Source: Proteiniphilum sp.
Lineage (GTDB): Bacteria > Bacteroidota > Bacteroidia > Bacteroidales > Dysgonomonadaceae
Reading direction: 5' to 3'
NCBI GenBank assembly: GCA_015478855.1
Contig: JADMKJ010000026.1
Span: forward strand, 1 to 33,000
Length of the DNA stretch: 33,000 nt
The notes beneath the pieces were generated by a model that saw nothing but the letters and a program-made list of their open reading frames with translations, ran no database searches and was not told the DNA's origin. The translations under genes and the position numbers were made by a program. This document shows, one piece after another, positions 1 through 33,000 of the stretch (within the stretch, counting starts at the first letter, position 1; each line of letters begins with the position of its first letter).

Positions 1-2879
1 ACGGTGAATGCGTTTTCATCTGCCGGCTCAATGGCATCAGGATTTTCCACCACGTAGCTCTCGCTGTTGAGCTCGTGGTAATAGTTGTAATCACCGTTAA
101 TGGCGCTGAATGGAGAGGCGACAGCTTTAATGCGTCCTGTCACCGCACCGTTGTTGTTGCGCCATTTGTATTTGAGGGTGTGCTGCGCCCACTCGCGGTC
201 ATCCGCGGTAGCGTAGGGGTTTTCCCACAGGTCGGTACCGACAAACGCGCCGCTGACGATGATGTTGCCGCCGTTGTTGCAGAACGTGGTGACAGCCTCC
301 TGTTGTCTCTTCGAAAAGGTTTTGAACCGGGGAGGTTTCGCACCGCGGGCCATGCGCCACTCCCGCTGTTTCCCCAGGATCCAGTCGACCGTTTCGAAAT
401 CGGTCATGCGCACCGTCCCCTCTTCCACGGTCGATGCAGCACATGAAACGAATGAATATCCCGCTGCAGCGAATGCCTCTCCGTGAAGAGAAGGGTAATC
501 GAAGCTGTTGCCCGCGATCCGGGTTGTTTCATAGTTGGCGTTGCTGTCGCCAAAGCCCGACGCATCATCGTCCATCCAGGGGATGACCCGCCGGAACTCA
601 TGTTGTTGTCCGATAAAGTGATGATCGGCGATATAGGGCACGCCATTGTCCACGCTTCCCGCGAAGCCGGCGATGCTGTCACCGGAAGCAGTGAAGCTGT
701 GGGGTGCCGAGACACGGGTAAAGCCGTTGACGATAAGCACCTCTCCCTTCTGGTCTGATCTCCGGCAGGCCGAGAGTGTCTCCGACGGGAAGCTTTTACC
801 TCCCTCATTCAGGGCTACCACCCTGAAGCTGTAAACAGCATCCTTCTCTATCTTTCTCCTGTAGTTGTTGCTGTTCACCAGCACGCCGTTATCGAATCCG
901 CCACCGTTGATACGGCTGTAGACGATGTACTGTGCCGGCATGGCTGTTGGTTCTGATGCGTCGGTTGTGGGTTGCCATCTCAGCTCCACCTCTGTCTCAT
1001 CACTGAAGAGCAGGGAGAAATTCTTCACCGGCAGGGGCTGCACCACATAGGGACGGTTGTATTGCGTGGCAAGGAACCTGAGCATCCCCTTGTAGATGGA
1101 ACGGCTCACGGTGAAACGGAATGAGGGGTCGAGCCCATAGCGCATATCGGCGAAGTTCTGGTGGGAGAGCAGCTCCAGCAGCATGGTGGGCACGTTGGGT
1201 ATGCGTGCCTCAGCATAGGAGCGGTTCCAGAGATGGCGTCGTGTCCAGTCCGGTTCGAACGCACGACGGATATCGTTCACGATCTCCTCCATGATCAGCT
1301 CCGACAGATCGCGTGACGCCCACCGTGAACGTCCGTTTTCGAACTGTTCGTTGTTGTGGTGTGTCATGTAGATACCCAGTGTGCCGACGATGCTGTCGCC
1401 CCGGAAGGTACCCGCATCGGTATGGAAAGCAAAGGCCAGATCCAGAGGGATGTTGAGCCCTTCAGCCTTGGGAAGCACCGGTGAGCCACCTGCCAGCCAG
1501 TTGACCCATACACCGCGGCTGGCGTAATCGTCCGTATAATCGTTCTTCCCCTCCGTGCGGTTGTAGATGCTGTCCGGCACCCCTGCCCACTGCATCCAGT
1601 AACGGGCACCCTCGGTGTAACGGGGGTAACCGCTGATTTCAGGTGTATAGCTGATCTTTGAAATGTGTGTCTCTCTCCGGATAAGGCTGTCCGAACTCTT
1701 TGTGTTTTCACTTTCAAACCCGGCGGGGTGGGGCATACGGGCAATATTTCCCATGCCACCACCTATTTTAACCGCATCGGCAATGACAATTCTTCCGGCA
1801 CGGCGGCTCTTATTGGAAAGCGTGATTTTGTGATCATTCCCTTTTTCGAAACTGAAATAACCGAGAAAGATCCATGTGCCGCCCCCCATCTGCTGGTTGA
1901 GATGAAAATCTGTTCTCCCTCCCGCATGATAGACGCTGTAGAGCGCATCATCGCTGCTGTGCTTCACCGTCTGATAGGATACATACACACCATAATCTCC
2001 TTTCTCCGGTATATCGGCTCTCCAGGTGGCCACAGATGCTGCGCCCTTTGAAACGGTCTTTGTTTGTCGTGCCCTGCCCATCCGGAATGGATTCTCACCA
2101 TCCAGATAGGCCTCTTTGGTGTTGGCGAACCCTGCAGAGTCACTCTCATGCCATCTCTCCCTGCCGTTTGTCTCGGAATATTCCGAGCCGTCGCTGCTGC
2201 CCTCATTGTCGATGATCAGCTCGGTGGTGTTGTAATCCCTTTCACGGGGTAGCAGCACGTTCGCACCGGCGTTCTCCAGCATCGGCACCAGGAAAGGCAG
2301 CACATAGCTCTGGGTGTAGAGGTCCTCCACCGTTTGGAAGATACGTGCCCGCTGCCATTCCCACCGCCCCAGCTTCTGCTCGTAATACCAGCCATGACTC
2401 TGCCACAGAGCGATATGATTGTTTTGCAATCCCTTGCCGAATGAACCTGCAGGAGCGGAGATATTGGTCACAAGTGGTATTTTCACCTTGTGGCTGATCA
2501 GCCGGTTCCTATCTCTCTGCTTACTACGGAAATGGTTGGGTATAAGGTGACTGATCTCCTGTTGGTCGGAGAAGACGCTGATACGGTATCTCTTCTGTTG
2601 CAGAGGGAGATAATAACGGATGCTGTCGTGGATAAGATGAACGAGTTTCTCCCGCATGGGGAGATAGGAGAGTGTGAGGTTGGTATGCAATTCGATACTT
2701 TTTTTCCGGTCATTCAGCGCGATGCTGTCCACCGTCACTCTTCCGGGTCGCAACATTGTCCCTCGGTAGATATGGGTTAGTGAACTGCTGAGCTTTAATC
2801 GTGTTGAATCAGTATCATTGCTCTGCGAAAAGGTTAGATGTGGAGTGAAGAGAATGAATAGAATAACAAATATCTTCAT
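1..2879 (-). CDS. Secreted amidase-like protein with golvesin-like and FN3 domains (often annotated 'xanthan lyase'), 3' end outside window
   Basis: The minus-strand frame from ATG at 2879 stays open for about 959 codons to the left edge, so the C-terminus is missing. Residues 1-18 are a signal peptide (MKIFVILFILFTPHLTFS). An amidase-like fold is split around an insert: SHGWYY (H162) and AFHTDAGTF (H486) look like zinc histidines, and MLLELLSHQNF (E569) matches the catalytic Glu region of N-acetylmuramoyl-L-alanine amidases. The insert, about 245-380, looks like a golvesin C-terminal/CBM-like beta-sandwich (VATWRADIPEKGDYGVYVSY). About 615-705 is a fibronectin type III domain. About 708 onward resembles a Rossmann-like region (VLIVNGF) with a later segment SGAFVGTDLWEN. 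The family is common in Bacteroidetes; the 'xanthan lyase' label is a legacy name. Substrate is unknown, and a peptidoglycan-type amide is my inference. A -7-like TAGTTTTG lies at 2983-2976 (minus). Confidence 0.8.
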   Translation of the reverse strand, partial: MKIFVILFILFTPHLTFSQSNDTDSTRLKLSSSLTHIYRGTMLRPGRVTVDSIALNDRKKSIELHTNLTLSYLPMREKLVHLIHDSIRYYLPLQQKRYRISVFSDQQEISHLIPNHFRSKQRDRNRLISHKVKIPLVTNISAPAGSFGKGLQNNHIALWQSHGWYYEQKLGRWEWQRARIFQTVEDLYTQSYVLPFLVPMLENAGANVLLPRERDYNTTELIIDNEGSSDGSEYSETNGRERWHESDSAGFANTKEAYLDGENPFRMGRARQTKTVSKGAASVATWRADIPEKGDYGVYVSYQTVKHSSDDALYSVYHAGGRTDFHLNQQMGGGTWIFLGYFSFEKGNDHKITLSNKSRRAGRIVIADAVKIGGGMGNIARMPHPAGFESENTKSSDSLIRRETHISKISYTPEISGYPRYTEGARYWMQWAGVPDSIYNRTEGKNDYTDDYASRGVWVNWLAGGSPVLPKAEGLNIPLDLAFAFHTDAGTFRGDSIVGTLGIYMTHHNNEQFENGRSRWASRDLSELIMEEIVNDIRRAFEPDWTRRHLWNRSYAEARIPNVPTMLLELLSHQNFADMRYGLDPSFRFTVSRSIYKGMLRFLATQYNRPYVVQPLPVKNFSLLFSDETEVELRWQPTTDASEPTAMPAQYIVYSRINGGGFDNGVLVNSNNYRRKIEKDAVYSFRVVALNEGGKSFPSETLSACRRSDQKGEVLIVNGFTRVSAPHSFTASGDSIAGFAGSVDNGVPYIADHHFIGQQHEFRRVIPWMDDDASGFGDSNANYETTRIAGNSFDYPSLHGEAFAAAGYSFVSCAASTVEEGTVRMTDFETVDWILGKQREWRMARGAKPPRFKTFSKRQQEAVTTFCNNGGNIIVSGAFVGTDLWENPYATADDREWAQHTLKYKWRNNNGAVTGRIKAVASPFSAINGDYNYYHELNSESYVVENPDAIEPADENAFT

Positions 2880-3029
2880 CTTGTTTAAAATGATAATCTG
2901 CTGTTGAAAGAAATCTGGATATTTTACTTTTTTGTAACTCACATCCGGCATTGTCTGGTGATACTGTAAAAGTAACAAAACTATGTCAATTGTCATAATC
3001 CTGTCAATCAAATCATACAGACTTTTCTG

Positions 3030-4475
3030 CTATTTTTTTTCGACTGTTTCAGAAGCCTCACTCTCTTTGTTGTCACTGTTGATGGCCGACACACAGTAAA
3101 AACCCGGGGATGGGACAGTGATACTTTTCTCCTTTGTAACTGCATGGATCACACCCTCTTTTTCCAGGTCCGCGAAGTAGTAAATTACCGATCTTACTTC
3201 TCCCGATATATCCCATTGCAACTGTCCGTTTCCGATCCTTATATTTTCAGGTTTCCGGGGATCAGGGGCAACACTCCTTCCCATAAACGGGATAAATGAT
3301 GGGTCACTATACAGCGTTGCAATCTTATCGGTTATCCCTATTTTATTCTCAAGGAGATATCTGGCACTGTAGAGTGAATTGCCGGACACCTTCTTATTTC
3401 TCCTTGTCAGTTCGTACTGGCGTGTCAGCTCTGTTGTCGACTGAAAGGCTTTATGTTGCAACGGATCACCGAACTTGTAGATTGCATGGCCTATCATCAG
3501 TGCAGCCTGATAATTGTACTGTGACCACCAACCCAGGTTGGACTGAAAATCGTTGACGGGATTACCTATCTCCTGATAGAGCTGAGGAATCAGCAGATCT
3601 ATCCATCCCTCCTGACACCATTTTTTTACATCGGCGTAGAGCGTGTTGAGGTTATAGGTGTAACTGGCAGCGGGAGAGACAGAAAACACCACATCGGGTT
3701 TTGTGTTGACAATCAGATCGTATACCCCTTTGATAGCTTTATCCACATTGGCTCTGCGGAATGCTTCTATTGTATTATAGTCAGCTCCGAGTGCTTCATA
3801 GTCCGTCTTGTCGGAGACCATCTGCCCGGCAGAAGAGGGATCGGGATAGAAGTAGTCATCGAAATGGATGCCATCGACATCATATTTCGTGATCATATCT
3901 TTCACAATATCGGTAAGACGTTGTCTCACCTCAGGCAGGGCAGGGTTGTATATTTGTATCTTCTCGTGATGCATCACCCATTCCGGTTTGACAGATGGAT
4001 GTAACGGAGCAAAAGGCTGGCTGCTGCTGGCTCTGGTATCAATCCGATAAGGGTTCATCCAGGCATGAAACTCAATGTCTCTCTTATGTGCTTCATCGAT
4101 CATAAAGGTCAGGATATCGTAACCGGGATCCTGTCCCCTTACGCCGGTGATACTTTCACTCCACGGCTCGTAGGGAGAATCGTAAAAAGCGTCACCCATG
4201 CCCTTCACCTGAAAAAAGAGCGTATTGATGTGCAGCTGTTTAAATTTCTCAAGATAGGTGATGTATTGCTGTTTTTGTGATGCCATGTTATGATCACCCC
4301 GTGGCCAGTCGAGCTCCCAGGCTGTGACCATCCACACAGCACGCATCTCTTTTTTGGGGTAGGTGAGTGTGACGGTGGTGGGCGGGTCATCAACATCAAT
4401 ATCATCCGTCTCTTTGCTACATCCATTAAGAATAAGGGCAAAAAGTATTATATAGTATATCAGTCTCTTTTTCAT
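3030..4475 (-). CDS. GHL10-type (DUF187, PF02638) glycoside hydrolase-like lipoprotein
   Basis: 481 aa. It begins with a lipoprotein signal ending in LILNGC (Cys19), so it is probably anchored in an outer-membrane or periplasmic leaflet. The family start EMRAVWMVTAWELDWP is at about 43-58. The TIM-barrel-like domain runs to about 360 and contains FHAWMNPYR and DGIHFDDYFYP; H204, D206 and D207 are in the usual catalytic-strand region of this family. A C-terminal FN3-like module (about 400-478) begins PENIRIGNGQLQW. The length is typical of Bacteroidetes members. GHL10 proteins are predicted glycosidases with few characterised substrates. The gene lies between the SusCD operon terminator and the amidase-like gene, on the same strand, and probably acts on the same material. 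No clear promoter was seen upstream. Confidence 0.88.
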   Translation of the reverse strand: MKKRLIYYIILFALILNGCSKETDDIDVDDPPTTVTLTYPKKEMRAVWMVTAWELDWPRGDHNMASQKQQYITYLEKFKQLHINTLFFQVKGMGDAFYDSPYEPWSESITGVRGQDPGYDILTFMIDEAHKRDIEFHAWMNPYRIDTRASSSQPFAPLHPSVKPEWVMHHEKIQIYNPALPEVRQRLTDIVKDMITKYDVDGIHFDDYFYPDPSSAGQMVSDKTDYEALGADYNTIEAFRRANVDKAIKGVYDLIVNTKPDVVFSVSPAASYTYNLNTLYADVKKWCQEGWIDLLIPQLYQEIGNPVNDFQSNLGWWSQYNYQAALMIGHAIYKFGDPLQHKAFQSTTELTRQYELTRRNKKVSGNSLYSARYLLENKIGITDKIATLYSDPSFIPFMGRSVAPDPRKPENIRIGNGQLQWDISGEVRSVIYYFADLEKEGVIHAVTKEKSITVPSPGFYCVSAINSDNKESEASETVEKK

Positions 4476-4614
4476 TACCGTTCAATATTTTTTTCATCAA
4501 TGGTTGAACTTTGGCATATCTCATGGTTCCTCGCAGAGTGACGACCATCGTCAGTCGGAAGAATTGGCTGTCCCTGCAAAAGATGTGAAAGTTCAGTTAG
4601 GTATATATCATAGA

Positions 4615-4669
4615 AAAGAACCGGACAGTTATGCTATCATTTCACTCAGTAAGTCCTGTCCGGTTCTTT
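4615..4669 (-). terminator. Long-stem bidirectional terminator after the SusCD operon
   Basis: Perfect 14-bp inverted repeat (AAAGAACCGGACAG at 4615-4628, CTGTCCGGTTCTTT at 4656-4669) with a 27-nt loop, starting about 18 nt after the stop of the DUF4623-like gene. Each arm ends in a T-rich or A-rich tract, so it can work in both directions. It separates the SusC/SusD/DUF4623 transcript from the glycosidase-like gene downstream, although read-through is possible. The loop is long for an intrinsic terminator. Confidence 0.75.
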
Positions 4670-4687
4670 ATATCTCAGATAAATGGT

Positions 4688-6106
4688 CTAATCATCCAAC
4701 TCCTTAGCCGGAAATTCTATCAAAGCAAAACCTGCATTGTTTGATGCTGCATAGATCAACAGTGAGGAGTCGTTACCCTCATCATCTTTCACAATGTGGT
4801 AGCCGGTATTGGTGCCCGGAGCCGGATTCACGCCTCCACCGATAGAATACTGGAAGATTGGTTTCTTATCACCCTCCTCAAAGAGTTTCAATGCATCCAC
4901 CGTATTGCTGCCTTTGGTGATGTCATAAACATATAAAACAGCATTTCCGGAGTATCTGGGTGCAGTGGTTAAGATCAGATACCGCTCTTCGTTAAAGGTG
5001 AAGATGCGCGCATCAGATCCCTGGATAGGAACAGATTCCCTGTCCATTGCATAGATGAGAGCCGCTTCGCTGTTCACTATGTTTATCGGGGCATCATAAC
5101 CGGTGAGAAGATAGTTGTCACTCTCTTCCACGCGGTTCATGCTCATGCAGAAGGAGACACCGGGATGTGTGGGAAGTATCTTCACCTCCGTGATGTTGGT
5201 ATAATCGGATACCGTCAGCCGCATGATGCTTGTCACAGCATTATCTCCGAAGAAGAAATAGCCGTTACCGTTCTCATCAAGGGTGGCCGACATATTGTCA
5301 CCATGACGTGCACCGGCTCCTTCAATAGATGCCGGATCGGCATTGAAGATGACCTCAGCGGCTGCATCGGGATCGGTCCAGTGGTAGATTTTCATGCCGT
5401 AGAGGCCGGAGAGGTTAGCCACATAGCTGTGACCGTTGAACTGGCTGCCTACGTTCACCGGGAAGGTACCTCCCGACACAACGGATGTATTGAGCGTTAT
5501 GGGATTGATCAGATTTTGTTTAAGATCCTCCACGCTGAGTCTGTGTGAACCACCATCCGCACGGGTGACAATCAGTACATGCTCACCATCGAAACTGCTT
5601 CCCCTGGTTAAGTTGGAGACAAATGTCAGGTAGGCATCATTGCCCAGGTCATTACCTGAGTAGTCAAATATCTGCGGCTTGCCGAAATCGGCACCAAAGA
5701 CAGGCACATTGAGTCGCAGCGTGACGAAATATTCCCTGAAACGAGGATCGTTAACGACTTTTATCACGATGGTTTCCGCATCCTTGCCCTCTTCAAACTC
5801 GAAGCTGTAGGCATCTTCGTCCAGCCTTGCACCATCCGACATAACCGCCTCGAAGCGAATAGCAGTGAGGTCGGTGGCGGGGTCCAGACGGGGGAACCAT
5901 ACTGTTTTATTGATTTCGTCGACAATGCCTTCCACGACAATATTTCCATCGACACCTGCATTCATTATTCTGATGGATTGTAATACCACTTCATTTGGCG
6001 ATTCCACATTGACTGGGTAATCATCTGCGCACGATGTAAAGAGACAGATGAGCAGTGAAGCCAGTATCAGCCCCTGTGTTGATATCTTATATATTGATTT
6101 CATCAT
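4688..6106 (-). CDS. DUF4623-like surface lipoprotein of a SusCD locus
   Basis: 472 aa. The signal peptide ends in the lipobox-like LFTSC, so it is a predicted lipoprotein. Residues about 30-150 form an Ig-like/DUF5018-like beta domain (VLQSIRIMNAG, then a segment with ETIVIKVVNDPRFREYFVTL). The rest is beta-rich with repeated short strands, suggesting a propeller (for example SYVANLSGLYGMKIYHW, YLLTGYDA, YLILTTAPRYSG, LLIYAASNNAG). I recognise it as resembling DUF4623 proteins encoded next to SusD; no biochemical role is known to me. It follows susD by 21 nt and is followed by a strong terminator, so it is the last gene of the operon. A ligand-binding surface role is inferred from position. 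MM at the start leaves 6106 or 6103 as the first codon. Confidence 0.8.
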   Translation of the reverse strand: MMKSIYKISTQGLILASLLICLFTSCADDYPVNVESPNEVVLQSIRIMNAGVDGNIVVEGIVDEINKTVWFPRLDPATDLTAIRFEAVMSDGARLDEDAYSFEFEEGKDAETIVIKVVNDPRFREYFVTLRLNVPVFGADFGKPQIFDYSGNDLGNDAYLTFVSNLTRGSSFDGEHVLIVTRADGGSHRLSVEDLKQNLINPITLNTSVVSGGTFPVNVGSQFNGHSYVANLSGLYGMKIYHWTDPDAAAEVIFNADPASIEGAGARHGDNMSATLDENGNGYFFFGDNAVTSIMRLTVSDYTNITEVKILPTHPGVSFCMSMNRVEESDNYLLTGYDAPINIVNSEAALIYAMDRESVPIQGSDARIFTFNEERYLILTTAPRYSGNAVLYVYDITKGSNTVDALKLFEEGDKKPIFQYSIGGGVNPAPGTNTGYHIVKDDEGNDSSLLIYAASNNAGFALIEFPAKELDD

Positions 6107-6127
6107 ATTTTTAATTTTTGCATTGAA

Positions 6128-7948
6128 TTAATTTTGCGGCCATCCTTCAGTCTGTTTCAGGAGATATCCTTTGCTGGCGTAATCATCCATTTGTGTTTTA
6201 CCCACCGGTGCCAGGTAAGGATTCACATTCACCTGATTGATGAAAGGCTGGCGACCTGAAGTACTGCTGCTTTTATAGAAACCGGTCATCTGAGCGTCAT
6301 TCCCTCCGTTATAGGTGATTTCATCACCATTCAGTTTGATGACAGAGAACAGGCCTGCATTAGCGGTTTTCAACTCACCTTTCAATTCCTTCGGGAAATT
6401 GACCCAACCACCGGACAGCAAATCAATGTTCGCATCTGTATCCATATATTCAAGCTTGGACCATCTCTCCAGGTCGGCATAACGGGAGCGCTCAAAAACG
6501 AATTCCATGCGTCTCTCTCTTCTTATCTCCCATAACAGCGGTGAGACATCAGCATCTCTTTCCGGATCATCGGGCAAGACCGAGAGTTGCATCGGTGCAG
6601 TTTTCTGCACACCCATAGCCACTGCCTCAGCAGCAAGAGGCCTGTTTCTTATCTTATTGATGGAGATATCAATATCGGGTTGTGTCACTGCTGCACCTCC
6701 GAGTGTGGACAGCTCAGCTTTCGCCTCGATCCAGTTGAGGAGCACCTCCGCATACCTCAACACCGGGAAATCGGTTCTGTTGTTAGTGCTTGTAAATTCT
6801 ACCGGAGGTGCGTTACCGGCCTCAACCGTTTTTGCTACGCTGCGCGGCAGGAACTTATTGATATACCAGAATGAGCCTTTGTTCCTGGGTGTTGGCTTAT
6901 CGTAGAAGGTCGCCTCCAGACGGGGATCTCTTGTTTTGATCATGTTTGCCAGCTCGAAGTTGCTGACACCTGCCAGTCCGGAGTTTTGCCAAACGTTACC
7001 ATCATTGCATATGAATGATTTAATCAGGTCGGTGGTAGCGCCGAAATTCACCGATTCCGACAAGTTGTTGTTGGATGCGATACTGTGTGTGATACCCACA
7101 GCTTCGTCATAATGTCTGTAAAGGATACAATCTTTGTTTCCACCCAGGTTCTCAGAGGTAAACAGGTCCCTGAACTCAGTTACAATGTCATAGCGTCCGC
7201 TCTCAATAATAAAGTCGGAAGCATCAATAGCAAGATTAAAGAATTTCTGCGCCCTTTCGTTATCATTGTAATAATTTTTCTGCCAGCTGCCCTCATGGAG
7301 TGCTACCCTTGATATAAATCCGGCCACTATATATTTGTTGACCTGTTGGTCTCCATCGTTGGAACGGACATTTCCGAGAGCAAAGACAAGGTCATCGTAT
7401 ACATGATCCATCACTTCATTGCGCGGGGTCCTTGGTTTGTAGAGATCATCGAGGTTGGTATCGCTCACCACGTAATCGTAATAGGGGACATCACCATATG
7501 CAGTAACAATATCTGCATATTCCAGCGCCCTGAAGAAGCGTCCCACACCCATCCAGTGATTATATGCCTCTGTACTCAGGATATCCTGCATTCTGTTTTC
7601 AACACGATCAATCATGATGTTGATAGAGCGAATCAGACTCATACTCCATACCTGACTATTTGGGACAGATCTGGTGAAATTGCCCTGGGAGCCGTTATGT
7701 ACAATATCGTCACTGAAGGTGAATCCCATCAGTGGAGTACCGGTATAATTCCATCCTGAATTATATCCCACGAAGAAATCGGTATAATATTTATTCGCGT
7801 AGAGACGTACCTTGTCCTCACTGGTCCATACTGTCTCATCATTGGCGACAGTTAAAGGTGGCCTGTCGAGAAAATCATCACATCCTGTAATGAGCAGGAA
7901 CAGGCCAATGAGCAGAAGTGTATATTGATTGTATTTCATTATATTCAT
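6128..7948 (-). CDS. SusD/RagB-family nutrient-binding outer-membrane lipoprotein
   Basis: 606 aa. The lipoprotein signal ends in FLLITGC, followed by DDFLDRPPLT, the classic SusD N-terminus (DFLDxxP). Helical TPR-like regions carry the usual motifs: VWTSEDKVRLYANKYY near residue 45, VGRFFRALEYADIVTAYGDVPYYD near 130-155, and the C-terminal RagB portion with FPVLRYAEVLLNWIEAKAEL and LLWEIRRERRMEFVFE. It ends ...TEGWPQN as SusD proteins commonly do. The protein should sit on the cell surface as the lid of the SusC transporter and bind the imported oligomer. It starts only 5 nt after the susC stop, so the two are co-translated. M4 (7939) is an alternative start. The ligand cannot be told from the sequence. 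Confidence 0.97.
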   Translation of the reverse strand: MNIMKYNQYTLLLIGLFLLITGCDDFLDRPPLTVANDETVWTSEDKVRLYANKYYTDFFVGYNSGWNYTGTPLMGFTFSDDIVHNGSQGNFTRSVPNSQVWSMSLIRSINIMIDRVENRMQDILSTEAYNHWMGVGRFFRALEYADIVTAYGDVPYYDYVVSDTNLDDLYKPRTPRNEVMDHVYDDLVFALGNVRSNDGDQQVNKYIVAGFISRVALHEGSWQKNYYNDNERAQKFFNLAIDASDFIIESGRYDIVTEFRDLFTSENLGGNKDCILYRHYDEAVGITHSIASNNNLSESVNFGATTDLIKSFICNDGNVWQNSGLAGVSNFELANMIKTRDPRLEATFYDKPTPRNKGSFWYINKFLPRSVAKTVEAGNAPPVEFTSTNNRTDFPVLRYAEVLLNWIEAKAELSTLGGAAVTQPDIDISINKIRNRPLAAEAVAMGVQKTAPMQLSVLPDDPERDADVSPLLWEIRRERRMEFVFERSRYADLERWSKLEYMDTDANIDLLSGGWVNFPKELKGELKTANAGLFSVIKLNGDEITYNGGNDAQMTGFYKSSSTSGRQPFINQVNVNPYLAPVGKTQMDDYASKGYLLKQTEGWPQN

Positions 7949-7953
7949 CTTTA

Positions 7954-10900
7954 TTATAAACTTAATTGAACACCTATGGATGCCGATTTAAAGGTCGGGT
8001 TGGATGTACCTGTACGGCCTAAGTTGTAGTTCCCTCCCGATTGTAGCATGGAGTAGCCTGAGATCGCTTCGGGATCGATTGGCAGCCCTCTCAGGTTGTC
8101 GAATGTCACGAAATTTTCCAGTGAGAGATAAATGCGTGCATTGGAGAGGTACATGTTCTTCAGTAGGTTATCTGGCAATGTATAGCCTAATGTGATATTT
8201 TTCAGTTTCAGGTATGCCATATTGAGCATGTAGCGCGTCTGTCTCCTCATCACAAATCCTTCGTTGGATCCGCTAAGGTTCCATGCCCGGGGATAGAAAG
8301 CATTTGTGCGGTCCTCTTTCCAGAAATCTGCAGCAATAGCCTGTGGCATTGCCCCGTCTTTCACGTGAAATCCCGGTATAGCCAGCTGACCGGCTCCCCA
8401 GATATTTCTCTTGCCCACACCCTGGAAGAAGAGAGAGGCATCAAAGCCTTTGAAATCAGCGCCCATACGTAATCCGAACTCATACCTGGGTGTGGAGTTA
8501 CCGATCACTACCTGGTCCCCGGGATCACCAAAGGTGTTCTTGCCCGGAGTGATGTAGCCGTCGCCATTGACATCCACGAACTTGACATCACCGGGACTGA
8601 CTAACAGTACCTGGTTGCCATCTTCGAAATAGGTCTGATAGACGGGATTGTTGCCCGCCAGCATATTTGTCACTTTGCCGGTACCCTCCCAGATAATGGT
8701 TGTCTGTTGTATTTTCCCATCATTGTCATAGACAAAGTCCTCCTTCTGATACAACCGGTCAGTTACATATCCGTAGATATCGCCATACCTCTTCCCTGTT
8801 GCATAGGTATTGCTTAACAGCCGGTTTTCATAAGGTGTATTCCAGTCGGCTCCTTTTGTGATGTGTGTGACAGCATCGGCGATATTGGCAATCATGGTAA
8901 TGCCGATACCATTTTCGAAGCGATGATTGAAATCGGCTGATATTTCCCATCCTTTCGTCTGGAGGTTGCCGTAATTTCCCTGGGGAGCTGATGCGCCATA
9001 GGTAGCAGGTAGTGATTCTCCCGGGATGATCATGTTTTTGGTATCTCTTCTGTACCATTCGACGACAAGACCCATCTTGTTATTGAAGAAGCGCAGGTCA
9101 AGACCGACATTCAACGATTCAATATCCTGCCAGCTTATTCCTGCAGAGATAGGATTGGGTGTACCTAACTGGAAAAACTGTTCACCGTTGCCCGATAGCC
9201 AGGCGTTCTTGTTGATGGCCATTGTAGCAAGATATAAAGAGTTGGGTACCGATTGGTCACCGATCAACCCCCATGATCCGCGTATCTTGGCAAAACTGAG
9301 CACCGGATCCAGTTCCTGCATAAACGATTCATTCGTTATCACCCACCCTCCGGAGAAAGAGGGATACCATCTCCAACGCAGGTGTGACGGGAACTTCGAG
9401 GTGGCATCATACCGCAGGTTTGCCTCCAACAGATATTTATCCATGAAAGAGTAGTTTATACGGCCAAAGTATCCGAGCTGGGAATCCCAGTTGGCACCAC
9501 CGCCTACTGTTTCTGTGCCGACAGCAAAATTGAACTGAGGGTTGTTATTGTCAATCAGGTCTGTCTTGTTGGACCAGTGACTATCCCATTTATAGCTCAC
9601 GATATTTGTTCCGAGCATAAATTTGAACTGATGCCTGTCCGCCAGGTTCAGATAATAGTTGGTGATGGCATTCACTGTATGCTTGTCGGAGGTAAATGAA
9701 TATTTGTAGAAATAGGTTTTATCCTGTGTCACGTAGTTCACAAAGGGGAACCTGTATGCCGGCATTCCATCGGTATCGGTAGGATTCCCATTTTCATCCA
9801 CATAAACCTGATCACCGTTTTCATCGCTCACTAGTACAGGCGTATACCAGGGTTCTCTTCCCGAGAAAGTAGGCCTGGATGAGGTCTCCTGGTTAAACTG
9901 TGTACTGTATGCATAATCGAGGTTTACATCCCAGTTGTCCGTCAGGTCGAGGGTTGTACCCAGGTTCAGATTGGTATATTTCTTCCTGTCGACAGCTGTA
10001 TGCGCATTCTTTGTATCAAAAAAGGGGTCTCTGATCTCTTCACCATTTTCGAGTACACCGGTGGGAAACAAGCGGCTCCATCGGTAGAGGTACAACCATG
10101 GGTCGGCGGTAAACCCGGTTGATGAGTTGGGGAATTTTTTCGTTGCATCTGAGAACATAGCACCGCCCCTTACAGTTAAAAACCCGGTTATCTTGGTGGA
10201 TAAATTCAGGTTTCCTGTGAACCGATCGAAGTTATCATCCTTGGCAGGTTTCATCATCCCCTCCTGGCCCAGGTAGCCAAAACTAAGGCTGTAGCTGGTC
10301 TCATTTCGTTTTCCGTTCAGTGATATATTGTGGTTCTGAGAAAAAGCTGAGTTCTTGATCATCGCTTCAACAGGATCGTACACACGATAACCATACTTAT
10401 CTGTTCCGTCATAGATCCAGTCTCTTCCGTAAACAACAGGGTCATCATAGTTGACGCTGCTGCCATATTTATCCTGCCACTCTTTGATCTTTTCGAAACT
10501 TTCATCACTGATGCGCCAGAATCCGCCGGCGGGACCGCTGGCTTTCATATTCTTGTGGGCTTCCAGCGTATATTCGAGACCGTCAACGCCGGCAATCTCA
10601 ATCTCCTTAAAAGGTTTCTGCCAGGAGAGATTGGTAGAGTAGGTGATCTCTGTCTTCTCTGTTGAGGCTCCTTTTTTAGTAGTGATAAGGATCACACCAA
10701 ATGCGGCTTTTGAACCATATATGGAGCTTGCGGCAGCGTCCTTCAGCACTGAGATCGACTCAATATCGTTGGGGTTGATCATCTGTATGCTCGGTATCTC
10801 CACGTTGTCGACCAGAATCAGGGGACTGCTGGAGCCGGCGATTGAACCTATCTGCCCTCTGATCTTCATCAGGGGGTCTGATCCCACTTCACCGCTGGGG

Positions 10901-11724
10901 ACGACGATAGAGAGGCCCGGGATGGTACCCTGCAATCCTCTGCCCACGTCTGAGATAGGCCTGCTACCCAACGTCTCTTCCACGTTCACCGTAGAGACGG
11001 CACCGGTAAGGTTCTCTTTGCGTTGAGTGCCGTAACCCACCACAACCACCTCCTGCAGGGCCTGGGTGTCTTCGGCAAGGGTGATATCGAAACTGGTTCT
11101 TCCTGTGGTGTTGATTGTTTGGCTCAGATAGCCGATGTAGGAGATCTGGATTGTGGCATCGGTGGCCACATTCAGTGTAAACCTCCCATTGAAATCGGTG
11201 ATGGTGCCATTGGAAGGTGTCCCCTGTTCAATGATATTGGCGCCTATAATGGACTGACCATTGGCATCGACTATCGTTCCGGTAATTGTTTTTTGTGTCT
11301 GTTGCACAATTTTTTCAGGCGTTGCACTTTCAGGATTACTGCTTTTGAGTGACCTCTCTTTCCTGGCGATAGTAATCTGTCTGTTGACAATGGCATAAGT
11401 CAATTCTGTTTTTTTCAACAGCCTGTCGAGCACCTCTGTGATAGACTTGTTGCGGTAGGAGAGATTCACCCTTTCAAACAAATCTCCTTCTGCCTCATCC
11501 ATGATGAGAAAAAGGTAGTCACTGTTTTTTTCTATCTGATCAAGTGCCTCTTTTAAAGTGATGTTGTTCAATTCAACCGTTACAGTCTTCGACTGTGAAT
11601 AGGAATTTTCTGCTGTCACTGAAAAAACACATAGCAAAGTAATTAAAAAATGAATTTTCATGATTTTTAAAAACTTATTGTTTTTTTTCGGGATTAGTGT
11701 TTTATAGTTATACTTTTCTTGCAT
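7954..11724 (-). CDS. SusC/RagA TonB-dependent outer-membrane transporter with N-terminal STN domain
   Basis: 1256 aa. Order of parts: N-terminal extension and signal peptide (about 1-44, ...ENSYSQ); STN (secretin/TonB N-terminal) domain about 47-120 (VELNNITLKEALDQIEK); carboxypeptidase-regulatory-like domain about 144-220 (ITGTIVDANGQSIIGANI); SusC signature LQEVVVVGYGTQ at about 223-235; plug about 240-350 (DVGRGLQGTIPGLSIV, IRGQ, LVDNVEIPSI, LKDAAASSIYGSKAA); then the beta-barrel to the C-terminus ASIGVQLSL. The STN domain is the part that contacts FecR anti-sigma factors, so this transporter should both import its ligand and signal to the neighbouring FecR/ECF pair. An internal ATG at 11661 directly before the hydrophobic signal (MKIHFLITLL) is a possible alternative start. 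The long N-terminal form is common in SusC proteins. Confidence 0.97.
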   Translation of the reverse strand: MQEKYNYKTLIPKKNNKFLKIMKIHFLITLLCVFSVTAENSYSQSKTVTVELNNITLKEALDQIEKNSDYLFLIMDEAEGDLFERVNLSYRNKSITEVLDRLLKKTELTYAIVNRQITIARKERSLKSSNPESATPEKIVQQTQKTITGTIVDANGQSIIGANIIEQGTPSNGTITDFNGRFTLNVATDATIQISYIGYLSQTINTTGRTSFDITLAEDTQALQEVVVVGYGTQRKENLTGAVSTVNVEETLGSRPISDVGRGLQGTIPGLSIVVPSGEVGSDPLMKIRGQIGSIAGSSSPLILVDNVEIPSIQMINPNDIESISVLKDAAASSIYGSKAAFGVILITTKKGASTEKTEITYSTNLSWQKPFKEIEIAGVDGLEYTLEAHKNMKASGPAGGFWRISDESFEKIKEWQDKYGSSVNYDDPVVYGRDWIYDGTDKYGYRVYDPVEAMIKNSAFSQNHNISLNGKRNETSYSLSFGYLGQEGMMKPAKDDNFDRFTGNLNLSTKITGFLTVRGGAMFSDATKKFPNSSTGFTADPWLYLYRWSRLFPTGVLENGEEIRDPFFDTKNAHTAVDRKKYTNLNLGTTLDLTDNWDVNLDYAYSTQFNQETSSRPTFSGREPWYTPVLVSDENGDQVYVDENGNPTDTDGMPAYRFPFVNYVTQDKTYFYKYSFTSDKHTVNAITNYYLNLADRHQFKFMLGTNIVSYKWDSHWSNKTDLIDNNNPQFNFAVGTETVGGGANWDSQLGYFGRINYSFMDKYLLEANLRYDATSKFPSHLRWRWYPSFSGGWVITNESFMQELDPVLSFAKIRGSWGLIGDQSVPNSLYLATMAINKNAWLSGNGEQFFQLGTPNPISAGISWQDIESLNVGLDLRFFNNKMGLVVEWYRRDTKNMIIPGESLPATYGASAPQGNYGNLQTKGWEISADFNHRFENGIGITMIANIADAVTHITKGADWNTPYENRLLSNTYATGKRYGDIYGYVTDRLYQKEDFVYDNDGKIQQTTIIWEGTGKVTNMLAGNNPVYQTYFEDGNQVLLVSPGDVKFVDVNGDGYITPGKNTFGDPGDQVVIGNSTPRYEFGLRMGADFKGFDASLFFQGVGKRNIWGAGQLAIPGFHVKDGAMPQAIAADFWKEDRTNAFYPRAWNLSGSNEGFVMRRQTRYMLNMAYLKLKNITLGYTLPDNLLKNMYLSNARIYLSLENFVTFDNLRGLPIDPEAISGYSMLQSGGNYNLGRTGTSNPTFKSASIGVQLSL

Positions 11725-11731
11725 ACCTTTG
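11701..11731 (+). promoter_or_regulatory. Putative antisense promoter at the susC 5' end
   Basis: TTTA (11701-11704), 19-nt spacer, TACCTTTG (11724-11731) on the plus strand. The -7 part is a perfect match to the Bacteroidetes TAnnTTTG consensus, and the -33 part matches 3 of 4 bases of TTTG at the ideal spacing. No plus-strand gene follows, but a plus-strand terminator does at 11777-11813. Confidence 0.5.
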
Positions 11732-11737
11732 TGTTTG

Positions 11738-11813
11738 AATTTTAATTTGTTACCAATGTAAATTATGATTCATCTTAGCCGGGTAATGTTTGCGGCATTA
11801 TTCGGCTTTTTTT
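11738..11813 (+). ncRNA. Putative DonS-like cis-antisense sRNA over the susC leader
   Basis: A transcript starting about 7 nt after the TACCTTTG box would be about 75 nt long and end in a strong terminator. Stem arms AGCCGGGTAATG (11777-11788) and CATTATTCGGCT (11796-11807) pair over 12 bp and are followed by a run of seven T (11807-11813). Two of the pairs are G-T, which are G-U in plus-strand RNA but A-C mismatches in minus-strand RNA, so the hairpin is built for plus-strand transcription. The RNA would be complementary to the susC mRNA leader between fecR and susC. From memory, Bacteroides PULs with ECF/FecR regulators carry cis-antisense repressor RNAs such as DonS in this position. The 5' end is inferred. 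Confidence 0.55.
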
Positions 11814-11872
11814 ATCCGCAGTTTTTTCACTTCATAGGCAATTTGTTTAGGTTTGAAATAATAAATGAGTAA

Positions 11873-13027
11873 TTATTGTTTGATATTGATCGTCTCCTTG
11901 TTTATCTCATAAGTAAGGAAGGTCAGTTTAGAAAAAGCTTTCAGCACATCCTCAAGGTTGTCGGAAAGATACAGTTTTCCTGAACAGGTTCTCTCCCCCA
12001 GGCTCAGGTTGTGAGGATAGCGGAACTCCACATTGTAGTAACGACCTATCTGTTGGAGTACTTCGTTCAGAGGTGTCTTGCTTAATTGAAGATATCCTTT
12101 TTTCCAGCTTATATATGCTGATACATCCACCTCCTTGCGCATCAGGGCACCATTTTCAATCACTGCCATCTCGTTGGGCTTAAGCCGGATAGAGCTGTTC
12201 ATGCTCTTTACCTCTACCGAGCCATTAACCAGCACGACCGACTCCCTGCTCTCATCAGAATAGGAGGTGACATTGAAAGAGGTACCGTAAACGATGATCT
12301 CAGAATTGGGTGTATGAATCACGAAGGGAGTACCACGCTGATGTGCCACATCAATAAAAATCTCTCCTTCCACCCATATCTCTCTGGAATGGTTGGAGAA
12401 GGTTGATGGAAAATCCATCTCTGTGCCGGAGTTGAGATACACTTTAGATCCATCGGCTAATACGATGGAGCTTCTTTTACCGAAGGGAACGATAAGTCTG
12501 TTGGTTTGATTTCGGTCAAGCGTAACCTCTTTCTGTGAAAGTGAGTCCTGAATCACCGCACTGTTTTTCTTCTCAGACAAATCGAGCGTTGCGTTGTTGT
12601 TGATGTCGGTGACATTGCCACCAGCCAGAAGCTGTACCGTAGAATCGTTCATCACCTGACCGATGGATGCAAACGATAGCTCCGGGTTTTCAGTTTTTCT
12701 GCCGATGAAGAAAAGCGTAGTGATCACTGCCAGTAACAACACCGCAGCCGACAGGGAGGTGTAGAATGTGCGCAATTTATTCCGCTTGCTCACTTGAATG
12801 CGATGATCAATTAGTTTCTTTAAGGCTACCTCGTTGAGCAGGTAAGCATCATTGACCACTTTAAGGTTATCAAACTCTGCAACAGCCCTATAGAACTCAT
12901 CTCTTTGTTCTTCATTCGCACGGAGATACGCTTCCCAGTAAAGGTCCAATTTCTCCGATGGGTGAGTTCTCCAGTAAATGAATAAGTCGTCACACAAAAA
13001 ATCCTTATGATTGATAATCTGTTTCAT
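11873..13027 (-). CDS. FecR-family anti-sigma factor
   Basis: 384 aa. The N-terminal cytoplasmic region (1-80, LFIYWRTHPSEKLDLYWEAY) should hold the ECF sigma factor. A single membrane segment spans about 84-107 (TSLSAAVLLLAVITTLFFIG). The periplasmic FecR domain is at about 180-275 (IVLADGSKVYLNSGTEMDFP, VEGEIFIDVAHQRGTPFVIH, YGTSFNVTSY, VVLVNGSVEV), followed by a DUF4974-type domain at about 315-382 (LNEVLQQIGRYYNVEFRY). This is the standard trans-envelope relay: SusC STN domain to FecR to sigma factor. It is 74 nt downstream of the sigma gene and 148 nt upstream of susC, with the putative antisense RNA in that second gap. Confidence 0.95.
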   Translation of the reverse strand: MKQIINHKDFLCDDLFIYWRTHPSEKLDLYWEAYLRANEEQRDEFYRAVAEFDNLKVVNDAYLLNEVALKKLIDHRIQVSKRNKLRTFYTSLSAAVLLLAVITTLFFIGRKTENPELSFASIGQVMNDSTVQLLAGGNVTDINNNATLDLSEKKNSAVIQDSLSQKEVTLDRNQTNRLIVPFGKRSSIVLADGSKVYLNSGTEMDFPSTFSNHSREIWVEGEIFIDVAHQRGTPFVIHTPNSEIIVYGTSFNVTSYSDESRESVVLVNGSVEVKSMNSSIRLKPNEMAVIENGALMRKEVDVSAYISWKKGYLQLSKTPLNEVLQQIGRYYNVEFRYPHNLSLGERTCSGKLYLSDNLEDVLKAFSKLTFLTYEINKETINIKQ

Positions 13028-13101
13028 TCACGCTTTTTTGACAAAGACCCAATATTAAATAAAAAGAGGACTAATTTAACAAATTTTAACCGTGTCGACT
13101 T

Positions 13102-13659
13102 TTATATTGAGCTATCCTGTCTTGAGAAGAGTGATGATTTTTCCTTCATTTTTTTAAGTGCTCTATAGATCGATTTTTTCACAGCTGCGGGAGAGAGGTC
13201 TAGAAGTTCGCCTATTTCTTTGCTACTAAGGTTAAGCTGATAGTGGTATTGAATAATTTTTCTCTGTTTGGGTGGCAATGATTTCAGTAGATGAATTAAT
13301 TGTTTTTTTATCTGTATCTCTCTCTCTTCCTTAATCATTCGCTCAATAATACTGCTTTCATTTTCTGTGATAATATCATGGAAGTTGATTTCTGTTATTT
13401 TATTCTCACTCTTGTATATATCGAAAAGTCTGTTTTTCAGGCAATGAAGCAGGTAAAATTCGATATTTTGAATATGGTACAACTGACTCTTCGAGACATA
13501 AATCTTGAAGAAAACATCCTGAATGGCATCTTTGCATGTCTCTTCATCAAAACCAATTTTCAGTGCATAAGCAAAAAGTTCATTAAAATAGGCGTGATAA
13601 ACTTCCGAAAAAGAGTTTTCGTCACCCTCCAGAAATTTTAGCCATGCCTCTTTACTCAT
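13102..13659 (-). CDS. ECF-type RNA polymerase sigma factor (Bacteroidetes, FecR-linked)
   Basis: 185 aa. Region 2 is at about 20-90 (FNELFAYALKIGFDEETCKDAIQ and VFFKIYVSK, typical of Bacteroidetes ECF factors) and region 4 at about 118-172 (LPPKQRKIIQYHYQLNLSSK, EIGELLDLSPAAVKKSIYRA, a helix-turn-helix). The start ATG at 13659 gives MSKEAWLKFLEGDENSF, a usual N-terminus. It should direct transcription of the susCD operon when FecR releases it. It begins only 9 nt after the folA stop, so it may be co-transcribed with thyA-folA, which would give a housekeeping basal supply of the sigma factor. No separate promoter is obvious, although one could lie inside folA. Confidence 0.94.
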   Translation of the reverse strand: MSKEAWLKFLEGDENSFSEVYHAYFNELFAYALKIGFDEETCKDAIQDVFFKIYVSKSQLYHIQNIEFYLLHCLKNRLFDIYKSENKITEINFHDIITENESSIIERMIKEEREIQIKKQLIHLLKSLPPKQRKIIQYHYQLNLSSKEIGELLDLSPAAVKKSIYRALKKMKEKSSLFSRQDSSI

Positions 13660-13668
13660 TATCCAGTA

Positions 13669-14178
13669 TTATATCTTCATATAGGTAAGAAACGTATAAT
13701 CATACAGATGCATCTCATCCGCTTTATGTGCTTCTTCCTCGGTTAATTTCCACTCACTGAAATCAATATCGGGAAAGGAGGTATCGGTATCTTCAAACGT
13801 ATGATGAATACGTGTCAGGTAGAGTTGGTCAGCCAGATGAAGCGTGGAGCGATACAACTTTCCTCCTCCGATGATAAATGCTTTTTCTTCATCGTCACAA
13901 TGGGTGAGCGCCTCCTTCACAGAGCGGACGACGATACAACCCGGATAATTTTCCGCTACATCTGAGGTGATCACAATATTGGTGCGGTTTGGCAATGCTC
14001 CCTTTGGCAACGATTCAAACGTTTTGCGCCCCATGATGATGGTATGTCCCGAGGTAACCTGCCTGAAATGTTTCATATCGCCGGGGAGATGGCAGAGCAG
14101 ATCACCCTTGCGGCCGATCGCATTCTGCTGATCGAGGGCGACGATGATGGCGATGGAAGGATTACTGTTCTTCTTCAT
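13669..14178 (-). CDS. folA: Dihydrofolate reductase
   Basis: 169 aa. It reduces dihydrofolate to tetrahydrofolate with NADPH. Family motifs: [20 protein letters not shown] (strand A and Met20-type loop), [10 protein letters not shown] with D34 as the acid equivalent to E. coli Asp27, [15 protein letters not shown] (NADPH site), and [14 protein letters not shown] (glycine motif). C29 occupies the place of the Trp found in E. coli-type enzymes (Trp22). The start ATG overlaps the thyA stop (ATGA, 4 nt), so the genes are translationally coupled and the enzyme recycles the dihydrofolate made by ThyA. Confidence 0.97.
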
Positions 14179-14969
14179 ACTGCTACTGCACCTTTAATAT
14201 GTGGATGGGGATCATACCCGGAAAATTCAAAATCATCAAAATGGAAACCGAAGATATCCTTCACATCGGGGTTTATCTTCATCCGGGGCAGTGGTCGCGG
14301 CTCGCGTGAAAGTTGCAGTCTCACCTGTTCCATATGGTTGAGGTAAATATGTGCATCGCCGAAGGTATGAATGAAATCTCCTTCCTGCAGTCCTGTCACC
14401 TGGGCCATCATTTTCAACAATAACGCGTAGGAGGCAATATTAAACGGTACACCCAGGAAGATATCTGCACTACGTTGATAGAGTTGCAGGCTCAGCCTGC
14501 CGTCTGCAACATAGAACTGAAAAAAGGCATGGCAGGGTGGGAGCTTCATATTGGGTATATCGGCCACGTTCCATGAGCTGACAATGATACGGCGTGAATC
14601 GGGGTTATTCCTGAGAGTATTGATCACCTCAGTGATCTGATCAATGTGCCCCCCGTTGTAATCAGGCCACGAACGCCATTGATAGCCGTAGATATGCCCC
14701 AGATCACCATCTTCATCTGCCCACTCATTCCATATGCGAACGTTATTGTCATTCAGATATCTGATATTGGTGTCACCGTTCAGAAACCAGAGCAGCTCGT
14801 GGATGATTGATTTCAGGTGGAGTTTTTTTGTGGTGAGCACAGGGAACCCGTCACTCATTCTGAATCGGCTCTGGTGACCGAAAACGCTGATTGTTCCCGT
14901 TCCGGTACGATCTTCTTTTCTCACGCCCTCATCGAGCACACGTTGCAATAAATCGTGATATTGTTTCAT
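14175..14969 (-). CDS. thyA: Thymidylate synthase
   Basis: 264 aa, the same length as E. coli ThyA. It converts dUMP to dTMP with methylene-tetrahydrofolate. Visible motifs: [33 protein letters not shown], and the active site [12 protein letters not shown] with Cys146; [19 protein letters not shown] (substrate binding) and [14 protein letters not shown] near the end. First gene of a thyA-folA pair with a 4-nt overlap. A good Bacteroidetes promoter lies upstream at 14998-15026. The ECF sigma gene follows folA almost without a gap. Confidence 0.98.
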
Positions 14970-14997
14970 TTTTCAATTTTTCCTAATAGTTGTTAGA

Positions 14998-15026
14998 CAA
15001 AAATAACTCTTTTTTCGCAGTGTCAA
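14998..15026 (-). promoter_or_regulatory. Promoter for thyA-folA
   Basis: On the minus strand, TTG (15026-15024), 18-nt spacer, TATTTTTG (15005-14998), matching the Bacteroidetes -33/-7 pattern. The inferred start point is about 20-25 nt upstream of the thyA ATG. Confidence 0.65.
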
Positions 15027-15165
15027 GTTATTGTTGACAAGTAATTTTGAATTGGGTGAATTCCTTAACGGGGTTTAATTACTCATATTTCATATTTCTA
15101 AAACCAATCTGTTTACAAATTGTTTAAATGAATATATTTGGAAAAATATTTAATCTCACAGCGTT

Positions 15166-15765
15166 ATGGATTTATCAGAATTATTAAACAGCTCAGTCGG
15201 ACAATCGATTGTTCGTAGTGTTGCCGGTCAGCTCGGCGTAAATGAAAATCAGGCCTCAGGTGCTGTAAGCATGGCTATACCGGCTATACTGGCAGGTATG
15301 ACCAGGAACGCACAGTCACAGGATGGTGCTGCCAGCCTGAACAGCGCACTTGAATCAAAGCATGATGGCTCGTTACTGGATAACATCCCGGGTATGTTGC
15401 AGGGACATCCCCAGGAGTTGCAATCAGACGGAGAGGGTATCCTGGGGCATGTTTTTGGAAATAAACGTGCCGCCATTGAGCAGGGTATCGCACAGAAGTC
15501 AGGTATCAGCATGAACAAGATTGGTCCGCTGCTGGCTATCCTTGCTCCGATCGTGATGGCTTACCTGGGAAAGGAAAAACGACAGACCAATACCGGTGCC
15601 GGTGGTCTCGGTGATCTGCTGGGCGGACTGTTAGGCGGTGGTCAACAGCAACAAGGCAGATCAGGTGGCGGCATCATGGATATAGTGGGTGGTCTTCTTG
15701 ACAAAGATGGCGACGGCAATCCCCTGAATGATCTTCTTGGTGGCTTTTTGGGAGGTAAAAAATAA
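15166..15765 (+). CDS. DUF937 (YidB-like) protein
   Basis: 199 aa, no signal peptide. The N-terminal two thirds are the DUF937 helical repeat region (VAGQLGVNENQASGAVSMAI, MLQGHPQELQSDGEG, MNKIGPLLAILAPIVMAYLG). The C-terminus is Gly/Leu-rich with repeated GDLLGGLLGGG-type segments. It includes the acidic loop DKDGDGNPLND (about 175-185), which resembles a calcium-binding EF-hand/dockerin loop. The function is unknown; relatives such as E. coli YidB are uncharacterised. A -7-like TATATTTG sits at 15133-15140, and a terminator follows at 15799-15822, so it is probably a single-gene transcript. Confidence 0.9.
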   Translation: MDLSELLNSSVGQSIVRSVAGQLGVNENQASGAVSMAIPAILAGMTRNAQSQDGAASLNSALESKHDGSLLDNIPGMLQGHPQELQSDGEGILGHVFGNKRAAIEQGIAQKSGISMNKIGPLLAILAPIVMAYLGKEKRQTNTGAGGLGDLLGGLLGGGQQQQGRSGGGIMDIVGGLLDKDGDGNPLNDLLGGFLGGKK

Positions 15766-15798
15766 TTTCTCCAACGCCCTTCACTTCACAAAATGTAT

Positions 15799-15822
15799 AA
15801 GTCCGTCTCTGGCGGACTTTTT
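15799..15822 (+). terminator. Intrinsic terminator after the DUF937 gene
   Basis: AAGTCCG / CGGACTT stem (15799-15819), 7-nt loop, T-run to 15822. Its position argues against translation of the next gene starting at the in-frame ATG at 15793, because that start would lie at the hairpin. Confidence 0.8.
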
Positions 15823-15948
15823 CATGAAATTAAACAAAACATTTCTCACTTTTCATTGTTATTAATTAAACGTAACATTGTTTTCCTTGTCATACATGAA
15901 ACACAATCATTAACTAGAAGATCAAAGCACGTAAACAACTTAATAGGA

Positions 15949-16488
15949 ATGAATATGAATAAAACTATAATCCGACCATTGTTTAGCTCCGCTGTTTTTA
16001 TTGCAATACTGTTTAGCGGATTCGCCTGCTCCACTTCCGATGATTATCTTGATGAGTTTGAGGTGAGACGTATGATTGAAGAGGCACTGAGAGAAAATAA
16101 TGAAAATCTTGAGTTTACACAATGGGATATTGTGAATATTACTGTCAATCAGAATGATTGGGAATGGAATAATGAAGCGGCTCAATGGGAAGCTGTTTAC
16201 GATTTACCCGAATTAACCGAATTTATTTATGAACAGGGTGCTCAGCTTGGGTATGTATTTATAGGTGAACAAGGAGTGGATGAGGTTCAGAAACTGCTAC
16301 CATATGTAGATACCTGGTATGCAGGAGATGATACAAATGGTGATCCTGTTTATTTCACAGAGACCATCAGTGTGGATTTTCAGTTGGGTAATCCAAGCAC
16401 CGTCGCTTTTTTTATTAAAGACTCTCAACTGGCACAAGATCCTGACGCACCGCGAACCTATAACTTCCGGATTGTTTTAATATGGTAG
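15949..16488 (+). CDS. Small lipoprotein, paralogue A of a tandem pair (unknown function)
   Basis: 179 aa from ATG 15949, or 177 aa from ATG 15955, which lies 8 nt after AGG. An in-frame ATG at 15793 was rejected because it lies at a terminator and would bury the signal peptide. The signal MNKTIIRPLFSSAVFIAI ends at FACS, a plausible lipobox. A charged helix (EFEVRRMIEEALRENNENLE) follows, then a beta-rich domain: FTQWDIVNITVNQNDWEW, AQWEAVYDLPELTEFIYEQG, LGYVFI, YFTETISVDF, and the final YNFRIVLIW. The domain after the helix is clearly homologous to the downstream gene at 16664. I recall similar short exported Bacteroidetes proteins ending in a FRIV-x-x-W-like motif, but know no function for them. 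Confidence 0.85.
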   Translation: MNMNKTIIRPLFSSAVFIAILFSGFACSTSDDYLDEFEVRRMIEEALRENNENLEFTQWDIVNITVNQNDWEWNNEAAQWEAVYDLPELTEFIYEQGAQLGYVFIGEQGVDEVQKLLPYVDTWYAGDDTNGDPVYFTETISVDFQLGNPSTVAFFIKDSQLAQDPDAPRTYNFRIVLIW

Positions 16489-16539
16489 ATTTACCATCCC
16501 CCTCATTTTATGAAGATGGTTGTTACGTACTGACTTACA

Positions 16540-16563
16540 TGTTCGTCTCCGGTGGACTTTTTT
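16540..16563 (+). terminator. Weak intrinsic terminator after lipoprotein A
   Basis: GTTCG / TGGAC imperfect stem (with G-U pairs in the plus-strand RNA) around CTCCGG, followed by a run of T (16558-16563). The sequence is a diverged copy of the 15799-15822 terminator (GTCCGTCTCTGGCGGACTTT against GTTCGTCTCCGGTGGACTTT). Confidence 0.55.
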
Positions 16564-16663
16564 ATATACCGGTCGAAACTTTTCCTACGCTGTATTGTTT
16601 TATGTAAAAGATAGTAAGTTTTAAGTCATCATATTGGAATAAACAATAATTAAAAATAGATAT

Positions 16664-17113
16664 ATGAAAAAGAGATTATTTAGTTCGTTGTTTTCGGGAG
16701 TGTTATTTATTGGACTTGTTTTCTTTGCCACCTCATGCAGCGACAAGAATGATGAAATCATAGAGACGGCATGGAATGTTGAGAACTTTACTGTGAATGC
16801 TTCAGAATGGAGTTGGAACCCTTTGGAAAGCAGGTGGGAAGCAGTGGAACAGCTTGATTTCATCGATGAGTTTATTTATGAAAGTGGTGCAGTAATAGGA
16901 TATTTATTTGTCAATGAAAATGGTAAAGAGGTTCAATATCAACTGCCACACACACTTAATGTGGTCGATGGAGAAAATGTATTTACCGAAAATGTAGATT
17001 ATAACTTCGACTTTAAAACGAGTAGGGTAACGTTTATGATTAAACCTTCTGATTCATTTCAGGACGTGACAGCCAAATTGACCTACAATTTCAGGATTGT
17101 GATGATCTGGTAA
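16664..17113 (+). CDS. Small lipoprotein, paralogue B of a tandem pair (unknown function)
   Basis: 149 aa. The lipoprotein signal is MKKRLFSSLFSGVLFIGLVF and then FATSC. The mature part lines up with paralogue A: ETAWNVENFTVNASEWSW, SRWEAVEQLDFIDEFIYESG, VIGYLFVNENG, VFTENVDYNFDF, and the C-terminal TYNFRIVMIW. It lacks the charged helix that paralogue A has after the lipid anchor. Its stop codon (17111-17113) directly abuts the convergent folC stop (17114-17116), with no terminator between. No promoter is clear; TTG at 16592-16594 with TAAGTTTT at 16614-16621 is a poor match. Function unknown. Confidence 0.88.
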   Translation: MKKRLFSSLFSGVLFIGLVFFATSCSDKNDEIIETAWNVENFTVNASEWSWNPLESRWEAVEQLDFIDEFIYESGAVIGYLFVNENGKEVQYQLPHTLNVVDGENVFTENVDYNFDFKTSRVTFMIKPSDSFQDVTAKLTYNFRIVMIW

Positions 17114-18400
17114 TCAGATAAACAGGGGCAGTGCATCTGCCACTACGAAAGAACTACCGCCGATGAAGATGAGATCATGTTCACCGGCGTTTTCTTTGGC
17201 GGCATTCACTGCATCTGCGACGGACTGAAAGATGTCTCCCTGTAAACCATATGATGCAGCTTCTAACTGTAGCGCTTTCTCATTCAAAGCCCGCTCCACA
17301 GATGCTTTGGTGAAGTAGTAGCGCGCCTCTGCGGGCATGATTTCCAGCACAGAGCCCAGATCCTTGTCATTGGCCATCCCGAAAACAATATGGAGTTTAT
17401 TATATTCTTCCGAGGTTAACTGATCTGCCACATATCGTAAGCCATGGGCATTATGGGCAATATCACAGATGATCTTCGGTGATGATTGCAATTGCTGCCA
17501 TCGGCCCATGAGACCGGTGAGCGTGGTAACATGGGCAAATCCTTTGTATACGGCTTCTTCCTGAATCGTATAACCTGTTTCAAGGAGCACCTCCACTGAT
17601 GTCAGGACTGTCCGTGCATTCCTGTCCTGAGCCGTTCCCTGTAGCTCACCTTTCAGGTCCGGGTACCTGTCGGCTTGATACAACCAACCATCCGCTTGTT
17701 TTTCAGCTACAAAATTATTGACGTAGCGCTCTGCAAAAACAATCGGAGCATCCACAGCATTTGCTTTATCAATAAAAACCTGTGCAGTATCCACATCTCC
17801 AATTTCTCCAATCACCACAGGGGTCAATGGTTTGATGATTCCCGCCTTCTCGGTAGCTATCTTCTGTACTGTATCCCCCAGCAGATTCATGTGATCCAAA
17901 CCTATATTGGTGATGATGCTGAGATCGGGTGAGATGATGTTGGTACTGTCAAGCCTTCCCCCCAGGCCCACTTCAATCACGGCCACATCCACCTTTTGTC
18001 CGGCAAACCAGAGGAACGCCATCTCCATGGTCAGCTCGAAGAATGAGGGCATCACCGGCTCAAACTGCTCCCTGTATTTCTCCACGAAATCAATCACAAA
18101 CTGTTTGTCGATCATTGTACCGTTCACCCGTATCCGTTCACGGAAATCGATGAGATGAGGTGAGGTATACAAGCCGACACTGTAACCCGCTTCCTGCAGT
18201 ATGGCCGCCAGCAGGTGGGAGGTGGAACCCTTGCCGTTGGTGCCGCCCACATGGATGGTTTTGTACTGAGTATGGGGATGGTTGAAAAGCTTATCCAGCG
18301 CGAGGCTGTTGCCGAGCCCTTCCTTGTATGCCATCTGCCCGATACGCTGGTATTCAGGCATCTGACGGTAGAGGTAATCGAGTGTTTCGCCGTAAGTCAT
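17114..18400 (-). CDS. folC: Bifunctional folylpolyglutamate synthase / dihydrofolate synthase
   Basis: 428 aa, a normal length. It adds glutamate to dihydropteroate and to tetrahydrofolates in the cytoplasm. Motifs: P-loop VGGTNGKGSTSH (GGTNGKGST at 52-60), SPHLIDFRERIRVNG, AVIEVGLGGRLDSTNII, NIGLDHMNLLGDTVQKIATEKAGIIK (Mur-ligase-like core), and DIAHNAHGLRY. The ATG at 18400 is the best start because MTYGETLDYLYRQMPEYQ is a usual FolC N-terminus. There is no Shine-Dalgarno: the base right before the ATG belongs to an 18-unit octamer array. With thyA-folA about 2 kb away on the same strand, this makes a loose folate neighbourhood. Confidence 0.96.
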   Translation of the reverse strand: MTYGETLDYLYRQMPEYQRIGQMAYKEGLGNSLALDKLFNHPHTQYKTIHVGGTNGKGSTSHLLAAILQEAGYSVGLYTSPHLIDFRERIRVNGTMIDKQFVIDFVEKYREQFEPVMPSFFELTMEMAFLWFAGQKVDVAVIEVGLGGRLDSTNIISPDLSIITNIGLDHMNLLGDTVQKIATEKAGIIKPLTPVVIGEIGDVDTAQVFIDKANAVDAPIVFAERYVNNFVAEKQADGWLYQADRYPDLKGELQGTAQDRNARTVLTSVEVLLETGYTIQEEAVYKGFAHVTTLTGLMGRWQQLQSSPKIICDIAHNAHGLRYVADQLTSEEYNKLHIVFGMANDKDLGSVLEIMPAEARYYFTKASVERALNEKALQLEAASYGLQGDIFQSVADAVNAAKENAGEHDLIFIGGSSFVVADALPLFI

Positions 18401-18544
18401 GTGTTGATGTGATGATGTGATGATGTGATGATGTGATGATGTGATGATGTGATGATGTGTTGATGTGATGATGTGATGATGTGATGATGTGATGATGTGA
18501 TGATGTGCTGATGTGTTGATGTGTTGATGTGCTGATGTGATGAT
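18401..18544. repeat. 18 x 8-bp tandem array abutting the folC start codon
   Basis: Eighteen consecutive octamers with no indels. On the plus strand 12 are GTGATGAT, 4 are GTGTTGAT (units 1, 8, 15, 16) and 2 are GTGCTGAT (units 14, 17). On the folC strand the units read ATCATCAC, ATCAACAC and ATCAGCAC. The array ends exactly one base before the folC ATG. It contains no ATG and no stop in any frame on the folC strand. Because 8 is not a multiple of 3, gain or loss of units changes the reading frame through it. Confidence 0.98.
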
Positions 18545-18597
18545 TATTCATCGTTAAATCATGAAATTGATAAATCAGTAAATCAGTTGTCTGGTAC

Positions 18598-18636
18598 AAA
18601 AATAAGCGTTTCAGTTGAACCGAAACGCTTATTTTT
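18598..18636 (-). terminator. Strong bidirectional terminator after the M49 peptidase gene
   Basis: Perfect 15-bp inverted repeat (AAAAATAAGCGTTTC at 18598-18612, GAAACGCTTATTTTT at 18622-18636) with a 9-nt loop, 20 nt after the peptidase stop. A/T tracts flank both sides. It isolates folC from the peptidase gene, so folC needs its own promoter in 18545-18597; I could not identify one there. Confidence 0.9.
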
Positions 18637-18656
18637 CAATATTTGTTCATTTCTGA

Positions 18657-20720
18657 TTAATTTTTCAGTGGCAGCACCGAGTATTGTCTCGAATAACGCA
18701 GTTGCTGATCCACATAGTTCTCGTCGTAGGAGATGGTGACATCTGTCACTTTCCCTCCCTCATCGGTCACAAGCTTATATACAGGGTTCACAAATCCTTT
18801 ATAGGGAGCGATATTGAGTGCTTCATAGCGGGTAAGGACCTCGGCATGCAGCAGAGGGTCAACCTGCACCCCGTATGTTTCCACCAGCTTCTTGCCAGCT
18901 TCAAAGTCACCTTCCGATTTGATGCGCTGCACCTCCGAAAGCAATTGCCCGAAAAGATTGCGCAGCTTATCGTAATCGTTGACCACCACGTAGGTCTTGT
19001 TATCGCGTACCTTCATCACCACCACACTGTCTGCAGCTCCCTTTTCTATCACCCATCGGGAGATCAGGGCACGGTTGCGCATGTGAGCCTGTTCAATTTG
19101 CTTGCCCGGCTGTACGCGGGTGAGCTGTGTCAAGGCTCCGTTCATGATGTAGGAGTTGTATTCTGCTTTATATGCATCGCTATCGGGGAGCAGTCCCAGC
19201 TCCACCAGTTTCGGGTCGGCCAGGTAATAGAGTGCGAACAGGTCGGCACGTGTCTCTTCCAGCGGTGAGCCGTAGGCCTGCAGCACGTCGCTGCTCACGC
19301 CGGGGAGCAGCTTGCCCGAGCCATGTCCCAGGCATTCATGCAGGTCGGTATGGAGGTTGTCGGTGAGTGTACCGTATTTTCTTGTCAGGTCTCTTTCGGT
19401 ATCACTCCACATGAACTCTTCCTTGAAACCATTACCTTCAGATGCTTTCTCGTAGGCATAGGTGATATTATCGATGGTCACCGACTTGGAGCCGTGATCG
19501 CGACGGATCCAATCTGCATTGGGCAGGTTGATGCCTATGGGCGTGGCCGGATAGCAGTCGCCACCCAGTATGGCGGCAGTAATAACTTTAGCTGATACAC
19601 CTTTCACCTCTTCTTTCTTGAAACGATCGTCGATGGGTGAGTTATCTTCAAACCACTGTGCATTCTCACTAATGATGGAGGTGCGTTTAGAAGCTTCGAT
19701 ACTTTTGAAGTTAACCATCGATTCCCAGCTTCCTTTCAGTCCGAGTGGATCTGTGTATGTTTCAATAAAGCCGTTGATGAAGTCGACACGAGAGGTGGTG
19801 TCGGTCACCCATTTCACGGAATAATCGTCGAAGCTCTTCAGATCACCCGTATTGTAAAACGTGATCAATGTGTGTATCGTCTCTTTCTGATGGTCATTTT
19901 CAGCGACAGCTGCAGCTTTTTCGAGCCAACCCACGATCCGTTCTATCGCTTTGTCGTACATCCCGCCCAGCTTCCATACCTGCTCGGTGACCTGTCCATC
20001 TACTTTCATCACCTTGCTGTTGAGTCCGTAGGAGACGGGTCTTTCGTCATCAGGTGCTTTCATCCCGTTATAGTGATCCTCCACCTCTTTCTGTGTCACA
20101 TCCTCATAGAAATTCACCGCCGATCTCTCTACGATATCCGCTCCCGGTGTCTGATTCATTCTTACAGGCATCACGGTGGGGTCGAACATTACCGGGAGAA
20201 TCTCATTGAGTGTCTCATCGGCAGCCATCCCATCCCGGAAGGGCATCCTTCCGGGATCCACACTCTTCACAACGGTGACGAAGTAATCCTGTGTGAATTG
20301 CGGCATGATCTTGTCTTCCGAGTAGTGGTGATGGATGCCATTGGCCATCCATATCTGTTTCAGATAGGTCTCAAATTTTTTCCACTCCGCAGCCGATTTG
20401 TCACCCATATAGTTCTCATAGACACCCTCGCACACACGGCGGATGGTGAGATTGTAGCGGTTGTGCTGATCCCAGAGGATATCACGTCCTTCAAGGGCAG
20501 CCTGTGACAAATAGTAGATCAGTTCTTTTTGCTGCAGTGAGAGGCTGTTGAATCCCGGTACGGGATAACGAAGGATCTCGATGTCAGCAAACTGATCAAC
20601 CTTGTATTCGAAAGTAGAGTCGATGCCGTCGTCGGGTGACGACTGACTCTCTGTCTGTTTGCCGTTGCTGCAGGCACCCAGCAGGAAAAGTGTGGTAAGC
20701 ATGTAGATAACTTTTTTCAT
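18657..20720 (-). CDS. M49 (dipeptidyl-peptidase III-like) zinc metallopeptidase, lipoprotein
   Basis: 687 aa. The lipoprotein signal is MKKVIYMLTTLFLLGAC. The M49 zinc motif HECLGH is at 461-466 (DPP III has HELLGH), and the third-ligand motif EETRADLFALYY starts at 488, with E488/E489 matching the EECRAE/D motif. The spacing between the two motifs is shorter than in human DPP III, as in other bacterial members. Upstream, NLPNADWIRRDHGSKSV and FKEEFMWSDTERDLTRKYG are typical of this clade. Predicted action is release of dipeptides from oligopeptides in the periplasm or at the surface, which would fit a protein-fermenting lifestyle. Single-gene transcript with a strong terminator and a -7 box TATCTTTG at 20754-20747. 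Confidence 0.93.
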   Translation of the reverse strand: MKKVIYMLTTLFLLGACSNGKQTESQSSPDDGIDSTFEYKVDQFADIEILRYPVPGFNSLSLQQKELIYYLSQAALEGRDILWDQHNRYNLTIRRVCEGVYENYMGDKSAAEWKKFETYLKQIWMANGIHHHYSEDKIMPQFTQDYFVTVVKSVDPGRMPFRDGMAADETLNEILPVMFDPTVMPVRMNQTPGADIVERSAVNFYEDVTQKEVEDHYNGMKAPDDERPVSYGLNSKVMKVDGQVTEQVWKLGGMYDKAIERIVGWLEKAAAVAENDHQKETIHTLITFYNTGDLKSFDDYSVKWVTDTTSRVDFINGFIETYTDPLGLKGSWESMVNFKSIEASKRTSIISENAQWFEDNSPIDDRFKKEEVKGVSAKVITAAILGGDCYPATPIGINLPNADWIRRDHGSKSVTIDNITYAYEKASEGNGFKEEFMWSDTERDLTRKYGTLTDNLHTDLHECLGHGSGKLLPGVSSDVLQAYGSPLEETRADLFALYYLADPKLVELGLLPDSDAYKAEYNSYIMNGALTQLTRVQPGKQIEQAHMRNRALISRWVIEKGAADSVVVMKVRDNKTYVVVNDYDKLRNLFGQLLSEVQRIKSEGDFEAGKKLVETYGVQVDPLLHAEVLTRYEALNIAPYKGFVNPVYKLVTDEGGKVTDVTISYDENYVDQQLRYSRQYSVLPLKN

Positions 20721-20746
20721 TTGTTCCGTATTTATATTTGATCTGA

Positions 20747-20754
20747 CAAAGATA
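20747..20754 (-). promoter_or_regulatory. -7 element for the M49 peptidase gene
   Basis: TATCTTTG on the minus strand, a perfect TAnnTTTG, 26 nt before the ATG. No TTG is found at the expected -33 distance, so the promoter is only partly supported. It is divergent from the efflux operon promoter at 20785-20814. Confidence 0.5.
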
Positions 20755-20784
20755 CAATTTTTTTCAGTTGAGCGGCATTGCCTC

Positions 20785-20814
20785 TTGTTGATTTGATAAA
20801 TAGTTCTATCTTTG
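20785..20814 (+). promoter_or_regulatory. Promoter for the metal-efflux operon
   Basis: TTG (20785-20787), 19-nt spacer, TATCTTTG (20807-20814): an ideal Bacteroidetes -33/-7 pair. The predicted start is near 20821, giving a leader of about 20 nt before the ATG at 20842. Confidence 0.75.
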
Positions 20815-20841
20815 TTTTGTGGCTAGAATGAACAGTTCAGT

Positions 20842-21297
20842 ATGAAGCAATTAATCGGTATCCTTTTTTTAATGCTTGCCAATTTAGCTCTGTTGGCACA
20901 TACCGTTATACCCCATCATCACCAGGGTGAAGATATTCATGCCATCTGTTACCATATCTCTGCAGAGAACAGCATCAGCGACAATCAGATCAACCATCAA
21001 TCTAAGCACGATAATGAGGGGCATGCACATGGAAATAACGGTCTGGGAGATACCTGTGTTTTAAATGAACTCTATATCCGTTCAGCATCGGGAGATGGTT
21101 CATCATCCGATAATAATGAGGATCCGGACTTCATCGATCTCTCCACCCTGATTTCACTCTTCTGTTACGATATCAATTCATTGATCATGTTAAGGGATGA
21201 TGGCGAACAGCCATTGTTCCGAAAACCCTTTATTTTCTCCTCCTGTAACCTTTACGTAACCTGTACTCTGGGCCTCAGGGCCCCTCCCGTTTGTTGA
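20842..21297 (+). CDS. His-rich exported small protein (DUF6769-like), first gene of metal-efflux operon
   Basis: 151 aa. Hydrophobic N-terminus MKQLIGILFLMLANLALLAH, then TVIPHHHQGEDIHAICYH, a middle part with many His (NHQSKHDNEGHAHGNNG), and scattered Cys (C34, C70 and near the end). I recognise it as similar to DUF6769 proteins found beside RND metal pumps in Bacteroides; the exact family name is from memory. The His clusters suggest periplasmic binding of a soft or transition metal, perhaps handing it to the adaptor. It follows a good promoter by about 27 nt and precedes the adaptor gene by 148 nt on the same strand. No biochemical role is established to my knowledge. Confidence 0.82.
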   Translation: MKQLIGILFLMLANLALLAHTVIPHHHQGEDIHAICYHISAENSISDNQINHQSKHDNEGHAHGNNGLGDTCVLNELYIRSASGDGSSSDNNEDPDFIDLSTLISLFCYDINSLIMLRDDGEQPLFRKPFIFSSCNLYVTCTLGLRAPPVC

Positions 21298-21445
21298 TCT
21301 GCACATTCCTAATTGTCATCTTATTTTGTCAGTCATGATGTATACCCTTGTTATAAGGATGTCATCCAGCCGGCTGCGAATCCTTTTCATCACCACGAAG
21401 AGGGAGATGTGAAACCACTTATAATCTCAACAAACAATCCATTTC

Positions 21446-22951
21446 ATGCAATTATATCGATTTTTTCCATTGTTATTCATCACGATAACGCTGGCTTCAT
21501 GTGCACACAAGCCGCATAACGTGACAGAAGAGGAGCTTCACGAGGAGAAGTTGCTTATTACCGCTTATAACAGCGACTATGAGCTCTTCGCAGAAGCGGA
21601 TCCCTTCATCACCGGTCACCAGAGCAGCATCCTGGCGCACTTCACCCGACTGGAGGACTTCAAGCCCCCGGAAGAGGGAAGCGTCACGGTAAGCCTCCGG
21701 CAAGACAATGATAAAACGGTGAGTGTAGCAGCTGAGCGTGTCAGCGACGGCATTTACCGTGTTTCACTGCAGCCATCCGCGACAGGTGCGGGCAGCCTCC
21801 TGTTCGAGATCAGGACAGCTGAAGAGGTGTCACAACTGATCGTTGCCGGGATCACCGTTTACGGGAACGAGGAGGAGGGTCACCACGCTGCAGAAGAGGC
21901 AGTGCCTGCAGGTGGCAATGCGGTTCTGTTCACGAAAGAGCAGAGCTGGAAGGTCGGATTTGCCACCGAAGAGGTGAAAGCAGCACTATTTGGTGAGACA
22001 ATCAGAACCGTTGCTCAGGTAGAACCCTCACAGAGCGACGAGAAGGTTGTGGTGGCCAAAGCAGGCGGCCTGGTGCTCTTCACCGGCAGGGAGATCGTTC
22101 CCGGCACTGTCGTTCAGACAGGCCAGTCGCTCTTCTCCATGGTGGATGGCGGACTGGCGGACAATAACATGGATGTGCGGTACGCCGGGGCTGTTACCGA
22201 ATATAACCGGGCAAAGGCGGAGTATGATCGTAAAAAAGAACTGGCCAAAGAACGGATCGTCTCAGAGCGTGAGCTGCTGGAATCGGAGGCGGCCTACAGG
22301 CAGGCGGAGGCGGTCTATACCAATCTCCGGAAAAACCTCTCCTCCGGCGGAAGCCAGGTGATCCGCTCACCGATGACCGGTTTCGTCAAACAGCTGTTTG
22401 TCCGCAATGGTGAATTTGCAGAAGCGGGACAAGCGCTGCTGGTGGTTTCCCAAAACCGTGATCTGCTTATCAGAGCGGAACTGCAGCCCAGATATTTTCA
22501 TCAGCTGGGCTCGATCACTACCGCCAACATAAAGGTGATGCACAGTGATCAGACCTATAGCCTTGAAGACCTGAAAGGGAGGGTCATCTCTTATGGGAAA
22601 TCGGCCGGGCTGGATAACCCCCTTATCCCTGTGGTCTTCCAGGTAGAGAACAATGAGGGACTGCTTCCGGGCAGCTTCGTGGAGATGTTTATCAAGCTGC
22701 AGGGCAGTAATGAAGCAATCACGGTACCCGATGAAGCGCTGATTGAAGAGATGGGTGCCTATTTCCTCTATGTGCAGGTCACGCCTGAGTTGTTTGAGAA
22801 ACGTGCTGTCCGTATCGGTCATAGTGACGGGCTGCGAACGGAGATAGTGGAGGGCTTGTCTGCAGGGGAACGGGTGGTAAGCAGAGGAGCGATTATGGTG
22901 AAGCTGTCACAGTCCACAGGTCAGCTCGATGCACACGGTCATGGTCATTAA
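21446..22951 (+). CDS. CusB/CzcB-like periplasmic adaptor of an RND metal efflux pump (lipoprotein)
   Basis: 501 aa. The signal ends in the lipobox ITLASC, and the mature N-terminus is His-containing (AHKPHNVTEEELHEEK). A domain of about 180 residues precedes the membrane-fusion core. The core has a lipoyl/barrel-sandwich half (VVVAKAGGLVLFTGREIVPG), an alpha-hairpin of about 55 residues (AVTEYNRAKAEYDRKKELA onwards), the second lipoyl half (VIRSPMTGFVKQLFVRNGEF), a beta-barrel and a membrane-proximal domain (IVEGLSAGERVVSRGAIMV). The C-terminus ends in the His tail DAHGHGH, which could bind metal. It is 12 nt upstream of the pump gene. Confidence 0.95.
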   Translation: MQLYRFFPLLFITITLASCAHKPHNVTEEELHEEKLLITAYNSDYELFAEADPFITGHQSSILAHFTRLEDFKPPEEGSVTVSLRQDNDKTVSVAAERVSDGIYRVSLQPSATGAGSLLFEIRTAEEVSQLIVAGITVYGNEEEGHHAAEEAVPAGGNAVLFTKEQSWKVGFATEEVKAALFGETIRTVAQVEPSQSDEKVVVAKAGGLVLFTGREIVPGTVVQTGQSLFSMVDGGLADNNMDVRYAGAVTEYNRAKAEYDRKKELAKERIVSERELLESEAAYRQAEAVYTNLRKNLSSGGSQVIRSPMTGFVKQLFVRNGEFAEAGQALLVVSQNRDLLIRAELQPRYFHQLGSITTANIKVMHSDQTYSLEDLKGRVISYGKSAGLDNPLIPVVFQVENNEGLLPGSFVEMFIKLQGSNEAITVPDEALIEEMGAYFLYVQVTPELFEKRAVRIGHSDGLRTEIVEGLSAGERVVSRGAIMVKLSQSTGQLDAHGHGH

Positions 22952-22963
22952 ACAGTAAGGAAG

Positions 22964-25900
22964 ATGTTAAACAGAATCATACAATTTTCGCTGAATAACA
23001 GGCTCTTCATCATGCTGGGAGCCATACTGCTTATCGTGGGCGGGACCTATACATCCCAGAAGATGGATGTGGATGTGTTTCCCGACCTGACGGCACCAAC
23101 GGTGGTGGTCATGACCGATGCACATGGTATGGCATCGGAGGAGGTGGAGAGGCTGGTGACCTTTCCGATAGAGACAGCCGTGAACGGAGCGACAGATGTG
23201 CGCCGTGTGCGGTCGGCATCGATGCAGGGTTTCTCATTCGTGTGGGTTGAATTTGACTGGGGCACGGACATTTTCAAGGCACGTCAGATCATCAGTGAGA
23301 AGATGGTGACACTTACCGGCGCTTTGCCCGGTGAGGTGATGCCCCTGCTGGCTCCGCAATCGAGTGTGATGGGGGAGATCCTCTTTATCGGTCTGCAGTC
23401 CGACTCAACCTCACTGATGGATCTGCGCACCATGGCCGAGTGGGTGGTGAAGCCGGCCATCCTGGCGACAGGAGGTGTTTCGCAGGTGACCATCATCGGA
23501 GGTGACTATAAACAGTATCAGATCCTTGCCGATCCACAGCGGATGGCTGCTTACGGAGTGACCATGAACGAGCTGGCTGCTGTGGGTGAGACATTCAGCA
23601 CCAACGCTTCGGGTGGTGTACTGCGTGATTACGGGAATGAATATGTAGTGCGGGGTATCGCCCGCACGAATGATACCGGGGCGCTGGGCGCCACCTTTGT
23701 GAAGATGGCGGGAGGTAATCCCGTGGTCGTTTCAGATGTGGCTGACGTGGTGACCGGCAGCGCTGTGAAGATGGGTTATGCATCTCAGGATGCTACACCT
23801 GCAGTGATCCTGTCGATCTCGAAACAGCCCAATATCAACACGCTGAATGTGACGGAGAAGATCGAGGCCAATCTGGCGGAGCTGCAACAAACACTTCCTC
23901 CCGATGTGACGATGGATACCGGGATATTCCGTCAGGCCGATTTTATTGAGGCCTCCGTGAATAATGTGGGACGTGCACTGATTGAGGGGGCCCTCTTCGT
24001 GGTGATCATCCTCTTTCTCTTTCTCGGCAGTTTCCGTACCACCCTCATCTCCGTGATCGCTATACCGTTATCTTTACTGGGTACAATCATCGTTCTCTAT
24101 CTTCTGGGAATGAACATCAACACCATGACGCTGGGAGGTATGGCTATTGCTATCGGCTCGCTGGTGGATGATGCTGTCATTGATGTGGAGAATGTATACA
24201 AGCGGCTCAGACAGAATCACAGCAGGCCGCCGGGAGAGCGACAGTCCGCACTGACGGTAGTGTTTGAAGGATCGAAAGAGATCCGCGCTTCGATCCTCAA
24301 CGCCACCTTCATCATCATGGTGGCTTTTGTCCCTCTCTTCTTCCTGTCGGGGATGGAGGGGCGCATGCTGAAACCGCTTGGTGTGGCCTATATTGTCTCA
24401 CTGTTCATGTCGCTGATCGTCGCGATGACGGTGACACCCCTGCTTTGCCGCATGATGCTCTCAGGTGATGACTATCTGGACAAGAATGTGAAAGAGAGCT
24501 GGCTGGCACGTCATCTGGCCCGGTACTATACCGGAACACTGCGATGGGTATTGCACAACCGGAAGATGGTGCTTTACCCAACCATCGGCCTGTTTGTCGT
24601 CACGCTCGTACTGTTCTTCACCATGGGCCGGAGCTTCCTGCCCGAGTTCAATGAAGGCTCTCTGGTGATAACGACGGTCACGAAGCCGGGTGTATCACTG
24701 GAGGAGAGCTCCCGCCTGGGTAACCTGATGGAGCGGGAGCTGCTGAAAATTGACGGGGTGACCGGCACTGCACGACGGACAGGCAGGGGTGAGCTCGATG
24801 AGCATGCACTGTCGAGCAACTCCTCTGAGGTGGATGTCAATTTCGAACTGAACGGGAGAGACAGGGATGCCTTCCTGGCCGATGTGAGGGAGACACTGGC
24901 GGGAATACCGGGATTGGTCTCATCTGTGGGACAGCCGCTGGGCCATCGTATTGATCATATGCTTTCGGGCACGAAGGCGAACATTGCCATCAAATTGTTC
25001 GGTACCGACCTGAGTGAAATGTACCTGCTTGGAAACCGGATTGAGAGCACGCTGGAGGGTATCGACGGGCTGGTGGACCTCTCCGTGGAGCAGCAGACGG
25101 AGACACCGCAGCTGCAGGTGCGTGCCAACAGGGCGATGCTGGCACGCTACGGGATAACCATCGAGGATTTCAACAGGTTCATCGAGCTGGCTTTCGCCGG
25201 AGAGAAGCTGTCGGACATCTACGAGGGACAACGAAGTTTCGATCTGGTCCTGCGGCTGAATGAACACTATACGGAGAATATTGAACAGTTGAGATCAGCG
25301 TTGATAGAGACCGGCTATGGCAGCAGCATCCCGCTGGAGGAGGTGGCCGAGATCGTATCCGTGGGCGGCCCCAACGCTATCAGCCGGGAGAACGTGCAGC
25401 GTAAGATCGTTGTCTCTGCGAATGTCGCGGGCGGGGACTTAAAAGGGGTGGTTGATGAGATCAAAGAGAGGATTGAGGACGGGATAACACTGCCTGAAGG
25501 CTACAGGATTGAGTATGGAGGACAGTTTGAAAGCGCTGAAAAAGCATCCCGCACACTGCTGATCACCTCACTGCTGGCCATCACTGTGATCTTTCTGTTG
25601 TTGTTTGCCGAGTTCAGGGATCTGACACTGTCGGCCATTGTACTGCTCAACCTGCCGCTGGCACTGATCGGGGGGGTGCTGGCTGTCTTTTTTACATCGG
25701 GCATCGTCAGTATACCCTCTATCATTGGTTTTATCACCCTGTTCGGGATTGCCACCCGCAACGGGATATTGCTGATATCCAGGTATCAGCATATGCAGCA
25801 GGGCCACATCTCTTTAGAGGAGACGGTGTTGAGAGGTTCGGCGGACAGGCTGAATCCTATCCTGATGACAGCGCTCACCGCTGCGTTGGCGTTGATCCCT

Positions 25901-26065
25901 CTGGTGCTCAACGGTGATAAGCCGGGGAATGAGATACAGAGCCCGATGGCTGTCGTGGTGCTGGGTGGTCTGCTGACATCCACACTATTGAATATTTATA
26001 TTGTACCTGTGGTATATACATTATTACAAAAGAAAAAACGCAAAGATGAAAAAAATAGCAATTAG
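22964..26065 (+). CDS. CusA/CzcA-like heavy-metal efflux RND pump
   Basis: 1033 aa, the usual length of HME-RND pumps. TM1 is at about 11-30. The family signature DVDVFPDLTAPTVVVMTDAH follows, then VERLVTFPIETAVNGATDVR. The TM4 region reads AIAIGSLVDDAVIDVENVYK, with D402, D403, D407 and E409. It has GSLVD (G398-D402) rather than the DFGxxxD of CzcA-type zinc/cobalt pumps. By the published HME subclass scheme this leans toward monovalent (Cu/Ag) exporters, though the extra acids make it atypical. The second half repeats the RND fold (FLPEFNEGSLVITTVTKPG, YGITIEDFNRFIELAFAG, GIATRNGILLISRYQHM). It forms a tripartite pump with the adaptor before it and the TolC-like gene after it. Confidence 0.97.
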   Translation: MLNRIIQFSLNNRLFIMLGAILLIVGGTYTSQKMDVDVFPDLTAPTVVVMTDAHGMASEEVERLVTFPIETAVNGATDVRRVRSASMQGFSFVWVEFDWGTDIFKARQIISEKMVTLTGALPGEVMPLLAPQSSVMGEILFIGLQSDSTSLMDLRTMAEWVVKPAILATGGVSQVTIIGGDYKQYQILADPQRMAAYGVTMNELAAVGETFSTNASGGVLRDYGNEYVVRGIARTNDTGALGATFVKMAGGNPVVVSDVADVVTGSAVKMGYASQDATPAVILSISKQPNINTLNVTEKIEANLAELQQTLPPDVTMDTGIFRQADFIEASVNNVGRALIEGALFVVIILFLFLGSFRTTLISVIAIPLSLLGTIIVLYLLGMNINTMTLGGMAIAIGSLVDDAVIDVENVYKRLRQNHSRPPGERQSALTVVFEGSKEIRASILNATFIIMVAFVPLFFLSGMEGRMLKPLGVAYIVSLFMSLIVAMTVTPLLCRMMLSGDDYLDKNVKESWLARHLARYYTGTLRWVLHNRKMVLYPTIGLFVVTLVLFFTMGRSFLPEFNEGSLVITTVTKPGVSLEESSRLGNLMERELLKIDGVTGTARRTGRGELDEHALSSNSSEVDVNFELNGRDRDAFLADVRETLAGIPGLVSSVGQPLGHRIDHMLSGTKANIAIKLFGTDLSEMYLLGNRIESTLEGIDGLVDLSVEQQTETPQLQVRANRAMLARYGITIEDFNRFIELAFAGEKLSDIYEGQRSFDLVLRLNEHYTENIEQLRSALIETGYGSSIPLEEVAEIVSVGGPNAISRENVQRKIVVSANVAGGDLKGVVDEIKERIEDGITLPEGYRIEYGGQFESAEKASRTLLITSLLAITVIFLLLFAEFRDLTLSAIVLLNLPLALIGGVLAVFFTSGIVSIPSIIGFITLFGIATRNGILLISRYQHMQQGHISLEETVLRGSADRLNPILMTALTAALALIPLVLNGDKPGNEIQSPMAVVVLGGLLTSTLLNIYIVPVVYTLLQKKKRKDEKNSN

Positions 26066-27230
26066 TCTGTTGCTCACGGTAATGCTGTGGCCTGTTGTAG
26101 CACAGAATGAGATGGAAACGCTCCTGAAGGAGATCGAGCGTAACAGCTCAACGCTGAATGCGCTCCGTGAAGAGATAGCTGCCCGGAAACTGAATAACCG
26201 GACCGGCATCTATTTCTCTGATCCCGAGGTGGCATTCAACTACCTCTGGGGCAGTCCCGCACCTGTAGGCAACAGAACGGATATCAGCATTACCCAGTCT
26301 TTTGATTTTCCCACCGCCTATGGTCACAGGAGCAGGATCTCAAAACTGGAGAATGCAAACCTTGACCTGAGGTATCAGTCAGAGCGCCTCAATCTCCTGA
26401 TGCGTGCCAGACAGGTCTGCACGGAGTTGGTCTATTATAATGCGCTGGTAGAAGAGTACAGCAGAAGATTATTGAATGCACAACGCATTGCCGAGACATA
26501 TCAGGTGCGCTTTGACCGGGGCGATGTGAACATTCTGGAGAAGAACAAGGCGCTGCTGGAGCTCAACACAACCACCAATGAGATGCAGCGGGCGGAGTCG
26601 GAGCGTTCCTCTCTTCTCAACGAGCTGAAAGCGCTGAATGGTGGTAATGCGGTTTCATTCACTGCCACTGAGCTACACTACGGGATGTTACCACCGGACT
26701 TTGAACAGTGGTATGCGCTGGCTGAGGCGGGAAGCCCTCTGTTGCAATATGTCAGGGGACAAATAGAAATTAGCCGGCAACAGGTGAAGTTGAACAGGGC
26801 GCTGCAACTGCCTAAGTTTACCGCCGGATATATGAGTGAGAAGGTGGTGGGTGAGCGTTTTCAGGGCGTCACAGTTGGGGTGTCGATACCGTTGTGGGAA
26901 AACAGGAACAGGATGAAACAGGCAAAAGCAGCACTGAGCACAGCTGAAACAGTGCTGGAGGACAATAAAATGCAGTTTTATCACCGTCTGCAGAACCTGT
27001 TCATGAGAGCGAAACGTCTACAGCAGGAAGCTGCATCGTATCGTCAGGCACTATCTGCATTCAATAATGAAGCATTCCTGAAGAAAGCGCTGGAGAGTGG
27101 TGAGATCTCTCTTCTTAATTATCTGCTGGAGATCACCTACCACTACGAGGCGATGCAGAAGATGCTTGAAAGCGAGAGAGATCTGGGTTTTGTCCTGGCC
27201 GAGCTTTCCGCCGTAGGAATGGAGCTCTGA
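26046..27230 (+). CDS. TolC-family outer-membrane channel of the efflux pump
   Basis: 394 aa from ATG 26046, chosen because it directly begins the signal peptide MKKIAISLLLTVMLWPVVAQ. An in-frame upstream codon at 26001 would add 15 residues lying inside the pump gene. Two outer-membrane-efflux-protein repeats are visible as long helices: SSTLNALREEIAARKLNNRT and LNLLMRARQVCTELVYYNAL in the first half, and QVKLNRALQLPKFTAGYMSE, VGVSIPLWENRNRMKQAKAA in the second. The start overlaps the pump gene by 20 nt, indicating translational coupling. A GC hairpin (27232-27245) lies just after the stop. Confidence 0.94.
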   Translation: MKKIAISLLLTVMLWPVVAQNEMETLLKEIERNSSTLNALREEIAARKLNNRTGIYFSDPEVAFNYLWGSPAPVGNRTDISITQSFDFPTAYGHRSRISKLENANLDLRYQSERLNLLMRARQVCTELVYYNALVEEYSRRLLNAQRIAETYQVRFDRGDVNILEKNKALLELNTTTNEMQRAESERSSLLNELKALNGGNAVSFTATELHYGMLPPDFEQWYALAEAGSPLLQYVRGQIEISRQQVKLNRALQLPKFTAGYMSEKVVGERFQGVTVGVSIPLWENRNRMKQAKAALSTAETVLEDNKMQFYHRLQNLFMRAKRLQQEAASYRQALSAFNNEAFLKKALESGEISLLNYLLEITYHYEAMQKMLESERDLGFVLAELSAVGMEL

Positions 27231-27231
27231 C

Positions 27232-27245
27232 CCGCCGTGAGGCGG
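27232..27245. other. GC hairpin between convergent efflux and purE genes
   Basis: CCGCC-GTGA-GGCGG starting 2 nt after the TolC-like stop and about 20 nt from the purE stop (convergent). There is no T-run, so it is a stable stem that may slow polymerase or protect 3' ends rather than a clear intrinsic terminator. Confidence 0.4.
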
Positions 27246-27266
27246 AGCGGGAGAGGAGTAAAAACG

Positions 27267-27773
27267 TTAGTTCGTTTTGTACTTGTAGGTTAGCGAGGCG
27301 AGCTCCCGGTTGGCTTTCGTGATCTTGTTCTTCAGGCTCTCCTTGTACTCCTTCAGTTTCTCCTGCGCTGAATCATCACCCGTGGCGATCATCTGCAGGG
27401 CGAGGATAGCCGCATTCAGTGCACCGTTGATCCCCACCGTCGCCACAGGTATACCCGGAGGCATCTGGACGATGGCGAGCAATGCATCCAGGCCGTCAAG
27501 TGACGCGTTGATGGGTACACCGATGACCGGCACCGTGGTCATGGAGGCAATCACCCCGGGCAGGTGAGCCGCCATCCCCGCAGCGGCAATAATTACCTTG
27601 ATTCCCTTTTCTTTGGCTCCTTTGGCAAATGTCTCCACCTCGGCGGGTGTACGGTGTGCCGACAGTGCGTTCATCTCGAATGGTATCTCCATTTCGTTGA
27701 GGAACTGAGCCGCTTTTTCCATTACGGGCAGATCAGACGTGCTGCCCATTATAATACTTACAACAGGGTTCAT
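27267..27773 (-). CDS. purE: N5-carboxyaminoimidazole ribonucleotide mutase
   Basis: 168 aa from ATG 27773 (MNPVVSIIMGSTSDLPVMEK). An 8-residue longer start at 27797 exists, but the shorter one gives the usual PurE N-terminus. It converts N5-CAIR to CAIR in purine synthesis. Motifs: GSTSD at 10-14, ALSAHRTPAEV with the catalytic His, VIIAAAGMAAHLPGVIAS, and PVIGVPINASLDGLDALLAI. The protein is compact and cytoplasmic and forms an octamer in known relatives. It lies 58 nt after gcvH on the same strand, with a possible attenuator between. Confidence 0.97.
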   Translation of the reverse strand: MNPVVSIIMGSTSDLPVMEKAAQFLNEMEIPFEMNALSAHRTPAEVETFAKGAKEKGIKVIIAAAGMAAHLPGVIASMTTVPVIGVPINASLDGLDALLAIVQMPPGIPVATVGINGALNAAILALQMIATGDDSAQEKLKEYKESLKNKITKANRELASLTYKYKTN

Positions 27774-27785
27774 ATGATTGTATTG

Positions 27786-27811
27786 AAAAGGAATCACGCC
27801 GTGAGTGATCC
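27786..27811 (-). terminator. Possible terminator/attenuator between gcvH and purE
   Basis: On the minus strand GGATCAC (27811-27805) pairs with GTGATTCC (27797-27790) with one bulged base around a 7-nt loop, followed by TTTT (27789-27786). The stem is short, so termination may be partial and leave some read-through into purE. Confidence 0.4.
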
Positions 27812-27831
27812 CCTCTTTGTTCTTAAATAAA

Positions 27832-28212
27832 CTACTTACCGATAAAATCCTTGTACTGCTCTGCAGACATCAATCCTTCCACTTCTTCGGCATTCTCAAG
27901 GGCCACCTTAACGATCCATCCTTCACCATAGGCATCCTGATTCACCAGTTCAGGTGCATCCTCCAGCTTTGTGTTCACTTCCAGTATTTCACCACCTACA
28001 GGCATCATCAGGTCTGATACAGTTTTCACGGCTTCAATGCTGCCGAACACTTCTCCCTGCGCCAGGGTCTCACCTTCAGTGGTCACATCAACATATACAA
28101 TCTCGCCCAGTTCATCCTGTGCAAAATCGGTAATACCAACATAGGCATCATTTCCTTCCACTCTCACCCACTCATGATCGGAAGAATACTTAACGTTTTC
28201 CGGAAAATTCAT
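27832..28212 (-). CDS. gcvH: Glycine cleavage system H protein
   Basis: 126 aa, the normal length. It carries the aminomethyl group on lipoamide between GcvP and GcvT. The lipoylation site is K63 in [16 protein letters not shown], and the N-terminus [15 protein letters not shown] is the family start. gcvP and gcvT are not in this window. A good promoter lies at 28248-28278, and purE follows on the same strand. Confidence 0.98.
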
Positions 28213-28247
28213 AATGATATCAATTTATTAAATTCTATTTTATTGGG

Positions 28248-28278
28248 TAAATGTACAATTAAATTCTCTTTCGTCAAA
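28248..28278 (-). promoter_or_regulatory. Promoter for gcvH (-purE)
   Basis: On the minus strand TTTG (28278-28275), 19-nt spacer, TACATTTA (28255-28248), which matches the Bacteroidetes consensus except for the last base. The -33 box lies inside a small hairpin TCTCTTT / AAAGAGA (28265-28283). Confidence 0.6.
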
Positions 28279-28298
28279 AGAGATAAAATTGAATATTT

Positions 28299-28913
28299 TC
28301 AGTTGATCGCACCAAACCAGACAAAAACAAAAGAAACCATGAATCCCAGCAGGAAACCGGCAATAACCTGATAGAGGGTATGTCGCCTCAATAGTAACCT
28401 TGAAGTACCCACTAAACCTGCCATAAGGAACAATCCCATTAGCATATAATAAGGATTAGTACGTTCCACATAATAACTTACCGCCATTGCACCACCAATG
28501 AGACCTCCCACACCGAACATATGTGCACTTATTTTCCATTTTAACGTGATGATGATGGCAATAACCATGATCACGACGGATGCAGCCATAATCATCAGAA
28601 ACCAGGTGGGCATATGCATCCTGTAATAAAAGACGATCATGGCGGAGTAGGAGAGAAGTGTGATGATGTATGGATAAAAACGTTCCCTGCGTATTTTGAG
28701 TGACAGATCTGAGACAACACCCATTCGAAATAACATGACAATAAGTATACCGGGAACAATGAAAGAGAAGAGAATCACCGGCATGATGATCTGCCAGAAT
28801 TGATGTGTATAAATAGCCCCGAAATAGGTGTATACAAATATGAGCAACACCCCGTAGGTGGGCATCAATAAAGGCTGAAAGATAGTGGAAATAATATGTG
28901 CGATAGATTTCAT
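28299..28913 (-). CDS. PAP2-like integral membrane protein
   Basis: 204 aa from ATG 28913. A longer form to 28943 would need TTG and nearly touches the rpoN stop. It is very hydrophobic with about six membrane helices (for example YGVLLIFVYTYF, VILFSFIVPGILIVMLF, FLMIMAASVVIMVIAII, YQVIAGFLLGFMVSFVF). KIRRERFYPY, WKISAHMFGVGGLIGG and SRLLLRRHTLYQVIAG sit where the three PAP2 phosphatase motifs (K-x6-RP, PSGH, SR-x5-H-x3-D) would be, but the match is partial: SAHM replaces PSGH and Gln replaces the last Asp. It may be a lipid or isoprenoid phosphatase relative with altered chemistry. It follows rpoN on the same strand. Confidence 0.75.
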   Translation of the reverse strand: MKSIAHIISTIFQPLLMPTYGVLLIFVYTYFGAIYTHQFWQIIMPVILFSFIVPGILIVMLFRMGVVSDLSLKIRRERFYPYIITLLSYSAMIVFYYRMHMPTWFLMIMAASVVIMVIAIIITLKWKISAHMFGVGGLIGGAMAVSYYVERTNPYYMLMGLFLMAGLVGTSRLLLRRHTLYQVIAGFLLGFMVSFVFVWFGAIN

Positions 28914-28945
28914 CCTGATGGTTTTCCTTTCAATGATTGACAAAG

Positions 28946-30400
28946 TTAAATCTTTTTTCTTAAACGAGAGACTGGAATGGATAATTGTTCCCTATATTTT
29001 GCAACTGTACGGCGTGCAATCACATAACCCTTGGTGTTGAGAATTCTGGTGAGCTGATCGTCGGTGAGTGGTTTAGTGGGACTCTCATTTTCAATACTCT
29101 CTTTCAGTATCATCTTCACCTCTCTTGATGAGATATCCTCTCCTTCGTTTGTCTGCATAGCCTCAGAGAAAAAGTATTTCAGGGGGTATACACCTGTGTT
29201 GGTCTGTACATATTTGCTGTTACTCACGCGTGAGATGGTGGAGATGTCGAAACCTGTTCTCCCGGCCACATCTTTCAGTATCATCGGTTTAAGTTGCGAT
29301 TCATCCTCTGTGAGGAAGAAGTCGTATTGTATGTTCACAATAGCCTCCATGGTTCTCTGCAACGTGTTCTGACGTTGTCTCACTGCATCGATAAACCACT
29401 TGGCAGAGTCTACCTTTTGTTTCATAAAAAGCATTGTCTGCTTATCATCTGCAGACATGGTCTCTCTGTTGTCGTTATAACCTTTGAGCATTTCCGAAAA
29501 ACTACGGTTCACCTTCAGATGGGGGATGTTGCTGTTGTTGAGTTGAATGGTTACCTGGCCATTGTATGAGTCCACAATGAAATCGGGTGTGATGTTGTTC
29601 ATTGCCGTCTGCAGCGTGCCTCCCAGTGCATTCCCGGGTTTCGGGTTCAGTGAGGTAATCTCTCCTATGGCATCCCGCAGATCGTCTTCGGTGATGTTCA
29701 TCTGACGGATGATTTTATCGTAGTGTTTACGTGAAAATTCTTCAAAGAAATTGGTGAGAATCTCTTTCGCGAGTAGTACCGCCGGCGACTGGTCATAACG
29801 CTCAAGCTGAAGCAGGAGGCACTCCTGCAGATCACGGGCGCCTACTCCGGCAGGGTCCAGTTCCTGTATTTCATAGAGCACATCTTCCAGCTGTAGAGGT
29901 AAGATCTCCAACTGTTGCTGAAACAACAGATCGTCGGAGATGGATTGCAGATCGCGTTGTAGATAGCCGCTGTCATCGAGATTACCAATGATATATTCCG
30001 CAATGGTCTGTTTGCGTTCATCCAGATTTAACAACCTGATCTGTTCTATGAGTGAATCACTGAGTGATTTGTCGTCGTAGTAACTTATTTCTATAAAGCC
30101 TGGTTCGCTTTTCTGATGCGTCTGGTTAATATGATAATCGGGGATATCATCTTCTGAGAAATAGTCACCCAGGATGATCTCTTCCTGGGAAAGATCTTTG
30201 TCGATTCTTTCATCCTCTTCATTTTCAGTGTCATTAGACATATCTGCATCTAAAGTATCCAGCGCAGGATTGTCTTCCACCTCCTGTTTGATGCGGTCTT
30301 CCACCTCTACGGTGTTGAGCTCCACCAGCTTTATCACCTGCATTTGTAGAGGTGAAAGCCGTTGTGATTGTTTCAGTTCCTGTTGCTGCCTTAGCGCCAT
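28946..30400 (-). CDS. rpoN: RNA polymerase sigma-54 factor
   Basis: 484 aa, full length. It needs an enhancer-binding AAA+ activator for open complex formation. The activator-interacting region is the Gln-rich N-terminus (QQELKQSQRLSPLQMQVIKL), followed by an acidic linker (about 45-110). The core-binding domain contains AEYIIGNLDDSGYL and IQELDPAGVGARDLQECLLL. The C-terminal DNA-binding part ends with the RpoN box ARRTVAKYRE at 462-471. No activator gene is in the window, and I did not search for -24/-12 sites systematically. A -7-like TAAATTTG lies at 30431-30424 (minus). The PAP2-like gene follows closely. Confidence 0.98.
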   Translation of the reverse strand: MALRQQQELKQSQRLSPLQMQVIKLVELNTVEVEDRIKQEVEDNPALDTLDADMSNDTENEEDERIDKDLSQEEIILGDYFSEDDIPDYHINQTHQKSEPGFIEISYYDDKSLSDSLIEQIRLLNLDERKQTIAEYIIGNLDDSGYLQRDLQSISDDLLFQQQLEILPLQLEDVLYEIQELDPAGVGARDLQECLLLQLERYDQSPAVLLAKEILTNFFEEFSRKHYDKIIRQMNITEDDLRDAIGEITSLNPKPGNALGGTLQTAMNNITPDFIVDSYNGQVTIQLNNSNIPHLKVNRSFSEMLKGYNDNRETMSADDKQTMLFMKQKVDSAKWFIDAVRQRQNTLQRTMEAIVNIQYDFFLTEDESQLKPMILKDVAGRTGFDISTISRVSNSKYVQTNTGVYPLKYFFSEAMQTNEGEDISSREVKMILKESIENESPTKPLTDDQLTRILNTKGYVIARRTVAKYREQLSIPVSRLRKKI

Positions 30401-30543
30401 ATGATAGAATGATTTTCAGATAGCAAATTTACATGATTTTTTTTAATAAACCACAGACACGTAAAAAAGGAGAATCTTATATGTAAAGGCAGGGGTGAGA
30501 ATTTAATTTGATGACCTTTTTGGAACTGTTTTATAAATATTTT

Positions 30544-30574
30544 TTTGAAATTCAAAGAACATTCCCTATTTTTG
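30544..30574 (+). promoter_or_regulatory. Promoter for the small secreted protein gene
   Basis: TTTG (30544-30547), 19-nt spacer, TATTTTTG (30567-30574): a full match to the Bacteroidetes consensus. The expected start is near 30581, leaving a leader of about 70 nt before the ATG at 30652. Confidence 0.75.
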
Positions 30575-30651
30575 GTGCAGGTACGCTCTGATTGAAAAAC
30601 TGTGGTTGTGATCTATTTGCAAAATCTAATTACCTATAAATAACGAAAGAG

Positions 30652-31035
30652 ATGAGAATTTTTTTTACTATTCTACTATTGATCTGCATTGCAGGACAAA
30701 TGAACATGGTTGAAGCGCAGAATTCCAAAATGAAAACGAGCGAATGGAGGTATGAAGTTCCACAAGCTCCACAAGGTTACGAAAAAGGAATAATTACACT
30801 ATCAGGTGATAACGCAAATTTAAAGGGTGAGCTGCAACTTAGTTCAGGTTACACAATCAAAATGAATAACATCTCACTGAAGAATGATACACTCAAAGCA
30901 GGAGTCTATTTTGAGTCGGAATATGTACAGCTTCTGTTAAAGATGAATGAACATACAATGAGAGGTACAGCAAACACCTCATTGGGAATTTTGGAAGTGA
31001 AGGCCCGGAAAGTGGTGAATGAAAAGAAAAGATGA
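30652..31035 (+). CDS. Small secreted beta-rich protein of unknown function
   Basis: 127 aa. The signal peptide is MRIFFTILLLICIAGQMNMVEAQ, with cleavage probably at VEA-Q. The mature part of about 105 residues has regular alternating strands: WRYEVPQAPQGYEKGIITL, LKGELQLSSGYTIKMNNISL, TLKAGVYFESEYVQLLLKM, MRGTANTSLGILEVKARKV. This pattern resembles a lipocalin-like or small beta-barrel/sandwich fold, and I recall similar Bacteroidetes proteins without function. No Cys for lipidation is visible, so it should be free in the periplasm or secreted. It has its own strong promoter and converges on miaA with 35 nt between stops. Confidence 0.85.
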   Translation: MRIFFTILLLICIAGQMNMVEAQNSKMKTSEWRYEVPQAPQGYEKGIITLSGDNANLKGELQLSSGYTIKMNNISLKNDTLKAGVYFESEYVQLLLKMNEHTMRGTANTSLGILEVKARKVVNEKKR

Positions 31036-31070
31036 ATGCGATTTAGTTGAGTTCCGGGCAGATGATCAGT

Positions 31071-31982
31071 TCAATACAGATCCGTGAGACGGGTGAGTAC
31101 CATATCTACCACATTCACCCGTTTATCTGACAAATTGATCCATTGAACCTCCTTGTCTCTTTTGAACCATGTCATTTGCTTGCGTGCATAATTGCGGGAG
31201 TGTTGTTTTATTTTTTCTGTCGCAAAATCGAGTGAGCAGTTCCCGTCGAAATGATCGAACAGCTCTTTATATCCTACCGTATTGAGTGCATTGAGATGCC
31301 TCTGCGGATAAAAACGGTATGCTTCCTCCACCAGTCCTTTTTCCACCATCTTATCCACCCTTTTGTTGATGCGTTCGTACAACTCCTCACGTTCACGCAT
31401 GAAGCCTATTTTTATGATACGGAAGGGTCTCTCTTTTTTCTGTTTTTTTCGCAGCAATGAATAGGGTTTGCCTGCCATAAGACAGACCTCAAGAGCATGG
31501 ATCACACGCTGGGTGTTTTTCAGGTCTACCTCGTCATAGTACACAGGGTCCAGCAATTTCAGACGTGAGCGTATGGCATCCAGCCCCTCGCGCTGATAGA
31601 GGGCAAGCACCTCACTTCTCAGCTTCTCATCGATGGTGGGGATCTCATCAATACCGTTACAAACTGCATCGATGTACATCATTGAACCGCCGGTCATCAC
31701 CACAATTGGATGGGATTCAAATAGCAGATCGGCCAGCTTAATCGCCTCATCCTCGAATTGACTGGCACTGTAATACTCTTCAGGTGGGAGAATACCCACG
31801 AAGTAGTGGGGAACAAGCTGCAACTGCTCTACTGTGGGTGCGGCTGTGCCTATTGTCATCCCTTTGTAGATCTGTCGTGAATCAGCCGAAAGAATGGGGC
31901 TTTTCAATGTTTCCGCGATTTGCAGACTCCATTCAGTCTTTCCTACACCGGTGGGGCCAAGCAGCACAAGGAGGGTGTTCAT
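31071..31982 (-). CDS. miaA: tRNA dimethylallyltransferase
   Basis: 303 aa. It transfers the dimethylallyl group to A37 of tRNAs reading UNN codons. The P-loop GPTGVGKT is at 9-16, followed by [19 protein letters not shown] (substrate and tRNA recognition), [47 protein letters not shown] and the C-terminal [19 protein letters not shown]. All core motifs are present, so the enzyme should be active. It lies 80 nt downstream of the pRiA4b ORF-3-like gene on the same strand and may share its transcript. Confidence 0.98.
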
Positions 31983-32062
31983 TGTTTGGGTTAAGTGAGA
32001 AGGAGGAGGGAGTTGCTCCGGGCATGAGGTATCGTCTCCTTGTGAATATGATGCTCTATTTA

Positions 32063-32620
32063 TCAGTAAAGATCACCTTCGATTGTATCAATTGAAGTAT
32101 CGTCCAGTCCTTCGAATCCTGCCTTATCCAACTCATCTATGTCGAAACTTTCATCTCCGTAGAATGTTTCACCCAGATCTAACGATGTAGTCACCGGCGT
32201 CAACTCTTCAATATTTAATATCTGCCTGGGGCTGTTACCTTCAGAAAGTGAACAGACAGGTTTTTTAAGGTTTTTTCCGGGAATGATCTCCGACAATTCA
32301 ATATAAAGTGCACGCTCTGTAAGGTAATCAAAAACGTACATCAGTTTCTGTTTCTCGTCCTCAAGGTAATCGCTCAGGATACATTCCTCCATGATGTAAG
32401 AGTCCTCATCAGAGTATGTGTCCATCTCTACGAGTGTGATCTCCTGTAGCTTACGCCACTTCTCGTCACAAAGGAAGAATGAAGCCATCTCTTTATCACT
32501 GAAACCGGTGCACTCTAAGATGGCTTTATAGAAATCCAAAAACGTTGCATCGGCATCAATTTTTATTTCTCTTTTGAAGTTGTCTACTTCATCGGAAAGA
32601 ATTAGAAATTTGAAAATCAT
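32063..32620 (-). CDS. pRiA4b ORF-3-like / IS1096 TnpR-family protein
   Basis: 185 aa, soluble. N-terminal [20 protein letters not shown] and [20 protein letters not shown] match the ubiquitin-like PRiA4_ORF3 fold, and [34 protein letters not shown] and [11 protein letters not shown] continue it to about residue 120. The C-terminal third is acidic and less ordered ([25 protein letters not shown]). Despite the family name this is a chromosomal gene here, and no transposase or inverted repeats are nearby. The function is unknown. A -7-like TACCTTTG lies at 32660-32653 (minus), 33 nt before the ATG. Confidence 0.85.
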
Positions 32621-32869
32621 GTGATCTTAATTTATGCTGATTTATTACGAATCAAAGGTAATAAAAAGTTTTAAATTTAAATATTCACCTGATTATAAAT
32701 TGCACTTTCTGCGTTCATTTACTATCACAGATTTGAGCATGAACCAACTGTCAGCATCAGAAAAAAACATTTTCCGGACAAAAGAGTGTGATTGAGTGTG
32801 GTATACATCCTTGAAGAATATTTATTATAATTGAATGCGCTGTAACAGCAACTTTTTTTCTTGTAGCTA
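32621..32869. other. Intergenic region without a gene
   Basis: AT-rich spacer between the pRiA4b-like gene and the tRNA promoter. It contains the probable minus-strand -7 box at 32660-32653 and, near 32838-32859, a short GCTG-TAA-CAGC stem followed by a T-run in the plus direction. I see no convincing open reading frame. Confidence 0.6.
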
Positions 32870-32900
32870 TTGGTTGTTTCGGAAATTTATGCTACTTTTG
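32870..32900 (+). promoter_or_regulatory. Promoter for tRNA-Asn
   Basis: TTGG (32870-32873), 19-nt spacer, TACTTTTG (32893-32900), matching the Bacteroidetes consensus. The predicted start is about 20 nt before the tRNA 5' end. Confidence 0.7.
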
Positions 32901-32925
32901 CATCACTTTTCTCAGAAGGAAAAAT

Positions 32926-32999
32926 TCTTCAGTAGCTCAGTCGGTTAGAGCATCTGACTGTTAATCAGAGGGTCGTTGGTTCGAGTCCAACCTGAAGAG
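32926..32999 (+). tRNA. tRNA-Asn (GTT)
   Basis: A complete cloverleaf: acceptor TCTTCAG / CTGAAGA, D-arm GCTC...GAGC, anticodon stem TCTGA / TCAGA with loop CTGTTAA (anticodon GTT at 32960-32962), T-arm GTTGG-TTCGAGT-CCAAC, discriminator G at 32999. Whether the CCA end is encoded cannot be seen, because only one further C is in the window. Confidence 0.97.
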
Positions 33000-33000
33000 C

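Follow-up and report, generated by a model that had tools for sequence, protein, structure and literature searches.

Our analyses have identified a putative small RNA gene on the plus strand opposite the leader of a susC gene of Proteiniphilum sp., and it is very likely, on the evidence of the sequence and its counterparts in related genomes, that an RNA gene lies at this position. Its product is probably a cis-antisense RNA of ~76 nt, which is transcribed by the housekeeping sigma factor from a promoter box situated on the susC start, ends at its own terminator and represses susC by pairing with the leader of its mRNA. The promoter box, the hairpin, the strand preference of the hairpin, the conservation of these elements and their adjacency to FecR genes can be read directly in the window (the whole stretch of 33,000 nucleotides that was analysed) and in its relatives. 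An antisense RNA had been proposed in an initial annotation made from the letters of the window, and this reading is now supported by the recurrence of promoter box, hairpin and T run opposite susC-type genes in many Bacteroidales.

Organization of the locus and the predicted antisense RNA

The genes of the locus are arranged on the minus strand in the order thyA, folA, ECF sigma factor, FecR, SusC, SusD, DUF4623 protein and GHL10-family hydrolase, and the positions of the features that are important for this work are summarized in Table 1. The nearest named relatives of the SusC protein are from Proteiniphilum sp. (viz. L044, 87% over residues 1-1256, and L045, 97% over residues 232-1256). 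The sequence places the start of susC most likely at 11724 rather than at 11660, because the leader-matched relatives described below retain both the sequence complementary to TTGCATAYCTTT and a frame that is open into the signal peptide. An annotation of susC from 11660 would lose 21 N-terminal residues that are open in the relatives. With the start at 11724, the antisense box and the start codon would overlap by one base pair, in which the A of the susC ATG stands opposite the first T of TACCTTTG (CAT on the plus strand). A comparison of the whole window with Rfam yielded the tRNA gene as the sole match at gathering scores, and the best match within 11600-11900 was weak (E 0.07) and under its gathering score.

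Table 1. Positions of the genes and of the observed and predicted regulatory features in the window.
Feature	Position	Strand	Remarks
susD (SusD_RagB)	6128..7948	-	
susC	7954..11724	-	1256 aa; STN, carboxypeptidase-regulatory, plug and TonB-dependent receptor domains
susC N-terminus	likely start 11724	-	MQEKYNYK...KFLKIMKIHFL
TTTA, -33-like element, N19 before TACCTTTG	11701..11704	+	weak; within susC codons
TACCTTTG, sigma-ABfr -7 type box (TAnnTTTG) of predicted antisense RNA	11724..11731	+	sequence match
Predicted cis-antisense RNA, ~76 nt	11738..11813	+	5' end inferred from box
Intrinsic terminator hairpin, stem AGCCGGGTAATG/CATTATTCGGCT, 12 bp	11777..11807	+	finder, shuffles, covariation
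T run of antisense terminator	11807-11813	+	
Upstream ORF ATG AAG TGA (M-K-stop), susC sense leader	11827..11835	-	start within GCCTATG 11833-11839
FecR-type anti-sigma factor	11873..13027	-	
ECF-type sigma factor (Sigma70_r4_2)	13102..13659	-	
tRNA gene	32926-32999	+	Rfam match at gathering score

The plus-strand arrangement of TTTA-N19-TACCTTTG, followed 45 nt later by a 12-bp stem and a T run, is present as the initial annotation had described it, and so are the two G-U pairs which it had noted to become A-C in the minus-strand RNA; the hairpin has a predicted energy of -16.6 kcal/mol on the plus strand versus -9.6 kcal/mol on the minus strand. When the gap was dinucleotide-shuffled 500 times, a terminator of -12 kcal/mol or better was obtained only once. 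The 78-nt stretch as a whole beats its shuffles on either strand (z -2.59 plus, -2.17 minus), and hence the strand is argued from the T run and from the comparison with other loci and not from the fold alone. The RNA predicted from these elements would be the complement of the part of the susC leader that lies between ~14 and 89 nt ahead of the start codon, and its position is antisense to the 5' end of the susC homologue of a PUL. The assignment of TACCTTTG to the housekeeping-type (sigma-ABfr) promoters of the form TAnnTTTG is suggested by its sequence match and its fixed position. TTTA provides weak evidence, since no -33 element is clearly conserved across 45 distinct comparable sites.

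Survey of the gaps downstream of FecR genes

The survey was based upon matches to the FecR_C domain (PF16344) at the levels of genus, order and phylum, chosen without regard to the motif, and it consists of the best FecR_C matches listed and not of a random sample, with the first long ORF being taken as the downstream gene. Before counting, 2 of the 73 loci from the genus, 3 of the 29 and 2 of the 40 from the order and 1 of the 29 from the phylum were removed, which left 71 usable gaps from the genus, 26 and 38 from the order and 28 from the phylum outside the order; three duplicates (L094, L105 and L113) and two loci picked by leader match (L132 and L133) were left uncounted. The resulting Bacteroidales set comprises 135 gaps from 55 genomes. 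The next ORF was SusC-like (match to the SusC of the window with E below 1e-3) in 120 of the 135 gaps, and in 23 of the 28 gaps outside the order.

Strict terminators were found on the antisense strand in 60 of the 135 Bacteroidales gaps (75 having none there) and on the sense strand in 2, and the 120 gaps with a SusC-like next ORF hold 58 of the former, both of the latter and 45 boxes on the start codon. With a lax caller, the numbers of antisense and sense terminators were 48 and 20 of 71 in the genus, and 12 and 4 of 26 in the order. The 28 gaps outside the order contain 5 strict antisense and no sense terminators, 3 boxes and 1 CATAGG. One surveyed locus (L156 from 1919) has a SusC-like ORF (E 1.4e-43) that stops after 304 residues, and the antisense layout ahead of it is intact.

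The strand on which these hairpins function was examined in 68 distinct hairpins, whose stems were set by Watson-Crick pairs only to avoid bias. When read on the antisense strand, their mismatches comprise 53 G-U, 5 A-C and 18 others. As a G-U pair on one strand is an A-C mismatch on the other, this ratio indicates that selection has acted on the antisense-strand RNA. A G-U-tolerant caller, which is itself biased, found the antisense strand stronger in 51 of 58 hairpins and the reverse in 6. These observations bear upon an alternative in which the hairpin would terminate or attenuate the sense transcript of fecR/susC. The hairpin does sit in the fecR-susC gap and the weaker minus-strand form could fold; however, its sense side is without a T run in the window, and the 2 sense versus 60 antisense terminators and the 53 to 5 ratio of G-U to A-C speak against such a role. 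We have rejected this alternative, which is extremely improbable, on the basis of this strand asymmetry.

Of the 135 Bacteroidales gaps, 46 have the promoter box TAnnTTTG overlapping the start codon of the next ORF, whereas its frequency in the remainder of the gaps would predict 0.11. By itself CATAnnTTTG is not rare, as the window contains 4 matches versus 1.4 expected and 6 of 100 shuffles reach 4. With the strict caller, an antisense hairpin accompanies the box in 32 of the 46 gaps that have it versus 28 of the 89 that do not (p=4.5e-5; this and the other p-value of the survey are too small, since the surveyed loci are related and not independent). An alternative explanation is that CATAnnTTTG is kept for the translation of susC, as a CAAAnnTATG start context, and is not a promoter. 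The box does overlap the start codon, and conservation alone cannot separate the constraints of the sense strand; such a role could also coexist with an antisense one. However, the box tracks the antisense hairpin with the lax caller in both genus and order: in the genus the hairpin is present in 22 of 23 gaps with the box versus 26 of 48 without it, and the box is found in 22 of 48 (genus) and 7 of 12 (order) gaps with a hairpin versus 1 of 23 and 0 of 14 gaps without one. In addition, the box occurs on only 4 of 303 complete ORF starts, and all four are SusC-like. In view of this association with the hairpin and of the other ORF starts, the start-context explanation is disfavoured and highly improbable.

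Conservation of the leader in close relatives

A DNA search with 11640-11900 as the query matched 32 of 61 genomes, and the strong matches were in the same genus. Among the 17 leader-matched loci (L015-L031), the hairpin and the exact TAYCTTTG were each kept in 16; the finder reports no terminator in L024, and the box of L028 reads CTTTA, its last G being lost. Two more distant leader matches (L033 and L034) have CTTTT for the box and no terminator by the finder. These four loci, with either a damaged box or no hairpin, constitute natural comparisons for expression. In the alignment of 16 hairpins (15 distinct), standard pairs occupy 98.3% of the cells and 5 of the 12 pairs have changed on both sides. 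The covariation score of this alignment was 0.325, which was equalled by 0 of 500 shuffles.

A repeat of ~70 nt (GTAGATTTTGC...GCAAAATTCAC) is inserted in the antisense RNA region, ahead of the hairpin and after the leader match, of six of these loci (L016, L020, L021, L026, L029 and L030), with two tandem copies in L020, L021 and L030, and the terminator is retained past the insertion. Similar copies are present in at least 24 of 39 genomes of the genus, with at least 23 in one genome, and none was found within the window.

Distribution among other susC genes

In the genome from which the window derives, the box, the hairpin and GCCTATG (a sense-leader motif considered below) occur together in 4 of 9 FecR gaps, and the sequences differ. 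We have also examined named loci from a plasmid collection, in which 11 loci were fetched from the best 20 of 164 SusC matches listed. The box lies on the start codon in 4 of the 11 (viz. L233 of Phocaeicola massiliensis, L234 of Bacteroides finegoldii, and L235 and L238 of Parabacteroides distasonis); the hairpin of L233 was missed by the caller and recognised by eye. Five of the fetched loci have a strict antisense terminator (L234, L235, L237, L238 and L241) and three have frames from GCCTATG (5 codons in L235, 1 in L238 and 2 in L241). A FecR gene is annotated upstream in L234, L235, L238 and L241, and the Phocaeicola records are unannotated over the stretch. None of the three elements was found in L232, L240 and L242. 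In L239, FecR is on the opposite strand and the upstream reading yielded no ATG. At L236, a susC of B. fragilis whose fetched stretch contains no FecR, there is a single sense terminator, and both the box and an antisense terminator are missing.

As a control, 20 loci were selected by SusC similarity and read upstream. Three of these are of the query's own kind (L044, L048 and L062) and two are uninformative (L044, where a wrong upstream ATG was read, and L059, which has no ATG). The remaining 16 are mostly from Sphingobacterium and Pedobacter, and in 15 of them the alignment with the query begins no earlier than residue 120-144. No box on the start codon was found in these 16 loci. Antisense terminators are present in 2, of which that in L050 is weak and that in L064 (-18.4) belongs to a locus that aligns from residue 1, and a sense terminator lies within 500 nt in 7.

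Minimal upstream ORF of the susC sense leader

Beyond the antisense hairpin, the complement of the susC leader carries CATAGGC, which lies 18-42 nt past the hairpin in all 39 gaps that have both elements. Read on the sense strand as GCCTATG, this motif begins a frame that has no more than 9 codons at 43 of 45 survey sites (26/26 distinct sites in the genus and 17/19 in the order), versus 16/26 and 13/26 (genus) and 8/19 and 7/19 (order) for the shifted-frame controls. Against shuffled downstream sequence, the corresponding count for the genus and the first order set is 31 of 33 sites versus 13.9 +/- 2.8, and 0 of 2000 shuffles reached as high. The query's own ortholog group is weaker, with at most 9 codons in 11 of 16 loci, and CATAGGC is absent within 480 nt from 4 of 20 loci of this group. 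The stop of the upstream ORF precedes the complement of the hairpin in 36 of the 39 gaps, versus 24/39 and 16/39 for the shifted frames. GCCTATG is also associated with the strict antisense terminator, being present in 39 of 60 gaps with one versus 7 of 75 without (p=6e-12, again too small for loci that are related). As the window holds 5 matches to CATAGGC versus 3.1 expected, so that the motif itself is not rare, the evidence consists of its position and frame and not of its presence; likewise, GCCTATG was anchored post hoc, so that the conservation of its seven bases is no test, and the frame is. The codons between start and stop vary, and hence the sequence of the peptide is not kept.

GGAGG or AGGAG occurs just upstream of GCCTATG in 6 of 46 sites; a Shine-Dalgarno-like GGAGG lies ~7-8 nt before the upstream ORF start in L069, L076, L081, L085, L090 and L110, which is unusual for a phylum said to lack such sequences (PMC7366714). 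The possibility that GCCTATG is an element of the sense promoter was considered and is disfavoured by the frame-specific stop that follows it, and also by its likeness across paralogues with presumably different sigma factors.

We tentatively suggest that a conserved minimal upstream ORF (GCCTATG, usually 1-9 codons) on the susC mRNAs of ECF/FecR-controlled Bacteroidales loci may act together with the antisense RNA. According to this suggestion, ribosomes would start and stop translation a short distance upstream of the segment that the antisense RNA covers and would afterwards slide to susC or reinitiate there, a passage which the duplex with the antisense RNA would block; the acts of starting and stopping would count and the sequence of the peptide would be irrelevant. 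A description of an upstream ORF in a susC leader was not found in the literature, of which the coverage was partial, and this constitutes weak evidence of absence. In B. theta PUL24, the sigma-dependent sense 5' end is reported 291 nt upstream of susC, within the anti-sigma gene (PMC11501099), and a leader of such a kind could hold an upstream ORF. The mRNAs of the phylum are described as being without Shine-Dalgarno sequences (PMC7366714), and a coupled upstream ORF would offer a testable route to the control of susC translation without them.

Proposed mechanism of action

We infer that the housekeeping sigma factor would transcribe the antisense RNA from the TAnnTTTG box up to its own hairpin. 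When no glycan is present, the RNA would pair with leaky susC mRNA, block the entry of ribosomes and favour the decay of the duplex; glycan import would free the ECF sigma factor from FecR, and the sense transcripts would then exceed the antisense RNA. A translational block is the simplest reading, since the pairing of FopS beside the susC start blocks translation in vitro (PMC11697453). Repression is not assured, as a later tally of 32 PUL-associated antisense RNAs reports both anti-correlated and positively correlated pairs with susC (PMC10994844).

The position of the terminator before GCCTATG in all 39 gaps implies that an antisense polymerase would be halted short of the upstream leader, which favours RNA pairing over a collision at the sense promoter. 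It is quite improbable that antisense transcription and not the RNA restrains susC by polymerase collision; opposed transcription over a short leader is what such interference would involve, but the antisense unit is predicted to end within ~76 nt, which leaves little room for collision. The same geometry is exactly what is needed for an insulator, in which the sole role of the hairpin is to keep antisense transcription from reaching fecR and the sense promoter, with no function for the short RNA, and some antisense RNA candidates are possibly non-functional, as PMC7366714 cautions. However, loss of the box would be expected if antisense transcription were to be avoided, but it persists on the start codon in about a third of the Bacteroidales gaps, and within the query group the leader sequence from box to hairpin is conserved, though a sense function could explain the latter; we consider the insulator explanation unlikely. 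For the preferred reading, that of a repressing antisense RNA, pairing with the leader RNA is the mode of action predicted by the fixed geometry, with the box on the start codon and the terminator ahead of GCCTATG.

Relationship to known systems

The predicted RNA belongs with the known PUL-associated (DonS-like) cis-antisense RNAs, to which it is likened by its layout. DonS represents antisense RNAs of 78-128 nt opposite susC homologues, and B. theta has ten further DonS-like antisense RNAs, five of which were confirmed by Northern blots (PMC7366714). The length predicted here is 76 nt with the start inferred from the box, and when the box-to-terminator rule is applied to 32 comparable loci, the lengths range over 69-204 nt, with a median of 85.5. 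Both kinds of RNA are short, lie opposite the 5' end of susC in a PUL and have a promoter of the TAnnTTTG type, which is found at 52% of cis-antisense candidates (PMC7366714); the intrinsic terminator on the antisense strand is a feature adopted in the present analysis and not taken from the DonS paper. The systems differ in the host, which is Proteiniphilum-like here and not Bacteroides, and in the minimal upstream ORF of the sense leader, which is unmentioned in the portions of PMC7366714 and PMC10994844 that were covered. The available parts of the literature contain nothing that confines known DonS-type RNAs to ECF-controlled PULs, and the portions of PMC12596196 that were covered make no mention of such RNAs, the word 'antisense' being absent from its main text. 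The present results would extend PUL-associated antisense RNAs past cultured gut Bacteroides, with the layout being found in many Bacteroidales families, and as this layout is readable from sequence, it allows candidates to be identified in genomes that have no RNA-seq data.

The FopS/GibS sRNAs of B. thetaiotaomicron are also small RNAs that act on PUL mRNAs, and FopS, which has sigma-ABfr promoters of the canonical type, binds to susC-type mRNAs in their 5' region (PMC11697453). In contrast to these RNAs, which act in trans via shared seeds, the predicted RNA is encoded in cis, and its four copies in its own genome differ by eye, unlike trans paralogues of shared sequence. Lastly, the locus resembles the ECF sigma/FecR-controlled PULs in having an ECF sigma factor, FecR, an STN-containing SusC and SusD in order, and the ECF/FecR switch is the induction route established for such PULs (PMC11501099); it differs from them in the predicted antisense RNA, which would add a further layer of control.
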